From assembly GCF_900156825.1 (NCBI RefSeq), contig NZ_FTOV01000011.1, positions 1 to 64,000 of the forward strand: a stretch of DNA of 64,000 nt, read 5' to 3'. The translations under genes and the position numbers were made by a program. This document shows, piece by piece, positions 1-64,000 of this stretch (the first letter of the stretch is position 1; each line of letters opens with the position of its first letter). A model generated the notes under the pieces. That model was not told the DNA's origin and ran no database searches. It was given only the letters and a program-made list of their open reading frames with translations. The DNA comes from Chryseobacterium gambrini (GTDB lineage: Bacteria; Bacteroidota; Bacteroidia; Flavobacteriales; Weeksellaceae).

Positions 1-154
1 TTTTCCTGTTCTTTTATTTTAAACACTTGTTTACGAAAATCTAAACTATAACTCATACAGCTAAGATAAGACTTTTTATAATGAGTCCGCTATATTTCCT
101 TAAATTCTTACTGCGTAAATAAAGATGAGATGGAAAATTTTGATGAATAAATGA

Positions 155-180
155 AAAACGCCTTAAAAAGGCGATTTTTT
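155..180 (-). terminator. Rho-independent terminator
   Basis: A CGCCTT stem (159-164) pairs with AAGGCG (168-173), and on the minus strand a T run follows. It lies directly downstream of the minus-strand gene ending at 180. Confidence 0.7.
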
Positions 181-482
181 TAACAGTCTTCATAAAAAGT
201 ATTTACTGCATAAGCTAATTCTCGGATAAATGCAGGACTGCCGTCTGGATTATCTGATTGAAAATAGGCGGTTACTTTTTCTCCACAAGAATTAGTAAAA
301 CTTACTCCCCACCATTTGATAATTAAAGCCAATGTTTCTTTTTGTTCTTTTGTAAGTTCGGTTACGTCAGTTTTCTTTGAAGTCTCAGTTTCTTTTTTTG
401 CACCTGCTTTTACATCTTCTTTCGTAGTAGCAAAAGACAATGTAGAATACGCTAATGCACCTGCCAATAATAATTTTTTCAT
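180..482 (-). CDS. Small secreted protein of unknown function
   Basis: This 100-residue protein has an N-terminal signal peptide (MKKLLLAGALAYSTLSFA), then a Lys/Glu/Thr-rich linker (about residues 20-45) and a compact C-terminal part with two cysteines, one of them the last residue. I do not recognise a family. It lies 31 bases downstream of a GLPGLI-family gene on the same strand and is followed by a terminator, so the two are probably co-transcribed. A small secreted protein of similar plan (signal peptide, charged linker, Cys-containing C-terminus) sits next to the second GLPGLI gene at 2739. That repeated association suggests a functional link, but this is inference. Confidence 0.75.
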   Translation of the reverse strand: MKKLLLAGALAYSTLSFATTKEDVKAGAKKETETSKKTDVTELTKEQKETLALIIKWWGVSFTNSCGEKVTAYFQSDNPDGSPAFIRELAYAVNTFYEDC

Positions 483-513
483 AGTTTGAAGTTTTTATTT
501 AAAATGTTATGAT

Positions 514-1284
514 TCAATCAAGAAATGTATTAATGCTTTTTATCCTGTCTGCCATTTTTTTTGTTTTATCAATTCCATTAGAATCTACAATTTTTAAATT
601 TCCATTGTACATAGATGGATTTTCCTGATAATTCTTTCGGGCTTCCAAAAATTGTTTTTTAGATTTTGTTTTTATATCATCACCATAATGAAGGGGCTGA
701 ATTATTTCTTCGGATTTTTTTATTTCAACAGCGTATATCTCAATCGTTTTATTTTTATTAATAACCTCCAATATTAAACCAGATAAACCTTTAAACCGGA
801 AAGGTCCTTCCTGAAAAGGAATTTCTTTTGTAAACCATGCAAAATAGGTATCTCCGGTATCAGTTACTGTTTTTGCCAATTGGCATTGAAATCCTTTAAT
901 TTTTTTAGTCTCATTTAATATTTCCCAATTTAGCTTAGGTTCTTCAAAAGTAAAAACGTATTTTCCTACAGGCAAAGAGGCGGTAATAGTATTGTTTGAT
1001 CTGTATACACTTGCTACCGACTTTGGATATTTAGGAATTGCACCCACGCTAGTGCTAATGCTCTCTTTAGATGTTCCTTCATAAAATGCTTTTGCTTCTC
1101 TGTTAAAATAAACAGACTCTGTGCTATTACATAATAAGGTTGAATTGAAAATTTTAAAACTGTTTCTGTTTAAGCTATCAGAAACTAGTTTGGTCTCATA
1201 AATAATCTCCGTTACAGCCTTACTTTGAGCAGAGATATAAAAGAGATTAGAAATAAATATTCCACCAAAAAAAATCTTCTTCAT
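514..1284 (-). CDS. GLPGLI family secreted protein
   Basis: This 256-residue protein has a signal peptide and the GLPGLI-family signature. The sequence reads AWFTKEIPFQEGPFRFKGL followed by SGLILEV, so the family's central GLPGLI is GLSGLI here. The upstream segment KIKGFQCQLAKT is also typical. The family is common and often expanded in Bacteroidetes; its molecular function is unknown and it is presumed periplasmic or outer-membrane associated. The gene precedes the small secreted gene at 180-482, and a second family member lies on the plus strand at 2739-3536. The upstream 300 bases contain the inverted repeat TCACAT-TT-ATGTGA at 1322-1335, which could be an operator. Confidence 0.85.
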   Translation of the reverse strand: MKKIFFGGIFISNLFYISAQSKAVTEIIYETKLVSDSLNRNSFKIFNSTLLCNSTESVYFNREAKAFYEGTSKESISTSVGAIPKYPKSVASVYRSNNTITASLPVGKYVFTFEEPKLNWEILNETKKIKGFQCQLAKTVTDTGDTYFAWFTKEIPFQEGPFRFKGLSGLILEVINKNKTIEIYAVEIKKSEEIIQPLHYGDDIKTKSKKQFLEARKNYQENPSMYNGNLKIVDSNGIDKTKKMADRIKSINTFLD

Positions 1285-1321
1285 TTTTATATTTTTTACA
1301 ATTTTACAATATTTTTATTAA

Positions 1322-1335
1322 TCACATTTATGTGA
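1322..1335. promoter_or_regulatory. Short inverted repeat upstream of GLPGLI gene
   Basis: TCACAT and ATGTGA are separated by TT, 38 bases upstream of the start codon at 1284. This could be a dimeric regulator site. Only the symmetry supports it. The rest of 1336-1480 shows nothing clear. Confidence 0.2.
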
Positions 1336-1480
1336 ATCAATAATTCTTCAAATTATTTTTTTATGTTAAATAGAATCATTTTTAAGTATTAAAACAGGAT
1401 AGAAATCATACAGGAAAAAATACCTGCAAACGTTTTTAAAGAGAAAATCTACAAATAGATGGAAACATCATTTATTTAGA

Positions 1481-1509
1481 AACAAAAAACCTTACTTCTG
1501 GAAGTAAGG
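1481..1509 (-). terminator. Rho-independent terminator
   Basis: CCTTACTT (1490-1497) and AAGTAAGG (1502-1509) form a perfect 8-pair stem with a 4-base loop. On the minus strand it is followed by TTTTTTGTT. It terminates the acetyltransferase gene at 1589-1879. Confidence 0.8.
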
Positions 1510-1588
1510 GAAATATCTAATGACCGACATGTATTTATAACCAACCGCAAGATCAAGTTGTGGTTAGTTTAGTTATCGTTATAACATT

Positions 1589-1879
1589 TTAACGCTGTAA
1601 AAAGATATCTTCCACGTCCTTCATTCTCATCATCACAGATCGCGCGTAAGAACAGTGCGGATAGACTTTCCAGTTGTTTTCGCGGGCAAACTTTATGGCT
1701 TCTTCTACCAGATATTTTCCCATTCCGCGACCTTCAAATTCGGGGTGAACCAGAACGAAGGAAATAATGAATTTGCTGTCTTCGGGGAAAATAGTGTACG
1801 TTAATCTTCCGATTTCTTTTACTTCATTATTTAAAGTAATTACACCGCCGTTTCCCGATTTATTATTTTCAAATCTCAT
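1589..1879 (-). CDS. Small GNAT-type N-acetyltransferase (YjdJ/Acetyltransf_CG-like)
   Basis: This 96-residue protein matches the short GNAT-like family typified by YjdJ. It has a central beta strand and the acetyl-CoA-binding loop HPEFEGRGMGKYLVEEAIKF (about residues 45-64), followed by a conserved YPHCSYAR segment near the C-terminus. Length is normal for this minimal family. Substrates are unknown. It lies just downstream of an Xre-type regulator on the same strand (49-base gap) and ends in a strong terminator, so it may be co-transcribed with the regulator. Confidence 0.85.
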   Translation of the reverse strand: MRFENNKSGNGGVITLNNEVKEIGRLTYTIFPEDSKFIISFVLVHPEFEGRGMGKYLVEEAIKFARENNWKVYPHCSYARSVMMRMKDVEDIFLQR

Positions 1880-1928
1880 AACTTAAACTTTTATGAAGTG
1901 TAAAATACAAAAACTGCACCGCGAAAGG

Positions 1929-2291
1929 TTATTTGTATTTTGCGATTTCTGCTTTTAGTGTTTCAATCTCTGCTTCCAGTTTATCGATGTATTTCTTCTG
2001 AGATTCCCACAAAGAAAGCGGAATGTTGTAATTATTGGTATTTCCAATACCATTTCCGTTACCTGTAGAATTATCATTAAATATAAAAACTAAACTTTCT
2101 TCATTTTCAAAAATGTCTTCAATTGGAACGTCCAATACTTCTGCAATTTTCTGCCATTCCGGTAAAGAAATTTTTGCCGTTCCCTTCTCTCTTCGGTTGT
2201 AGTTGGAAACATCCATAGAAAGGATGTCTGCCATTCTTTCCTGGCTGAAGTTTCTTCTTTTGCGGGCTTCGATGAGTTTTGTTTTTTCCAT
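1929..2291 (-). CDS. Xre/Cro-type helix-turn-helix transcriptional regulator
   Basis: This 120-residue protein has an N-terminal HTH_3 domain (about residues 5-60, with the core LIEARKRRNFSQERMADILS and then VSNYNRREKG). A Gly/Asn-rich linker follows (GNGNGIGNTNN, about residues 76-86), and then a C-terminal predicted coiled coil (KKYIDKLEAEIETLKAEIAKYK) that could mediate dimerisation. There is no peptidase or toxin-antitoxin partner domain. The upstream region carries a promoter overlapped by TTGCGA/TCGCAA repeats, which suggests autoregulation. The divergent gene at 2403 may share that control. Confidence 0.85.
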   Translation of the reverse strand: MEKTKLIEARKRRNFSQERMADILSMDVSNYNRREKGTAKISLPEWQKIAEVLDVPIEDIFENEESLVFIFNDNSTGNGNGIGNTNNYNIPLSLWESQKKYIDKLEAEIETLKAEIAKYK

Positions 2292-2310
2292 TTCTGTAAA
2301 GTTTAGTGTA

Positions 2311-2349
2311 AAGATAAATTTTTTGCGAAAAATCGCAATAAAATCGCAA
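2311..2349 (-). promoter_or_regulatory. Promoter of the Xre gene overlapped by GCGA inverted repeats
   Basis: On the minus strand a TTG element is followed by 19 bases and then TATCTTTA, a good Bacteroidetes promoter. The spacer contains TTGCGA, four bases, TCGCAA (2323-2338). A further TCGCAA on the plus strand at 2344-2349 covers the -33 element. A repressor bound here would block RNA polymerase. Calling it the HTH protein's own operator is inference. Confidence 0.5.
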
Positions 2350-2381
2350 AAAGAAAATTATATTTTATTGTACTAAATTTT

Positions 2382-2389
2382 TATTTTTG
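2382..2389 (+). promoter_or_regulatory. Possible -7 box for the small secreted gene
   Basis: TATTTTTG matches the Bacteroidetes TAnnTTTG element 13 bases before the first ATG at 2403. I see no -33 TTTG at the right spacing. A start site near 2396 would leave the second in-frame ATG (2418) as a plausible alternative start. Confidence 0.35.
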
Positions 2390-2402
2390 ATCTGTTTAAC
2401 AA

Positions 2403-2729
2403 ATGAAAAAAAAGCAGATGAAAAAATTATTTTTAATTGCAACCGTCTCTTTTGTAGGATTTTTAAGTGCAAAAGACACGGAGGAAAAGAAACCATCCAA
2501 GCAAACAGAAGAGACCAAAAATGAAAAATGTGAAAAGGAATCTACTCCGCAGCAGTATTGCCAATCTTATCTGATGGTAGTTTGGTGTAATTCTAGCGCA
2601 AATGCCGTAGATACGGTTTGTTATGAACTGGGCGATGCAGATTCCAAAGCACATGCCTATGCCTGTATGAGAGAAAACGGAGCTTTGTACAATGAATATG
2701 TTTGTGGTTCGCCTGATTATGGTGGTTAA
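2403..2729 (+). CDS. Small secreted cysteine-rich protein of unknown function
   Basis: This 108-residue protein (103 if translation starts at the ATG at 2418, which directly precedes KKLFLIATVSFVGFLSA) has a signal peptide. A Lys/Glu-rich linker follows (about residues 25-48), and then a C-terminal domain with six cysteines (in EKCEKE, QYCQSY, VWCNSS, TVCYEL, YACMRE, YVCGSP). These could form three disulfides in the periplasm or outside the cell. I do not recognise the family. The gene ends 9 bases before a GLPGLI gene and is probably in the same transcript. Its layout parallels the small gene at 180-482, although sequence similarity is slight. Confidence 0.75.
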   Translation: MKKKQMKKLFLIATVSFVGFLSAKDTEEKKPSKQTEETKNEKCEKESTPQQYCQSYLMVVWCNSSANAVDTVCYELGDADSKAHAYACMRENGALYNEYVCGSPDYGG

Positions 2730-2738
2730 AATTTTTAA

Positions 2739-3536
2739 ATGATGTCTAAAAAGTTATATCTATTTTTCATATTATTTTGCAATAATTTTTTGTTTTCCCA
2801 AAAAGCGGACAGCTCTTATATTGAATGTAAATATTTAGTTACCTTTTTAATTGATACAGCCAATATTAAAACTCAGAAAAAAGAAATTGCATCTTTATTG
2901 ATCGGCAGGAAATCGTCTATTTTCAAAAGCAATCAAAAAGCATTTGCAGATTCTTTAGGAATTAAAATGATTGAAAAAAGTATGAATAATCCTGTTGATG
3001 GACAGGTTGTAATCAATGCTTCTGCTCTTCCTTCGGCTAAATTTAAACCGGAAGTTTTTTATAGTGATGGAAAAGTAACCATTTATGATAATATATCAAG
3101 AGATGGATATCGCTATGATCTCAATAATAAAATAGAGTGGAAGCTGGAATCCGGATCGAAGATAATACAGGGCTATCAATGTAAAAAAGCTGTATGTAAA
3201 TACAGAAAAAAAATTATGATAGCATGGTATACAGACGAAATTCCAATTCAGGAAGGACCTTACTCCTTTAAAGGATTACCAGGTTTAATTTTAGAAATAT
3301 ATGATGATAAAAATTATTTTAATTTTTCTTTAGTTGGCTTGAAAAACACTAAAAAACCTATCGGATCTTTACCCAATGGTATTGATACAACTTACGAGAA
3401 GTTCTACAAAAAAAGAAAAGAAAGAATGGATGATCCTTTAAGTTCATTTTTTGGAACTTTCGGAAAACTTCCGCCAAAAGGAAGCGAAGAAGCCATCATC
3501 AGGAATATTAGAAATATCAATAATTTTTTAGACTAA
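2739..3536 (+). CDS. GLPGLI family secreted protein
   Basis: This 265-residue protein has a signal peptide and the canonical family core IPIQEGPYSFKGLPGLILEI (about residues 169-188), preceded by KIIQGYQCKKAVC. Start codons are ATGATG at 2739/2742; either could be used. It is a paralogue of the protein at 514-1284. It follows the cysteine-rich small gene with a 9-base gap. Function is unknown for the family; the signal peptide implies export. Confidence 0.88.
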   Translation: MMSKKLYLFFILFCNNFLFSQKADSSYIECKYLVTFLIDTANIKTQKKEIASLLIGRKSSIFKSNQKAFADSLGIKMIEKSMNNPVDGQVVINASALPSAKFKPEVFYSDGKVTIYDNISRDGYRYDLNNKIEWKLESGSKIIQGYQCKKAVCKYRKKIMIAWYTDEIPIQEGPYSFKGLPGLILEIYDDKNYFNFSLVGLKNTKKPIGSLPNGIDTTYEKFYKKRKERMDDPLSSFFGTFGKLPPKGSEEAIIRNIRNINNFLD

Positions 3537-3550
3537 ATTTAATTAAACAA

Positions 3551-3582
3551 AAGAGGGCTTTCTAAAATTTAGATGCCCTCTT
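3551..3582 (+). terminator. Possible terminator after GLPGLI gene
   Basis: AAGAGGGC (3551-3558) pairs with GCCCTCTT (3575-3582) across a 16-base loop. The downstream T tract is weak. Confidence 0.5.
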
Positions 3583-3701
3583 ATCATTTCACAAAGATTC
3601 ACATTGTAAGATTTCTACAGTTTACAAAGCAAAATCTAATGAATATGGAACAGAATATCTTATTGAAATTCTGAATAATATTAACATTATAAAAAACTAA
3701 A

Positions 3702-4208
3702 ATGCCGGAAAGATCAAATTTAAATTATTTCGCTTATCATTTCTTTTGGCTTCCTGTAACGGTGGAAGCATTGTATATTTCCATTCAGTATTTTGTGGTG
3801 TACCATCTTCTGAATTTTGGGAATTATGATATTCTTTTTACCATAACGTCCTGTTTACTTTTGTCGTTTGTAAATTTAGGTTTTGCTCTGATTGGTAAAG
3901 AAAGAAACCATTTTGTAAAAGATTTTTCAGAACACGTTATTATTTTATACCTCTCGTGTATGTTGTCTTTTTTCATTCATTTTTGCAGGTTCAATTTTGG
4001 AACGGTAAGGCGCTGCGCTTTATATATTGATATTTCTGAAGTGAAAAATATGCATGATGTGGCGATACTTTTTACATCCGTTATCAACATCATTTTTCTT
4101 TGCATCATCCGTAGATATGAACTCAAAATTAGAGTATTGCATTTTGTCCTGTTGATTTTGGCGATGGTTGCTCAGTTCTTTTACACGCGTAGTTTTAGAA
4201 TGATATAA
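3702..4208 (+). CDS. Hypothetical integral membrane protein
   Basis: This 168-residue, strongly hydrophobic protein has about four predicted membrane segments (roughly residues 12-38, 43-64, 78-97 and 118-162, the last probably two helices). It has many Phe, His and Tyr residues and no recognised motif. It stands alone between the GLPGLI genes and the repeat block. The ATG at 3702 directly follows a short open stretch ending at 3700 that may be a gene remnant. Confidence 0.6.
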   Translation: MPERSNLNYFAYHFFWLPVTVEALYISIQYFVVYHLLNFGNYDILFTITSCLLLSFVNLGFALIGKERNHFVKDFSEHVIILYLSCMLSFFIHFCRFNFGTVRRCALYIDISEVKNMHDVAILFTSVINIIFLCIIRRYELKIRVLHFVLLILAMVAQFFYTRSFRMI

Positions 4209-4443
4209 ATAAGATTAATGCTAAATTTTATTTTTTTTTGAATACTTTTTGTTGATTGTAAATATCGATTCACTCAGAAAAGGCTTTGATTCTTGAAAAA
4301 GGTTTTTAAGTTTTTAGTTTTTTCAGAATCATCCGCAAAATCTGAGTGATTTTTTATACACCGCTCTGTCATTTCGACGCAGGAGAAATCTATCAAATAT
4401 AATCTTAGAGATGCTTTCAGCATGACAAACTTTGCTCAGGATT

Positions 4444-4600
4444 ATCTAAACGCAAAGTTTTTATTTTTAGAATGAATATTTTTAGGGTACAAAGTGAAGG
4501 CAGATTTCATCTGCTAAGAAGCGCGCTTCATCATCCGTCTGCGACGGAATATCTTTGCTTCTCTTTAATGAGGTGAAAACTTTTTCCTTTGCGTTTAGAT
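4444..4600. repeat. Inverted-repeat-bounded element, copy 1 (157 bases)
   Basis: ATCTAAACGCAAAG (4444-4457) is the exact reverse complement of CTTTGCGTTTAGAT (4587-4600). Inside are three small self-complementary motifs: GCAGAT-ttc-ATCTGC, GAAGCGCGCTTC and CCGTC-tgc-GACGG. There is no coding potential. It could be a MITE-like element or a structured RNA. Confidence 0.7.
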
Positions 4601-4785
4601 TGCAGTTTTAAATCGAATCAATAAAAAATGTTTGTATAAGCATTTGATGGTTTTTACAGAATCATCTGCCAAATCTTTAAAATCTGCGGGAGCTTTCATA
4701 AACAGCTCTGTCATTTCGACGAAGGAGAAATCTATCAAATACAATCCTAAAGATGCTTTCAGCATGACAAATTTTGCTCCGGATT

Positions 4786-4930
4786 ATCTAAACGCAAAGT
4801 TTTTGTTTTGAGAATGAAATATATTAAGGGAGCAAAGTGAAGGCAGATTTCATCTGCTAAGAAGCGCGCTTCATCATCCGTCTGCGACGGAATTTTAATG
4901 AGGTGAAAACTTTTTCCTTTGCGTTTAGAT
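4786..4930. repeat. Inverted-repeat-bounded element, copy 2 (145 bases)
   Basis: It has the same 14-base ends (4786-4799 and 4917-4930) and the same internal hairpin motifs as copy 1. It is 12 bases shorter because a segment after GACGGAA is missing. Confidence 0.7.
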
Positions 4931-5109
4931 TGCAGTTTTAAATCAAATTAATAAAAAGCATAAGTTTTGATGGTTTTTACAGAATCATCTGCAAAATCCG
5001 CAAAATCTGCGAGAGTTTTATACATCTATTATGTCATTTCGACCAAGGAGAAATCTATTAAATATAATGGTAGAGATGCTTTTCAACATGACAAACTTTG
5101 CTCAGGATT

Positions 5110-5266
5110 ATCTAAACGCAAAGTTTTTCTTTTGAGAATGAATATATTTAGGCAGCAAAGTGAAGGCAGATTTCATCTGCTAAGAAGCACGCTTCATCAT
5201 CCGTCTGCGACGGAGTATCTTTGCACCACTTTAATAAGGTGAAAACTTTTTCCTTTGCGTTTAGAT
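5110..5266. repeat. Inverted-repeat-bounded element, copy 3 (157 bases)
   Basis: It has the same 14-base ends (5110-5123 and 5253-5266). The inner palindrome reads GAAGCACGCTTC, with one central base changed from GAAGCGCGCTTC. Confidence 0.7.
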
Positions 5267-5391
5267 TGCAGTTTCTAAATCAAATTAATAAAAATTATTT
5301 GTCGAATTTTACAGCATCATCTGCAAAATCCGCAAAATCTGCGGGAGTTTTTATAAGCTGAGTTGTTTTTAAATATTTTAAAATCGTCTTT

Positions 5392-6132
5392 CTAACTGTC
5401 TTTCCCCGTATAATAATTGTAATCCTTAATAACAACCCCGATGAACTGTCTTTCAGTCATTTTGGTAGGATCTACTTCCAGCTTCAGAATTCCTTTAATT
5501 TTGTCGGAAAGTTTGCTGATGATTTGTCGGTCGTCCACTCGTAAAGCTTTCAGATAATTATCTTTAATGATTCTCATGTCATTATCGCTTAAAGCAATGA
5601 CCTGCGGAAAAGTAGGAACATAATCTTCTTTAATGTTTTCCAGAATCGTATGCGAAATATTGATGTTATTTTTTAAAGAAATAACAGCGGTTCCCGATGC
5701 AATATCTCCCAAACGCTGGTTGTTTTTGGAAGCAATTGCAGAGATAAGACCGATAATAGAAATATCAATAATCCTGAAAACCCAGCGAATCATATAATCT
5801 CCGAATCCCGCCTGATAACCGTCGATTTTCACCACACGGATTTTCATGACTTTCTTTCCCGGAGTCTGCCCTTCCATCAGGCTTTCCAGAACAAGCGGAT
5901 AAATCGCAGTCGGGAAAAGAAGAATGCTGTAAATAGCAATAATCGACCATTGATCCAGCCCGTCCATTACATATCCCAGATTCAGAATATTGAAAAAAAG
6001 ATACAGAATAGCGATGGTGTACGCAATTTGAATAAGAAGATCGATAATATAAGCAAGAAGTCTTTCTCCAACACCCGCAATGTTGAAATTAATATTTACA
6101 TTTTGTGAAGTATTTATCGCGATTTGAGACAT
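5392..6132 (-). CDS. RDD family membrane protein
   Basis: This protein has 246 residues from MSQIAINTSQNVNINFNIAG. An RDD domain occupies about residues 15-160, with the signature AGVGERLLAYIIDLLIQ, two or three membrane helices and LMEGQTPGKKVMKIRVVK. A cytoplasmic tail of about 85 residues follows. I chose the ATG at 6132 because the longer frame only adds residues antisense to the divergent gene. RDD proteins at this locus accompany the SpoIIM, DUF4129, MoxR and DUF58 genes throughout Bacteroidetes; a transport or envelope role is presumed. The start is only 27 bases from the divergent start at 6160, so the two promoters must overlap the coding starts. Confidence 0.88.
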   Translation of the reverse strand: MSQIAINTSQNVNINFNIAGVGERLLAYIIDLLIQIAYTIAILYLFFNILNLGYVMDGLDQWSIIAIYSILLFPTAIYPLVLESLMEGQTPGKKVMKIRVVKIDGYQAGFGDYMIRWVFRIIDISIIGLISAIASKNNQRLGDIASGTAVISLKNNINISHTILENIKEDYVPTFPQVIALSDNDMRIIKDNYLKALRVDDRQIISKLSDKIKGILKLEVDPTKMTERQFIGVVIKDYNYYTGKDS

Positions 6133-6159
6133 TATTTTTATTATTTTAGCCTTACAATT

Positions 6160-7143
6160 ATGAGAGAAGTTTATTTCATTAAACAAAATAAAGAAAAATG
6201 GTTGGGAATAGAACAGGTTATTCAGGGGAAAATTAAAAAAAATCCTGATGATCTCTCTTCGCTGTACATCAACCTCGTTAACGACCTTTCTTTTGCACAG
6301 ACGTATTACCCGAAAAGTAATACCACGGTTTATCTTAACCATTTGTCTGCACAGATCTTCCAGAAAATTTATAAAACCAAAAGGGTAGAAGAAAACAGGT
6401 TTCTGCATTTCTTCAAAACCGAAGTTCCTTTGCTGGTGTACCAGTACAGAAGATATTTGGGATATGCTTTTCTGTTCTTTACATTATTTACCTTAATCGG
6501 TCTGCTTTCCGGAATTTACGATAAAGATTTCGCCAAGGTTATTCTGGGTGAAGAATATGTGAACCAGACGATTGAAAACATTAAGGCAGGAAATGCGGTA
6601 GGAGTTTACCAGAGCGGCTCTACATGGGGAAGTACGATCGGGATTATTTTCAACAATATAAAAGTAGGTGCAAGACTGTACATCTACGGAATTGCAGGCG
6701 GAGTAGGAACTTTGTGGGCTTTGCTGAACAACAGTGTGATGCTCGGTTCTTTCCAGTATTTCTTTTATGATTACGGCGCACTGAAAGACAGCGCAAGAGG
6801 AATCTGGCTTCACGGAGTTTTTGAAATCTTTGCTATGGTAGTGGAAGCCATGTGCGGTCTTATTCTGGGAGCCTCTATTTTATTTCCGAAAACACTGTCC
6901 AGATTTAATTCTTTCAAAAGCGGATTTAAAGATTCATTCAAAATATTCCTGAGTACCGTTCCTTTTACCATCTGTGCAGGAATTATTGAAGGATATGTAA
7001 CAAGACACGCCCTGAAAATGCCTTTAATTTTAAATTTAATTATTATTTTCGGGTCTTTGGCAATCATCGGGTTTTATTACTGTATTTACCCATCTGTTGT
7101 CAGCAAAAAAATTAATAACCAGATTCAGGATGCAGTTTTATAA
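6160..7143 (+). CDS. Stage II sporulation protein M (SpoIIM) family membrane protein
   Basis: This 327-residue protein has a soluble N-terminus (about residues 1-90) and then a SpoIIM/DUF95-type membrane domain. The latter includes the segments YRRYLGYAFLFFTLFTLIGL, a central helix ending in NNSVMLGSF, and the signature GIWLHGVFEIFAMVVEAMCG. The ATG at 6160 was preferred to upstream in-frame codons because MREVYFIKQNKEKW is the typical family start. The organism does not sporulate as far as the window shows; in Bacteroidetes this family belongs to the MoxR locus. It overlaps the next gene by 14 bases, indicating translational coupling. Confidence 0.88.
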   Translation: MREVYFIKQNKEKWLGIEQVIQGKIKKNPDDLSSLYINLVNDLSFAQTYYPKSNTTVYLNHLSAQIFQKIYKTKRVEENRFLHFFKTEVPLLVYQYRRYLGYAFLFFTLFTLIGLLSGIYDKDFAKVILGEEYVNQTIENIKAGNAVGVYQSGSTWGSTIGIIFNNIKVGARLYIYGIAGGVGTLWALLNNSVMLGSFQYFFYDYGALKDSARGIWLHGVFEIFAMVVEAMCGLILGASILFPKTLSRFNSFKSGFKDSFKIFLSTVPFTICAGIIEGYVTRHALKMPLILNLIIIFGSLAIIGFYYCIYPSVVSKKINNQIQDAVL

Positions 7144-8089
7144 AAAAAGAGATTTCGGAAGTTTCATCAGCGATACTTTTGCTTTTTTCAAATTATACGG
7201 TAAGAATTATTTTAAAAATTTTATTCTGCTGAACGGCTTGCTGCTTATTTTAACCGTTGTTGTTATGGTGGTAGGATTTAGAGAATTCTTCGGTGCCATT
7301 TTCGGGTCTAATATGAGCGGACAAAGCTATTATTTTGAACAGTATTTTCAGGATAATTTAGGACTGATTATCATCGCGGGAATTGTGCTTTTTGTGCTTT
7401 CCACAGCTTTAATGACGGTTAATCTGCTTTTTCCTGTATTTTATGTAAAAAGAGCTGCGGAAGGGCAGAAAGAAATAAAAACAGACGATATCATCAGTGA
7501 TTTTAAAGTGAATTCTAAAAAAGTTTTCATTGCCTATTTCGGGCTTACCTTTTTGGTAATGCCTGTTGCAACGGCTATTTTCGGATTCTCTTATCTGTTG
7601 GTGTTTTTTTTCATTGGAATTTTTCTGCTGCTTTTTATCCTTCCGAATTTATTCAGCATTATCACTTTTCTCTGCTACGATTATTTTAACGGAAATAAAG
7701 GTTTTTTCGAAAGTCTCAGTTATGCCGTAAGATCTCAGTTTTCTTATCCGAACGGAAGAGAAAAATCTCCCTACTGGAAATATTGGGGAGCAACCATTAT
7801 TTTGGGACTGCTTTTTTATATTGTAAGCGGATTTTTATCCGGAGTTCCGATGGTTTTATACATTCTTAAACTTTCAACAACCGCTCCGGATGCGAATTTT
7901 GAACAGAATCCTTTCTCCGGAAATTTCGGAATTGTTATATTCTTTATCTACGGACTTTCAACATTGGTTTCAACCATATTAATGAATGTTCTGTATGTAA
8001 ATTCAGGATTGATGTATTACGACAGCCGCACCGATCTTCATCAGAAAATGGAACTGGCAGAAATAGAAACAATAGGAAATAATGAATAG
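7130..8089 (+). CDS. Multi-pass membrane protein of the MoxR locus
   Basis: This protein has 319 residues from the ATG at 7130, which overlaps the end of the SpoIIM gene. A TTG at 7097 would add 11 residues. It has about six hydrophobic segments, including FILLNGLLLILTVVVMVVGF and a long hydrophobic stretch near residues 140-190. It resembles the DUF4013-like membrane proteins found between SpoIIM and DUF4129 genes in flavobacteria; I am sure of the position and topology, less of the family. It overlaps the DUF4129 gene by 8 bases and is clearly operonic. Confidence 0.75.
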   Translation: MQFYKKRDFGSFISDTFAFFKLYGKNYFKNFILLNGLLLILTVVVMVVGFREFFGAIFGSNMSGQSYYFEQYFQDNLGLIIIAGIVLFVLSTALMTVNLLFPVFYVKRAAEGQKEIKTDDIISDFKVNSKKVFIAYFGLTFLVMPVATAIFGFSYLLVFFFIGIFLLLFILPNLFSIITFLCYDYFNGNKGFFESLSYAVRSQFSYPNGREKSPYWKYWGATIILGLLFYIVSGFLSGVPMVLYILKLSTTAPDANFEQNPFSGNFGIVIFFIYGLSTLVSTILMNVLYVNSGLMYYDSRTDLHQKMELAEIETIGNNE

Positions 8090-8876
8090 GCTTCTTCTTT
8101 TACTGCTTTTTTTCAGCTTCGGAACTGTTTTTTCTCAGCAGCAGGACGATCTGCCTCCTGAAGAAGCAGTTTTTCTGGACTCAATAGAAACGGGACATTA
8201 CAGGAATATGTACCGTGCAGATTCTGTATTGTATAAAAATCCGGTAACGGAAAACACCGTTTATCCTAAAAAATTTAAAGACAACATTCCTTCAAGATAC
8301 AAAGACAAAGACTTCGACTATACTACGGTAAAACCCAGAATGTCTTTCGGGCAGAAGCTGATGAAGAAGCTCGCAGAATTGTTAGACAGTATTTTCGGGG
8401 AAACCGTATTTACAAAATCCGGAAATTTCGCAGGGATTTTAGTGCGTCTTTTTGTAATTGTTCTTGTTGGTTTCCTGCTGTATTTCATCATTAAATATCT
8501 CATCGGGAACGGCGGAATTTCATTCTTCGGAAAGAAAAACCGGAAAGTGGATATCCGCGAAGAAGAGCTTCATGAAAATATTCATGAAATTAATTTTCCG
8601 GAAAGTATTCTGAAATTTGAAAAATCGGGCGATTTCCGTTCGGCAGTGCGTTATCAGTTTTTATTTGTCTTAAAAAAATTAAGCGATAAGAAACTCATCG
8701 TCTGGAATCCGGAAAAAACCAATAAAGATTATGCGGCAGAGCTGAAAGCACCGCACTTAAAAGAAAGTTTTTACGATCTTGCCTATATTTTCGATTATGT
8801 CTGGTACGGAGAATTCTCTATTGATGAAGAAAACTACCTGAAATTTAAAAACCAATATCAATCCTTTAAACCGTAA
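8082..8876 (+). CDS. DUF4129 domain-containing protein
   Basis: This 264-residue protein has a signal peptide (FFSFGTVFSQ), a periplasmic segment of about 95 residues, one membrane helix (about residues 118-140, FAGILVRLFVIVLVGFLLYF) and a cytoplasmic C-terminal DUF4129 domain. The domain's core is GDFRSAVRYQFLFVLKKLSD, followed by NKDYAAEL and FDYVWYGEFSID. In other bacteria DUF4129 is found at the C-terminus of TgpA-type transglutaminases next to MoxR and DUF58. Here it is separate, and a secreted transglutaminase-like protein is encoded 2.3 kb downstream in the same operon. Confidence 0.88.
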   Translation: MNRLLLLLLFFSFGTVFSQQQDDLPPEEAVFLDSIETGHYRNMYRADSVLYKNPVTENTVYPKKFKDNIPSRYKDKDFDYTTVKPRMSFGQKLMKKLAELLDSIFGETVFTKSGNFAGILVRLFVIVLVGFLLYFIIKYLIGNGGISFFGKKNRKVDIREEELHENIHEINFPESILKFEKSGDFRSAVRYQFLFVLKKLSDKKLIVWNPEKTNKDYAAELKAPHLKESFYDLAYIFDYVWYGEFSIDEENYLKFKNQYQSFKP

Positions 8877-8888
8877 TTAATTGTTATC

Positions 8889-10046
8889 ATGAACAAAACT
8901 TTCAAAATATATGCTGTAATCTTCGTCGTAGTGATGATTATTCTGGCGTTGTTTGAAGTCAACAAAACAGAAAGTACGGATTGGAGGAAGAATTTCAAGA
9001 CTTATCAGAAATCACCGTTCGGATTGTATGTTTTTAATAACGAGATCAAAGATCTTTTTAAGAATAAAGTTAAAAAAATAGATCAGACTCCTTACGATTA
9101 TTATACCCAGAATAAAGAAAAAGGAAGTCATAATATCCTTGTCATCGAGCATGAAGTAGATACAGAATCGTGGAATAAAATTCTGGAAGAAGTTTCCAAA
9201 GGTTCCAACGCTATGTTGATTATCAGCGAAATGCCGAAAGAAATTTCCGACAGCATCGGTTATTATGATTCTATGATTTCTTTTCGGGACGAAAATGTTT
9301 TAAAACTTACCGACACGAAATACCAGAACGATTTCATTAAACTGGATAAGTTTCCATCCGGAAGAGGTTTTACTTTCATTAAACCGGGATCTGAAGTCTT
9401 AGGAAAGACAGTGGAAAAAAATAATGACGATCAGGCAAACTTTGTTAAAATAAAATTCGGGGAAGGTTACTTTTATGTCCATTGCGAACCGCTTTTTATT
9501 ACCAATTACTATCTTTTGAAACCCGGCAATGTAAAATATGCACAGGACGTTTTTTCTTATCTGGATGATAAAGAAACATTGTGGTTTCTGGAAAGCAATT
9601 CGAAATCTTCCCAGTTTCTGCTGAGGTTTATCCTTTCAAACCCTGCTTTGAAATATGCTTGGTGGGTTCTTCTGGGCGGTCTGGCTTTGTTTATTTTCTT
9701 TAATGCCAAAAGAAAACAGCGCATTGTCCCTATTGTGGAACCGCTGAAAAATAACTCGGTAGATTTTGTGAAAAGTATCGGAAATCTTTATCTTCAGGAA
9801 GGCGATTTCCATGATATGATGTCGAAAAAAGCCCAGTACTTCCTGAACAAAGTAAGAATGGATCTCCTTATCGATACCCAGAAACTGGATGAAGAATTTG
9901 CAAAAAAACTCCATCTGAAAACCGGAAAACCAATGGAAATAATTGATGAAGCCATTGGGCTGATTAAAAAAGGACAAGATCCTTACGCGCACGTAATGAA
10001 GGAAGATCTTGTGAGAATGAATAAAATTTTGGATGAAATTATTTAA
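8889..10046 (+). CDS. DUF4350 domain-containing membrane protein
   Basis: This 385-residue protein has an N-terminal membrane anchor (residues 5-23). A DUF4350-like extracytoplasmic domain follows, with DWRKNFKTYQKSPFGLYVFN near the start and later GEGYFYVHCEPLFITNYYLL. A second membrane helix (ALKYAWWVLLGGLALFIFF, about residues 254-272) precedes a cytoplasmic C-terminal region of about 110 residues. This is the usual family member between DUF4129 and MoxR in flavobacteria. Function is unknown. It follows DUF4129 by 12 bases. Confidence 0.85.
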   Translation: MNKTFKIYAVIFVVVMIILALFEVNKTESTDWRKNFKTYQKSPFGLYVFNNEIKDLFKNKVKKIDQTPYDYYTQNKEKGSHNILVIEHEVDTESWNKILEEVSKGSNAMLIISEMPKEISDSIGYYDSMISFRDENVLKLTDTKYQNDFIKLDKFPSGRGFTFIKPGSEVLGKTVEKNNDDQANFVKIKFGEGYFYVHCEPLFITNYYLLKPGNVKYAQDVFSYLDDKETLWFLESNSKSSQFLLRFILSNPALKYAWWVLLGGLALFIFFNAKRKQRIVPIVEPLKNNSVDFVKSIGNLYLQEGDFHDMMSKKAQYFLNKVRMDLLIDTQKLDEEFAKKLHLKTGKPMEIIDEAIGLIKKGQDPYAHVMKEDLVRMNKILDEII

Positions 10047-10070
10047 AAAAATGTAACAATCTGAAAATAT

Positions 10071-10116
10071 AACAGTGTGGTAATTCTCAATGTAATTGGT
10101 AATTGGATACACTGTT
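10071..10116. promoter_or_regulatory. Inverted repeat between DUF4350 gene and moxR
   Basis: AACAGTGT (10071-10078) is the exact reverse complement of ACACTGTT (10109-10116). The 90-base gap here is the first sizeable break in the operon. The repeat could be a regulatory hairpin or an operator. No T tract follows. Confidence 0.3.
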
Positions 10117-10136
10117 CTATTGATAAATTATAGGAT

Positions 10137-11168
10137 ATGGAAAACTTTGAAAACCCAAATATAGAAAACGAATTTTCTATCAGCTTAGATAAAAAAGAAG
10201 ATCAGTTTCAGTCGAGAATCGATATGATCGAGCTTCGTACAAGTCTTGAAAAAGTAAAAGCCGAAATTGCAAAAGTAATCGTCGGTCAGGAAAACATGGT
10301 GGAACATCTTTTGGCGGCACTTCTTTCGAACGGTCACGTTCTTATTGAAGGTGTTCCAGGAGTTGCCAAAACCATCACGGCAAAATTACTGGCAAAAACC
10401 ATCGATGTAGGATTCAGCAGAATTCAGTTTACGCCCGATTTGATGCCTTCCGATATTTTGGGAACTTCCGTTTTCAGCGTAAAAAATTCTGAATTTGAAT
10501 TTAAAAAAGGACCTATCTTTTCTAATTTCATCCTGATTGATGAGATCAACCGATCTCCGGCAAAAACTCAGGCGGCTTTGTTTGAAGTGATGGAAGAAAG
10601 GCAGATCACGATGGACGGAACCCGCTATCCGATGGAAGAACCTTTCCTTGTGGTGGCAACCCAGAACCCGATTGAGCATGAAGGAACATACAGACTTCCG
10701 GAAGCCCAGCTTGACCGTTTTCTGTTTAAAATAAATGTGGGTTATCCGAATCTGGAGCAGGAAATTGCCATCATCAGAAACCAGCACGAAAGCAAGCAGG
10801 AAGATAAAACGGAGGTTGTTAACAAAGTGATTACTGCCCAGCAACTGAAAAATTATCAGCATCTGGTAAAAGAAATCATCGTTGAATCTCAACTGATGGA
10901 GTACATCGCTAAAATTATCATCAACACCAGAGAAAACCAGTTCCTGTATTTAGGAGCTTCTCCGAGAGCGAGTCTGGCTTTGTTAACCGCATCAAAAGCA
11001 TTTGCAGCTTTAAGAGGAAGAGATTTCGTAACGCCGGAAGACATTAAAGAAGCCAGTTATGCTGTTCTGAGACACAGAGTTATTGTATCGCCGGAAAGAG
11101 AGATGGAAGGTCTTACCGCGGATGAAATTATCAGGCAGATTTTAGAAGGAATAGAGATTCCAAGGTAG
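10137..11168 (+). CDS. MoxR family AAA+ ATPase
   Basis: This 343-residue protein has Walker A GVPGVAKT (residues 72-79), Walker B ILIDE (132-136), sensor 1 in VVATQNPIEHEGTYRLPEAQ, the arginine-finger region LDRFLFKI, and the C-terminal AAA_lid_2 domain with GASPRASLALL. It matches MoxR ATPases, which act as chaperones that work with VWA or DUF58 partner proteins. The DUF58 partner is encoded downstream at 12329. An acidic, non-conserved N-terminal extension of about 30 residues is normal for the Bacteroidetes versions. Confidence 0.95.
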   Translation: MENFENPNIENEFSISLDKKEDQFQSRIDMIELRTSLEKVKAEIAKVIVGQENMVEHLLAALLSNGHVLIEGVPGVAKTITAKLLAKTIDVGFSRIQFTPDLMPSDILGTSVFSVKNSEFEFKKGPIFSNFILIDEINRSPAKTQAALFEVMEERQITMDGTRYPMEEPFLVVATQNPIEHEGTYRLPEAQLDRFLFKINVGYPNLEQEIAIIRNQHESKQEDKTEVVNKVITAQQLKNYQHLVKEIIVESQLMEYIAKIIINTRENQFLYLGASPRASLALLTASKAFAALRGRDFVTPEDIKEASYAVLRHRVIVSPEREMEGLTADEIIRQILEGIEIPR

Positions 11169-11185
11169 ATTTAATTACATGAACT

Positions 11186-12310
11186 ATGAAAATAAACATT
11201 ATACTTCTTTCAGCTTTTCTGATTTTTGGAGTGAAATTAGCAGGACAGAAAAAGCTACCTGTTATAAAAGCTGTTTCCGAGAATGTGGATATTAAAGTGG
11301 ATGGAAAAAGAATAAAAAATGCATGGACAATTGTACCTGAAGAAAAACTGGATGTTTATACGACTTCCGGAAAAAAAGTTACTTTTTACACAGATTCAGA
11401 TTCCATTTCATATAATTTAAAACCGGGATCCATATTTGATTTTATCATTTTAAAAGGTAAAGATTCCGCCAGAACGCAGATTAAATATGAGCCTTCAAGA
11501 CTGGATATTCTTAAAAATGCCGGAAAATATAATTTCTCTGATGATCGCTTTATTCCAAAATTTGCTTATCAGTCTCAGGATAATGCAGATTTAAAAAGAA
11601 TCAGAAAAGATCTTAAATTGGATTCAATCGCAGGAAATGGAAGTGAGCTTTCGAAGATTTTTAATCTGATGCATTGGGTACATAATCTTGTAAGACATGA
11701 TGGAAGCAGTAATAATCCAACGCTGAAAAATGCTATTGATCTTATCAGGGTTTGTAAAACAGAAAATCGTGGTGTAAATTGTAGAATGTTGGCAACAATT
11801 CTTAATGAATGTTATTTGTCATTGGGTATTAAATCGCGCTACATTACATGTATGCCAAAGGAAACTCAGTTTGATGACTGCCATGTAATTAATATGGTAT
11901 ATAGCAGCGAACTTAATAAATGGATCTGGATTGATCCTACTTTTGATGCATACGTTATGGACGATAAAGGAAATCTTTTGGGAATTCAGGAAGTCAGAGA
12001 AAGATTGGTCAAAGGATTACCATTGGTTTTGAATGCAGATGCAAACCGGAACAGGAATGTATTGCAGACAAAGGAAGAATATTTGGAAAATTATATGGCT
12101 AAAAATCTTTATCGTCTGGAAACTCCCGTTATAAGCCAATATGATTCTGAAACATGGAAGAATGGAAAAAGCATAGAATATGTAGAACTTCTTCCTTTGG
12201 ATGGACTTGTTCAGGAACCACAAAAAAAAATGGTGAAAAATAATCAGACAGGGGTTACTTTTACCAACTATAAAACCAATAATCCTGATCTTTTCTGGAC
12301 AAAGCCTTAA
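11186..12310 (+). CDS. Secreted transglutaminase-like protein
   Basis: This 374-residue protein has a signal peptide (ILLSAFLIFGVKLAGQ) and a papain-like transglutaminase core. Candidate catalytic residues are Cys199 in GVNCRMLATILNECY, His233 in DCHVINMVY and Asp250 in WIWIDPTFDAY, giving the Cys-His-Asp order of the superfamily. The N-terminal 120 residues are probably a beta domain. It lies 17 bases after moxR and 18 bases before DUF58, so it belongs to the operon. Whether it is a protease, amidase or cross-linking enzyme cannot be told. Insertion at this exact place is not part of the core locus I know. Confidence 0.8.
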   Translation: MKINIILLSAFLIFGVKLAGQKKLPVIKAVSENVDIKVDGKRIKNAWTIVPEEKLDVYTTSGKKVTFYTDSDSISYNLKPGSIFDFIILKGKDSARTQIKYEPSRLDILKNAGKYNFSDDRFIPKFAYQSQDNADLKRIRKDLKLDSIAGNGSELSKIFNLMHWVHNLVRHDGSSNNPTLKNAIDLIRVCKTENRGVNCRMLATILNECYLSLGIKSRYITCMPKETQFDDCHVINMVYSSELNKWIWIDPTFDAYVMDDKGNLLGIQEVRERLVKGLPLVLNADANRNRNVLQTKEEYLENYMAKNLYRLETPVISQYDSETWKNGKSIEYVELLPLDGLVQEPQKKMVKNNQTGVTFTNYKTNNPDLFWTKP

Positions 12311-12328
12311 TCGCTGATCTGGTAAAAA

Positions 12329-13651
12329 ATGAAAAACTTATACCTCAATACACGCTTTTTCTTCACGCTCATCGGAGTGGGGATTCTGTATGTTTTCGCT
12401 TTTTTCTTTCCGTTACTCATGTGGGTAGCGCACATCGTTTTGCTTCTGGTTTTTTTGGCGGCAATGGTGGATTATCTTTTTGTTTTCAACAGGAAAGAAG
12501 GGATTTCTGCACAGAGAATATTGCCCGAAAAATTATCCAATGGTGATGAAAATCCTGTAAAAGTTGATATTAAAAATAACTATGCTTTCAAAATCAATGT
12601 GAAAGTAATTGACGAAATTCCGTTTCAGTTTCAGAAGAGAGATTTTTTAATCGAAAAACAGATAGAACCGGGAAGAAATACATTTTTTCAATATATTCTG
12701 GAGCCAAAGGAAAGAGGAGAGTACAATTTCGGAAGTTTAAATGTGTATGTTTCTTCACCTTTAGGTTTTGTCGCAAAACGGTTTAATTTTCAGAAAGATG
12801 CCAATTTACCGGCTTATCCGTCATTTATTCATCTAAGAAAATATGAACTGATGGCTTTGCAGAGTGAATTTCTGTTGGGCGGAATCAAGAAAATCCGAAA
12901 ACTGGGACATACGATGGAGTTTGAGCAGATTAAAGAATATGTTCCGGGAGATGACATCAGAACGATCAACTGGAAAGCGACGTCCAAAACAAACCGATTG
13001 ATGGTTAATCAGTTTCAGGACGAAAAATCGCAGCGTATTTTTATGCTGATTGATAAAGGACGAACGATGAAGATGCCCTTCAAAGGGCTGAGTCTTTTGG
13101 ATTATTCCATTAATGCAACGATGGCTTTATCACATATCATTCTGAAAAAAGGCGACCGCGCCGGAATGATGACTTTTTCGAAAAAAACTGAAAATAAAAT
13201 TGCGGCAGAAAATAAATCGGGACAGCTTAGAAAAATTTCGGAAGCGCTTTATAACATTAAAACGGATTTCTTTGAGAGTGATTTTAACAGATTATATCAG
13301 GATGTAAAATATTCGCTGAACCAGAGAAGTTTGATTCTTTTATTTACGAATTTTGAAACGTTGGATGGCTTAAACCGTCAGTTAAAATATCTTCGTGGAA
13401 TCGCTAAAAACCATTTATTGGTTGTGGTTTTCTTCAAAAATTCAGAATTGCAGACGTTGATTCATAAAAATCCTGAAAGTATGCAGGAAGTGTATGACGA
13501 AATCATTGCAGAAAAATTTGAGTTTGAAAAGAAGCTGATCATTCAGGAACTCCGCAAATACGGAATTTACACAGTGTACACTTTACCGGAAAATCTGAAT
13601 ATTGATGTCATCAATAAATATCTGGAAATTAAAGCGAGAGGGATTTTGTAA
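12329..13651 (+). CDS. DUF58 domain-containing protein
   Basis: This 440-residue protein has two N-terminal membrane helices (about residues 8-50). A beta-rich region follows, then the DUF58 signature YVPGDDIRTINWKATSKT (about residues 205-222) and a VWA-like C-terminal domain beginning RIFMLIDKGRTMKM. DUF58 proteins are the usual partners of MoxR ATPases. It probably closes the operon that starts at 6160. No strong terminator follows. Confidence 0.92.
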   Translation: MKNLYLNTRFFFTLIGVGILYVFAFFFPLLMWVAHIVLLLVFLAAMVDYLFVFNRKEGISAQRILPEKLSNGDENPVKVDIKNNYAFKINVKVIDEIPFQFQKRDFLIEKQIEPGRNTFFQYILEPKERGEYNFGSLNVYVSSPLGFVAKRFNFQKDANLPAYPSFIHLRKYELMALQSEFLLGGIKKIRKLGHTMEFEQIKEYVPGDDIRTINWKATSKTNRLMVNQFQDEKSQRIFMLIDKGRTMKMPFKGLSLLDYSINATMALSHIILKKGDRAGMMTFSKKTENKIAAENKSGQLRKISEALYNIKTDFFESDFNRLYQDVKYSLNQRSLILLFTNFETLDGLNRQLKYLRGIAKNHLLVVVFFKNSELQTLIHKNPESMQEVYDEIIAEKFEFEKKLIIQELRKYGIYTVYTLPENLNIDVINKYLEIKARGIL

Positions 13652-13718
13652 TTTTTAAACAGGGATTTCATTTCAAAATGAACCGCAAAATTTACAAATG
13701 ATTTAAGCAAATTTATAA

Positions 13719-14435
13719 ATGAGAAAAATTGCATTGTTCATCGTATGTCTCTGTTGTTTTTTATCCTGCGATAAGAAAATAAAACATGAGGATGATTTTG
13801 TAATTTTTAAAGTAAATCCTAAAATACAAAATGTCGCTTTCTACTGGAAAGATGATAACGGAACAATTCTTAAAAGCATTGCTCATTTAAAGAATAAAAC
13901 AGAGCAGGAAAATAAAGAATTAATATTTGCCATGAACGGCGGAATGTTTGAACCCAATAACTTTCCCAAAGGATTGTATATTGAAAATTTTAAAATCCTA
14001 AATAAAACAGATACTTTATCCGGTAAAGGAAATTTTTATCTCCATCCTAACGGAATATTTTACCTCACGAAGAATAACGATGCTGAAATTGTTGAAACAA
14101 AAGCTTTCAGAAATAATTCTGAAATAAAATATGCAACACAATCCAGACCGATATTGCTGATTGATGGGAAAATAAATCCAATATTTAAAAAAGAGTCAAA
14201 GAACCTCAACATCAGAAACGGAGTCGGAATTCTAAAAGATGGAAATATAGTTTTTATAATGTCTAAAAAAGAGGTTAATTTTTATAATTTTGCTTCCGTA
14301 TTTAAAGAATCAGGCTGCGTAAAAGCTTTGTACCTCGATGGCTTTGTTTCCAGAACCTATTGCCCCGAACAGAAATGGACGCAGGAAGACGGAAACTTCG
14401 GAGTCATGATCGGGGTTGCCACATCTAAAAAATAA
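13719..14435 (+). CDS. Phosphodiester glycosidase family lipoprotein (NAGPA domain)
   Basis: This 238-residue protein has a lipoprotein signal (CLCCFLSC, with the acylated Cys near residue 17) and a single NAGPA-type domain (PF09992). Visible motifs are FAMNGGMFEPNNFPKGLYIE, HPNGIFYL, ATQSRPILLIDGKINP, RNGVGIL and ALYLDGFVSRTY. The human relative removes GlcNAc from phosphodiesters; bacterial substrates are mostly unknown. It lies 8 bases upstream of an OsmC gene, with which it probably shares a transcript. Confidence 0.85.
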   Translation: MRKIALFIVCLCCFLSCDKKIKHEDDFVIFKVNPKIQNVAFYWKDDNGTILKSIAHLKNKTEQENKELIFAMNGGMFEPNNFPKGLYIENFKILNKTDTLSGKGNFYLHPNGIFYLTKNNDAEIVETKAFRNNSEIKYATQSRPILLIDGKINPIFKKESKNLNIRNGVGILKDGNIVFIMSKKEVNFYNFASVFKESGCVKALYLDGFVSRTYCPEQKWTQEDGNFGVMIGVATSKK

Positions 14436-14443
14436 ATTTAAAA

Positions 14444-14869
14444 ATGAAAATATCAATTAACCGAATCAACGACGATTTTTTATTTGAATGTACCAATTCT
14501 CAGGGAAATTCAATTCTTTTAGATAATACAACACAACCCGGAGCGAAAGGCGTTTCTCCTATGGAAAGCGTTCTGATGGCAGTTGCGGGATGCAGCGGAA
14601 TAGACGTTGTTTCTATTCTGAAAAAACAGCGACAGGAAATCACAGATTTTAAAGCAGAAGTAGAAGGCGAAAGAATTCCTTTAGATGATGCAAAACCTTT
14701 CAAATCGATAAAAGTTAAATTTCTTCTGGAAGGAAATATTGATCCTAAAAAAGCGCAGAAAGCAGCTCAGTTGTCTTTCGAAAAATACTGCTCGGTTTCC
14801 AAAACACTGGAACCGAATGTAGAAATAGGCTATGAAGTATTTGTAAACGGAGAGATCGCAGAAGCGTAA
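14444..14869 (+). CDS. OsmC family peroxiredoxin-like protein
   Basis: This 141-residue protein has the two reactive cysteines of the OsmC/Ohr fold: Cys50 in VAGCSGIDVVSIL and Cys116 in EKYCSVSKTL. The family reduces organic hydroperoxides with thiol cofactors, although this subgroup (YhfA-like) is not well characterised. A strong bidirectional terminator follows at 14892-14929. Confidence 0.9.
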   Translation: MKISINRINDDFLFECTNSQGNSILLDNTTQPGAKGVSPMESVLMAVAGCSGIDVVSILKKQRQEITDFKAEVEGERIPLDDAKPFKSIKVKFLLEGNIDPKKAQKAAQLSFEKYCSVSKTLEPNVEIGYEVFVNGEIAEA

Positions 14870-14891
14870 TCTTTACTTACAATATTAAAAA

Positions 14892-14929
14892 CAAATCGCG
14901 GGCAGAAATTTATTTCTGCCCGCGATTTT
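14892..14929. terminator. Bidirectional Rho-independent terminator
   Basis: A GC-rich stem (AAATCGCGGGCAGAAAT and its complement) with a short loop lies between convergent genes. T-rich tails are present on both strands. Confidence 0.88.
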
Positions 14930-14945
14930 CGTTGCCAATGGTTAT

Positions 14946-16622
14946 TTATTTTTTCATGGTTTTCATACTTTTTACAGATCCGTCTTTCATGGTTAAACTC
15001 AGAATATACATTCCGGATTTTATTCCTCCAAGGAATAGGGATGAAGAAGGATTTTCAACAGTTTGTACCACCACTCCCGAAGCATCCGTAATTACTGCTT
15101 TTTTCAAATTTTCAGGTTTTTCAAGATAAAGAACGTCAGCAAAAGGATTCGGATAGGCAATTCTTTCTTTCTCTTTAGCAGTCACCTCACCGGTTGCCAA
15201 AACAACAGGCTGAACAGTTACGGTTACCGTAAAAGTTCCGTTATCCACTTTGTTGTAATCTACGCTGCAACCGGAGCCTCCGTAAGTTCTCCATGCTCGC
15301 AGATCAAAATTTACCGTTCCTGTTAAATTATTGGCAATGTTGAGTCCCGTTCTGTTATAAGAAAACGTTCCTCCGTTTGATCCTGATCCTGAACTTACAG
15401 ATGATTCTGCTGTTCCGTTAGAAGAACATACCAATAAACTTTTCTGTTCAGACATCCATCCGTTGCTTGCCGTTGTCATCGTATAGCTCACATCTGTAGA
15501 TACAACTTTGTACCCATTCGGAATATTGATAGATACACTTCCTGCACAGTTAGTTGTTGTTGTATTATCCGGTCCCCAGTTGAATTCCGTACTGATATCT
15601 CCGCCTGTGTAAGTCGCAGAAATTTGTCCCGGTGCAAACTGCTTCATTTTCCAGAATCCATATGATGAACCTCCGCAATATGATCTTACCCAGAAATAGT
15701 AGGTTTGTCCTGTTGATAAACTGTTCAGAGTAACTGAAGTTCCCGAAGGTACACTTCCTGTAGGTGTTGTACTGGCTGTTGGTGGGATAGAAGAAGTACT
15801 GTAGTAATATTGATATCCCGAAGACGGCGCACTGGAAGGAGCTGTCCAGCTTAACGTCGCTCCGTTCATGGTAGTAACCGCGGTAATGTTGGTAGGCGCT
15901 TCGCAGGGATTATAAGAATCTGCTGCAAAAGCAAAAATATTCGGAATACCTCCCGAACCGGATTTGGTTACCGTAACACTTTTAATGACTCTGGATAAAT
16001 TTGTAGGATTTATTGATAAAGGAATCTGGTAAAGTCTGGGATCTGTTCCGGAACCGGATTCAAGATTGTTATTGCTGATGTTGATCCTTCCGATTCCCTG
16101 AATGGCAAAATTGCTCCCGTAATACCAGTCGGAAATATTGATGCCGGTAAACGTCTGAGAAGTATTGTCTGTAAAATTTACATCCACATCTACGGTACAG
16201 GATCCGCTTCCTCCTGTTGCCAACATATACAGGGTGTTTGCTGAAAGGGGGTTGGAAAATTGTAAAGTTCCGTTATCGCCACTGTTTTGCAGCCTTAAAA
16301 CATTGTTTGAACTGTAAGATGCCAGTTGATAGGAAAGTCCCGGAGTCGAAGAAACTACAGAATTGATAATTCCATTCACAGGCAGTCCGTAAGTAAGTTG
16401 CGAACTTGAAGCCGTTAACTGAAAATCTCTTGAGACAAATGCGTAGCTTACGCCATCAACATCATTATTGGTGGAAGAAGCCGATGAACCCACACCGTTG
16501 GCGACTACATCTGCATTATATCCGCTCTGAATAAATAAAGGCTGATAATTCTGTGCTTTTAAATGGGTTGCGAATAACGATGAAACTAAAAAAGTTGCAA
16601 TAGGTAGTAGTTTTACTTTCAT
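14946..16622 (-). CDS. T9SS type A sorting-domain protein with fibronectin type III domain
   Basis: This 558-residue secreted protein has a signal peptide ending LKAQN and a Ser/Asn/Thr-rich beta region (about 25-235). A fibronectin type III module follows (about 240-320; PTNITAVTTMNGATLSWTAP and later YYFWVRSYCGGSS), then another beta domain. The C-terminal type IX sorting domain spans about 480-558 (IAYPNPFADVLYLEKPENL, with SGMYILSL and a basic end). The protein should be exported and anchored or released by T9SS. No enzyme motif is visible; adhesion or binding is a guess. Confidence 0.88.
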   Translation of the reverse strand: MKVKLLPIATFLVSSLFATHLKAQNYQPLFIQSGYNADVVANGVGSSASSTNNDVDGVSYAFVSRDFQLTASSSQLTYGLPVNGIINSVVSSTPGLSYQLASYSSNNVLRLQNSGDNGTLQFSNPLSANTLYMLATGGSGSCTVDVDVNFTDNTSQTFTGINISDWYYGSNFAIQGIGRINISNNNLESGSGTDPRLYQIPLSINPTNLSRVIKSVTVTKSGSGGIPNIFAFAADSYNPCEAPTNITAVTTMNGATLSWTAPSSAPSSGYQYYYSTSSIPPTASTTPTGSVPSGTSVTLNSLSTGQTYYFWVRSYCGGSSYGFWKMKQFAPGQISATYTGGDISTEFNWGPDNTTTTNCAGSVSINIPNGYKVVSTDVSYTMTTASNGWMSEQKSLLVCSSNGTAESSVSSGSGSNGGTFSYNRTGLNIANNLTGTVNFDLRAWRTYGGSGCSVDYNKVDNGTFTVTVTVQPVVLATGEVTAKEKERIAYPNPFADVLYLEKPENLKKAVITDASGVVVQTVENPSSSLFLGGIKSGMYILSLTMKDGSVKSMKTMKK

Positions 16623-16811
16623 GAAATAATTATTAGATTTTATTCTGCTAATATAGTTATTAGGTATTAAATTAATAATTATTTTTGCTTATAAATATTG
16701 ATTTTTTATATAAAATGCATAAAAATTTATTTTGTACTAATGAGAAAATAGATTTTAGCTATTGTCTTTAAAAATATCAATTGATGATATTTATGTTATG
16801 CGATGAATAAT

Positions 16812-16848
16812 AAAAAAAGGATATCTCAAAACTGAAATACCCTTTTTA
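16812..16848 (-). terminator. Rho-independent terminator
   Basis: On the minus strand AAAAGGGTATTTC pairs with GAGATATCCTTTT (two wobble positions) and is followed by T residues. It serves the glucosidase gene ending at 16869. Confidence 0.65.
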
Positions 16849-16868
16849 AAATTTATATCTAAATAATA

Positions 16869-19484
16869 TTAAATCAATAATCTTGGCTTCAAAAGCTTGG
16901 CAACCGTAGCTGTCCATCCCGTCTGGTGAGAAGCTCCTACGCCGCGTCCGTTATCACCGTGAAAATATTCGAAAAAGGTAATGTAATCTTTAAAATTTTC
17001 ATCGTAGTTAAATTTAGCATTTCCTCCGTTGAAAGCACGTTCTCCATTCTCGTCTTTTAGGAAAATAGAACAAAGTCTGTTGCTGATATCGTGAGCGACT
17101 TCATCCAGATTTTTCTTCTCACCGCTTCCGGTCGGCAATTCCACTTTCATGCTGTTTCCGTAATAGAAATGGAATCTCTGCAAACTTTCTACAATCAGGA
17201 AATTGATCGGGAACCAGATCGGACCGCGCCAGTTGCTGTTCCCCCCGAACATTCGGCTGTCACTTTCTGCAGGCGTATAATAAACTACATTTTCAGTGCT
17301 GTGAACAGAAAATTTGAACGGTTTTTCTTCATATACCTTAGACATTGCCCGAATTCCGTATTGGCTTAAAAATTCTTTCTCATCAAGCATTCTGGTCAAA
17401 ACTTTTGTCAGACGGTTTTTCCTCAGAATACTCATCAGATGCTTTCTTCCATGCCCTTCCTCTTCCCAGTGCGAAACAAGTTTCGTGAGTTCAGGTTTGT
17501 TTTTCAGAATCCAATCCATTCTGGTGGTAAAGTTTGGCATTTTATCCAACAGATGATGATCTATGATTTCCACGGCAAACATAGGAATCAATCCTACAAT
17601 ACTTCTCAGCTTCAGGGAAACACTGTCGCCGTTCCCGAGCTGAAGCACATCGTAGAAAAAGCCGTCTTCTTCGTTCCAGAGTCCTTTTGTGCCTTCACCC
17701 AGATTTTCCATGGCTTCAGCGATATAAAGGTAATGCTCAAAAAATTTAATCGCCATATCTTCATACACCTGATAATACTGAGCCAGTTCCATGGCAATTC
17801 GCATCATATTCAGAGCGTACATTGCCATCCAGCTCGTTCCGTCGGCCTGCTCCAGATGCTGTCCGTCTTTTAACACCATATTCCGGTCAAAAGCCCCGAT
17901 ATTATCAAGCCCGAGAAAACCTCCCCCGAAAATATTCTTTCCGTTTTTATCTTTTCGGTTTACCCACCAGGTGAAATTCAGCAGTAATTTCTGAAAAACC
18001 TTTTCTAAAAATAAAAGATCAGGTTTGCCGTTTTGCTTTTCATCAATTTTAAATACTCGGAAGCACGACCACGCATGAACGGGCGGGTTTACATCGCTCA
18101 GATTCCATTCGTAGGCAGGAAGCTGTCCGTTCGGATGCATATACCATTCTTTTGTTAATAAAAGAAGCTGCCCTTTCGCAAATTCCGCATCAATAATCGC
18201 AAACGGAACACAATGGAAGGCAAGATCCCAAGTTGCATACCAGGGATATTCCCATTTATCAGGCATCGAGATGATGTCTTTATTGTGCATATGATTCCAC
18301 TCTGTATTTCGTACATAATGGTTAAAATTTCTTGGAGCTTCAAAATTCGGATCGCCTTTCAGCCATTTTCCGACATTATAGTGATAAAACTGCTTGTTCC
18401 AGAGAAGTCCCGCAAAAGCCTGTCTTTGCACGTTTTTTTCATCGTCATCAGAAACATCATTCTGAATTTCGGCATAAAATTCATCCGCTTCAGCAACTCT
18501 GCTGCTAAAGATCTCATCAAATTCATAAAACGGATTCTCCAGTTCATTGGGAGACAATCTGAAATCAAACGTTTTCGATTGTCCGGCTTCAATAACTTCG
18601 TCAATTAAAAAAGAAGCTTTTGTTCCTCTCTTTTCAGGATTCACGGTGTTGCTTCCGTAAGTAATATAATCGTTGATGCCATCCTTGTAATAAGTATTTC
18701 CCGGATAGGGTGTTCCATATAATTTCGGACTGTTGGTTTCATTATCACAGAAAACACTTTCCGCAGAAATATTTCTTGAATAAAACTTTTTTATCGGGAC
18801 ACTGTCGTGGTTGATGGTGATGCAGCCTTCATGAGAAGCATTGATTTGTCCTTTATACGTATTGTAACCCCATTTCCAGTTATTTCTGAACCACACCGTG
18901 GGAGCCACTACAATCGGAGCCACTATATTGCTTCTGTTGCAGACCGTTACTCTTACTAAAATATCGTTGTATTCTGCTTTAGCGTACTCTATAAAAATAT
19001 CAAAATATTCATCCTGATCAAAAATTCCGGTGTCGAAAATTTCATATTCCGCTTCCTTTTTACTTCTTTTTCCATTTTCAGAAAGCAGTTCATCATACGG
19101 AAACGCATTAATCGGATATTTGTACACCATTTTCATATAGCTGTGAGTAGGTGTATTATCCAGATAATAAAATAGTTCTTTAATGTCTTCTCCGTGATTT
19201 CCCTGTGGATTGCTCAGTCCAAAAAAGCGCTCTTTCACCATCTTATCTTTTTTGTTCCAGAACGAAAGCGCAAAACAGAAAAGCTGCTTTGCATCAGAAA
19301 TTCCCGCTATCCCTTCCTCTCCCCAACGGTAGGCATAGCTTTCTGCGTTATTGTGATTGGCGAAATTCCATGCATCGCCGTTTGGGCTGTAGTCTTCGCG
19401 TACATTTCCCCATTGCCGGTTACTCACGTAAGGTCCCCAGTTTTTCCAGTTTGTGTCTTGTAATCTTTGTTTTTCAGCAATCAT
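16869..19484 (-). CDS. GH63-like (MGH1-type) glucosidase
   Basis: This 871-residue protein has no signal peptide and so is probably cytoplasmic. It resembles bacterial GH63 / mannosylglycerate-hydrolase-like enzymes with an N-terminal beta domain and a C-terminal (alpha/alpha)6 barrel. Visible barrel motifs are KWEYPWYATWDLAFHCVPFA, the LPAYEWNLSDVNPPVHAW segment, LEQADGTSWMAMYALNM and GGNSNWRGPIWFPINFL. Acidic residues in the WDL and EW/SDVNP segments are candidates for catalysis. It would hydrolyse an alpha-glucoside, possibly a compatible-solute glucoside. It stands alone, with its own promoter and terminator. Confidence 0.85.
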   Translation of the reverse strand: MIAEKQRLQDTNWKNWGPYVSNRQWGNVREDYSPNGDAWNFANHNNAESYAYRWGEEGIAGISDAKQLFCFALSFWNKKDKMVKERFFGLSNPQGNHGEDIKELFYYLDNTPTHSYMKMVYKYPINAFPYDELLSENGKRSKKEAEYEIFDTGIFDQDEYFDIFIEYAKAEYNDILVRVTVCNRSNIVAPIVVAPTVWFRNNWKWGYNTYKGQINASHEGCITINHDSVPIKKFYSRNISAESVFCDNETNSPKLYGTPYPGNTYYKDGINDYITYGSNTVNPEKRGTKASFLIDEVIEAGQSKTFDFRLSPNELENPFYEFDEIFSSRVAEADEFYAEIQNDVSDDDEKNVQRQAFAGLLWNKQFYHYNVGKWLKGDPNFEAPRNFNHYVRNTEWNHMHNKDIISMPDKWEYPWYATWDLAFHCVPFAIIDAEFAKGQLLLLTKEWYMHPNGQLPAYEWNLSDVNPPVHAWSCFRVFKIDEKQNGKPDLLFLEKVFQKLLLNFTWWVNRKDKNGKNIFGGGFLGLDNIGAFDRNMVLKDGQHLEQADGTSWMAMYALNMMRIAMELAQYYQVYEDMAIKFFEHYLYIAEAMENLGEGTKGLWNEEDGFFYDVLQLGNGDSVSLKLRSIVGLIPMFAVEIIDHHLLDKMPNFTTRMDWILKNKPELTKLVSHWEEEGHGRKHLMSILRKNRLTKVLTRMLDEKEFLSQYGIRAMSKVYEEKPFKFSVHSTENVVYYTPAESDSRMFGGNSNWRGPIWFPINFLIVESLQRFHFYYGNSMKVELPTGSGEKKNLDEVAHDISNRLCSIFLKDENGERAFNGGNAKFNYDENFKDYITFFEYFHGDNGRGVGASHQTGWTATVAKLLKPRLLI

Positions 19485-19502
19485 ATCTCATCATTTTCAT
19501 TA

Positions 19503-19533
19503 CGAAGTTAGTTTTTTTGCGAAAAAATTCCAA
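19503..19533 (-). promoter_or_regulatory. Promoter of the GH63-like gene
   Basis: On the minus strand TTG (19531-19533) is followed by 20 bases and then TAACTTCG (19503-19510), one base off TAnnTTTG. It lies 19 bases upstream of the start codon. Confidence 0.5.
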
Positions 19534-19636
19534 CTCATGAAATTTGAATTATTATTAATATTTCCCTGAAAGCCTTCTGTTTATCGAGGTTTGTAAGATT
19601 AAATTAAATTTTTATAAATATTTAAAAGAAAAGTTT

Positions 19637-19644
19637 TATCTTTG
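19637..19644 (+). promoter_or_regulatory. -7 promoter element of the methionine transcript
   Basis: TATCTTTG followed by CACC is a classic Bacteroidetes -7 element. It would start transcription near 19651, just upstream of the riboswitch. No clear -33 TTTG is present in the AT-rich sequence before it. Confidence 0.6.
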
Positions 19645-19673
19645 CACCATTCGTTCATTCAAATATTGAAAAT

Positions 19674-19777
19674 GTTATCAAGAAAGGTTGAGGGATTAGA
19701 CCCTATGAAACCTTAGCAACCCTTTGCGCAAGCAATGAAGGTGCTACGTTCTACCAGAATTATTTTGGACAGATAAC
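19674..19777 (+). ncRNA. SAM-I (S-box) riboswitch aptamer
   Basis: The 5' part, GTTATCAAGAAAGGTTGAGG followed by GATTAGACCCTATGAAACC and TTAGCAACC, matches the S-box core. AAGGTGCTAcgTTCTACC is the conserved P3/P4 region. P1 is GTTATC (19674-19679) with GATAAC (19772-19777). The aptamer binds S-adenosylmethionine and here precedes the metX-like gene. No T-tracted terminator lies between aptamer and gene, so control is probably at translation. Confidence 0.92.
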
Positions 19778-19808
19778 TCACTGAAGTTCTTTCAGCCATT
19801 TCCTGTGG

Positions 19809-19843
19809 CATTTTCAATTGTATTAAAATAATAGAATTGAAAA
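19809..19843 (+). promoter_or_regulatory. Possible riboswitch expression platform at the metX start codon
   Basis: TTTTCAATT (19811-19819) can pair with AATTGAAAA (19835-19843), which contains the TTG start codon. CATTTTCAAT (19809-19818) can instead pair with ATTGAAAATG (19665-19674), just 5' of the aptamer. The two pairings exclude each other. This is inferred from complementarity only. Confidence 0.4.
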
Positions 19844-20784
19844 CAGAACTTAAACATATTAATTTTTCGTATCGTACCTATTCCCAAAAGGAATACAATA
19901 TCCCGTTGAGCTATCAGCTTTTCGGGAAAGACCTGTTTTCTGCCCCGATCATTTTAGTGAATCATGCTTTAACCGGAAATTCCAATGTTTCCGGAGAAAA
20001 AGGATGGTGGAAACAACTGGTTGGAGAACATCAGGTAATCGATACCGACCAATATACAGTTCTGTGCTTCAATATTCCCGGAAACGGATTTGATGATTTT
20101 TTTATTGATGAATGTGAAGATTTCACGCCTTCAGATATAGCAAACATATTTTTGAAAGGTCTTGAAATTTTAAATATCAAAAGTTTACACGCCATTATTG
20201 GAGGTTCTTTAGGAGGCGGAATCGGTTGGGAAATGCTGGTAAAAAAGCCACATCTTGCCGAAATTTTCATCCCGGTAGCCTGCGATTTTAAAACCCACGA
20301 CTGGCTTCATGCACAGTGTCTGGTTCAGAAATTCTTGTTAAACCAAAACGATGAACCTTTACAGAAAGCCAGAATTCATGCAATGTTGTGTTACAGGACT
20401 CCTGAATCGTTAAATAGCAGATTTCAAAACAGATACAGTGAAGAAAAGCAGAGATTAGAGTCGGAAGACTGGCTTGTTTATCACGGAAAAGCTTTAAACG
20501 AAAGATTTAGTTTAAAATCATATAAGCTCATGAATCATTTGCTGATGAACATCAATACCAATGAAGAACATTTGGAAAAAATTCAGGCGCGAATGCACAT
20601 GATCTCTGTAGATACAGATTTATTTTTCCCTGCTTCAGAAATCCGAATGTGTTTTGAAAAGCTGAAAGAGAAAAACAAAGATGTTTTCTATCACGAGATC
20701 ACCTCAGTTCATGGGCACGATGCCTTCTTAATGGAATATAAACAATTAAATACGATCATTAAAAATATTTTGAAAAATGAGTAA
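19837..20784 (+). CDS. metX: Homoserine O-acetyltransferase-like alpha/beta hydrolase
   Basis: This 315-residue alpha/beta hydrolase has the nucleophile elbow GGSLGGG (Ser124), a probable acid Asp261 in SVDTDLFFP and His294 in VHGHDAFL. NHALTGNS (residues 42-49) forms the oxyanion side. This is the MetX pattern: transfer of acetyl from acetyl-CoA to homoserine, the entry to methionine synthesis. It is shorter than typical MetX (about 350-380). The riboswitch and the downstream methionine genes support the role. The start is TTG; no ATG occurs before the conserved N-terminus. It overlaps the next gene by 8 bases. Confidence 0.85.
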   Translation: MKTELKHINFSYRTYSQKEYNIPLSYQLFGKDLFSAPIILVNHALTGNSNVSGEKGWWKQLVGEHQVIDTDQYTVLCFNIPGNGFDDFFIDECEDFTPSDIANIFLKGLEILNIKSLHAIIGGSLGGGIGWEMLVKKPHLAEIFIPVACDFKTHDWLHAQCLVQKFLLNQNDEPLQKARIHAMLCYRTPESLNSRFQNRYSEEKQRLESEDWLVYHGKALNERFSLKSYKLMNHLLMNINTNEEHLEKIQARMHMISVDTDLFFPASEIRMCFEKLKEKNKDVFYHEITSVHGHDAFLMEYKQLNTIIKNILKNE

Positions 20785-22321
20785 GATTAATGCTAAAGAA
20801 ATAAAATTTTTAAAAAACAGATCCATCATCAAATTTGAAGGAGAAGATTTCTTGGGTGAAATCGGGATTGACGGACGAATTTTTAAAGCGCTTACTTTGG
20901 CGCGAATCAGTGTGGGAGTAATTTCCCAGCAGGCAATTGAAAACGGAATCTCCATTTTAGTTCATGAAAACGATTCCGAAAAAGCAGTCAATTGTCTGAT
21001 TGACGAATTTGAACCAGAAAGAAAATCGGGGAAAGTTTCCCAGATTTACAGCATCAATAATGTGTCGGTGTTAGGATTTGTTGCAGAGGACTTCAACAAA
21101 GTATTGGCGGAACTCGCAAGAAATAATGTCTTTCCATTGCTTTTGAACCAGATTGCAGCCGAAAAACGTGTAAATATCGTTGTGACATCTTCACAGGACG
21201 AAAAAGCAAAAAATATCATCGAATCTGAAATTTCCAAAAAACCGAAAACCGTTCATCTGGCAATCATCGGTCACGGAAACGTAGGGAAAACCTTAATACA
21301 GCAGGTTTTGGAATCTTCGGAAGAAATTAAAAGACGAAAAAAAATAGACCTGAAAGTTGTTGCAGTCGCCAATTCCAGGAAAATAGCATTCAACAAAAAA
21401 GGATTCGACAGCAATTGGAATGATGAGGTTTTAACGGCAGAAAAACCTTCCGATGTTCAGGAGCTGATTAATTTCTCCAAAGAAAATCAGCTTGAAAATT
21501 TAATCGTTGTGGATAACACCGCAAGCAAAGACTTCGTAAAAAATTACCACACTTTGGCAGAAAACGGCTTCGATCTCGTTTCTTCCAACAAAATTTTCAA
21601 CACCCTTCCCATTTCAGAATACCGTCAACTAAGATATACGTTGAACAAAAACAACAGACGATATCTCTACGAAACCAATGTGGGAGCAGGTTTACCATTG
21701 ATCGACACCATTAAACTTCTACATCTTTCAGGAGAAAATATTACCAGAATTAAAGGCGTTTTCTCGGGAACATTAAGCTATGTTTTCAATAATTTTTCTT
21801 TAAGAGACGATAAGTTTTCCACCATCATCAATGAAGCGTTTGAAAAAGGATATACAGAACCCGATCCGAGAGAAGACCTGTCAGGAAACGATGTGGCAAG
21901 AAAATTATTGATTCTGGCGAGAGAATTAGACCTAATCAACGAATTTGAAGATATTAAAATTCAGAATCTGGTGCCGGAAAATCTGCTTTCTGTTTCCAAA
22001 TCAGAATTCCTTTCAAGACTGGACGAATTAGATGCGGAATATCAGAAAATCAAAGAAAATCAGGAAGAAGGACACGTTTTAAGATATGTGGGAGATCTTC
22101 ACGGAGATTTGCAGAAAGAAAAAGGAGAACTCGATGTGAAATTAATTTCCGTTCCGGCAACTTCCGCGTTAGGACAACTGAAAGGCTCAGATTCAATCTT
22201 CGAAATCTACACTGAAAGTTACGGTGAAAACCCAATTGTCATCATGGGAGCCGGAGCCGGCGCAATAGTTACGGCAAGAGGTGTATTCGGAGACATTTTA
22301 AGAGTAAGTGAAACGAAATAG
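20777..22321 (+). CDS. ACT-domain/homoserine dehydrogenase fusion without aspartate kinase domain
   Basis: This 514-residue protein has an N-terminal region of about 155 residues that looks like the paired ACT regulatory domains of aspartokinase (ISVGVISQQAIENGISILV and VSVLGFVAEDFNKVLAELA). A complete homoserine dehydrogenase follows: NAD(P)-binding IIGHGNVG (163-170), VSSNK, ETNVGAGLPLIDTI, GVFSGTLSYVFN and the family signature GYTEPDPREDLSGNDVARK. It reduces aspartate semialdehyde to homoserine, the substrate of the preceding enzyme. It resembles ThrA or MetL without the kinase catalytic domain. The kinase must be encoded elsewhere. Confidence 0.88.
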   Translation: MSKINAKEIKFLKNRSIIKFEGEDFLGEIGIDGRIFKALTLARISVGVISQQAIENGISILVHENDSEKAVNCLIDEFEPERKSGKVSQIYSINNVSVLGFVAEDFNKVLAELARNNVFPLLLNQIAAEKRVNIVVTSSQDEKAKNIIESEISKKPKTVHLAIIGHGNVGKTLIQQVLESSEEIKRRKKIDLKVVAVANSRKIAFNKKGFDSNWNDEVLTAEKPSDVQELINFSKENQLENLIVVDNTASKDFVKNYHTLAENGFDLVSSNKIFNTLPISEYRQLRYTLNKNNRRYLYETNVGAGLPLIDTIKLLHLSGENITRIKGVFSGTLSYVFNNFSLRDDKFSTIINEAFEKGYTEPDPREDLSGNDVARKLLILARELDLINEFEDIKIQNLVPENLLSVSKSEFLSRLDELDAEYQKIKENQEEGHVLRYVGDLHGDLQKEKGELDVKLISVPATSALGQLKGSDSIFEIYTESYGENPIVIMGAGAGAIVTARGVFGDILRVSETK

Positions 22322-22331
22322 AAGAACCTAT

Positions 22332-22481
22332 GAACCCGAAGGGTTCAATATTAATAGCCGTAGGTAGAACCTATGGAACGAAATAAAACAGCGTTTAAAC
22401 CCGAAGGGTTCAATATTAATAGCCGTAGGTGAAAACCTATGGAAAAAATAAAACATTAATAGCCGTAGGTAAAATCTATGG
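22332..22481. repeat. Two-hairpin intergenic repeats (three copies)
   Basis: Units at 22332-22376, about 22396-22442 and 22454-22481 (the last lacks the first hairpin) contain GAACCC-GAA-GGGTTC, then CAATATTAATAG, then CCGTAGGT paired with ACCTATGG. A fourth lies at 23918-23961. There is no gene in 22322-22618; these repeats fill most of it. Confidence 0.75.
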
Positions 22482-22546
22482 AACTATGGAACGAAATAAT
22501 AATATAACAATTTAATAATGTAGCAGTTACCAATATTCATTACAAT

Positions 22547-22570
22547 TGTCATGCTGAGCTTGTCGAAGCA
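22547..22570. repeat. Fragment of the TGTCATGCTGA repeat family
   Basis: It begins TGTCATGCTGAGCTTGTCGA. The first 11 bases (TGTCATGCTGA) equal the reverse complement of the TCAGCATGACA end of the core found at 4.3-5.1 and 34.4-35.1 kb. It lies just before the sulfhydrylase gene, followed by two copies of TTGTTACATT. Confidence 0.6.
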
Positions 22571-22618
22571 CCTTATTGTTACATTGCTAAACCGATACAT
22601 TGTTACATTTTAAACTAT

Positions 22619-23785
22619 ATGGAAAACGAAAATTTTGAAACCTTTGCCATAAGAACCCAGACTGAAAGAACCCAGTTTGATGAACATTCCACGCCTTTGT
22701 ATCTCACATCCAGCTTTATTTTTCAGGATGCGGAAGACATGAGAGCGAGCTTTGCGGAAGAAAAACCAAAAAATTTATACAGCCGTTTTTCAAATCCGAA
22801 CGTAACAGAATTTACCGATAAAATTGCCAAAATGGAAGGCGCAGAAGCAGGGTATGCTTTTGCCACAGGAATGGCAGCGATTTACTCCACATTTGCGACT
22901 TTGTTAAATGCCGGAGATCATATTGTAAGCTGTCAGTCGGTTTTCGGTTCTACTCATACCTTATTCACAAAATATTTCCCGAAATGGAATATTGAAACAA
23001 CCTATTTTAAAGCAGAAGACGCCGAGAATGTTGAACAATATATTCAGCCCAATACAAAAATTCTGTATCTGGAAACACCTACCAATCCTGCGATTGAGGT
23101 TTTGGATTTAGAGTTTTTCGGACAGATTGCGAAGAAACACAACTTAATTTTTATTGTGGATAACTGCTTTGCGACACCTTATCTGCAACAACCGATAAAA
23201 TACGGAGCAGACATCGTTGTGCATTCCGCAACCAAGTTAATTGACGGACAAGGTCGTGTTTTAGGAGGAGTAGCGGTTGGAAGAGAAGATCTGATTCGTG
23301 AAATCTATCTTTTCGCCAGAAATACAGGTCCTGCCATGTCGCCTTTCAACGCCTGGGTTTTGTCTAAAAGTCTCGAAACACTGGCAATTCGTGTAGAAAA
23401 ACATTGCGAGAACGCTTTAAAAGTAGCTGAGTTTCTTGAAAATCATCCAAATGTAGAACTGGTAAAATATCCGTTCTTAAAATCTCATCCAAGCTATGAA
23501 ATTGCAAAAAAACAGATGAAATTAGGCGGAAACATCGTTGCCTTCGAAATCAAAGGCGGAATTGAAGGGGGGAGAAACTTTTTAGATAAAATAAAAATGT
23601 GTTCCCTTTCCGCAAACTTAGGCGATACGAGAACCATTGTAACACATCCTGCTTCTACAACGCACTCTAAACTATCAGACGAAGAAAGAAATGAAGTCGG
23701 AATTACTGCAGGTCTGGTTCGTTGTTCAGTAGGTCTGGAAAATGTGGAAGATATCATTGCAGATTTAAGACAGGCATTGGATTAA
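22619..23785 (+). CDS. metZ: O-acyl-homoserine sulfhydrylase / Cys-Met metabolism PLP enzyme
   Basis: This 388-residue enzyme is a Cys/Met-metabolism (cystathionine gamma-synthase-like) fold type I PLP enzyme. The PLP lysine is Lys206 in VVHSATKLIDGQGRVLGG. Other family motifs are YSRFSNPNV, FATGMAAI, ETPTNPAIEVLD, VDNCFATPYLQ and SLGDTRT-like NLGDTRTIVTHPASTTH. The GQGR context favours O-succinyl/O-acetylhomoserine sulfhydrylase (MetZ) over cystathionine synthase, but the acyl donor cannot be fixed from sequence. With the MetX-like enzyme next door, O-acetylhomoserine plus sulfide giving homocysteine is the likely reaction. Repeats flank the gene on both sides. Confidence 0.85.
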   Translation: MENENFETFAIRTQTERTQFDEHSTPLYLTSSFIFQDAEDMRASFAEEKPKNLYSRFSNPNVTEFTDKIAKMEGAEAGYAFATGMAAIYSTFATLLNAGDHIVSCQSVFGSTHTLFTKYFPKWNIETTYFKAEDAENVEQYIQPNTKILYLETPTNPAIEVLDLEFFGQIAKKHNLIFIVDNCFATPYLQQPIKYGADIVVHSATKLIDGQGRVLGGVAVGREDLIREIYLFARNTGPAMSPFNAWVLSKSLETLAIRVEKHCENALKVAEFLENHPNVELVKYPFLKSHPSYEIAKKQMKLGGNIVAFEIKGGIEGGRNFLDKIKMCSLSANLGDTRTIVTHPASTTHSKLSDEERNEVGITAGLVRCSVGLENVEDIIADLRQALD

Positions 23786-23917
23786 TTTGATTTGGGCAGC
23801 TTTATCCGCATGTAGTTTATCCTGAGTCTATCGAAGGGCTCCCGCTTTTTTGCCTCCGCTTCGCTACAGCAAAAAGAGCTCCGCTCAAGTCGGGCTGCGA
23901 AAGATTCAGCATTATAA

Positions 23918-23961
23918 AACCCGAAGGGTTCAACAATAATAACCGTAGGTGCAACCTATGG
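23918..23961. repeat. Two-hairpin intergenic repeat, fourth copy
   Basis: AACCCGAAGGGTT, then CAACAATAATA, CCGTAGGT and ACCTATGG. It lies 14 bases before the methionine synthase N-terminal gene. The sequence just before it (23805-23900), with TATCGAAGGGCTCCCGC, looks like another degraded intergenic repeat. Confidence 0.7.
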
Positions 23962-23975
23962 AAAAAATATAATAA

Positions 23976-24986
23976 ATGAAAAATTCAGAACAACTATACA
24001 AAGCATTATCCGAAAGAATTTTAATTCTTGACGGAGCGATGGGAACCATGCTTCAGCGGTATAAATTCGAAGAAGAAGATTACCGTGGCGAACGTTTCAA
24101 AAACTGGGAACATCCGGTAAAAGGAAACAATGATTTGTTGTCTTTAACGCAGCCCCACGCAATAGAAGAAGTTCACAAAAAATACCTTGAAGCGGGAGCA
24201 GACATCATCGAGACCAATACATTTTCAGGAACAACCATTGCCATGGCAGATTATCACATGGAAGATCTCGTTTACGAACTGAATTACGAATCTGCAAAAA
24301 TTGCAAGAAAAGCCTGCGACGAGTACACCGCGAAAAATCCGGATAAACCAAGATTTGTGGCAGGTTCTATCGGTCCAACCAACAGAACCGCAAGTTTAAG
24401 TCCCGATGTAAACGATCCCGGATACAGAGCCATTACTTTTGATGAACTGAGAATCGCTTACAAACAACAGTGCGAAGCTTTATTGGACGGAGGATCAGAT
24501 ATTCTTTTGGTAGAAACCATTTTCGATACATTGAATGCAAAAGCAGCCCTTTTCGCCATTGACGAACTTCAGGACGAAAGAAATATCAAGATTCCAATCA
24601 TGGTTTCAGGAACCATTACCGACGCTTCAGGAAGAACATTGAGCGGACAGACAGCAGAAGCATTTCTGATCTCAGTTTCCCATTTAAACCTTTTAAGTGT
24701 AGGTTTTAACTGCGCTTTGGGAGCAAACCAATTGACGCCTTATCTGGAGACTTTAGCCCACAATTCAGAATTTGCTGTTTCAGCTTATCCGAACGCAGGT
24801 CTACCAAATGCTTTCGGGAAGTATGATGAAACTCCGGAAGATATGGCGAGTCAGATCAAAGAATACGTCGAAAAAGGATTAATCAACATCATTGGAGGCT
24901 GCTGCGGAACAACGCCGGAACACATCAAGGCAATTGCAGATCTGGTTTCGCAATATCCGCCAAGAAAATTGAGAGAATTGGTCTGA
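23976..24986 (+). CDS. Methionine synthase, homocysteine-binding half (split MetH N-terminus)
   Basis: This 336-residue protein equals the N-terminal homocysteine S-methyltransferase domain of cobalamin-dependent Met[25 protein letters not shown] (18-41) opens the barrel. The zinc ligands are Cys246 in GFNCALGA and Cys309/Cys310 in [12 protein letters not shown]. The reading frame ends there, where a full-length MetH would continue into the pterin-binding domain; the remaining domains are encoded at 26167-28833. Splitting MetH this way is known in Bacteroidetes. A desaturase gene separates the halves here. Confidence 0.92.
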
Positions 24987-25070
24987 ATGAATAGAATTTT
25001 TTAATTAAAACAGTAAAAAAAAGGAACAGTTTTTAATATTATATTTAATTATCACACAAAATTAAATATA

Positions 25071-26162
25071 ATGGAAAAACCTATTTACTTTAAAAATTCA
25101 GAGGATGCCAAATTGTTTAATGAACTCAGAAAAAAAGTGAACCAAAGAGTAGAAGCCATTCCCGAAAACAGGGACATTTATATTCAGATCAAAGCAGTTA
25201 TTCTGCCTTTGGTCTATTTCGGTTTATATGTCTTTGCACTTCTACATGCAGATCAGTCTGGAGTTTATATCCTGAGTTTCATTCTGATGGGGTTTTCTCT
25301 GGTTTTAATTTATCTGAATTTAATTCATGAAGCGGCTCACAATAATATTTTTAAAAGTAAAACACTGAACAGTCTGGTTTTACAGATTTTCGATTTTGTG
25401 GGAGCCAATTCCTACATCTGGAAAAAAAGACACATCGCAAGCCATCACGCATATCCGAATGTGGACGGTTGGGATACGGATATTGAGCAGAGCGGACTGC
25501 TGTTAATCGTTCCGTGGATCAAAGCAAAAGGGATTCAGAAATACCAGCACCGCTTTTTCTTTCTGGTCTATCCTTTATATCTGTTCAACTGGATGTTTAT
25601 TCGTGATTTCAGAGATTTTTTCGATAATGAAAGAGTGATCTTGAAAACGCAGGGAGCGATTCCTGTAAAAGAAAAAATTAAAATGGTGGCGTATAAACTG
25701 TTTTACTTTTTCTATCAGATTGGCGTTCCCGTTCTGTTTTTTAAAGTCTCTTTAGGCTTGGCTTTGGGAGCATGGTTTTTACAGGTAATTGCAGCGAGTA
25801 TTTTTGCGCTTTTTGTCCTGTTGCCTTTGCATCCGCTTCCCGATAATGCCTTTCCGAAACTGGATGAGAAAAACGAACTTCCTTACAGTTGGCTTCATCA
25901 TCAGTTTGAAGTCACCAACGATTTAAAAGAAAATAACTGGTTTGTGCGGAATATTTTGGGGAATTTCAACTTTCATGTTGCCCACCATCTTTTTCCGAAT
26001 TACAGTTATGCCTATTATAATGAAATTACAGAAGAAATCGAGCAGTTTGCCAAAGAACACGGCTTAGCATACAAAAGATTTCCAATGACCACCGCTTTGG
26101 GCAAACATGTCGATTTGCTGAAGCAAAATGCAAATAATGCATATTTTATTTTAGAAGAATAA
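25071..26162 (+). CDS. Fatty acid desaturase (membrane di-iron)
   Basis: This 363-residue membrane protein has the three histidine boxes of acyl desaturases: HEAAH (86-90), HIASHH (121-126) and HVAHH (302-306). Hydrophobic helices lie at about 40-85 and 165-255. It would insert a double bond in acyl chains using O2 and an electron donor. It lies between the two methionine synthase genes, 4 bases before the second, so it is probably transcribed with them. A metabolic link to methionine is not obvious. Confidence 0.88.
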
Positions 26163-26166
26163 ATTG

Positions 26167-28833
26167 ATGAAATATTTAAGATTATCGGGGCTTGAGCCTT
26201 TGATTATTACACCGGAAAGTAACTTTATCAACGTTGGGGAAAGAACCAATGTTGCCGGTTCAAAGAAATTTTTAAGATTAATAAAAGAAGAAAAATTCGG
26301 GGAAGCGCTCGATATTGCACGCCATCAGGTTGAAGGCGGTGCGCAGATTCTCGACGTTAATTTTGACGATGGACTGATCGACGGAAAGGCTTCCATGATT
26401 AAATTTTTAAACCTGATTGCCTCAGAACCGGACATCGCAAGAATCCCTCTTATGATCGACTCTTCAAAATGGGAAATTCTGGAAGCCGGATTGCAGGTTG
26501 CACAGGGAAAATGTGTGGTCAATTCCATCAGCTTAAAAGGTGGTGAAGAAGAATTCATCAAACAGGCAAAAGCCATCAAAAGATACGGAGCAGCCGTTAT
26601 TGTCATGGCTTTTGATGAGGTGGGACAAGCCGATACCTACGAACGCAGAATCGAAATTTCAAAACGTTCCTATGATATTTTAGTGAACCGTTTAAATTTC
26701 CCTGCCGAAGATATTATTTTCGACTTAAATATTTTCCCTGTGGCAACGGGAATGGATGAACACCGAAGAAATGCCATCGATTTTATTGAAGCAACAAGAT
26801 GGGTTCGCCAAAATCTTCCGTATGCATCCGTAAGTGGTGGAGTTTCCAATGTCTCGTTCTCGTTCCGTGGAAATGATACGGTGAGAGAAGCGATGCACTC
26901 GGTTTTCCTGTATCACGCCATTCAGGCAGGAATGAATATGGGAATCGTAAATCCTGCGATGCTGGAAGTATATGATGAAATCAATAAAGAACTTTTGGAG
27001 CTTGTTGAAGACGTCATTCTTGATAAAAGAGAGGATGCAACAGAACGCCTTCTTGACTATTCTGAAAAAAATAAATCAGTTAAAAAAGAGAAAGTTGAAG
27101 AACTTGAATGGCGTACAAAACCTTTACAGGAAAGGATTACCCATTCTTTAGTAAAAGGAATCGACCGTTTTATCGAGGAAGATGTGGAGGAAGCAAGATT
27201 ACAGGCAGAAAAACCGCTTCATGTCATTGAAATTAATTTAATGACCGGAATGGGCGTTGTGGGAGATCTGTTCGGAAGCGGAAAAATGTTTTTACCGCAG
27301 GTTGTAAAATCGGCGCGGGTCATGAAAAAAGCGGTGGCGTATTTACAGCCATTCATCGAAGCTGAAAAAGACGGAACAAAACCTGCCAACGGAAAAATCC
27401 TGATGGCAACGGTAAAAGGAGATGTTCATGATATTGGTAAAAACATTGTGAGTGTAGTTTTAGGATGCAACAACTACGAAATTGTGGATCTTGGCGTAAT
27501 GGTTCCGGCTGAAAAAATTATTCAGACCGCGATTGAAGAAAAAGTGGATGTGATTGGACTTAGCGGACTGATTACACCAAGTCTGGATGAAATGGTGTAC
27601 ATCGCTCAGGAACTGGAAAGACAGAATTTAAATTTCCCTTTACTGATTGGTGGTGCAACAACTTCAAAAGCACATACGGCCGTAAAAATTGATTTAAAAT
27701 ATAAAAATGCAGTAGTTCACGTCAATGATGCTTCCAGAGCGGTAAACGTGGTAAGTTCATTATTGGGCGACCGAAATAAAGAATATGTTGATGATCTAAA
27801 AAGCGAATATTCTGAATTCCGTGAAAAGTTCCTGAACAGACAGGTAGAAAAAGACTATGTTTCTATTCAAGAAGCCAGACAGAATAAATTTAAAATCGAC
27901 TGGGAAAATGAACAAATTTTTACACCCAATCAGTTAGGAATTACCGTTGTTGAAAATCAGGATCTGAGAGAATTATTGCCTTTCATCGACTGGTCGCCGT
28001 TTTTCAGAAGCTGGGATCTTCACGGCAAATATCCTAATATTTTGGAAGATGAGGTTGTAGGAGTTCAGGTAAAAGAATTGTTCAAAGATGCTCAGGTGAT
28101 CTTAAAAAGAATTTTGGATGAAAAGTTATTAACGGCAAAAGCTATTTTCGGAATTTTCAAAGCCAATTCCAACGAAACGGATGATATTTTAATTTTTGAT
28201 GAAAACAACGATCAGAAAACGAAGTTCATTACCTTGAGACAGCAGGCGCAGCGTTCAAAAGGGAAAGATTATCTGGCGTTAAGCGATTTTATTGCCCCTG
28301 AAAGTTCAGGAAAAACCGATTATATGGGAGCTTTCTGTGTAACAACCGGTTTCGGAACGGATGAACTGGCGCAGGAATACGAAAAAGCAAATGACGACTA
28401 CAACGCGATCATGGTAAAAGCTTTGGCAGACCGTTTTGCAGAAGCTTATGCAGAATTTCTGCATAAAAAAGTGAGAACGGAATATTGGGGCTATGCCAAT
28501 CAGGAAAATTTAACCAACGAAGAATTGATTGCTGAAAAGTATAAAGGAATTCGTCCCGCTCCGGGTTATCCTGCGTGTCCGGATCACTTAGAAAAACACG
28601 CAATCTGGGATCTACTGAAAGTGGAAGAAAATATCGGAGTTTATCTGACGGAAAGTTTAGCGATGTTCCCGACTGCTTCGGTTTCCGGGTACTATTTCGG
28701 AAGTCCGCACGCCAAATATTTCGGATTGGGGAAAATTGCAGAAGATCAGTTGAAAGATTATTCGGTAAGAAAAGGAATTGCTTTGCAGGAAGCGAGAAAA
28801 TGGCTGAATCCTAATTTGGCAGACGGAATTTAA
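26167..28833 (+). CDS. metH: Methionine synthase, folate/cobalamin/activation half (split MetH C-terminus)
   Basis: This protein has 888 residues from the ATG at 26167 (a TTG just before adds one). In order it has: the pterin-binding barrel ([19 protein letters not shown], then [12 protein letters not shown] and [12 protein letters not shown]), the B12 cap region, the cobalamin-binding domain with the lower axial ligand His421 in [11 protein letters not shown], and the activation domain ([14 protein letters not shown] and [18 protein letters not shown]). It transfers methyl from methyltetrahydrofolate to homocysteine bound by the partner encoded at 23976. A cobalamin supply is therefore required. 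Confidence 0.95.
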
Positions 28834-28834
28834 T

Positions 28835-29314
28835 ATGAAAAATAATTTCTCTTTTTTATTTTTAATCATAAACTGTTTTTTGTTTTCACAGAATTGTAAA
28901 TATACTGTGAATGTAAACAATGAAGGCTTTAATGAAACAGGGAAGTTTAATCTGAAGATTACGAATATAGACCAAAAGTCTTTTAAAATTCCTAAAATCA
29001 TTAATTTTTGTAACATAAGATTGGTGGCTCTCGAATTTTACAATGAGGAAAGTCAGGCTTTTGAAAAAGCAAACCTTGCAAATAAGGATATTGACTGCTT
29101 CGCATTTAAAGATAAGAGCAGAAATCTCCAACCAAATAAAAATCATTTTTATGAGGTAAATATGAAGTCAGAATTTGAAGTGCTGCAAAGCGAGAAGTTT
29201 TTTGACAGTTTCAAAAACAGAAAATACCGTTTTAAAGTTTCTTTTCCTTTAGATTCTTATAATCAGTGTGGAGAATCGAATATTTTAACAACAGAATGGA
29301 TTTATAAAAATTAA
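28835..29314 (+). CDS. Secreted protein of unknown function within the methionine operon
   Basis: This 159-residue protein has a signal peptide (FLFLIINCFLFSQ) and no recognised domain. It has about five cysteines outside the signal and a predicted beta-rich body. The ATG is 1 base after the metH stop, and metF follows after 29 bases, so it sits inside the operon by position. Nothing in it suggests methionine metabolism. Confidence 0.7.
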   Translation: MKNNFSFLFLIINCFLFSQNCKYTVNVNNEGFNETGKFNLKITNIDQKSFKIPKIINFCNIRLVALEFYNEESQAFEKANLANKDIDCFAFKDKSRNLQPNKNHFYEVNMKSEFEVLQSEKFFDSFKNRKYRFKVSFPLDSYNQCGESNILTTEWIYKN

Positions 29315-29343
29315 AACCCATACAAATTATCAGCTATAAATAA

Positions 29344-30303
29344 ATGAAAATCACAGACCATATAAAAAACGCAAACGGAAAAACGTTATTCTCTCTTGAA
29401 GTCGTTCCGCCGCAAAAAGGAATCGGAATTGAAGATCTTTATAAAAATATTGATCCTTTAATGGAATTTAAACCGCCATTCATCGACGTTACGACTTCCA
29501 GAGAAGAATATATTTATATCGACAAAGGAAACGGATTAATGGAGCGCAGAATTACCCGAATGCGTCCCGGAACGTTGGGAATCTGTGCTTCGATTCAGCA
29601 TAAATACAATGTAGATACCGTTCCGCATCTGCTTTGTGGAGGTTTTACCAAGGAAGAAACAGAATATCTTCTGGTAGACTGTATGTATCTCGGAATTGAT
29701 AACGTGATGGCTCTCAGAGGAGATGCGATGAAAGGACATCAGTATTTTGAGCCAACTCAGGGAGGTCACGGAAGTGCAATGGAACTGGTTCACCAGATTA
29801 ACGATCTGGGAAGAGGAAAATATCTGCATAATCAGGATGAAATTTGTGATGAACATAATAAATTCTGCATCGGTGTTGCCGGATATCCTGAAAAGCACAT
29901 GGAAGCACCTTCAATGAATTATGATCTGAAATGGCTGAAACAAAAAGTGGATGCGGGAGCAGATTATATCGTGACCCAAATGTTTTTCGATAATAAAAAA
30001 TTCATTGAATTTGTTCAGAAAGCCAGAGAAATGGGGATTACAGTTCCTATTATCCCGGGAATTAAACCAATTGCCACGAAAAAGCATTTAAAGATTTTAC
30101 CTCAGGTTTTTAAAATTGATCTTCCGGAAGATTTAATAAACGAAGTGGAGAATGCCAAAAATAATGAAGCCGTAAAACAAATCGGAATCGAATGGGCAAT
30201 CGCACAATGCAGAGAATTGCTGGAATTCGGAGTTCCGGTTCTGCATTTCTATTCCATGGGGAAAAGTGATAATATTAAAAAAGTAGCGGGAGCGCTATTC
30301 TAA
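29344..30303 (+). CDS. metF: 5,10-methylenetetrahydrofolate reductase
   Basis: This 319-residue protein has normal length for MetF and shows the (beta/alpha)8 barrel motifs FSLEVVPPQKG (substrate Glu near residue 19), FIDVTTSREE, LGIDNVMALRGD, FCIGVAGYPEKHMEAPS and GADYIVTQMFFDNKKF, plus IPGIKPIATKKHL. It makes the methyltetrahydrofolate used by the split methionine synthase upstream. A terminator follows at 30331-30357. Confidence 0.95.
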   Translation: MKITDHIKNANGKTLFSLEVVPPQKGIGIEDLYKNIDPLMEFKPPFIDVTTSREEYIYIDKGNGLMERRITRMRPGTLGICASIQHKYNVDTVPHLLCGGFTKEETEYLLVDCMYLGIDNVMALRGDAMKGHQYFEPTQGGHGSAMELVHQINDLGRGKYLHNQDEICDEHNKFCIGVAGYPEKHMEAPSMNYDLKWLKQKVDAGADYIVTQMFFDNKKFIEFVQKAREMGITVPIIPGIKPIATKKHLKILPQVFKIDLPEDLINEVENAKNNEAVKQIGIEWAIAQCRELLEFGVPVLHFYSMGKSDNIKKVAGALF

Positions 30304-30330
30304 TAAACTGAAAAGTGAATTTTTGATTGG

Positions 30331-30357
30331 AGTTCTGCATTTTTGCAGAACTTTTTT
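30331..30357 (+). terminator. Rho-independent terminator after metF
   Basis: GTTCTGCA pairs with TGCAGAAC, followed by TTTTTT. Confidence 0.88.
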
Positions 30358-30393
30358 ATAGGGTTTCGGCGGCGAAGCCGCCGAAACCCTATA
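30357..30393. terminator. Long GC-rich hairpin between convergent genes
   Basis: Perfect 17-base arms (TATAGGGTTTCGGCGGC and its complement) close a GAA loop. The core TTTCGGCGG/CCGCCGAAA recurs in the hairpin at 44995-45039. It acts as a terminator or barrier for the minus-strand gene that ends at 30396. Confidence 0.7.
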
Positions 30394-30395
30394 AA

Positions 30396-31550
30396 TTACA
30401 AAACAGGATGCCTCTCAAACTCCTTATTCCTGTCAAAAAGATAACGGTACGTCGCTAATTTTCGGGTGACCGTAGTATCAAGATTTTCCGCAATTTTAAT
30501 CATCTTAGGATTAAAATCCCCGATCCACTGCATTTCAGTGATTTTAAAATCTGTATGTTTCCTTAAATGTTGCGTTCCTTCCCAGATCATGTAGCCTTCA
30601 ACACCTTTCCTTTGCCATTCCGGAACAACGCCGAAAACCAGACCCACCATTTTTTCGTTCTTCTTAAACTGTTTAATCCAGAGAAACTTCAGCTTTTCCC
30701 AGATCCCGAATTTCCCGTTCAGATATTTAAACCACTGATTCGTATCCGGAAGATTCATCCACATTGCAATCGGTTTTTCATTTTCGTAAACAAACCATGA
30801 AATATGTTCATTAATGATGGGTTTCATCGTTTTAAACATTTTCAGCACTTTAGATTCCTGCATACATTTTCCTTCGCCGTGTGCAGCCCACGCTTTATTA
30901 TAAATTTCCGTAAAATCTCTGGCAAATTTCTCCAGATTATTTTTCGTCATCGGTTTTGCGGAAAGATCTGGATTCTTACTGTGTTTGGCGTGCATAACCG
31001 TAAAAAGTCTCGAAACTTCAGCGAAAATAGGTCTTGAAAAACAAAGCTGCTCAAAATAAATTTTAAACCCGTAGTTTTCAAAGAGATCTTTGTAATAAGG
31101 AAAATTGTAATTCATTCCGAACAGAGGTTCGATAAAACCATCAATTACCAGTCCCCAGAATTTGTCGCGCTCCCCGAAATTAATCGGTCCGTCCATTGCT
31201 TCCATTCCTCTTTGCTGAAGCCAGTTTTTGCAGTGATCAAAAATAAAGTCTGCAGTTTCCTGATCATTGATACAATCGAAAAACCCGATTCCACCGGTCG
31301 GCTGTTTTTGCTGATACGTTTCGTTAATGAAAACCGCAACTTTGCCTACGGTTTTATTTTCTTTATTTTTAAACAAAAATCTTGCACATTCGCCGTTTTT
31401 AAAAAATCTGTTTTTTTGAGGGTTAAAAATATCTTCGATATCAATATTTCGGGGTCTTATATAGTTTTTGTCCTTTTGATAAAGCCTTGCCGGAAATTCT
31501 AAAAATTCCTTTCTCTGAGATTGGTTTTGTACTTCTTCAGCAGTAATCAT
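30396..31550 (-). CDS. GNAT-fold acetyltransferase-like protein
   Basis: This protein has 384 residues from the ATG at 31550; an upstream GTG/ATG-like extension of 15 residues is unlikely because it runs into the intergenic region. Two GNAT-like halves are suggested: an N-terminal one around RPRNIDIEDIFNPQKNRFFK and ARFLFKNKENKTVGKVAVF, and a C-terminal one with GLVFGVVPEWQRKGVEGYMI, which resembles the acetyl-CoA loop. The family is common in Bacteroidetes and its substrate is unknown. It is transcribed divergently from folE. Confidence 0.7.
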   Translation of the reverse strand: MITAEEVQNQSQRKEFLEFPARLYQKDKNYIRPRNIDIEDIFNPQKNRFFKNGECARFLFKNKENKTVGKVAVFINETYQQKQPTGGIGFFDCINDQETADFIFDHCKNWLQQRGMEAMDGPINFGERDKFWGLVIDGFIEPLFGMNYNFPYYKDLFENYGFKIYFEQLCFSRPIFAEVSRLFTVMHAKHSKNPDLSAKPMTKNNLEKFARDFTEIYNKAWAAHGEGKCMQESKVLKMFKTMKPIINEHISWFVYENEKPIAMWMNLPDTNQWFKYLNGKFGIWEKLKFLWIKQFKKNEKMVGLVFGVVPEWQRKGVEGYMIWEGTQHLRKHTDFKITEMQWIGDFNPKMIKIAENLDTTVTRKLATYRYLFDRNKEFERHPVL

Positions 31551-31623
31551 GGTGTAAAATGATAGTGGGGGTAAAAGATAATGTTTTTCGCCCAAATTAA
31601 ATATGACGAACAGATTTTATCCG

Positions 31624-31631
31624 TATTTTTG
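31624..31631 (+). promoter_or_regulatory. Possible -7 box for folE
   Basis: TATTTTTG fits TAnnTTTG and lies 16 bases before the ATG. No -33 TTTG is seen at standard spacing. Confidence 0.35.
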
Positions 31632-31647
31632 TGCAAATTAAATAAAA

Positions 31648-32313
31648 ATGGTTGATTTTACGGATAACGACGATGATATTTTCACAGGAAAAGAACATAC
31701 GCCTATAAGGGAAGATGCTTTTGATAAATCACCGGAAGAAAAGATAGAAAAAATTACCGAACTGTTTGGGGAAATCATGGAAACGCTGGGTTTAGACATG
31801 ACCGACGATTCTTTAAAAGACTCTCCGAAACGTGTTGCTAAAATGTACGTAAATGAAATTTTCGGAGGACTTCTTCCAGAAAACAAACCGGGAATTTCCA
31901 CATTCTCAAATAAATACAAATACCGCCAAATGTTGGTGGAAAAAGATATCACCGTTTATTCGTTCTGTGAACATCACTTCCTGCCGATTATCGGAAGAGC
32001 ACACGTTGCTTACATTTCGAACGGAGAAGTTATAGGTCTTTCAAAAATTAACAGGATTGTGGATTATTATGCAAAAAGACCGCAGGTTCAGGAAAGACTG
32101 ACGATGCAGATTGTAAACGCTTTAAAAGAAGCTTTAGGAACAAAAGATGTTGCCTGTATCATCGATGCAAAACACCTCTGCGTTAATTGCAGAGGAATAA
32201 AAGATACCGCAAGTTCTACCATTACCGCAGAATTAAGCGGGATTTTCAGAACCAATCCTATCACAAGACAGGAATTTCTTCATTATGTGGGAAGCCATGC
32301 GAAATTGGATTAA
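31648..32313 (+). CDS. folE: GTP cyclohydrolase I
   Basis: This 221-residue protein has the zinc ligands Cys107 and His110 in YSFCEHHFLP and Cys178 in HLCVNCRG, and the family segment GLSKINRIVDYYAKRPQVQE. It converts GTP to 7,8-dihydroneopterin triphosphate, the first step of folate and pterin synthesis. An acidic N-terminal extension of about 30 residues is not conserved. A DinB-like gene follows 13 bases downstream. Confidence 0.95.
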   Translation: MVDFTDNDDDIFTGKEHTPIREDAFDKSPEEKIEKITELFGEIMETLGLDMTDDSLKDSPKRVAKMYVNEIFGGLLPENKPGISTFSNKYKYRQMLVEKDITVYSFCEHHFLPIIGRAHVAYISNGEVIGLSKINRIVDYYAKRPQVQERLTMQIVNALKEALGTKDVACIIDAKHLCVNCRGIKDTASSTITAELSGIFRTNPITRQEFLHYVGSHAKLD

Positions 32314-32326
32314 AGTAATTAAATGA

Positions 32327-32758
32327 ATGGACTATCAGATTCTTAAAAATATTGTTGAAGAAGAACTTCTTAAATTCGAAGAAATTAATGAAGAAGATTG
32401 GGCATATAAAATTTCACCAGAAAAATGGTCAAAAAAAGAAATTTTAGGTCATCTTTGTGACAGTGCTTTATCCAATATCAGAAGATTTGTAATCACACAA
32501 TACAAAGAAAATGAGAATATTGTCTATGATCAGGATTTTTGGGTAAAAGCCCAGAATTATCAGAATATTCCAACGTCGGATATCATCAGTCTTTGGAAGA
32601 TTTTGAATCTTCAGATTGTACATGTAGTTGAAAATATTCCGGATGAAGATTTACAGAGAACCTGTGATATGACGAAAACAGAACCTCAGATTTTTACTTT
32701 GGAATTCATCATTAATGATTATATTAGTCATTTACAACATCATTTAAAAGCTATTTAA
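32327..32758 (+). CDS. DinB-like superfamily protein
   Basis: This 143-residue four-helix protein fits the DinB_2 pattern. Metal-binding histidines are likely in EILGHLCDSA (about residue 42) and in the C-terminal ISHLQHHLKAI. Some DinB family members are thiol transferases that use bacillithiol or related thiols; bshA is encoded elsewhere in this window. Specific function is unknown. It is probably transcribed with folE. Confidence 0.75.
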   Translation: MDYQILKNIVEEELLKFEEINEEDWAYKISPEKWSKKEILGHLCDSALSNIRRFVITQYKENENIVYDQDFWVKAQNYQNIPTSDIISLWKILNLQIVHVVENIPDEDLQRTCDMTKTEPQIFTLEFIINDYISHLQHHLKAI

Positions 32759-32886
32759 TAATGATAAAATTTAAAAAAGTTTCAGATAAAATTTTTATTA
32801 CAACAATTATTTGTTGTGAAAGACTTATCCTGAATTAAATTAAAAAAAATCATTAATTAATCATCAATTATCATTCATAAGAAATC

Positions 32887-34353
32887 ATGCAACTAAAAAT
32901 ATACAACTCGCTTGCGGGAGAAAAAGAAATATTCAAGCCGATTTTAGAAGGAAATGTAGGAATGTACGTCTGCGGACCGACCGTTTACAGCAATGTACAC
33001 TTGGGAAATGTAAGAACCTTCCTTTCTTTCGACTTCATCTACAGAAGTTTAATGCATTTGGGCTATAAAGTTCGTTACGTAAGAAACATTACCGATGCAG
33101 GTCACCTTACCGACGACGGCGACGTGAATAATGACAGGTTCGTAAAACAGACTCGTCTTGAAAAGTTAGAGCCAATGGAAATCGTACAGAAATACACGGT
33201 AGATTTTCATAAAGTGTTGGATATGTTCAATTTACTTCCTCCGAATATTGAACCGACTGCAACCGGTCATATCGTAGAGCAGATCGAACTTACTCAAAAA
33301 TTAATTGAAAGAGGATTCGCCTACGAAAGCAACGGTTCTGTGTATTTCGATGTGTTGGAATACAACAGAAGAGGCTTAAACTATGGTGAACTTTCAAAAA
33401 GAAATATCGAAGAACTTTTTGCCAATACCCGTGATCTCGACGGACAGGGTGAAAAGAAAAATCCGCAGGATTTCGCATTGTGGAAAAAAGCTTCTCCGGC
33501 ACACATCATGAGGTGGAATTCGCGTTGGGGAGAAGGTTTTCCGGGATGGCATCTGGAATGTACTGCAATGAGTACAAAATATTTAGGAGAAACTTTTGAT
33601 ATTCACGGAGGCGGAATGGATCTTAAATTTCCGCACCATGAATGTGAAATCGCACAGGGAAAAGCCTGCAATGATGCTTCTCCGGTAAATTACTGGATGC
33701 ACGCCAATATGTTGACGATGAATTCTCAGCGTATGAGCAAATCCACAGGAAATTATATTTTGCCGATGCAGTTGGTGACAGGAGAAAACGATTTCTTTGA
33801 AAAACCTTTCCATCCTTCCATCGTTCGTTTCTGCTTTTTGCAGGCACATTACAGAAGTGTTTTAGACATTTCAAATGATGCCATGATTGCGAGTGAAAAA
33901 GGATACACGAGATTGATGGAAGCCATTAAAGTACTGGACAGCATCACTCCTAATGGCGAAAAACAATCCGGTTTCAGTCTTGAAGAATGGAAAAATAAAG
34001 CGTATGATGCATTAACGGACGATTTCAATTCTCCGGTTTTAATTGCACATTTATTTGAAGCGGTAAAATATATCTTTGCTTTAAATGATGGAAAGGAAAC
34101 AATCTCAACGAAAGATTTAGAGGAACTGAAATCTACTTTAAATGCTTTGGTTTTCGACGTTTTGGGACTTCAGACGATTGAGGAGAACAACAATGAAAAA
34201 CTGGATCAGACCCTGAAAGTTTTAATCGAGTTGAGAAATCAGGCAAGAAAATCAAAAAATTTCGAACTTTCCGATCAGATCCGCGATAAGCTTCTTGCTG
34301 AAGGCATCGAACTGAAAGACGGAAGAGACGGAACTTCTTATGTTTTGAATTAA
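32887..34353 (+). CDS. cysS: Cysteinyl-tRNA synthetase
   Basis: This 488-residue class I synthetase has the zinc Cys29 in [15 protein letters not shown], the HIGH-type motif HLGN (38-41), the zinc site segment [19 protein letters not shown], and the KMSKS-type motif RMSKS (282-286). Length is normal. The 128 bases before it contain ACAACAA-ttat-TTGTTGT (32800-32817), a weak hairpin. A large repeat array follows it. Confidence 0.96.
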
Positions 34354-34378
34354 AATAAAGCTTCAGGGCTTTTAATAT

Positions 34379-35150
34379 ATCTCCCGCAGATTTTACAGAT
34401 TGCGCAGATTTTTTACAGAATCATCCGCCAAATCTGTAAAATCTGCGGGAGTTTTTTTATACATAATACTGTCATTTCGACGAAGGAGAAATCTATCAAA
34501 TATAATCGCAGAAATGCTTTCAGCATGACAAACTTTGTGAATAATTTCGCTGAGTGAAATCAAAGATTCAACGTATTCAAACGCCTTTGCGAACGAAAGG
34601 TATTTTCAGACATTTTGAATTAAAAGTTTTAAACTTTTTTATCTCCCGCATATTGTACAGATTACGCAGATTTTAAACAAATTTATCTGCTAAATCCGCA
34701 AAATCTGCGGGAGTTTTTTATATACTCTTCTATCATTTCGACGAAGGAGAAATCTACCAAATATAATTGTAGAGATGCTTTCAGCATGACAAATTTTGTG
34801 AATGATTTTGCTGAGTGAAATCAAAGATTCAACGTATTCAAACGCCTTTGCGAACGAAAGGTATTTTCAGAAATTTTGAATTAAAAGTTTTAATTTTTTT
34901 TATCTCCCGCATATTGTACAGATTACGAAGATTTTAAACCAATTTATCTGCTAAATCCGCAAAATCTGCGGGAGTTTTTTTATACATAATACTGTCATTT
35001 TGACGAAGGAGAAATCTACCAAATATAATTGTAGAGATGCTTTCAGCATGACAAATTTTGTAAATAACTTCGCTGTGAAATCGAAGATTCGACGAAGTCA
35101 AACGCCTTCGCGAACGAAAATATGCTCAGACATTTTCAAAAAAACTTGCG
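34379..35150. repeat. Triplicated intergenic repeat array (about 262 bases per unit)
   Basis: Units start at 34379, 34641 and about 34902. Each has an inverted pair (CTCCCGCA ... CTGCGGGAG), the core TCATTTCGACGAAGGAGAAA to CAGCATGACAAA (core start 34472, 34733, 34995), and a module with CAACGTATTCAAACGCCTTTG. The third unit is more diverged after the core. The core matches the block at 4.3-5.4 kb but the downstream module does not. No gene lies in 34354-35270. Confidence 0.85.
34381..34458 (+). terminator. Perfect 21-base inverted repeat with T tract after cysS
   Basis: The arms 34381-34401 and 34431-34451 are exact reverse complements, separated by 29 bases and followed by GTTTTTTTAT. It lies 27 bases after cysS and could terminate it. 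The same arms recur, less perfectly, in units 2 and 3. Confidence 0.6.
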
Positions 35151-35270
35151 ACTTTGCGTTAAAAACTAATTCTTAGATTTAAATCTCAATCTTAATTTTT
35201 TTTCATATTCAATCCAAAAATTACGTAACTTAGTCATAATAAAATGATTAAAAATTTAAATGGATAGACT

Positions 35271-36437
35271 ATGAAAAAACATTTATTCCCTTTATTTCTG
35301 TTGTTGATGGGCGCAAATGCTTCGGCACAGCAGGATTTTTTTGCTTTGGTCGGAAAAGATACTCAGAGTATTGTTTTCAATGATTTTCGTGCCATCGACG
35401 GAACAAGCGGAACTTCCGGAGAACAGATCTTTAATGCAGATTCTTCTGCAAGAGTTTTCTCACAGAGCAGGAACGGCGCTGTAACCGAGGATAAGAATAC
35501 CTACAATAACGCGCAGGCTGTAAATATGGCAACGCTGGCTTATGATTCTTACAATAATAATCTGATCTATATGCCAATGTTTTCTTCCAATATTTACGTT
35601 TTAAATGCAAAAACGAAAGAAATTACTCTGGTGGAAAACAATGTTGCAAGAGTTACTTCGTGTGACATCAATTCTCATGTAACGAGAATGACAACAGGTT
35701 ATGACGGAAATATTTACGCGATCAACAATTCCGGAACACAGTTTTTGCAGATCAGCAGAAAAGGAAATCAATATGTGGTTAACGATTTGGGGATCATTAA
35801 AGATGATGCTTCCAACGGAAAAAATTCTTTCACTACTATTGAAACAGGTTTCGGAGGAGATATGATTGCCGATGCAGAAAATAATTTCTATGTTTTTTCG
35901 GCTTCGGGAAATGTTTTCAAACTTTCTCCAAAGGAAATGAAGGCTAAATTCATAGGAAAAATTGCCGGAATTCCTGAAAATTATTCAGTAAACGGATCTG
36001 CCGTAAATTCAAAAGGGAAAGTGGTGATTGCAAGTGCAAAAGGAGCTTCTCTTTATGAAGTGGATCTTACTACTTTACAGGCAAAACCGCTTGGAGGAGA
36101 GCAGAATCTGCATATTTATGATTTGGCAAGTAAATATTTTGCGAATGATAAAACCATTTCTAATAATGCTTATGCCAATCTGGATATTTATCCGACAAGA
36201 GTGGATGAAAAGTATATTAATGTGAATGTAAATGACAAAGCCGTAAAAGGAAACATTACACTGAATGTTTTTGATTTGTCAGGAAAAAATGTGATGAAAC
36301 AGAATTTATCTGTAAAAGACAGTTCATTAAATCAACAGGTTTATCTTAAAAATCTGATCAGCGGAGCTTATCTGGTAAACATTACCGACGAATCCGGAAA
36401 AGTATTATTAAACAAGAAAATTTTAGTTACAGAATAA
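35271..36437 (+). CDS. Secreted protein with T9SS type A sorting domain
   Basis: This 388-residue protein has a signal peptide (GANASAQQ) and a repetitive beta-propeller-like body. Recurring blocks such as YDSYNNNLIYMPMF, TGYDGNIYAINN, DAENNFYVFSASGNVFKLS and NSKGKVVIASAKGASLYEVD look like propeller blades. A C-terminal sorting domain of about 75 residues contains LDIYPTRVDEKYINV, NVFDLSGKNV, LISGAYLVNI and a Lys-rich end. The function is unknown; surface attachment or release through T9SS is expected. It follows the repeat array and has its own terminator. Confidence 0.85.
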   Translation: MKKHLFPLFLLLMGANASAQQDFFALVGKDTQSIVFNDFRAIDGTSGTSGEQIFNADSSARVFSQSRNGAVTEDKNTYNNAQAVNMATLAYDSYNNNLIYMPMFSSNIYVLNAKTKEITLVENNVARVTSCDINSHVTRMTTGYDGNIYAINNSGTQFLQISRKGNQYVVNDLGIIKDDASNGKNSFTTIETGFGGDMIADAENNFYVFSASGNVFKLSPKEMKAKFIGKIAGIPENYSVNGSAVNSKGKVVIASAKGASLYEVDLTTLQAKPLGGEQNLHIYDLASKYFANDKTISNNAYANLDIYPTRVDEKYINVNVNDKAVKGNITLNVFDLSGKNVMKQNLSVKDSSLNQQVYLKNLISGAYLVNITDESGKVLLNKKILVTE

Positions 36438-36461
36438 TCTTTAACTTTGTATAAAGCTTAG

Positions 36462-36495
36462 AAACCTTTTCAGACATTTTGAAAAGGTTTTTTTT
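36462..36495 (+). terminator. Rho-independent terminator
   Basis: AAACCTTTTCA (36462-36472) pairs with TGAAAAGGTTT (36480-36490), followed by T residues. Confidence 0.88.
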
Positions 36496-36563
36496 AATGA
36501 ATATTTGATATTCAATAAGTTTTATTTTTCAGGATTATAATGTATTTTTATAAAAAAATATAA

Positions 36564-39215
36564 ATGAAGCTATACTTTAATGTAGGTTACAGTGCGAAAG
36601 TCGGAGAGAATCTGCAATTGATGATCAAAGATGAAGGCTCTGTACATCAGACTCATGCTATGTTTTACGGAGAAAACGGATTGTGGAAGTGTGAGGTGGA
36701 TTACTTTTCCAAAACCATATCATATCACTATCAGCTTATCGATGAAAGAGGAAATATTCTTCGCGAGGAGTTTGTTCCGCATCATCTTACTTTTCCGCAC
36801 AATTACAAGGAATTTGTGGTTTTTGACGAATGGAATAACAAAAATTTCCCTGAAAACTACCTCAATAATAAAATTCTCTATAACAAGCTGAATACATTCA
36901 AGCCGGAAAAAGTTTCTGTGCTGAAAAAGCATACGCATTTATTCAGAATAGAAGCTCCGATTTATAATCCGGACTGGAAAATTGTTGTATTCGGAAGTAC
37001 GGCTTCATTAGGAAATTGGGACTACGAAAAGGCGATCCATCTGTCTCAGACCGATTTCGGCATTTGGGAAACTTCTCTGGAAATTCCTGAAAACGAATTT
37101 ATTCAATATAAATACTGTCTTTACGATGCCGGTAAAGGGAAAGTAATCGATGTGGAAACAGGCGAAAACAGATTTGCTCTGCCTAATCAGTCGAAGGACG
37201 TTTTACAGATTGTTTCGGATCATTATTTTAAATTCAAACTGTATCAGATGTATCACGATGCAGGAGTTGCTGTTCCTGTCTTCTCTCTGAGAACGGAAGA
37301 CGGCTTCGGTGTTGGCGAATTTTCCGATATGAAAAAACTCGCGGACTGGGCAAAAGAAACCAATCTCGGAATTATCCAGATTCTGCCGATTAACGATACA
37401 ACGGCAAATTATTCATGGACAGATTCTTATCCTTATGCAGCAGTTTCTGTATATGCGCTTCATCCGCAGTATATTTCCCTTGAAAATCTTGATTTTGCGT
37501 TACCTAAAGATTTAATTGAAGATTATCAGGCTGAAAAGTCAGAGCTAAATTCATTAGAATTAATCGATTACGAAAAGATGATTTCCGGAAAATGGAAATA
37601 TCTGAAAGCCGTTTTCAATGAAGATAAAGAAAAGATTTACAAGGACAGAAACTTCAGGAAATTCATCAAAGACAACGAGAGCTGGCTTCTTCCTTATGCA
37701 GCATTCTGTGTACTGAGGGACAAATACAAGACTCCGAATTTCAACGAATGGAAAACGCATAAAAAATATATTGCAGGAAAGGTTTCTGCATTTTTTTCAG
37801 CAAAAAGTAAAGATTATGATGCTTCTATGCTTCATGCATGGGTTCAGTATCAGCTTCATAAGCAATTAAAGGATGCGATTGATTATACGCATAACCTCGG
37901 AATTTCCGTAAAAGGGGATCTGCCGATTGGAATCTACAGACATTCTGTGGAAGCATGGACAGAACCTGAACTTTTCGGAATGGATTTTCAGGCAGGAGCA
38001 CCGCCGGATCAGTTCACAGAATTGGGGCAGAACTGGGAATTCCCTACCTACAATTGGGAAGCCATGAAAGCTGATGATTACAAGTGGTGGAAAAACAGGT
38101 TCAAAGCATTGGAACAGTATTTTGATGCGATGAGAATCGACCATATTTTAGGGTTTTTCAGAATCTGGAGAATGCCGGTTTCTGCAACTCAGGGAATTTT
38201 AGGATATTTTTATCCTGCCGTTCCTATTACGCTGGAAGAATTCAGTGCACGACATATTCCTTTTAATTTTGACAGATACTGTAAGCCATTTATCAATGAT
38301 CATATTCTCTGGAAATATTTAGGCGAAAACAGCGGAAAAGCGCTTGAATTTATCAATAATAATCAGAACGGAACCTATTCATTTAAAGAAGAATTCAATA
38401 CACAGCGTAAATTAGCCGACTTTTTTAAGAAAAATCCACAAGGTCCCATTGAAGATCAGTTGATTTCTCTTTGTGCCAATGTTTTATTTTTAATTGAGGA
38501 ACGAAACGGACAGGTTGTTTATCATCCGAGATTTAATGTGTACAACACAGAATCTTACAAATATCTTTCGGATTGGGAGAAAAAATCGATCTACGATCTG
38601 TATCACGACTATTTCTTCAAAAGACAGGATCATCTTTGGTATGAAAAAGCGATGGAGAAACTTCCGATGATTCTTAATGCTACAGAAATGCTGATCTGCG
38701 GGGAAGATTTAGGTCTTGTTCCGGATTGTGTTCCTGTTGTGATGGATGAACTGGCAATTATTGCATTAAAAGTTCAGAGAATGCCTTCGGATAATATACC
38801 TTTTTATAATCCAAAAGATGCAGGTTATCTGAATGTGGTGACCGCTTCCTCACACGACAGCTCAACGTTGAGACAGTGGTGGAAAGAAGATCCGGCGCTT
38901 ACACAAAAGTATTTCAATCAGCAGTTGGTACAGTATGGAAAAGCTCCGGAAGAACTGGATCCTCATTTAGCCGAAATTATAATGAAACAGCATCTTTATA
39001 ATGACTCAATGTTAGCCATTTTCCCGATTCAGGAGTTTTTAGCAACGGATAAAAATCTTAGCAATCCTAAAATGGATAATGAAAGAATCAACAATCCCGC
39101 AGTTTTTCCACATTACTGGAGATACAGGATGCATCTTAATCTGGAAGACCTGAAAGAGCAGAAAGATTTTAACCAAAAAATCGCTTATTGGATTAAAGAC
39201 AGTGGAAGAATATAA
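36564..39215 (+). CDS. malQ: 4-alpha-glucanotransferase (GH77) with N-terminal starch-binding domains
   Basis: This 883-residue protein has two N-terminal CBM20-like domains (about 1-100 and 120-220; VVFGSTASLGNWDYEKAIHL is typical) and a GH77 catalytic domain. Candidate catalytic residues are the nucleophile Asp526 in MRIDHILGFFRIW, acid/base Glu714 in ICGEDLGLVP and Asp765 in TASSHDSSTLRQWW. The layout resembles plant DPE2 and Bacteroidetes MalQ. It transfers alpha-1,4-glucan segments during maltose or glycogen metabolism. No signal peptide is present. Confidence 0.95.
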   Translation: MKLYFNVGYSAKVGENLQLMIKDEGSVHQTHAMFYGENGLWKCEVDYFSKTISYHYQLIDERGNILREEFVPHHLTFPHNYKEFVVFDEWNNKNFPENYLNNKILYNKLNTFKPEKVSVLKKHTHLFRIEAPIYNPDWKIVVFGSTASLGNWDYEKAIHLSQTDFGIWETSLEIPENEFIQYKYCLYDAGKGKVIDVETGENRFALPNQSKDVLQIVSDHYFKFKLYQMYHDAGVAVPVFSLRTEDGFGVGEFSDMKKLADWAKETNLGIIQILPINDTTANYSWTDSYPYAAVSVYALHPQYISLENLDFALPKDLIEDYQAEKSELNSLELIDYEKMISGKWKYLKAVFNEDKEKIYKDRNFRKFIKDNESWLLPYAAFCVLRDKYKTPNFNEWKTHKKYIAGKVSAFFSAKSKDYDASMLHAWVQYQLHKQLKDAIDYTHNLGISVKGDLPIGIYRHSVEAWTEPELFGMDFQAGAPPDQFTELGQNWEFPTYNWEAMKADDYKWWKNRFKALEQYFDAMRIDHILGFFRIWRMPVSATQGILGYFYPAVPITLEEFSARHIPFNFDRYCKPFINDHILWKYLGENSGKALEFINNNQNGTYSFKEEFNTQRKLADFFKKNPQGPIEDQLISLCANVLFLIEERNGQVVYHPRFNVYNTESYKYLSDWEKKSIYDLYHDYFFKRQDHLWYEKAMEKLPMILNATEMLICGEDLGLVPDCVPVVMDELAIIALKVQRMPSDNIPFYNPKDAGYLNVVTASSHDSSTLRQWWKEDPALTQKYFNQQLVQYGKAPEELDPHLAEIIMKQHLYNDSMLAIFPIQEFLATDKNLSNPKMDNERINNPAVFPHYWRYRMHLNLEDLKEQKDFNQKIAYWIKDSGRI

Positions 39216-39252
39216 ATTTAACATTTGATTATCAATTAGTTAATAATAAATT

Positions 39253-39290
39253 AAAAGAAGTTGGATCGAAAGATTTAACTTCTTTTTTTT
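39253..39290 (+). terminator. Rho-independent terminator after malQ
   Basis: AAAAGAAGTT pairs with AACTTCTTTT, followed by a T run to 39290. Confidence 0.82.
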
Positions 39291-39351
39291 ATTTATATCC
39301 AAAAGATAGAAGAGAAAATTCGACTATATTAACCAATTAACGACTATAGAA

Positions 39352-40362
39352 ATGAAAAAAATATTAATCAGTTTTGCTTTGGGCATGGCGACTTTATCGT
39401 TTGCTCAGCAGTATCCGAATAATGGTTGGGAAGATGACGGCTATTATCAGAATGACGGAGGATATTACAGTGATGAAGACGATCAGAATTATTTCCCGGA
39501 CGATTATTACTACAATTATCCGCAGGATTATTATCCACAGGATTATTACCAGACCAATTACAATGATTACAGGAACAGCATTATAAGCATCAACTGGAAT
39601 GGCTTTTTTGCCCAAAACAGGCTGAATCGTTGGCAGATCGACCAGATCTTAAGGCTGAATAATCTGTATGTAAGTTTCTCCACATGGAATAATTTCTACA
39701 GATACAATCCGGACAGATGGTATTATGACAGATTCTATGCTTTGGAAAGAATTATGGGACCGAGAGTTTTCGTGGTATTCCAGAATAATTATTACAGAGG
39801 ATACAGTCCGATAGTCTATTTTCAGAATTACCGAAGAACGCATTATGCAGGAATTTGCAGACCGATGCCGCGTTACAGAAATGTAAATATCAATATTTAC
39901 AGAGTAGACAGAGCCAGATTCCGCAGATATGATAATCCGACCTTTAATATTGTAAGAGGAAGCGACAGGCCGAACAATGGTTTCCGTGGAGGTGTAAGAG
40001 ACGGTAATAACGGTGGTTTCCGCAATCAGACCGAAAACAGAAACAATAATCCGGTTTTTAGAAACGATAACGGAGTAAGAAATAACGGAGGTTTCCGTAG
40101 TGGTAATGAAGCGGGGGGAACAAGAAGCAGCGGAGGTTTCAGAAACGACAGAACGGAAAACAGCGGAACCAGAGGTGGCGGCTTCAGAGGAGGAGAAGTA
40201 AGAAGAGAAGAAGCTCCGAGAATAGAAAACAATGGAGGAGGTTTCAGAAACAACGGCGGATTCCGAAGAAATGAAAACACTGCTCCAAGAGAACAACAGA
40301 ACAGAGGGGGAGGAGAAAGCAGAGGAAACGGCGGATTCCGAACCGGATTTGCAAAAAATTAA
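39352..40362 (+). CDS. Secreted low-complexity protein (Tyr/Asp-rich then Gly-Gly-Phe-Arg repeats)
   Basis: This 336-residue protein has a signal peptide (ALGMATLSFAQ). Three zones follow: an acidic Tyr/Asp/Gln-rich zone (about 20-75, with repeated DYYPQDYY), a conserved-looking central domain (about 75-195, with NRWQIDQILRLNNLYVSF and RWYYDRFYALERIMGPRVFV), and a C-terminal zone (about 200-336) of at least seven GGFR-type repeats in Asn, Arg and Gly. The central part resembles uncharacterised flavobacterial secreted proteins. The basic tail could bind polyanions. A Spy-like gene follows with its own leader. Confidence 0.75.
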   Translation: MKKILISFALGMATLSFAQQYPNNGWEDDGYYQNDGGYYSDEDDQNYFPDDYYYNYPQDYYPQDYYQTNYNDYRNSIISINWNGFFAQNRLNRWQIDQILRLNNLYVSFSTWNNFYRYNPDRWYYDRFYALERIMGPRVFVVFQNNYYRGYSPIVYFQNYRRTHYAGICRPMPRYRNVNINIYRVDRARFRRYDNPTFNIVRGSDRPNNGFRGGVRDGNNGGFRNQTENRNNNPVFRNDNGVRNNGGFRSGNEAGGTRSSGGFRNDRTENSGTRGGGFRGGEVRREEAPRIENNGGGFRNNGGFRRNENTAPREQQNRGGGESRGNGGFRTGFAKN

Positions 40363-40390
40363 TTTTCATATATTATATTTAAGTGGTGTG

Positions 40391-40423
40391 AGGGCAGATA
40401 TTTATGATCTGCTCTTTTTTTTA
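40391..40423 (+). terminator. Rho-independent terminator
   Basis: AGGGCAGAT pairs with ATCTGCTCT (one wobble), followed by eight T residues. Confidence 0.82.
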
Positions 40424-40540
40424 ATTTATCATTAAATATTTTATATTAAAATTTAACATTTTTTATGATGTTTATCTTTTAACTTTCTTTTTAACTAATA
40501 ATCAAAAAGATGTATAACAATTAATTAAAGATTTAAAAAA

Positions 40541-41005
40541 ATGAAAAAGTTAGTTTTAGCAATAGCATTTATCGGAATGGGAAGTTTTGCAATGGCACAG
40601 CAGATAACTCCGACACCTCAGGACAGACAGGCTAAAAGAGCGGAAATGAAAGAAAAATTTCAGCAGAGAGAACAGGAACATATGGCGCAGATGCAGAAAG
40701 ATTTAAATTTAAATCAGGCTCAGGTAGATAAAATTAAAGCACTTCACGAAAAAAGAAAAGCTGAAATGAAAGCTGATTTTGAGAAAAACAAAGATCAGAG
40801 AAAGGCTAAAATGGAAGAGATGAAGGCGAAAAGAGCACAGATGGATGCTGATATGAAACAGATTCTTACTCCTCAGCAATATGATAAATGGCAGGCGGAC
40901 AGAAAAGCAAAAATGGAAGAGAGAAAAGTGGCAATGAAAGAAAGAGGAATGAAAGGTGGAAGAATGCATAAACCAATGAACACGGCGGCTCCGGATGCAA
41001 ATTAA
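40541..41005 (+). CDS. Spy/CpxP-like periplasmic protein
   Basis: This 154-residue protein has a signal peptide (GMGSFAMAQQ) and an almost fully helical, Lys/Glu/Met-rich body. DLNLNQAQVDKIKAL resembles the first LTxxQ motif and ILTPQQYDKW the second, as in Spy/CpxP ATP-independent periplasmic chaperones and the related DUF4890 proteins. A chaperone or metal/stress role is inferred from that likeness. It is monocistronic with a strong terminator. Confidence 0.8.
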   Translation: MKKLVLAIAFIGMGSFAMAQQITPTPQDRQAKRAEMKEKFQQREQEHMAQMQKDLNLNQAQVDKIKALHEKRKAEMKADFEKNKDQRKAKMEEMKAKRAQMDADMKQILTPQQYDKWQADRKAKMEERKVAMKERGMKGGRMHKPMNTAAPDAN

Positions 41006-41038
41006 GTAGTTTATAATTTTGATTTTTTAATGTGTAAG

Positions 41039-41065
41039 AGGACGGGATTTATCCCGTCCTTTTTC
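41039..41065 (+). terminator. Rho-independent terminator
   Basis: AGGACGGGAT and ATCCCGTCCT form a perfect 10-pair stem, followed by TTTTTC. Confidence 0.9.
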
Positions 41066-41084
41066 ATTAAATTCTATTAAAACT

Positions 41085-41115
41085 TTTGATTTCGGGGTTT
41101 TATTCCCTAATTTTG
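41085..41115 (+). promoter_or_regulatory. Ferritin gene promoter
   Basis: TTTG (41085-41088), 19 bases, TAATTTTG (41108-41115) is an exact match to the Bacteroidetes sigma consensus. The start codon at 41134 follows after 18 bases. Confidence 0.78.
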
Positions 41116-41133
41116 ACTGAAAATTTACGAATT

Positions 41134-41643
41134 ATGGTTAGCGAAAGAATTGCAAAATTAATTAACGAACAAATAGCCCACGAACAATACGCTGCACAAT
41201 ATTATCTTTCTATGTCTGCATGGTTTTCCAGTAAAGATCTGGATGGGATTGCCAATTATTTTCGTGTACAGAGCAAAGAAGAATTAATGCATGCGGATAA
41301 GATGTTCGACTATTTAAATGATGTAGGCGGAGAAATCATCATTGGTGAAATCGCAAAGCCACCCCACGAATTTGCAAACGCAATCGACATTTTTGAAAAA
41401 GCTTTGGAACATGAGAAAAAAGTAACCAAAAGTATTTTTAATATCGTGAAAAATGCAAATGACGAAGGTGATTTTGCAACAACTTCTTTTCTGCAGTGGT
41501 TCATCAACGAACAGGTAGAAGAAGAAGCAAGCGCATCTCAGTTGGTTACGAAAATTAAAATGGTAAGCGATAATCCATCCGCTTTATATCTCTTTGATCA
41601 GGAATTGGCGCAAAGAGTTTTTGCACCGGATACAACAGCTTAA
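41134..41643 (+). CDS. Ferritin
   Basis: This protein has 169 residues from the ATG at 41134; the longer frame from 41086 would run through the promoter. Ferroxidase ligands match bacterial FtnA numbering: Glu17, Glu50, His53, Glu94, Gln127 and Glu130, in HEQYAAQYY, KEELMHADKM, LEHEKKVT and NEQVEEEA. It oxidises and stores iron in a 24-mer. No haem-binding feature of bacterioferritin is seen. A bidirectional terminator follows. Confidence 0.95.
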   Translation: MVSERIAKLINEQIAHEQYAAQYYLSMSAWFSSKDLDGIANYFRVQSKEELMHADKMFDYLNDVGGEIIIGEIAKPPHEFANAIDIFEKALEHEKKVTKSIFNIVKNANDEGDFATTSFLQWFINEQVEEEASASQLVTKIKMVSDNPSALYLFDQELAQRVFAPDTTA

Positions 41644-41668
41644 TATTTATTTTACAGCATAAAAAACG

Positions 41669-41696
41669 AAAAGAGCAGAAATTTCTGCTCTTTTTT
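41669..41696. terminator. Bidirectional Rho-independent terminator
   Basis: The 22-base palindrome at 41671-41692 (AAGAGCAGAAA and its complement) lies between convergent genes, with T runs on both strands. Confidence 0.88.
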
Positions 41697-41717
41697 ATTG
41701 ATAATTATATTTAATTC

Positions 41718-44711
41718 TTAATGTTTTACTATCAGATGGATAGATTTTTTCTCAGAATTAGCGAGAATACTTACTACGTAAACTCCATTCGGAAGATCGT
41801 TAATAGAAAATACTTTTCTGCTGATTCCTTTTCTTAAAGATTCGGATTCTGAAATCGTTTTAAGTGTTTTTCCGTTATAATCTGCCAATACGATATTTAC
41901 TTTTGCATCTTCAGCCAGATTAAATTCTAAAGTAGCATTGGAAGAAGCCGGATTTGGAGATAATTTCACGTCCTGTAAAATGGCAGACTGAGCTTTTGCC
42001 TGTCTGCATTTGTCGTCGCAGAACTGCTCTCCGTCTGAAGGTTCTTTCTGGTTGATGGTAATCAGGAAATGACAAACACTTCCGTACAACTCATCAGGAC
42101 TTCCTGTAATGGTTTGAGTAGCGGCAAAATCATAGCTTTCCGGTGAGGTAATGCTTGTGTTTTCCTGTTGGAAACTAAGCGCAACAGGGAAATATTCTCC
42201 TGCTTTCAGCCTGATATTTTTAAGGGAAGCGTTCTGAAGATCTGTGATGATAAATTCATGTTCATTGTAATTCAGCACCTGCATTCCTTCCATTACTTTT
42301 CCTCCGTTTTCCCATCTTTCCCAAGATATATCATTTAGTTTTACTACAATATTTCCTACGCTTTTGAAAGGTACGTTAGAATCTTTTACCAAATTGAATT
42401 TAACATCAAAATTCTTTTCAAAATCAAAATAATTTCCGAAGAAGAATCCTGATTTTTTAGGGAAAGTTCCGCTTAAGCTTACCAGTCTTGTATTTCGGGT
42501 TACAACGTTATTGTTATTGGTAACATTTGGCTGAATAGGAGCATTCGGACCCGGATTTTCGTTGTACATCGGATCTCCCGGAGATACAATTCTGCCTAAG
42601 AAACAAACCTGATTATCGGTAAGACCTCCATAAATTGCAGGATCTACCGGATTCCATTTGGCATCAATAATGTAAGTTTGTCCCGGAGCCAGAGCCGGAA
42701 TTCTGAATCCCTGACCTGTTGCATACGTATTCGAGGCATTAAATCCTGTATACGGAGTAGTAAGTTCTCCACCTGCCGAAAAACCGTTAATTAACTGTAT
42801 TCCGTTCCATGAGTTTGGCCATGTTTCGCCGGTAGATCCCATCGTCCAGTATAATCTTGCAAAACTTGGGGCAGAAGTTGTACAGCCGATATTTCGAACT
42901 CTGAATCTCATCACGTTAAATCCTGGTCCAAGATATCCCGGATCCTGATGGGTAAAGTTTAATAGAGAACTGTTGGTACGTCTGTTCCAGATATCAGGAC
43001 TCTGATAAATATTTGCCCATGTCGTTGCAGAAGGGTTAGGTTCCAGACCGATATCCGCAGAACTGTCGAATGCAGCAAGACTGAATGTTGATTTAGCTCT
43101 TTGAACTGCCGCATAAGCATTTACCAATCCATATCCCATCTGGCTATTCCATGTTCCGTTTGGTCTTCCTGAAGTGGAGGCATAAGCATAAAGATCTGTT
43201 CTTACCTTTTGAGCAGTCTGTTCTATAATATCTCTTACCTGTTGAGCGGTTAAACAAGGGTTTGCAGATAAGATTAAGGCAGCTACACCGGCAATAACAG
43301 GACATGCAGAAGATGTTCCGTTAAAATTAGGGGTATAGTCTGAAGCATTATAACCATTGCTTCCCTGTCTGTCTGTGGTAGGCATTTTCACACCGGGAGC
43401 CATAATGTCGAGCTGACTTCCATAGCAGCTTCCCCATCCTTCTCCGTCACATGAGCCCGGATTTTTTCTTTCACCACAAGGACTTAATGCTCCAACCACC
43501 AATATCTGTGGATTCCAGCTTCCAGGATATCTGATAGTGGTATTGTTTTCATTACCTGCAGCAAAAACCACAACCATCCCTTTTCCGCCTCTGCCGTTTA
43601 CCAAAGCGTTGGTAATTCCGTTTTCGATGATGGTGGAAGGTGCATATCCTCCCCATGAATTGCTGATTACATCTACGCCATTTGCTGTTGCCCAGTTGAA
43701 ACCATTAGCCAATTGTTGAGGAGTATCGGAAAAAGTAAGATTGATACTGATAGAAATTAATTTTGTATTGGGAGCCACGCCGCTGATTCCTAAATTGTTG
43801 TTTTGAACGGCTCCGGCAATTCCTGCACAGGCGGTACCATGACTTCCTCTTACCACAGAAGGTGAAGTATTGGTCTGCGCATCATATCCTGATCCGAAAA
43901 CATTCGCGGCAAGATCCGGATGATTCATTTCGAAACCATGATCAAAGATTGCTGTTTTCACGTTGGCTCCGGTGGATAAAGTCCATGCCGATTCAGCTTT
44001 TATATCAATTCCCGCATAAGAAGCCCCAAACTGTCCTGTATTTTTCAGTGACCACTGATTGGGATAAGAAGGATCTGCCGTAGCTTCCAGATTGTGATAC
44101 ATAAATTCCGGTTCCGAAGCTTCAAAAGATCCTGTTTCGTAAAATAAAGCGGACATTTCTATTGCCGTAGGAAGAGTGGAATTTTTAGAACATGAAATCG
44201 TAAACCAAAGTGGCATATATTCGTTATAACCTAATACTTCCACGTTGTTTTTCTGTGCTAGTTCATTCAGAAGTTTGAGGTCATTTTTTGATTTCAGTTT
44301 TACATAGAAATTATTAGACATTCCCATTTTTTGTTTTTCACCGCTTATAAAACAAGGGGATGCAACCAGTACATTGGGATTTTTGTTTTTTTCAGCGATA
44401 TTGGCAATGTATTGTTCGTCTGAAATATTGGCGTCGGATTCAATTTCTACATAATAGCTTTTTTTGTCGCGTGCCACTTTTTTTCCGTCATTCAAAAGAG
44501 AATTTTTGGTAAAATTTTCAACAATCGGGGTGGTTGTTTTAAAATTTCTTACAACATCTGTATTGGTAGTTGAAATGGCAATTGATGATTTGTCTAATTG
44601 AAGGAAATATTTTTTCCCTTTGTAGTAATAAAAATACTTAGAAGCTGTTTGTGCGCTTATGCTCAGGATCATGAAGAGCGATAAGATGAATGTAAATATT
44701 CTAATTTTCAT
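41718..44711 (-). CDS. S8 subtilisin-like protease with T9SS sorting domain
   Basis: This 997-residue secreted protein has a signal peptide (ending SISAQ), a propeptide-like region (about 25-205) and a peptidase S8 domain. Catalytic residues are Asp257 in AIFDHGFEMNHPDL, His291 in GSHGTACAGIAG, oxyanion Asn387 in FAAGNEN and Ser467 in NGTSSACPVIAG. Beta domains follow (about 560-900), with a Cys-rich CDDKCRQ stretch. The C-terminal type A sorting domain spans about 920-997 (VKLSPNPASSNATLEFNL, NGVYVVSI). It should be surface-exposed or released. The 300 bases upstream show no clear promoter. Confidence 0.93.
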   Translation of the reverse strand: MKIRIFTFILSLFMILSISAQTASKYFYYYKGKKYFLQLDKSSIAISTTNTDVVRNFKTTTPIVENFTKNSLLNDGKKVARDKKSYYVEIESDANISDEQYIANIAEKNKNPNVLVASPCFISGEKQKMGMSNNFYVKLKSKNDLKLLNELAQKNNVEVLGYNEYMPLWFTISCSKNSTLPTAIEMSALFYETGSFEASEPEFMYHNLEATADPSYPNQWSLKNTGQFGASYAGIDIKAESAWTLSTGANVKTAIFDHGFEMNHPDLAANVFGSGYDAQTNTSPSVVRGSHGTACAGIAGAVQNNNLGISGVAPNTKLISISINLTFSDTPQQLANGFNWATANGVDVISNSWGGYAPSTIIENGITNALVNGRGGKGMVVVFAAGNENNTTIRYPGSWNPQILVVGALSPCGERKNPGSCDGEGWGSCYGSQLDIMAPGVKMPTTDRQGSNGYNASDYTPNFNGTSSACPVIAGVAALILSANPCLTAQQVRDIIEQTAQKVRTDLYAYASTSGRPNGTWNSQMGYGLVNAYAAVQRAKSTFSLAAFDSSADIGLEPNPSATTWANIYQSPDIWNRRTNSSLLNFTHQDPGYLGPGFNVMRFRVRNIGCTTSAPSFARLYWTMGSTGETWPNSWNGIQLINGFSAGGELTTPYTGFNASNTYATGQGFRIPALAPGQTYIIDAKWNPVDPAIYGGLTDNQVCFLGRIVSPGDPMYNENPGPNAPIQPNVTNNNNVVTRNTRLVSLSGTFPKKSGFFFGNYFDFEKNFDVKFNLVKDSNVPFKSVGNIVVKLNDISWERWENGGKVMEGMQVLNYNEHEFIITDLQNASLKNIRLKAGEYFPVALSFQQENTSITSPESYDFAATQTITGSPDELYGSVCHFLITINQKEPSDGEQFCDDKCRQAKAQSAILQDVKLSPNPASSNATLEFNLAEDAKVNIVLADYNGKTLKTISESESLRKGISRKVFSINDLPNGVYVVSILANSEKKSIHLIVKH

Positions 44712-44994
44712 AATACTTTGTTTAATGGTTAAAATTTTTTTTAATGATCAGGTTTTTAATCTAAGGTGGTTTGAATAGAATTTCTGGCATAATTCATGTA
44801 TTTGATATTAATAAGAATTTAATTTTTAAAGCACTAATAGTCAGTGCTTTAAAATGGATTTTATTAAGATTTTATTAAAGGTAAATGAATTGGGTTTAAA
44901 CTGCCAGTTATAGTAATTAACTGTCATAAGATATTGATTAAGTGTGATGAAAAACAGAATAAGTGTTAATTTATACTTAAGAAAAATAGATCGT

Positions 44995-45039
44995 AAAACA
45001 AGTTTCGGCGGCACCGAAGGTACCGCCGAAACTTGTTTT
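44995..45039 (-). terminator. Long hairpin terminator
   Basis: The arms 44995-45015 and 45019-45039 match at 20 of 21 positions around a GAA loop. On the minus strand TTTTAC follows. It lies at the stop codon of the gene ending at 45038. Its TTTCGGCGG core is shared with 30357-30393. The rest of 44712-44994 holds nothing clear. Confidence 0.75.
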
Positions 45040-45490
45040 AAAAGTAATTTTCCCAAAACCAGCTGGAAGAAGGAATTTCTTCCAGTATATTTTCTATTCC
45101 GGGCTTTTTGAGAAGAACATTTTTATATTCCAGTTGACCGAAATTTTCAGGAACAGGAATCTTTACATATACTCTGTTAATATGTGGATTTCTTTTTAAA
45201 AACACCACCATAAAAGTTTTGTTCTTGAGTTTTTCTGCCTGATGAATATTTAGATTTCCGATATCGGTTTTAGAATGATACGTTTTATTCTTAATTCTGA
45301 AAGTGTATTTAAAATCATAACCGGTGCCTCTTCCGTATCCTTTAACATCATTTATTATGGCTGAGGTACAGATGCCTTCTTTCTTGTATAACTTTGCATA
45401 CAGTTTTCTTTCATTATTATCGTAAAGCAGTAAGCCTGCAATAAGAATAATCCAAAAATAAGCATGATATTTTCTGATCCAATTTATCAT
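45038..45490 (-). CDS. Single-pass membrane protein of unknown function (DUF3592-like)
   Basis: This 150-residue protein has one N-terminal membrane helix (YFWIILIAGLLLYD, about residues 11-24) and a beta-rich domain. The segment YDFKYTFRIKNKTYHSKTDI followed by TFMVVFLKRNPHINRVYV resembles DUF3592-type domains. Its start overlaps the stop codon of the helicase gene by one base, so it is translationally coupled to it, although no functional link is evident. Confidence 0.65.
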   Translation of the reverse strand: MINWIRKYHAYFWIILIAGLLLYDNNERKLYAKLYKKEGICTSAIINDVKGYGRGTGYDFKYTFRIKNKTYHSKTDIGNLNIHQAEKLKNKTFMVVFLKRNPHINRVYVKIPVPENFGQLEYKNVLLKKPGIENILEEIPSSSWFWENYF

Positions 45491-48400
45491 TACAAATAAA
45501 TAAGCTGCGTTTTCAAAACCTTTCTACCCAGCTTTTCCAGAATATTTTTATAATGGGCAATCTGTCTGTCATTTTTCTCAGATTCTTCACCTGTTTTAAA
45601 ATCTACAATGACGTAGCCTTCAGGACTCTTTAAAATTCTATCCGGACGATACACGCTGCTTTCACCGTTTTCGGAAATCATGATATCTTTTTCATTGATA
45701 ACCTGCCATTTTTCATCAAAAAATTCAGAGTTATTTTTTATAATTTCTTCTAACTTTCTCTCAATTTCTGCGCTTTCCTCAATGGTTATCTGACCATCCA
45801 GAACGTAGCATTCCAGAACTTTTCTGATGTCTTTTGCCGTATTAATCTGCGAGAGTAATTCATGGACAAAAAGCCCGATTCTTACTTTTTCAACCCGTAC
45901 CTGATAATTTTTTGACGGAGTGGCAATCTTAATCGATGTATTTTTTTCGTTGATGTTTTTTAAATTCTGAATATCCTTCGTTTCAAAATGGGAGGTTTTG
46001 TCCTTTGAATGTTTTTTCAGCATCTCAGGATTTACTTTATACAAATCAAACTCATCCAGATTTTCAGGATTTTTAGACTGTAAAAACTCCAGCAATTCCA
46101 GATTGTTAGACGTTTTATTTGCTTTTTGGATATAAAAGTACAATTGTTCTACAGGCCGCGTTGTCGCAACGTACTGCAGACACAACCTGTCTACAAAGTT
46201 TTTGTAAGAATTCTGTAAGTTGAAATACTGGATTTCCTCATCATACACCTCAAGATTTTTACTGAACTGATTAATATTAACCGACTTTAAAGCACTGTCA
46301 TTGCTCGTTTCAAACCAATTGGTGAACTCAGCATCACGATTTTTATTAATCATCGGGATAAAAACAATCGGGAACTCCAACCCTTTTGCTTTGTGGATCG
46401 TCATAATCTGGATCGCATCAATATTTTCCGAAGCCTGAATCGTATATGCAGAAGCCTCCTCATCCCAATATTTCAGAAATTCTTTCGTACTCGCTCCTGC
46501 ATTTTGTGTAAAATTGAAAAGCATCTCGAGAAAGTTCAGCAGAAAATCAGTCTCTTTATTTTCAACAGAAAATTCATTAATGTAATATTCAACAAAGTTG
46601 TACAGATTGAATCTCGGGAAATTGTCCTGCTTAAGCTTCAGAGCGTATTTTTCCTGAATAAAGTGTAACGTTTCTTCGTGCGTTTCAATTCCTAAAATTT
46701 CCTTCATTTCCAGGGTGAAATCTGCCATCTGAATTCTTCCCAGTTTGTTCAGGTAATACATCATCATGATCAGATTCGGCTTATTCTTAGGATTGCTTTC
46801 CCATCGCAGGAATTCAACAACGGCTTTAAGCGTGTTGGATAATTCTAAGGTAAGACCTTTATCGGAAATCGTTTTAATATTCGTTTCCTCTCCTTTGTAA
46901 TTTACCTTCAGATTTCCCAGTTTTTGAGAATAGCTGAAAATATCAAAATTTCCACGGCATAGAATCGTAATGTCTGAAAATTTAAAGCCGTTATCCAGAA
47001 TCTCCTGAATATCTTTCCTCATGCTTTCAGACGTATCGTTGTAAAAATCCTCATTCGTAAGATTTTCTATCAGATTTACTTTTACACGTCCTTCGATCGA
47101 CGATTTCGGATTTTGTTCGGCATCAGTTCCGAAAATGTTTTTATGCTCTTCCGATAAAGATTCAGAATGAAATTTATACAGTTCGTTATTAAAGTGAACA
47201 ATATTTTTTGCACTTCGCCAATTGTCTTTTAAAACCAATAAATCTGCCTGTTTAGGGGAAAATTCCTTTTTGTTGATGATATCGAGCATCAGTTTACTTT
47301 CCCCTCCACGAAAACGATAAATACTCTGTTTCGGGTCTCCAACCAACGTAAAAGAAGTATTTTCTGATGAAATGGCATGATCTCTCAAAGGAATAAAATT
47401 TTGCCACTGCAATTCTGAAGTATCCTGAAATTCATCAAAAAAATAGTGCTGAAACTGGGAGCCTACTTTTTCATAAATAAAAGCCGAAGGCTCATTCCGA
47501 AGGTTTTCGTTAATTAAAATATTAAATTTAGAAAGCAAAACAAGGTCGTTTTCTTCCTCAATTTTCTTCAGCTCATCCTGAATATCTTTATTTACCTTTA
47601 AAGGCAGAAGCGCGGATAAAATTTTCTCTTTTTTCTGGGTTTCTATGTACAGCCGAATAAGCTGCATTCTGTAATCAAGAAGCTGATCGAGAATTTCAAG
47701 AATTTCAGCTTCCTTGTTTTTTGATTTTGCCGAAGCTCCTTTCCGGTAGTTATTCACAACAGATTCTTCCGCAGTCGTAGGAAAAGGAAATCCCGGTCTT
47801 TTCTGATGATAAAAGTCTAATACTTTCGTAAAAAATCCTCCGATTCCGTTTTTTCCCTGTGCAAAATCTTCAATTTCAATATTCCTTGATCTGAATAATT
47901 CGATGGATCGTGTAGCCAATTCAATCGCCTGTTTTTTGTTCTGGGCAATTTCTTTTCGGAGTGTATCTTTGATGTTCTCGTAATTCGTGCTGTCGAAATC
48001 CTTATTGTTTTTAAGATGTTCGTAATGAATATCTTTCACGAACTCTTTTGCCGAGCCGTAAAGACTTTTATTCAGGTTTATTCTTTCATTATTTTCGAGA
48101 CTGTACTCCACATAATCCATGAAAGAGTTGGAGATCACTTCGTTTTCGCCAATCTGATCGAGCATTTTATCAACCGCTTCAATCAGAAAAGGTTCCGCTT
48201 CAATTTCCAGATTGAAATTTTTGGCGAGTCCCAGTTCATAAGAAAAACTTCTTACCAGACGGGAATTAAAACGGTCAATCGTTCCGATATTCAGAGTAGA
48301 ATAATTATGAAGCACATAATCCAGCATTTTTTTTGCGCGGTGATGCAGTTCATCGATCGTTATTTTCAGACCTTCTTCCTCAAATGCCTTCTGAATATTT

Positions 48401-48645
48401 TTTAAATCCGGATTTTCTGCAAAATTATCGTTCGAAAAATTTCCGAGCCACGTCAGAATTCTTTCCTTCATCTCATTCGCTGCCTTGTTGGTAAATGTCA
48501 ACGCAAGAATATTCCTGATCGACTGCTGCTGATTAGGATACCGAAGACAGATCATTAAAAGCCTCTGCACCAAAGCATAGGTTTTCCCCGAACCTGCCGA
48601 AGCATTAATTACCGTATAAGAATTTTGCATTTCAGTGGAATTCAA
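45490..48645 (-). CDS. UvrD/RecB/AddA-like ATP-dependent helicase-nuclease
   Basis: This 1051-residue superfamily 1A helicase has Walker A ASAGSGKT (15-22), LALTFTNKAANEMKERI (motif Ia), FDEFQDTSELQW (motif II), LVGDPKQSIYRFRGGE (motif III), IQIMTIHKAKGLEFPIVFIP (motif V) and YVATTRPVEQLYF (motif VI). A C-terminal PD-(D/E)XK nuclease has VIVDFKTGEE and downstream QIAHYKNIL. This is the RecB/AddA plan: double-strand break processing. No AddB-type partner gene is adjacent in the window. The second ATG, 15 bases in, is an alternative start. Confidence 0.92.
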   Translation of the reverse strand: MNSTEMQNSYTVINASAGSGKTYALVQRLLMICLRYPNQQQSIRNILALTFTNKAANEMKERILTWLGNFSNDNFAENPDLKNIQKAFEEEGLKITIDELHHRAKKMLDYVLHNYSTLNIGTIDRFNSRLVRSFSYELGLAKNFNLEIEAEPFLIEAVDKMLDQIGENEVISNSFMDYVEYSLENNERINLNKSLYGSAKEFVKDIHYEHLKNNKDFDSTNYENIKDTLRKEIAQNKKQAIELATRSIELFRSRNIEIEDFAQGKNGIGGFFTKVLDFYHQKRPGFPFPTTAEESVVNNYRKGASAKSKNKEAEILEILDQLLDYRMQLIRLYIETQKKEKILSALLPLKVNKDIQDELKKIEEENDLVLLSKFNILINENLRNEPSAFIYEKVGSQFQHYFFDEFQDTSELQWQNFIPLRDHAISSENTSFTLVGDPKQSIYRFRGGESKLMLDIINKKEFSPKQADLLVLKDNWRSAKNIVHFNNELYKFHSESLSEEHKNIFGTDAEQNPKSSIEGRVKVNLIENLTNEDFYNDTSESMRKDIQEILDNGFKFSDITILCRGNFDIFSYSQKLGNLKVNYKGEETNIKTISDKGLTLELSNTLKAVVEFLRWESNPKNKPNLIMMMYYLNKLGRIQMADFTLEMKEILGIETHEETLHFIQEKYALKLKQDNFPRFNLYNFVEYYINEFSVENKETDFLLNFLEMLFNFTQNAGASTKEFLKYWDEEASAYTIQASENIDAIQIMTIHKAKGLEFPIVFIPMINKNRDAEFTNWFETSNDSALKSVNINQFSKNLEVYDEEIQYFNLQNSYKNFVDRLCLQYVATTRPVEQLYFYIQKANKTSNNLELLEFLQSKNPENLDEFDLYKVNPEMLKKHSKDKTSHFETKDIQNLKNINEKNTSIKIATPSKNYQVRVEKVRIGLFVHELLSQINTAKDIRKVLECYVLDGQITIEESAEIERKLEEIIKNNSEFFDEKWQVINEKDIMISENGESSVYRPDRILKSPEGYVIVDFKTGEESEKNDRQIAHYKNILEKLGRKVLKTQLIYL

Positions 48646-48761
48646 AGTGCAAGTTAGCTATTTTTTAAGTGAAATTTTAACAATTTCAGACTGCTATTTA
48701 ACAGTTTTAAAAATAAAATTCTAAAAGAAATCCTAAAACACGTTAACTGTGGTTAAACTTG

Positions 48762-48791
48762 TTGTTTAGTTTAAAAATAACTTTAGTTTTG
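48762..48791 (+). promoter_or_regulatory. Promoter of the carboxypeptidase-regulatory-like pair
   Basis: TTG (48762-48764), 19 bases, TAGTTTTG (48784-48791). The GTG start at 48810 lies 18 bases further on. Confidence 0.65.
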
Positions 48792-48809
48792 CTTTATAAA
48801 AAATAACCT

Positions 48810-49559
48810 GTGAAAATAAAACTATTCTTTGTCTTAGCTTCTCTATTTTTCATCAACTGTAATGCTCAGAATTATATTTTCGGAAAAGTAACTTCTGAAG
48901 ATAAAAATGAGATGCCAGAAGTTACGGTAATCAATATCCGAACTGATGAACGGGTTCTGACCAATCGTGACGGGCATTTTATGATTTCGGGAAGGGCAGG
49001 AGACGAGCTTCGTTTTGTAAAATCGGGCTATGAACGTATAAACAGTAAAATTAATCAGGAAAATATTACTTCTCCGGTTAATGTAACAATGATAAGGGCG
49101 GCAGAACTGATTGCAGAAGTGGAAATTAAAAAAAACATAACGGGAGATATTAAAATCGATGCAAAAAATCTTAATCCGCCAAGAAAAGTTGAAAAACTGA
49201 AGAACGATCTGGCAAAATATATGTCACAAAAGTCGGCTCCGGGAGTTTTGGCAGCCAGACCGGGAGAATTTGTACAGCCTGTAACCAAAGGAATTTACAG
49301 TTTCGGGAAAGTGAAAAACAAATGGGACGATGTGGATCTGATGAATTATCTGCAAAATTCTTTAGGAGATACCTTTTTTCAGGGGCTTCAAATTCCTAAA
49401 CCACAGATCCAGCATTTCATCCTTTATATTTTAAGAACAGGTTTTGAAAGAAAAAATATCCTGAAATACGGCTATTGTACTGAAGCAGATATGAATCGGT
49501 TTAAAAATGCTGTGTTGGGAAGAATTTCAGCGTACAAATCGCCGCAGCCTCAAAAATAA
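48810..49559 (+). CDS. Carboxypeptidase-regulatory-like domain protein, paralogue 1
   Basis: This 249-residue protein has a signal peptide (LASLFFINCNAQN), which might also be a lipobox, and an N-terminal CarboxypepD_reg-like beta sandwich (about 22-95; FGKVTSEDKNEMPEVTVINI and NRDGHFMISGRAGDELRFVK). A linker with NITGDIKIDAK and a helical C-terminal part follow. The start is GTG at 48810. Such domains head TonB-dependent receptors in Bacteroidetes, but no receptor follows here. It is adjacent to a paralogue at 49568 (8-base gap). Confidence 0.82.
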   Translation: MKIKLFFVLASLFFINCNAQNYIFGKVTSEDKNEMPEVTVINIRTDERVLTNRDGHFMISGRAGDELRFVKSGYERINSKINQENITSPVNVTMIRAAELIAEVEIKKNITGDIKIDAKNLNPPRKVEKLKNDLAKYMSQKSAPGVLAARPGEFVQPVTKGIYSFGKVKNKWDDVDLMNYLQNSLGDTFFQGLQIPKPQIQHFILYILRTGFERKNILKYGYCTEADMNRFKNAVLGRISAYKSPQPQK

Positions 49560-49567
49560 ATGATCTT

Positions 49568-50344
49568 ATGAACCTCAGATTAGTTATTATTCTGTTTTTT
49601 ATGTTTGTGAATGTCTTTTCACAACAGAAAATTTCGGGAAGGATTACGGATGAAGATGGCATCAATTTACCCTCCGTTACGGTAATGAATGTTTCTGCTG
49701 ACAAAAAAACGTATACTGCCAATGACGGAACGTTTTCTATTGAGATCGCTTCTCCGGATGACGAAATCCGTTTTGTAAGAAACGGTTTTGAAAGATCTTC
49801 CATAAAAGCACTATATGGTTTAAACAAAGAGCTGAATATTAAGCTGACAAGAATTGCGGAAGACATTGAAGAGGTGGAAGTGGCTAAAATTACCGGAGAT
49901 CTCGATAAAGATTCAAAAGCGGTGGCGAAAACAGATAAAGGGCAAATTGTGGAAGATGCGGTAGGATTGCCGCAACCCGTAGGAAAAATGCGAGAAAAAC
50001 CGGCAGAAGTGAAGCAGGTTTTAATTCCGATCCTTTTGGGAAGCCTTAATGTTCAGGGATTGTATGATCTCATCAGTGGAGACGCAAGAAGGATGAAGCG
50101 TCAATATCGGTATGATGATCTTCAGGAAGATATTTTGTGGGTAAGAAACAGGGTGGAAGACGAATATTTTACGAAAGAAGGCATTCCTGCGGAGCGGATT
50201 TCGGAATTTATAGAATTTGCATTTGTGAATAAACCACAAACGCGAACTTTTGTAAGAGCCAAAAATTTAACCGGAGCTTTATCCAGAATGGACGACGCAA
50301 TGCCTGTTTTTGTTAAAAGAATTAAAGAAAGCAAAATACCTTAA
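49568..50344 (+). CDS. Carboxypeptidase-regulatory-like domain protein, paralogue 2
   Basis: This 258-residue protein has the same plan as the upstream gene: signal peptide (FFMFVNVFSQ), beta-sandwich domain (ISGRITDEDGINLPSVTVMN, DGTFSIEIASPDDEIRFVRN), a linker with ITGDLDKDSK, and a helical C-terminus rich in Arg and Glu. The pair arose by tandem duplication and has since diverged. Function is unknown. The 256 bases after it contain degraded copies of a TTTGTGAACTT-like intergenic sequence and no clear terminator. Confidence 0.82.
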   Translation: MNLRLVIILFFMFVNVFSQQKISGRITDEDGINLPSVTVMNVSADKKTYTANDGTFSIEIASPDDEIRFVRNGFERSSIKALYGLNKELNIKLTRIAEDIEEVEVAKITGDLDKDSKAVAKTDKGQIVEDAVGLPQPVGKMREKPAEVKQVLIPILLGSLNVQGLYDLISGDARRMKRQYRYDDLQEDILWVRNRVEDEYFTKEGIPAERISEFIEFAFVNKPQTRTFVRAKNLTGALSRMDDAMPVFVKRIKESKIP

Positions 50345-50600
50345 TAAATGTTAAAAAAATCTTAAAATTTGGAATGAGAATTGATGCAATAGTTTAGTAA
50401 ACAGACATTAAAATTATTATGGCTGTCCGCAATTTTTCATCATGAAAAAAACTTTGGGTTCTTTGTTGAGTGATACGCCTTTGTGAACTTAAAAAGCGGC
50501 TAATATTTAAAAAAACTTGAGAACTTTGTGTTAAAATTAGCATTATGATTAATTAAGGATAAGCGGAAAATTATTGTAACAAACAAATTCACAAATTTTT

Positions 50601-51335
50601 ATGAATAAAAACATTCTTTCGATTGCCATTGCAGCATTAGGTTTCGTTATCGGTCTCGGACTTTTAGGAAATGCGATTAAAAACAGAAACAAATCTGAAA
50701 ATACCATTTCTGTTACGGGTTTGGGAACCAAACAATTTACTTCTGATCTTATTACGTGGTCGGGAAGTTTTTCTAAGAATAATTTTGACCTGAAATCGGC
50801 TTATGATGAACTGGCTTCAGATCGAAAAACCATCAACGATTATTTATTATCAAAAGGAGTAAAGCAAAATGAGATTGTTTTTTCTTCTGTGGACATCCAG
50901 AAACAGTTTAAGAATTATACAGATAATAATGGGAACAATGTTCAGAATGAATTTACCGGATACAACCTTACCCAGACTGTATCGATTGAAAGTAAAGAAG
51001 TCGCAAAAATTGAAAATCTTTCAAGAAATATTACGGAAATCATCAACAGAGGAATAGAATTTACATCGTCTTCGCCAAATTATTTTTATACCAAATTAGC
51101 AACGGTAAAACAGGAAATGATTGCCTCTGCCACAAAAGATGCTAAAGAACGTGCAGAAAAAATTGCTGAAAATTCAGGAAGCAGTCTGGGAAATCTGAAA
51201 AAAGCAACGATGGGAGTTATCCAGATCACGGCTCCGAATTCCAATGAAGATTATTCTTATGGCGGAACCTTCAATACCGCTTCAAAAGATAAGGAAGCAA
51301 GTATTACCATAAAGCTGGAATATCAGGTAAATTAG
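50601..51335 (+). CDS. SIMPL domain (DUF541) protein
   Basis: This 244-residue protein has an N-terminal membrane anchor (ILSIAIAALGFVIGLGLLG, residues 5-23) and a SIMPL domain opening with ENTISVTGLGTKQFTSDL and ending with ASITIKLEYQVN. The segment ASATKDAKERAEKIAENSGSSLGNL is typical of the family. The protein should face the periplasm, where SIMPL proteins form oligomers of poorly known function. It ends at a bidirectional terminator. Confidence 0.88.
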   Translation: MNKNILSIAIAALGFVIGLGLLGNAIKNRNKSENTISVTGLGTKQFTSDLITWSGSFSKNNFDLKSAYDELASDRKTINDYLLSKGVKQNEIVFSSVDIQKQFKNYTDNNGNNVQNEFTGYNLTQTVSIESKEVAKIENLSRNITEIINRGIEFTSSSPNYFYTKLATVKQEMIASATKDAKERAEKIAENSGSSLGNLKKATMGVIQITAPNSNEDYSYGGTFNTASKDKEASITIKLEYQVN

Positions 51336-51349
51336 TTTTTAACTGAAAA

Positions 51350-51380
51350 AAAATCCGAAGCATTTGAAACTTCGGATTTT
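51350..51380. terminator. Bidirectional Rho-independent terminator
   Basis: AAAATCCGAAG (51350-51360) and CTTCGGATTTT (51370-51380) lie between convergent genes. Confidence 0.85.
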
Positions 51381-51385
51381 ATATT

Positions 51386-51898
51386 TTAATGATAAACAAT
51401 ATCGTAGATTTCGTCTTTTACTTCCTTTAGATTTTCAGGTTGATAATTAGCAAGGAGCCATAGATTTAAAGGTTTTTTTCCTTCGCCGTAACTTGGCTGA
51501 ACATACATTTCATCAATCAGGCTGAAACCGTTTTTCTGATAAAAAGAATAGCGTCTTTTCGTATCTTCGGTTAAATGCCCGTGTTCTATCTCCAGAACAA
51601 TTCTTGGATAATTTTCAAAAAGATAACGGGTAATGTGAGATCCCAGTTTCTGGCTTCTGAATTCCTCAAACACTTCAAAATGTTCCACAAAAGCAAAATT
51701 GCTGAGTTCCCAGATGATGAGGTAGCCTATATTTTTAGCTTCGTGAAGTACAGAAATTATTTTCACTTTAGGGTGTGAGAACAGCGGAGACAATTTGTCC
51801 CAGTCTCTTCTTTCGTCTGCGGGAAACGTTTTGCAGTATGCCTCAAAAATTTCCTTAACCCTGTAATCTTCTGTAGAAGTGATCTGTAAAAATTCCAT
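51386..51898 (-). CDS. GNAT family N-acetyltransferase
   Basis: This 170-residue protein has a GNAT fold: FVEHFEVFEEFRSQKLGSHI (about 70-89) gives the acetyl-CoA loop in the form R-x-x-K-L-G, and RRYSFYQKNGFSLIDEMYV matches the C-terminal strand pattern. The substrate is unknown. It lies 2 bases after the PspC gene, in a three-gene operon with DUF2851. Confidence 0.82.
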   Translation of the reverse strand: MEFLQITSTEDYRVKEIFEAYCKTFPADERRDWDKLSPLFSHPKVKIISVLHEAKNIGYLIIWELSNFAFVEHFEVFEEFRSQKLGSHITRYLFENYPRIVLEIEHGHLTEDTKRRYSFYQKNGFSLIDEMYVQPSYGEGKKPLNLWLLANYQPENLKEVKDEIYDIVYH

Positions 51899-51900
51899 AT

Positions 51901-52122
51901 CTATAAATCAAAAACATTGGGTCTTCTGGTGATAAAAATATCCTTTACCCAAAGTGTGAATGCCAGTCCCAGATAAATTAAAAAGAAAAATCCTGCCGTT
52001 GCAAAAGTAGAGTAGATGAAAAATACTCTCAGTTTAGAAACAGGAATTCCGAGTTTTGCGCCCGTTCTTGTAAGAACGCCAAACCATTCTCTTTCCATTT
52101 TATGGCGGATATTATCAAGCAT
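51901..52122 (-). CDS. PspC domain-containing membrane protein
   Basis: This 73-residue protein opens with a soluble segment of about 30 residues, and a PspC-type helix follows (LRVFFIYSTFATAGFFFLIYLGLAF, about residues 32-56). PspC proteins sense envelope stress; this short form with no extra domain is common in Bacteroidetes. It overlaps the DUF2851 gene by 8 bases. Confidence 0.82.
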   Translation of the reverse strand: MLDNIRHKMEREWFGVLTRTGAKLGIPVSKLRVFFIYSTFATAGFFFLIYLGLAFTLWVKDIFITRRPNVFDL

Positions 52123-53389
52123 TTGAAGATTCTTTTAAAATTTTAAATCCAATACCGCAATTTAAGCAATTTTTTTCTTCACAGGAATTTTTAAAATGAT
52201 AAATCAGACTTTGTGATTCCAGTGCTGTTTTACACTTCAAGCCCAGCTTTTTCCAGTCAGCAATAACTGAATTTTTTTCGGACGGAAGGTTTTTGTAAAA
52301 AAGCAGAATTTCGTCTGCAATTTCTTCTTGGTGATATTGATGATAAGTATATTTTAAAGGCAAAATGGTGTTTAAAATAATTAATTCAATAAAATCCCGC
52401 GATACAACTTTGGTCTGATTTACCGATGATATTTTCCCGAAATTATAATGATCATCCCAGTATTCCGAAGCTTTGATATCACTAAAAATTTCGAAAAGCT
52501 CTTCTGTATTTTTAACATGGATGATTTTTGAAAATAAGTTCTGATGCGTGAAATAGAGATTCGCCAACTGCGACAAACGGAGCGTAGGAAAATTGGGTGG
52601 TCTTAATCTGAGAAATTTAGGGTGAAACTTAAGATTGGAAATGTTGAATTTTGCCTTGATAAAATCAAATTCCCGCTTCCAGATTTTCATCGTTTCATCC
52701 TCCGGATTTTCCAGCCAGCCGGAAACACCAAAAAATAAAGCTTCCAGTTGGGTTTCGTTTTGCCGGATCTTATTAATGATGGTAAAATCTATGCTTTCCG
52801 CAATTTGCCTGAAAATAAATGCATTCACCTTTAATCCGAAAGAATAGGCTAAAGAATGAAACAAAACGGCCTCAAAATTATTTTTAAACTGAGCTAAATT
52901 CTTCTCAAATTCTAAAGATTTCTCCGCCAGTTTTTTAAGAACATTTTCTTCATGAAAGTGAACCGGAATTTTATCGGGATCAAAAATATTTTCGCAGGGA
53001 ATAAACTGCGTTCCGCCGATCAGTTTTTCATATTTCCACAGGATATTTTCGTCGATATGATCTTTTAATTCCAAGGTGGGAATATTTTTATTTTTCAGTT
53101 CCTCAATTTCACAATCGTTCTGAAAAACGACATGAAGAATTATATTCTGATAGTTTGGATCGTGTGAATGGTTGTGAAAGATCCAGTCGGAAGATTTTAC
53201 ATGAAGTTCAATATTTCCTGCAAAAGTAATTTCATTGATCTTCACCTTCGCCGCCAGAAAATCCGGACCGGAATCTGTATTCCATTTCCCGAAGTCTAAA
53301 ATTTCAATAGGATTGCCTTCAAGATCTTTGAAGTCGAAATGCTTGAACACTTTATAGTTCCAGAGATATTGTAAGAGTTTTTCGGTCAT
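52115..53389 (-). CDS. DUF2851 family protein
   Basis: This 424-residue cytoplasmic protein matches the Bacteroidetes DUF2851 family. It opens TEKLLQYLWNYKVFKHFDF, then has DFGKWNTDSGPDFLAAKVKI and AGNIELHVKSSDWIFHNHS, conserved residues that resemble a nuclease-like core (Asp, Glu-x-His), and ends with a Cys-rich ENCLNCGIGFKIL that could bind metal. Function is unknown. It heads the DUF2851-PspC-GNAT operon. The 270 bases upstream hold the bshA terminator and nothing else clear. Confidence 0.85.
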   Translation of the reverse strand: MTEKLLQYLWNYKVFKHFDFKDLEGNPIEILDFGKWNTDSGPDFLAAKVKINEITFAGNIELHVKSSDWIFHNHSHDPNYQNIILHVVFQNDCEIEELKNKNIPTLELKDHIDENILWKYEKLIGGTQFIPCENIFDPDKIPVHFHEENVLKKLAEKSLEFEKNLAQFKNNFEAVLFHSLAYSFGLKVNAFIFRQIAESIDFTIINKIRQNETQLEALFFGVSGWLENPEDETMKIWKREFDFIKAKFNISNLKFHPKFLRLRPPNFPTLRLSQLANLYFTHQNLFSKIIHVKNTEELFEIFSDIKASEYWDDHYNFGKISSVNQTKVVSRDFIELIILNTILPLKYTYHQYHQEEIADEILLFYKNLPSEKNSVIADWKKLGLKCKTALESQSLIYHFKNSCEEKNCLNCGIGFKILKESSNA

Positions 53390-53553
53390 GGGTGTTTAAT
53401 ACAAATATAGAATAAAAATGATTCATAAATGTTAAATATTTGAAAATCAATTAAATAAGAAAATTATTTTATAAATAATTCAAAAGTCATAAATCCTTTC
53501 AGAGAAAATAATTATTTGCATGAAAAATATTAATCTTCCAAAACTCGATGTAT

Positions 53554-53582
53554 AAAAAAGCTGCATCCTTTTGAATGCAGCC
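53554..53582 (-). terminator. Rho-independent terminator after bshA
   Basis: GCTGCAT (53560-53566) pairs with ATGCAGC (53575-53581), and on the minus strand TTTTTT follows. Confidence 0.8.
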
Positions 53583-53661
53583 GTTATGTTTTATGGTATA
53601 AATCTAACAAGTTTTTAAAATCTGTTAGGTTTTGGTAAGTCAAAACTTTCTTTATATAATG

Positions 53662-54810
53662 CTATGCTTTGGTAAGCTCACTTTTGAAATTTTCGATGGT
53701 GGTTCTGTACATTTCTTCGTAGATCGGAAGAATATTTTTAAGGTCGAATTTTATTGCCTGTTCTTTGGCATTGACTTTCATCTGCGCCAGAAGTTCGTCG
53801 TTGCTTAGTAACTTAATGGTGTAGTTGCTCATCGCCTCCACATTTCCGATCTCGGCAAGAAAACCTGTTTCTCCCTGAATATTTACTTCCGGAATTCCTC
53901 CCGCATTCGAGCTGATGACCGGAGTATTGGCTGCCATTGCTTCCAGTGCGGCAAGACCGAAACTTTCCTGTTCAGAAGGCAGTAAGAATACATCCGAAAG
54001 CTGAAGAATTCTGTAAAGATCATTTACTTTACCCAAAAGACGGATTTTCGAAATCAGATCCGGGTTATCTTCCAGGAACTGGTTTACTTTCTCCATATCC
54101 GGACCTTCTCCGATGATGATAAGCTTGGATTTTACCTTTTTCTGAACATTCTTGAAAATCTGCAATACTTCTTCCACACGTTTTACAGGACGCAGGTTCG
54201 ATACGTGGATTAGGATTTTTTCGTCCGGATTGGCAAACTGTGTTCTCTGGCATTCGTTGCACTCGTCAAACTCAGAATTATCGATAAAATTCGTAATCAC
54301 CTGAATTTCTTTTTTAATCTTAAAGAACTGGAGCGTATCTCTTTTCAGACTTTCCGACACCGAAGTGATCGCATCCGACTGGTTGATGGAGAATTCTACA
54401 GCGTGTTTGTAGCTTGGATGCTGCCCGACCAATGTAATATCTGTCCCGTGAAGCGTTGTAACCAAGGGAATATCGTTGTCGTCTTCCTTCAGCATCTGTT
54501 TGGCTGTAAAAGCTGCGTAAGCGTAAGGAATCGCGTAGTGTGCATGAAGCAGATCCAGTTTGTAGAGATTCACTACACGGTAAATCATCGAGCTCAGCGC
54601 AATATCATAAGGCTGATACTGGAAAAGCGGATAAGTCTGAACATTTACCCTGTGAAAGAAAATATTCGGATTGGTAATATCTAATCTCGCAGGAAGTGCG
54701 CTGCTGATGAAGTGGACTTCATAGCCTTTGTTGGCAAGCGACATTCCGAGTTCTGTTGCTACAATTCCGCTTCCTCCGTAGGTGGGATAGCAAAGTATGC
54801 CTATTTTCAT
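53662..54810 (-). CDS. bshA: N-acetyl-alpha-D-glucosaminyl L-malate synthase
   Basis: This 382-residue GT4 glycosyltransferase matches BshA, which makes GlcNAc-malate, the first step of bacillithiol synthesis. Motifs are GILCYPTYGGSGIVATELG at the N-terminus, LLHAHYAIPYAYAA, TLHGTDITLVGQHPSY, HVSNLRPVKR and the GT4 signature LPSEQESFGLAALEAMA with GGIPEV. Length is normal. It is the last gene of the GH3, unknown secreted protein, bshA operon. bshB and bshC are not in the window. Confidence 0.93.
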   Translation of the reverse strand: MKIGILCYPTYGGSGIVATELGMSLANKGYEVHFISSALPARLDITNPNIFFHRVNVQTYPLFQYQPYDIALSSMIYRVVNLYKLDLLHAHYAIPYAYAAFTAKQMLKEDDNDIPLVTTLHGTDITLVGQHPSYKHAVEFSINQSDAITSVSESLKRDTLQFFKIKKEIQVITNFIDNSEFDECNECQRTQFANPDEKILIHVSNLRPVKRVEEVLQIFKNVQKKVKSKLIIIGEGPDMEKVNQFLEDNPDLISKIRLLGKVNDLYRILQLSDVFLLPSEQESFGLAALEAMAANTPVISSNAGGIPEVNIQGETGFLAEIGNVEAMSNYTIKLLSNDELLAQMKVNAKEQAIKFDLKNILPIYEEMYRTTIENFKSELTKA

Positions 54811-54828
54811 TTATTTTGGTGGTATTTT

Positions 54829-55476
54829 TTAATTGTTTGTACTGCAATTTTTTTCATAATACTGGCGTAATACTTCCGGATTATTATTTTTAATTACTAT
54901 TTTTTCTGCTTCAAAATCACTTACAAGTTGCGGACATTTATCTTTGAAGAAATTTCTAACCTGTCTTCTTAACATTTGCTTTTTATTAAGAGTCGGAATA
55001 CTATTGTTAATATAGATGACCTGCGGTTTTTCATTTTTATACTGAAAGAAGAAATATTCATGAGAAGAAGGCGTTACGGAGTAATGATATCCGTTATTAA
55101 CCCCACCATCGTAGGCGTAAGCAACATACGTTGAAATTTCACCTGAATTTATTTTTTTCATCCAGCAAAAAGTGGTTTTAGGTTTATCCGATAAAAAGAA
55201 ATAAATATATTCATTTAATTCCGCAGTTACTGTCTCATTGTTTTTCGGATTGATGTATTCTACTTTATCCAGCAAATTTATTTTAATCTTCTCCTTTTTT
55301 TTAGAGCCATTTTCTATAAAAGCCAGTTTAGTTTCTTCGTTAGATACCATATCTGCTTTTCCGGTTCTTTTGCTTCCATCCAAAAAATACAAAGTAGCAT
55401 CAAATTGCTGCGCTTTTGTGTTGAATGAAACTGAAATAACGATAAAAGCTAAAAGTTGAATAATTTTTGACATCAT
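54829..55476 (-). CDS. Secreted protein of unknown function
   Basis: This 215-residue protein has a signal peptide (AFIVISVSFNTKAQ). A beta-rich N-terminal part begins QFDATLYFLDGSKRTGKADM, a pattern seen in uncharacterised Bacteroidetes proteins, and a helical C-terminal part follows with a CPQL segment and a second Cys near the end. It lies 17 bases downstream of the GH3 gene and 18 bases before bshA. I do not recognise a function. Confidence 0.7.
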   Translation of the reverse strand: MMSKIIQLLAFIVISVSFNTKAQQFDATLYFLDGSKRTGKADMVSNEETKLAFIENGSKKKEKIKINLLDKVEYINPKNNETVTAELNEYIYFFLSDKPKTTFCWMKKINSGEISTYVAYAYDGGVNNGYHYSVTPSSHEYFFFQYKNEKPQVIYINNSIPTLNKKQMLRRQVRNFFKDKCPQLVSDFEAEKIVIKNNNPEVLRQYYEKNCSTNN

Positions 55477-55493
55477 GTGTTTTTTTATTGCAT

Positions 55494-57185
55494 TTATTTT
55501 TGTGAATTATTTAAATCCATTCCCATTCCTGCCTTCAAAGTATCATTTACCAGAACAGGAAGCCTGCCCTGGATTTTTGTTTTTCCGTTTAATGCATCGG
55601 CTGTCGCATTCATTGAGTCTTCATTGTTTTCGTACGAAACCAGAACGGTTGAAACCTTTGAAATGTCAATATCTTTCAACGCGTAAGCGCTTCCGAAAAC
55701 GTTAAGAATGACATTCTGATTTTTCGTAAGGTCGGATAACACTTTCTTTGAAGCGTCTGAAATTTTATAAGGTTTGTAAGCCGTGGAATTATCTTTATGG
55801 AAACCGACAATCACTGTGGAATTTGCCGGGATAGTAGCAATTTCATCAGCTTTTTTAATGATGATATTTGAACCTAATCGATTGGCAAATGTCTGATAGG
55901 GAGATTCTTCCAATGGAACATAATATATTTGTTTTCCGGTTAATGGAAGCAGTTTTTTTTCATCCTTCAGCAAAGTGAGTGCATTTGAATAGAGATTCTG
56001 AACTAAAGTTTTATGAGAATCATTATTTAAATCTGAATTAATGTTTTCAGGATTTTTAGGGGTGTATTTATCAAGTCCTAAAAAATATTTGGTTAAAAGG
56101 ATCTTTTTCACACTTTCCTCCACTCGTGATTGTGAAATTTCGCCGCTTTCAATAGCTTTCTGAATTAGTTTTTTCCCTTCTGTAACTCCCTGTGAAAACA
56201 ACATGATATCGTTTCCAGCTTTAAAAGCCATTGCATCCAGTTCTCCGGGTTTGTATTTGTTGGCAACAGCGCCCATATTTAAAGCATCGGTAATAATTAA
56301 GCCTTTGTAGCCGAATTTATTTTTTAAAATACCGGTGATGATGTTTTTAGAAACTGAAGCCGGAATTCCTTTGTTAGGTTCCAGAGCAGGAACATATAAA
56401 TGTGCCACCATTACTCCTCCGATTCCTTTATTCATAAGGGTTTTAAAAGGGGCAAGTTCTACATTGTTCAGCCTTTCAAGATTGTGTGTTACCACCGGAA
56501 GATCGGTGTGCGAATCTGTGCTTGTATCTCCGTGTCCAGGAAAATGTTTAATTGCCGCTAAAATAGAATTGTTCTGAAGTCCGTTTGCATAAGCCGATGC
56601 AGAATTTACCACATTGCTGACTTCCGAGCCGAAGCTTCTGTTTCCGATAATCGGGTTGTTGGGATTGGTGTTTACATCCACAACAGGCGCAAAATCCCAG
56701 TTGATGCCCATCCGGTGACAGTCTTCCGCAATTTTAGCCGACATTTTTTCAATTAAACTTTTATCCTGAATAGCTCCTAAAGTCATTGCCCACGGAAATT
56801 TGTGCGCCGCAGCGATTCTCTGGTACAATCCCCATTCTGCATCCATCCCGATCATTAAAGGGACTTTTGATTTTTGCTGAAATTCATTTACCAAAGTGAT
56901 TTCTCTTGCCGCATCGTCCTGCATCAGAATCAATCCTCCGATCTTATCATTGGTGACAATACTCCTTACTTTTTCAATTTCATTTTCACCTCGGTTGGTG
57001 TAAAGTGCCACGATAAAAAGCTGCCCAAGTTTTTCGTCCTGAGATAAGTTTTTATAGGTTTTATCTACCCATTGGTTTGCCTTTTTCAAATCGTCTTTGG
57101 AAATGTTTTTAGGCTGGTATTGAGCAGATAGTTTTGAGCTTGAGAATATGAAAATGAAAAGTGAACTGTAAATAAGTTTCTTCAT
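55494..57185 (-). CDS. GH3 beta-N-acetylglucosaminidase (NagZ-like), secreted
   Basis: This 563-residue protein has a signal peptide (SSSKLSAQ) and a GH3 N-terminal barrel with the NagZ motif KHFPGHGDTSTDSH (213-226; Asp224/His226 is the likely catalytic dyad). The nucleophile is Asp300 in IITDALNMGAV. The region after about residue 390 is a smaller GH3_C-like domain. It probably removes GlcNAc from peptidoglycan or glycan fragments in the periplasm. It is the first gene of the bshA operon. Confidence 0.9.
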   Translation of the reverse strand: MKKLIYSSLFIFIFSSSKLSAQYQPKNISKDDLKKANQWVDKTYKNLSQDEKLGQLFIVALYTNRGENEIEKVRSIVTNDKIGGLILMQDDAAREITLVNEFQQKSKVPLMIGMDAEWGLYQRIAAAHKFPWAMTLGAIQDKSLIEKMSAKIAEDCHRMGINWDFAPVVDVNTNPNNPIIGNRSFGSEVSNVVNSASAYANGLQNNSILAAIKHFPGHGDTSTDSHTDLPVVTHNLERLNNVELAPFKTLMNKGIGGVMVAHLYVPALEPNKGIPASVSKNIITGILKNKFGYKGLIITDALNMGAVANKYKPGELDAMAFKAGNDIMLFSQGVTEGKKLIQKAIESGEISQSRVEESVKKILLTKYFLGLDKYTPKNPENINSDLNNDSHKTLVQNLYSNALTLLKDEKKLLPLTGKQIYYVPLEESPYQTFANRLGSNIIIKKADEIATIPANSTVIVGFHKDNSTAYKPYKISDASKKVLSDLTKNQNVILNVFGSAYALKDIDISKVSTVLVSYENNEDSMNATADALNGKTKIQGRLPVLVNDTLKAGMGMDLNNSQK

Positions 57186-57303
57186 AATTTTTTGAATAAG
57201 AACAAAAATACAATTAAAAAAATGATGAAAACAAAGTTTTTGAAATTTTTGGTATATGATTTGAATACGCTTTATAAATAATAAACAACTAAACTTTTAT
57301 AAA

Positions 57304-57816
57304 ATGAAAAAATTTCTTCCAATTTTAATAATGGCTTTTGTAAGCTTATTTATATTCAGCTGTGATAATAATGATAATACTGTCGGTGACGGTGATACCT
57401 ATCCAAAAATGAGAGATGTTACAGGAAGTTTTACTAATGCGAACGGATATTCTTTTACAGTTCCTATCAATATAGAAAGTACAGATGTGGTTTTAGTATA
57501 CAGAAGAGATCCGGCTGCGAGTAATGCTTGGCAATTAATTCCTAAAACCTATTATCTTTCAGGAGGTAGAGAATTAGATTATAATGCACTTTTCAGTTCT
57601 CAAAATCTTGAAATTTATACAGAAGCGAACTTTGACCAAGCAACAATGACATCTTCTGAGATGAGTACTTACCTGAATAGCCAGACATTCAGAGTTGTTT
57701 TAGTTCCGGCAAGTCCTGCTAAAAATTCATCTACAGTAGATACAAGTGATTACAATGCGGTAATTAAATATTACAATTTAGATGAGTCTAAAGTAATCAC
57801 GGTGAAAGCGAATTAA
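57304..57816 (+). CDS. Lipoprotein of unknown function
   Basis: This 170-residue protein has a lipoprotein signal (SLFIFSC, Cys20) followed by an Asp/Asn-rich tether (DNNDNTVGDGD). The soluble part is beta-rich, with FTVPINIESTDVVLVYRRDP and FRVVLVPASPAKNS. I do not recognise a family. It is monocistronic, between a divergent operon and a bidirectional terminator. Confidence 0.72.
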   Translation: MKKFLPILIMAFVSLFIFSCDNNDNTVGDGDTYPKMRDVTGSFTNANGYSFTVPINIESTDVVLVYRRDPAASNAWQLIPKTYYLSGGRELDYNALFSSQNLEIYTEANFDQATMTSSEMSTYLNSQTFRVVLVPASPAKNSSTVDTSDYNAVIKYYNLDESKVITVKAN

Positions 57817-57848
57817 GAATATATCTTTTCAGTTTTTTATAATTACAA

Positions 57849-57878
57849 AAAAGCTCCGGAATTTCTTTCGGAGCTTTT
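57849..57878. terminator. Bidirectional Rho-independent terminator
   Basis: AAAAGCTCCG (57849-57858) and CGGAGCTTTT (57869-57878) lie between convergent genes. Confidence 0.85.
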
Positions 57879-57884
57879 GCTTTT

Positions 57885-58481
57885 TTATTTATCACTGTCA
57901 TCGAGTAGATGACCAAAATAATCTTTTTTTGTCTGTAAATATCCTTTACTGATTTCGTTTGCCGGAATCTGCAACGGGACTCTTGAGTTGAGGTGGATAT
58001 TGCTTTCGGTTACATATTTTACTTTTTCAGGATTGTTGGTAAGAAGATTAATATCTTTTACCCCCAATAAATTCAGGATTTCAATAGCAACCCCGAAGTT
58101 TCTGTCATCCGCAGGAAGTCCAAGTTTTAAATTGGCTTCTACGGTATCAAAACCTTTTTCCTGTAAAGAGTATGCTTTTAATTTATTGATGATCCCGATG
58201 TTTCTTCCTTCCTGACGAAGGTAGATAATAATGCCTCCATTTTCATGGATGTATTTCATGGCAGCATCTAATTGCTGTCCGCATTCGCATTTTTTGGAAT
58301 GGAAAACTTCCCCGGTAATACATTCTGAATGAAAACGCACGTTTACAGGTTTGGAAAAATCTGTATTTTCTGCAACGATCGCCATGTGAGGCATCCAGTC
58401 GTTTTCGTTTTCAGAGAGCGCGATCATTCGGAACGTTCCGTATTCCGTAGGGACGTTGGATTCCGCCTGAATTTTAATCAT
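57885..58481 (-). CDS. ribA: GTP cyclohydrolase II
   Basis: This 198-residue protein has zinc ligands Cys54, Cys65 and Cys67 in HSECITGEVFHSKKCECGQQ (51-70) and the catalytic segment YLRQEGRNIGIINKLKAYSL. It has the length of a stand-alone RibA without the DHBP synthase domain. It opens the riboflavin pathway from GTP. It is the last gene of the long minus-strand run, 18 bases after a lipoprotein gene. Confidence 0.94.
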   Translation of the reverse strand: MIKIQAESNVPTEYGTFRMIALSENENDWMPHMAIVAENTDFSKPVNVRFHSECITGEVFHSKKCECGQQLDAAMKYIHENGGIIIYLRQEGRNIGIINKLKAYSLQEKGFDTVEANLKLGLPADDRNFGVAIEILNLLGVKDINLLTNNPEKVKYVTESNIHLNSRVPLQIPANEISKGYLQTKKDYFGHLLDDSDK

Positions 58482-58499
58482 TAATTCCTAATTGGTTTT

Positions 58500-58958
58500 T
58501 TAGTTTCTTTTTACAGAATCTTCTATGGCAGAAATGTTGGTTTTTAATCTCACCAAATATCTGTTGAGAACCTCATTGTCGTCCTCTTTAAGATTCTGTC
58601 TTAGCTTTTGAATTTTTTTATAGGATTTTTCAAAGTCTTTTATTGCTCTGTTTTTACCCTGAAGATTACCTGCATCTATAGCATAAAGATAGTTTTGCAG
58701 GCTGTACTTTAAAGTAGTGATTTCAGTGTTTAAAGCTGTATTTTTAAACTGCGGAAAAGTAGCAATGAGATTGGATATTTCTGAAGCGTTTACATTGTCA
58801 CGAACATTAATTTCGATGTTGTTTTTGGCTCCTTTATCAGAATCTGAACCTTTTGTTTCGCTATAAAAACTATTCGACAACGGAGAAAAATTGGGTTTTT
58901 CCGTTGCGCAGGAAGATGTTATAATTAGTAGTACTCCAAAAAAAATTATTCGTTTCAT
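58500..58958 (-). CDS. Lipoprotein of unknown function
   Basis: This 152-residue protein has a lipoprotein signal (LLIITSSCATE, Cys near residue 17) and then a disordered Ser/Lys-rich stretch. A helical C-terminal part (about 60-150, TLKYSLQNYLYAIDAGNL, KDFEKSYKKIQKLRQNLK) is probably a helical bundle. No family is recognised. Its start overlaps the DUF4254 stop by 4 bases, so it is translationally coupled to it. Confidence 0.72.
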   Translation of the reverse strand: MKRIIFFGVLLIITSSCATEKPNFSPLSNSFYSETKGSDSDKGAKNNIEINVRDNVNASEISNLIATFPQFKNTALNTEITTLKYSLQNYLYAIDAGNLQGKNRAIKDFEKSYKKIQKLRQNLKEDDNEVLNRYLVRLKTNISAIEDSVKRN

Positions 58959-59569
58959 TTTTGCTGCCCCTTTTGATAAAGGATTGGGTTAAGACTTTCA
59001 TCATTGTACATTTTCATTTGTTTGTACACTTTCATCTTAACATCTCCGTTCTCGATATCAGTAAGCAACTGATTAATAGAAGTGGAAAGATCTTCATGCT
59101 GGGTAAGAAGAACATCCAGTTTGGCTTTACAAGCTGCTCTGTGCTCTTCTGAAGCAGATTCTCTGTAGGCTTCCTGCGACATATGATAAACCTTTAATGC
59201 AAGAATTGATAACCTGTCTACCGCCCAAGCGATTGTTTCGGTATTTATTTTTGCGTCAGGCTTAGGAGTAATATTTTCAAACTTTTTCAGAAACCAACTG
59301 TCGATAAATTCTACCAGATCTGTTCTTTTCTGGTTGGATGTATCAATTGTTCTCTTCAAATGAAGAGCTTCAGTTGGGTCAATATTTTCATCTCTAATTA
59401 TATCTTCCAAATGCCATTGAACGGTGTCAATCCAGTTTTTAGCATACAAAATCCGTTCCAAAGTATCCTTTTCGAACGGGTTATTAATTAGAGTGTTAAC
59501 GTCATCAGACACGTGATAGTCTTCAATAGCCTGATTGAAGACTTTCCATGCAGTCTCAGTAAAATTCAT
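58955..59569 (-). CDS. DUF4254 domain-containing protein
   Basis: This 204-residue helical protein matches DUF4254, a family mainly seen in Bacteroidetes. Motifs are NPFEKDTLERILYAKNWIDT followed by VQWHLEDIIRDENIDP, then WAVDRLSILALKVYHM and a C-terminal KMKVYKQMKMYNDESLNP. Function is unknown. It lies 16 bases downstream of tatA, within the envelope gene run. Confidence 0.85.
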   Translation of the reverse strand: MNFTETAWKVFNQAIEDYHVSDDVNTLINNPFEKDTLERILYAKNWIDTVQWHLEDIIRDENIDPTEALHLKRTIDTSNQKRTDLVEFIDSWFLKKFENITPKPDAKINTETIAWAVDRLSILALKVYHMSQEAYRESASEEHRAACKAKLDVLLTQHEDLSTSINQLLTDIENGDVKMKVYKQMKMYNDESLNPILYQKGQQK

Positions 59570-59585
59570 TGAGTGTAAAGAATTT

Positions 59586-59792
59586 TTAGTTGCTCGAAGA
59601 GTTGTTGTTTGTTGTCTTGTTTTCAGAACCCGGTTTGTCCTCTTCTTTTACAGCATCTTTAAATTCTTTGATACCAGAACCTACACCTCTCATCAGTTCA
59701 GGGATTTTTTTACCTCCGAAAAGTAGAAGCAGAATGACCGCTACGATCAAAATGTGTTGCCAAGATAATGACAGTATTGTTAATGTATTCAT
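59586..59792 (-). CDS. tatA: Twin-arginine translocase subunit TatA/TatE
   Basis: This 68-residue protein has the TatA plan: a short hydrophobic helix (WQHILIVAVILLLLF), the conserved FGGKKIPELMRGVG hinge, an amphipathic helix (SGIKEFKDAVKEED) and a short polar tail. It forms the pore of the Tat folded-protein export system. tatC is not in the window. It lies 30 bases after the EnvC-like gene. Confidence 0.9.
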   Translation of the reverse strand: MNTLTILSLSWQHILIVAVILLLLFGGKKIPELMRGVGSGIKEFKDAVKEEDKPGSENKTTNNNSSSN

Positions 59793-59822
59793 TTCTAAAA
59801 TTTTTACAAAGTTAGTCTTTTT

Positions 59823-61388
59823 TTAATAAGAAACCCAACCTAATGGATCTACCGGAGTACTTCCGTTCCATACCTGAAAATCAAGGGTATAGGTTCCGTC
59901 AAAATCCTGTCCTACCACTCCAACCGGTGTTCCTGCGGAAACCTGCTGTCCTTTGGAAACACTTACGCCGGAAAGGTTGGAATAGATGGTAAAATAATTT
60001 CCGTGTCTCAGCATAACGGTTTTTGTTCCGTCGCTGTTTGCCAATACAGAAGATACTGTTCCCGGAAATACAGATTTTGCTCTTGTTCCGGAGGGTACGG
60101 AGATTTTTATCCCGTTGTTCTCCTCATCAATGTTTTTAAATACAGGATGCGGATGTCTTCCGAAGCGATGCGTAATCTGTCCTATTCTGTCCGCAGGATA
60201 TCCCAATCTGCCTTTATTATCTGCAAAATTACTTCCCGCAACAGTAGTAACGCCATAATTGGTCATTGCTTTGCTTTCAGCAGCTTTCTTATCGTCTTCT
60301 TTTTTCTTTACCAATGCTGCTTCTGCTGCTCTTGCTGCCGTTAATTTGTCAGATGCTTCCTTTGCTTTCGCATTAGCTTCATCAGAAGCTTTTTTGGCTG
60401 CTATTTTTCTCGCTTCATCTCTTGCTGTTGCTTCAGAACGGGCTGCTTCTTCATTACGTTTTCTTTCTTCTTCTGCTCTTTTTTCAGCAAGTTCTCTTGT
60501 TTTTCTAGCTTCAACTTCCGCGGCTAATCTTTCTTTTTCCAAAGCTTCTGCTCTGGCTTTAGCTTCAGCTTCAATTCTCGCTTTTTCTCTCTCAGCCGCT
60601 ATTTTTGCCAAACGGATTTTTTCAGCTTCCGCTTTTTTTCTTGCTTCCTCTTCTGCTTTGGCGATTCGGATTTCTTCGGCAATGATGCTTCTGATCTGTC
60701 CTTCCAAGGCTTTAGACTGAGTCTGCTTTTGTCTTAGTTCAGCGGTAAGTTTAGATTCATTTTTCTTAAATTCTGCAACCAGCTGCTCTTTTTGCGCTCT
60801 TTCTGCATTAATCGTTGTTAAATCTTTCTGCTGACTTACCAATAAGTTTGCTTTTTCTTTTACAGAGTTTTGTCTTCTGGCAATAGTCTGCTTTATTTTT
60901 TCTGCGGCATTGGTAATTTCCGCTGCCTTTTTATCTTGATAATCAGAATATTGCTTTAAATACTGAACTCTTCTTATCGCTTCCCCCAGATTTTTAGCCG
61001 AAAGGATGAACGTTACCTTGTTTTGTACCCCTTTATTTTTGTAGGCATTTACCAAAACCTTGGCATAATTGTCTCTTAAAACTTTAAGATCTTTATTCTG
61101 ACGGTTAATTTCCAGCTGACGCAGATAAATATCGTCTTCAATAAACCTCTTTTCCTTCTGGGTATTGGTATAGACTTTTTCTCTTAAAGCCAGTTTTTTA
61201 TTAACATTATCAAGATAAGCAACCGAAAGTTTAGATTCGGTTCTTGTCTTTGCTAAGTCTGTATTTATTTGTGCAATTTGTTTTTTAAGTTCAGCATTTT
61301 GTTTTTGCAGCTGTTCTTTTTTCTGATTCTGCCCATAGTGGAATCCGAACAGTAAAATACCTATTAAAAAGCTAAATTTTTTAATCAT
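59823..61388 (-). CDS. EnvC-like murein hydrolase activator with degenerate LytM domain
   Basis: This 521-residue protein has a signal peptide (LLFGFHYGQNQ), an N-terminal coiled coil (about 20-250) and a very Ala/Glu/Lys/Arg-rich helical stretch (about 250-370). A C-terminal M23/LytM domain follows (about 405-521). The usual zinc sites look lost: the HxxxD position reads NNGIKISV, and the last HxH-type position reads LDFQVW, leaving only the His in LRHGNYFTIYSNL. Like EnvC, it probably activates amidases rather than cutting peptidoglycan. It overlaps the DUF4292 gene by 4 bases. Confidence 0.88.
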   Translation of the reverse strand: MIKKFSFLIGILLFGFHYGQNQKKEQLQKQNAELKKQIAQINTDLAKTRTESKLSVAYLDNVNKKLALREKVYTNTQKEKRFIEDDIYLRQLEINRQNKDLKVLRDNYAKVLVNAYKNKGVQNKVTFILSAKNLGEAIRRVQYLKQYSDYQDKKAAEITNAAEKIKQTIARRQNSVKEKANLLVSQQKDLTTINAERAQKEQLVAEFKKNESKLTAELRQKQTQSKALEGQIRSIIAEEIRIAKAEEEARKKAEAEKIRLAKIAAEREKARIEAEAKARAEALEKERLAAEVEARKTRELAEKRAEEERKRNEEAARSEATARDEARKIAAKKASDEANAKAKEASDKLTAARAAEAALVKKKEDDKKAAESKAMTNYGVTTVAGSNFADNKGRLGYPADRIGQITHRFGRHPHPVFKNIDEENNGIKISVPSGTRAKSVFPGTVSSVLANSDGTKTVMLRHGNYFTIYSNLSGVSVSKGQQVSAGTPVGVVGQDFDGTYTLDFQVWNGSTPVDPLGWVSY

Positions 61389-62224
61389 TGAATCTCAATT
61401 TTCTTATAACTAGATGGCACAGAATAGGGTGTTTCCATCCTCGAAAAATCAAATTTCGTATTTTCTATTAAAATCTGGCTGTTTTTACTTCCTTTTATAA
61501 TTATTTTAACATTTTTTGGCAACTTTACATTATTCGGTTGAAGCTCCCAATCACTATATACGATTTGCATGGCATCATTGGATTTAGCATCCCTCAAATT
61601 TACCGTTGTAAGATCAAAATCATCCGAATATTGCATCATGATTTTATATTCCCTTTCTATATTTTCCGTAGAAATTTTGAGGTTGGAAATAGATTCTACA
61701 AGATAACCGTCATTATTCTTTACAATTTTTGCATTTCTGTCGCTTAAAGTGAAAAATGTTCTTCCTTCTAAAAGTTTTTCGAGATTTTTATAATCGATAA
61801 AGTTAACGTTCAGAAGATTGTTTAAATAATCAAAATCGGAATCGATGTAGTTTTTGTTGTATTTATCCATCGCTTTAATTCCTTCAGGAGTAATTAATGC
61901 TCTTGCTGCATTAAAAAACAGAAAGTCTATTCTTGACCATATTTTTTTATCGGTTTCAATATAAATGACTGCATCCAGCGGACTCACTTTTATGTTGTCT
62001 GCCGTTATTTTGCTGGTAATTTTAAGATATTCAAACTGCGGATGAAGATAAATTTTCTGATAAAAATCCATTCTGTCTCCAATATGATTTTCTTTTTTGT
62101 CAGGATCCTTCATATCATTCACAACGAGACTGTCGGTATTCTGATTTTGTTGCATGGCTGTTTTTCTGGATTTACAGTTAAAAAGAAATACAGTTAAAAT
62201 AAGTAATGGAATCCACTTTTTCAT
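61385..62224 (-). CDS. DUF4292 domain lipoprotein
   Basis: This protein has 279 residues from the ATG at 62224, chosen because it gives a clear lipoprotein signal (LLILTVFLFNC, Cys17); the longer frame would start 48 bases earlier without a signal. The body matches DUF4292, an uncharacterised Bacteroidetes family related in fold to LolA/LolB-like lipoproteins (ITSKITADNIKVSPLDAVIY, IDFLFFNAARALITPEG). A lipid or envelope role is inferred from fold and neighbours (EnvC, sugar nucleotidyltransferase). Confidence 0.85.
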   Translation of the reverse strand: MKKWIPLLILTVFLFNCKSRKTAMQQNQNTDSLVVNDMKDPDKKENHIGDRMDFYQKIYLHPQFEYLKITSKITADNIKVSPLDAVIYIETDKKIWSRIDFLFFNAARALITPEGIKAMDKYNKNYIDSDFDYLNNLLNVNFIDYKNLEKLLEGRTFFTLSDRNAKIVKNNDGYLVESISNLKISTENIEREYKIMMQYSDDFDLTTVNLRDAKSNDAMQIVYSDWELQPNNVKLPKNVKIIIKGSKNSQILIENTKFDFSRMETPYSVPSSYKKIEIQ

Positions 62225-62264
62225 GCCGGAAAATTTGATAAATTGTTGCAATATTAACGCCAAA

Positions 62265-62286
62265 CCACACAAAACATTTTGTGTGG
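62265..62286 (-). terminator. Hairpin inside the minus-strand run (possible attenuator)
   Basis: CCACACAAAA and TTTTGTGTGG form a perfect 10-pair stem with a CA loop, 41 bases upstream of the DUF4292 start. The T tract after it is short (TTTGG), so it may be a weak terminator or a processing site. Confidence 0.4.
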
Positions 62287-62331
62287 CTTGAAGATAATTT
62301 ATTTATGTTAATATTTTATATTTTCGAAAAA

Positions 62332-63348
62332 TTATTTAGACAAAAAATCCAGAACGGAATAATCTCCCAGAGAAATTTCCCTTGCAACACCGAAATACTG
62401 AGCAGAATTACCAATCATTGAATTGGAAAGGTTTCCATGGTTGATTCTTGTATTTTCCTGAATCAGAGAGTTTTCTATATTTGAATTAACAATGATGGTG
62501 TTATTCCCCAAAGAAACTCCGGGACCCACTTTTGAGTTTGAAATTTTCACATTTTCCCCTATAAAACAAGGCTGAATAATCAAAGAATTTTCGATCTGCG
62601 CAGAAGCGGGAAAATGAGACATTGCATCTCTTTCGTATTCAAGAATTTTACTGTTGGTTTCTACGGTTGCGTTTTTGTTTCCGCAATCCATCCAGTCATT
62701 TACTTTTCCAAGCGTGAATTTTGCTCCTTTTGTTCTCAGGTTTTCCAGTGCTGTAGTCAGTTGATATTCACCACCGTTTTTAATATCATTGTCCATGATA
62801 TAATTAATTTCATCCATCAGTTTCTCGGCACTGTTGAAATAATAAATACCAATAATGGCGAGATCCGAAACGAAAGTCTGGGGTTTTTCCACAAAATCTG
62901 TAATGAAACCGTAGTTATCTAATTTAACTACTCCGAAAGCAGAAGGATCTTCTACACTTTTTACCCAGATTACTCCATCCGAGTTTTTATCTAAAACAAA
63001 ATCTGCTCGGAATAATGTATCTGCAAAAGCAATTACTACATCTCCCGTCATCGACTGTTCTGCACATTTAATGGCGTGAGCTGTCCCAAGAGGATCATTC
63101 TGATAATAAATGCTTCCTTTTGCTCCCAGTTTTTCGGCAATCTGAATAAGAGATTTTTCAATCTCCGGACCAAAATCCCCGATGATAAAAGCTACTTCTT
63201 CAATGGTTTCTCCCGCAACTTTAGCAATATCTTCCACCAGTCTCTGTACGATCGGCTTCCCTGCGATAGGGATAAGAGGTTTTGGTACTGTCAGTGTATG
63301 TGGACGTAATCTGGAACCGCGTCCAGCCATAGGAACAATAATTTTCAT
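62332..63348 (-). CDS. Sugar-phosphate nucleotidyltransferase with left-handed beta-helix C-terminus
   Basis: This 338-residue protein has an NTP_transferase domain opening KIIVPMAGRGSRLRPHTLTV followed by PKPLIPIAGKP, the nucleotide-binding signature of RmlA/GalU/GlmU-type enzymes. Other motifs are DPLGTAHAIKCAEQ, VIAFADTLF, DFVEKPQ and the metal site DWMDCGNKNATV. The C-terminal 90 residues carry hexapeptide-like repeats (IGENVKISNSKVGPGVSLGN). It makes an NDP-sugar for surface polysaccharide. The adjacent flippase supports this. Confidence 0.9.
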   Translation of the reverse strand: MKIIVPMAGRGSRLRPHTLTVPKPLIPIAGKPIVQRLVEDIAKVAGETIEEVAFIIGDFGPEIEKSLIQIAEKLGAKGSIYYQNDPLGTAHAIKCAEQSMTGDVVIAFADTLFRADFVLDKNSDGVIWVKSVEDPSAFGVVKLDNYGFITDFVEKPQTFVSDLAIIGIYYFNSAEKLMDEINYIMDNDIKNGGEYQLTTALENLRTKGAKFTLGKVNDWMDCGNKNATVETNSKILEYERDAMSHFPASAQIENSLIIQPCFIGENVKISNSKVGPGVSLGNNTIIVNSNIENSLIQENTRINHGNLSNSMIGNSAQYFGVAREISLGDYSVLDFLSK

Positions 63349-63492
63349 AAATGATATAAATATGTTTTTTTGTTAGTTCTAATTTTTTATAAAGATAGCA
63401 ATAAAACCTTTGAGTGTGATAGTATTGCCAAGAGTTTTCAAGTTTTGTCTGGTGCAACGCAGAATCCGGTATAAGCAAATTCAGAGCCAGAT

Positions 63493-64000
63493 TTATCGTT
63501 TGATTTTTGATAAAAGCATCTCTTTTTCGGAGTAAATGAGGATACCTGCAAAAGTTATAAATAAGGCATTACTCATTAAAATATCATAATTAAAATATTT
63601 AACAATGATAAAGCTGAAAGCTCCCAATAATATCAGAAAGAATGACATTTTTTTCATTCTGTAAGGGATAGGATAATATTTTTGACCAAGTAAATAAGAG
63701 ACGATCATCATAATAGCATAAGCTCCGAAAGTTGCCCACGCAGAACCGAGCATACTGTGATAATACTTAAGTGCCAAAAGATTAAGGGTAATATTTATTC
63801 CGGCTCCAAGCCATGAAATAATGGTTCCTACACTGGTTTTGTCCGTCACTTTATACCATGTTGAAAAATTGTAATAAATTCCGAAACAGAGATTGGCAAC
63901 CACAATGATAGGAATAATATCTATCGCGATCCAGTAAGATTTATTAGGGATAAATACACTTTTCAGCCAGGAAATATTAGCGATAATTCCTAAAGCAACC
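63493..64000 (-). CDS. Polysaccharide biosynthesis flippase, C-terminal part (cut by window end)
   Basis: The frame is open from the stop codon at 63493 to the window edge, giving about 169 residues of the C-terminus. It has at least four hydrophobic helices (for example FSTWYKVTDKTSVGTIISWL then GAGINITLNLLALKYY, AWATFGAYAIMMIVSYLLGQ and KMSFFLILLGAFSFIIVKYF). The pattern KVTDKTSVGTIIS...LNLL matches the polysaccharide biosynthesis C-terminal domain of Wzx/MOP-type flippases. The start lies beyond 64000. The next gene makes NDP-sugars. The 144-base gap between them has no gene. Confidence 0.82.
   Translation of the reverse strand, partial: VALGIIANISWLKSVFIPNKSYWIAIDIIPIIVVANLCFGIYYNFSTWYKVTDKTSVGTIISWLGAGINITLNLLALKYYHSMLGSAWATFGAYAIMMIVSYLLGQKYYPIPYRMKKMSFFLILLGAFSFIIVKYFNYDILMSNALFITFAGILIYSEKEMLLSKIKR

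Follow-up and report, generated by a model that had tools for sequence, protein, structure and literature searches.

How a SAM-I (S-box) aptamer passes its ligand state on to the metX-like gene behind it is the question raised by this locus of Chryseobacterium gambrini. A first-pass annotation had noticed that one linker segment could pair either with the leader or with the start codon region, and had left the direction of control unclear. We examined the locus within the window, i.e., the whole stretch of 64,000 nucleotides analysed here, and compared it with SAM-I loci of the genus, family, order and class. These labels follow the taxonomy of the genome search, in which Chryseobacterium belongs to the Weeksellaceae and the Flavobacteriales.

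The SAM-I aptamer and the genes behind it

The annotation had placed an S-box core between the two paired segments, which is borne out by a match to RF00162. The aptamer sits upstream of methionine genes, namely the metX-like gene followed by genes for a homoserine dehydrogenase, a Cys/Met PLP enzyme and a homocysteine methyltransferase:

19637-19644, forward strand: promoter element of the -10 type, TATCTTTG (TAnnTTTG), recognised from sequence
19672-19779, forward strand: SAM-I (S-box) aptamer (RF00162, 77.3 bits at a cut-off of 44.4, E 3.1e-17, full model 1-108)
19674-19679 with 19773-19778, forward strand: P1 core of the aptamer, its pairs also present in the computed fold
19837-20784, forward strand: metX-like gene, homoserine O-acyltransferase family, TTG start (Abhydrolase_1 above its cut-off)
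20777-22321, forward strand: ACT-homoserine dehydrogenase (profile matches)
22619-23785, forward strand: Cys/Met PLP enzyme (profile matches)
23976-24986, forward strand: homocysteine S-methyltransferase domain (profile matches)

Against MetX models, the metX-like protein scores well below the curated cut-offs (at best 149.4 versus 331 bits); judged by its sequence, it is probably a divergent short form of MetX. The end of its gene shares 8 bases with the homoserine dehydrogenase reading frame. The dehydrogenase carries ACT domains and aligns to the second half of the bifunctional aspartate kinase/homoserine dehydrogenase, without the kinase part. Among the named loci found, the closest is that of Chryseobacterium mucoviscidosis (98% protein identity).

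TAnnTTTG at -12 to -5 is the flavobacterial promoter consensus (PMC9723704). From the element at 19637-19644 a transcript start would be predicted near 19649, giving a leader of 188 nt, so that the 5' leader strand discussed below would belong to the transcript. Close to this predicted start, GTTCATT (19653-19659) is recurrent in family leaders and GTTCA is found at a similar spot in several leaders of the order, both as judged by eye; no obvious pairing partner was seen for 19653-19659.

One linker strand and its two partners

Folding and duplex searches defined the following elements between the leader and the first codons of metX:

19665-19689, forward strand: antisequestor 5' strand, made of leader, P1 5' strand, J1/2 and P2 5' strand (duplex search; coverage in relatives)
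19794-19818, forward strand: switching strand in the linker, predicted to pair with 19665-19689 (ON) or, via 19811-19819, with the start codon region (OFF)
19811-19843, forward strand: sequestor hairpin predicted to bury the UUG start (19811-19819 with 19835-19843; 19821-19825 with 19829-19833)
19784-19790 with 19845-19851, forward strand: closing helix AAGUUCU with AGAACUU, taking the predicted OFF state into codons 3-5 (fold)
19795-19799 with 19805-19809, forward strand: small hairpin GCCAU/GUGGC of the predicted OFF state (minimum-energy fold)

The 10-base match reported before is exact, ATTGAAAATG (19665-19674) being the reverse complement of CATTTTCAAT (19809-19818). With G-U pairs admitted, the duplex search extends it to 23 bp between 19665-19689 and 19794-19818 at -20.3 kcal/mol, an energy reached by 0 of 2000 shuffles (shuffled mean -8.5, sd 2.4). 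The paired bases are 19665-19677, 19679-19680 and 19682-19689 on the 5' side, and 19794-19797, 19799-19802 and 19804-19818 on the linker side. This does not agree with the previous description of an outer helix around an intact aptamer, as the pairing does not stop at the leader but takes in the 5' strands of P1 and P2 and J1/2 between them. The extension had been missed because only Watson-Crick pairs were considered; U-G and A-U pairs carry the helix to the P1 5' strand, beyond which it resumes in J1/2 and P2. Since it runs through all three elements, the SAM pocket would be dismantled rather than surrounded. We also considered that the linker complement might stem from a degenerate second aptamer in tandem, an idea dropped upon inspection only, since the strand is complementary to the 5' half.

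The second match is equally exact, TTTTCAATT (19811-19819) being the reverse complement of AATTGAAAA (19835-19843). The resulting sequestor comprises 14 bp with one G-G mismatch and a 3-nt loop, i.e., five pairs more than the nine described earlier. Folding of 19779-19870 yielded -21.2 kcal/mol (z -3.9), and the linker-start duplex of the window had a z of -4.6. Exact matches of at least 10 bases between leader (19649-19679) and linker (19781-19834) arose in 13 of 2000 dinucleotide shuffles, and matches of at least 9 bases between linker and start region in 83 of 2000. Each match alone is thus only moderately unlikely, and the case rests on conservation. The letters of the closing helix, AAGUUCU/AGAACUU, recur by eye in many genus leaders.

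Homology backs the TTG start proposed at 19837: among metX-type loci, 151 of the 156 with an assigned start begin with TTG and 5 with ATG (159 loci in total; the assignment rule favours the position aligned to the TTG of the window). The usual account of translational riboswitches is the hiding of a Shine-Dalgarno (SD) sequence. Here, AATAATAGAA lies ahead of the TTG, with no purine-rich SD such as GGAGG visible by eye, and what is hidden is the start codon. SD sequences are naturally missing from the mRNAs of Bacteroidetes, and in F. johnsoniae structure around the start contributes to the tuning of initiation (PMC6847099), which makes the start codon itself a sensible target for hiding.

Loci with an AUG start pair in a shifted register. 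In L120, L121 and L132, GCAACAUU can pair with AAUGUUGC (duplex computed for L120), and in L124 and L125 GUAGCAUUU can pair with AAAUGCUAC (duplex computed for L124), which suggests that the switching strand covers the start there too. An AUG start is also apparent in L113 and L122. Thus, in all three arrangements examined (UUG in L002, L080, L082 and L099; AUG in L120; AUG in L124), the second partner of the switching strand is the start codon region.

Conservation and co-variation in the Flavobacteriales

A SAM-I match was present in all 98 genus genomes searched, in 175 of 296 genomes of the order sample and in 210 of 295 of the class sample; metX was matched in 151 of the 197 genomes of the family sample. 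Loci L001 to L142 comprised 122 with a recognised S-box core before metX, 2 with no or partial metX and 18 with metX and no recognised core. Upon inspection, an S-box was found in 15 of these 18, which the regular expression for the core had overlooked, and none in L127, L128 and L129, the last of which has an ATG at the aligned start.

From 339 loci, 20 were dropped for lack of a recognised core, including family metX loci with a P1 ending in GTTATT, several of which were restored for the family leader alignment only. Six mislocated cores were also dropped (L266, L315, L317, L318, L334 and L336), and removal of identical or short rows left 261 rows. These include L001 (G000:C25:96779-96882, minus strand), the only other SAM-I match in the genome to which the window belongs, which lies upstream of a gene resembling a TonB-dependent receptor as judged by eye from the translation. 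It has almost no leader before P1 and therefore probably uses another platform; we omitted it from the model. Relatedness was reduced by k-mer filtering only, the statistics otherwise ignoring kinship, and the 113 genus rows are unique sequences, yet close relatives.

We compared the duplex of 5' arm and linker with 60 dinucleotide shuffles per locus. The mean z was -4.43 for metX loci of the genus (n = 113; 98% below -2) and -4.81 in other genera of the family (n = 46; 100%). It was -2.13 in the rest of the order (n = 76), where 45% lie below -2 and 55% fall short, and -0.37 in other orders of the class (n = 25; 12%). An interior-aptamer control gave -1.73, -0.61, 0.09 and 0.14 for genus, family, order and class, the genus value being non-zero with 42% below -2. 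In the control with the P1 3' strand, 14 nt also belong to the linker and self-pairing is possible, so the class value of -1.33 for this control is not taken as a sign of the classical design. Relative to the ATC at the end of P1, the paired stretch of the family extends from about -12 to +12, and in the order pairing is highest at -3 to +7. Moreover, across 41 family leaders identity is 90% or more at every position of TTGAAAATGTTAT in the 5' strand and of CATTTTCA in the linker.

The duplex of linker and start region stood out from its shuffles in the genus (mean z -2.70, n = 110) and the family (-2.48, n = 46), where a coding control gave +0.83 and +0.15. It was weak in the order (-0.84, n = 64; 11% below -2) and absent in the class (-0.03, n = 19).

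Within the order, 41 of the 76 loci carry a metH motif, with a mean z of -2.65 for the antisequestor duplex and 26 loci below -2, whereas the metH loci of other orders (n = 16) reach only -0.59, with 2 below -2. The design thus tracks the lineage rather than one gene. Order loci without the metH motif that were classed as 'other' (n = 21) had a mean z of -1.49, with 4 below -2; the remaining ones were five with PLP enzymes (-1.96), seven without a start (-1.17) and two metX-like (-1.81). Not all SAM-I leaders of the order show the design. In three loci of one family of the order (f7; L232, L237 and L287), the SAM-I leader precedes a protein starting with MKVSLERIDDGFGMLAKAGNHELRL or similar, which is no obvious methionine enzyme. 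Their linkers read CUUUCUC against GAGAAAG (L232, L237) or CUUUCUG against CAGAAAG (L287), and many other loci have CUUUCUU against AAGAAAG.

To assess co-variation, we exchanged linkers between loci and compared the duplex of each 5' arm with its own linker against those with the linkers of other loci, using de-replicated subsets of 56 (or 30) of the 76 order rows, 24 of the 159 family rows and 23 of the 25 class rows. For P1, J1/2 and P2 combined, the own linker in the order (n = 56) averaged -13.73 against -10.92 for the others (Z -9.1, 0 of 2000), and the signal persisted when swaps were confined to GC quintiles (Z -7.5 at n = 56 and -5.2 at n = 30, 0 of 5000 each). It was also found in the family (Z -3.4, 0 of 2000) and not in the class (Z -0.2, 882 of 2000). 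The leader part alone did not co-vary in this test (Z +1.5 in the order, +1.8 in the family). Two interior-aptamer segments, the P1 3' arm and a region further upstream were flat as swap controls; the P1 3' arm, having no swap signal, was rejected as a linker partner.

Swaps of linker against start region (46 order, 10 family and 17 class rows) gave Z -7.2 in the order, and -7.0 when stratified by GC (0 of 5000 each), with the order coding region (+20 to +43) as control at -0.1 and +0.4, respectively. In the family, Z was -3.0 (12 of 5000), and -1.8 (189 of 5000) within two GC strata; in the class it was -0.2 and -0.5.

Counting of pairs in the family alignment was less telling. For the antisequestor, 87.0% of the cells were paired, compared with 85.8 after shuffling and no more than 55.3 in slid versions, and four pairs had changed in both partners where 2.0 would be expected (a count reached in 30 of 500 shuffles). 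There were 15 two-sided cells against 6.4 (1 of 500), a number that the control slid by +1 also reached, and no excess of further pair types (439 of 500 shuffles). For the sequestor, 94.0% of cells were paired (shuffled 89.8), with 8 two-sided cells against 1.8 (0 of 500). The modest result for the antisequestor reflects how strongly the strand is conserved in the family, which is why we turned to the order-level swaps. Co-variation among leaders of related flavobacteria, proposed as a check on both helices, is thus present for both pairings at the level of the order by arm swaps, and modest by pair counting in the family.

Sign of control and competing explanations

Tests on the start codon were confined to loci for which a start had been assigned (156 of the 159 metX-type loci; by ORF search for the others). 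Length filters left 110, 46, 64 and 19 loci of genus, family, order and class for the start-region duplex and 110, 46, 65 and 22 for the forced and nascent folds; 10 metX loci were skipped for the probability of the outer helix with P1 forced.

Once P1 is imposed on the fold, the mean probability of the outer helix is only 0.003 in the genus (110 loci) and 0.006 in other genera of the family (39 loci), and pairing of the start window with the linker reaches 0.78 and 0.68, respectively. In unconstrained folds, the outer helix reaches 0.30 in the genus and 0.78 in the family, against 0.19 and 0.00 for P1. Forcing the antisequestor yields a higher accessibility of the start than forcing P1 does; this holds for 110 of 110 loci in the genus, 46 of 46 in the family, 55 of 65 in the order and 16 of 22 in the class. 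Thus, the antisequestor excludes P1 and the sequestor alike, both in the folding model and by co-variation. The proposal of two mutually exclusive pairings on one linker segment is thereby supported, and that of a translational platform acting on the start codon is well supported by the sequestor z, the exclusivity in the folding model and the co-variation.

The annotation had also remarked that the leader helix might need to be disrupted when SAM binds. The model agrees, since forcing P1 nearly abolishes it. The puzzle over the sign disappears once this helix is seen to be much longer and to take apart the SAM pocket: it is predicted to be an antisequestor that SAM binding must disrupt. SAM stabilises P1 and P2 in SAM-I aptamers and should therefore close the start, so that SAM is predicted to switch the gene OFF, as is usual for feedback in methionine synthesis.

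When nascent RNA ends just past the switching strand, the antisequestor is favoured over P1 in all 110 loci of the genus and all 46 of the family, in 60 of 65 of the order and in 6 of 22 of the class. In full-length RNA it has the lower energy in only 35 of 110 loci of the genus, but in 45 of 46 from the other family genera, in 50 of 65 from the order and in 3 of 22 from the class. For the full-length RNA of the window, accessibility of the start is 0.21 when free and 0.20 with P1 forced, and the unconstrained outer-helix probability is 0.09 against 0.34 for P1. As the equilibrium fold of the genus keeps the start closed even without SAM, the ON state needs kinetics or help. We infer that it arises from a co-transcriptional decision, from an energy model that underrates it, or with help from the ribosome.

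In our judgement, the locus is very likely a SAM-I riboswitch that acts on translation with OFF logic, its antisequestor strand being the complement of the 5' half of the aptamer itself. During transcription, linker 19794-19818 could anneal to leader, P1 5' strand, J1/2 and P2 5' strand (19665-19689), before the start codon exists. This would break P1 and P2 and free the UUG, and metX would be made when SAM is scarce. With SAM bound and P1/P2 locked, the linker would instead form hairpin 19795-19809, in which the P1/P2-invading part of the switching strand is hidden, together with sequestor 19811-19843. The start would be buried and initiation blocked.

The original form of the model, in which a 10-bp outer helix stacks coaxially with P1 on the SAM-bound aptamer and frees the start (SAM-ON), is extremely improbable. 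Its 10-bp match is exact, with identities of 90% or more across the 41 family leaders for most of the bases, but the near-zero probabilities with P1 forced led us to reject its coexistence with P1. Furthermore, the part that co-varies is P1, J1/2 and P2 and not the leader, and methionine genes would respond in the wrong direction. Slightly less improbable, yet still doubtful in the extreme, is the view of the strand as a conserved antisense-like element with its main effect on mRNA stability or on access of RNases, not of the ribosome: a 23-bp helix would be a possible double-strand processing site, but in each of the three arrangements examined the strand has the start codon region as its other partner.

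Transcription attenuation, with SAM favouring 19795-19809 and its AUUUUC as a terminator and the start-codon pairing secondary, also seems quite improbable. The view that no T-tracted terminator is present was nearly right. No strong one was found, but a scan of 19480-19960 returned a sole terminator-like site (shuffled mean 0.2 sites), the weak stem 19795-19809 with tail ATTTTCAATT. It has only 5 pairs (3 G-C) and four consecutive U in the AUUUUC, stems of other genera look shorter by eye (CUAC/GUAG, UACC/GGUA), and the start-region pairing co-varies in the order.

Beyond this locus, we favour, with distinctly less assurance than for the locus itself, a platform common to the Flavobacteriales lineage. 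Its switching strand would be complementary to the SAM-I 5' half (leader, P1, J1/2, P2) before at least metX and metH, the second partner being the start codon because there is no SD to hide. In metX, this would have fixed a UUG that completes the sequestor, and the register would have moved over the AUG in AUG genera.

Relation to known platforms and biological meaning

Terminator/antiterminator platforms of Bacillus share the SAM-I aptamer and the OFF logic and employ the P1 3' strand and an intrinsic terminator, whereas the Chryseobacterium locus uses the 5' side of P1 and no strong terminator was found. Sequestor/antisequestor OFF switches are already known, as is a translational SAM-I riboswitch that hides SD and AUG in Xanthomonas. 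The latter, SAM-IXcc of the X. campestris met operon (PMC7270179), likewise places a SAM-I aptamer before a methionine operon with OFF logic and conceals the start codon in an expression-platform hairpin in its SAM-bound state. However, SAM-IXcc conceals an SD in addition to its AUG, whereas no SD is seen in the Chryseobacterium start region, and uncharged initiator tRNA is another ligand of the Xanthomonas platform; an antisequestor from the 5' half of the aptamer is not described in the accessible part of that paper. Two exclusive pairings, with a ligand-enforced P1 that disrupts an antisequestor under OFF logic, correspond to the scheme of Barrick and Breaker 2007 (PMC2258182), according to which translation attenuation is the commonest mode outside Firmicutes. 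There, P1 bases are the usual switching element, to which Chryseobacterium adds leader, J1/2 and the P2 5' strand, and the accessible part describes no Bacteroidetes platform. A 2026 covariation study of whole riboswitches gives, in its accessible part, no significant aptamer-platform covariation for SAM (PMC13273304). Among the matches listed, we found no description of such a platform in the open-access literature. As far as these show, the antisequestor built on leader, P1, J1/2 and P2, its recurrence in Flavobacteriales and the direct occlusion of the start codon with a conserved UUG are new.

Taken together, the locus illustrates how, in mRNAs without an SD, translation could be placed under riboswitch control through direct masking of the start codon. 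Its relatives form a natural set with built-in variation, i.e., UUG and AUG starts and several registers. Moreover, one strand serves both ligand pocket and antisequestor; in this compact arrangement, sensing would vie with release for the same bases.
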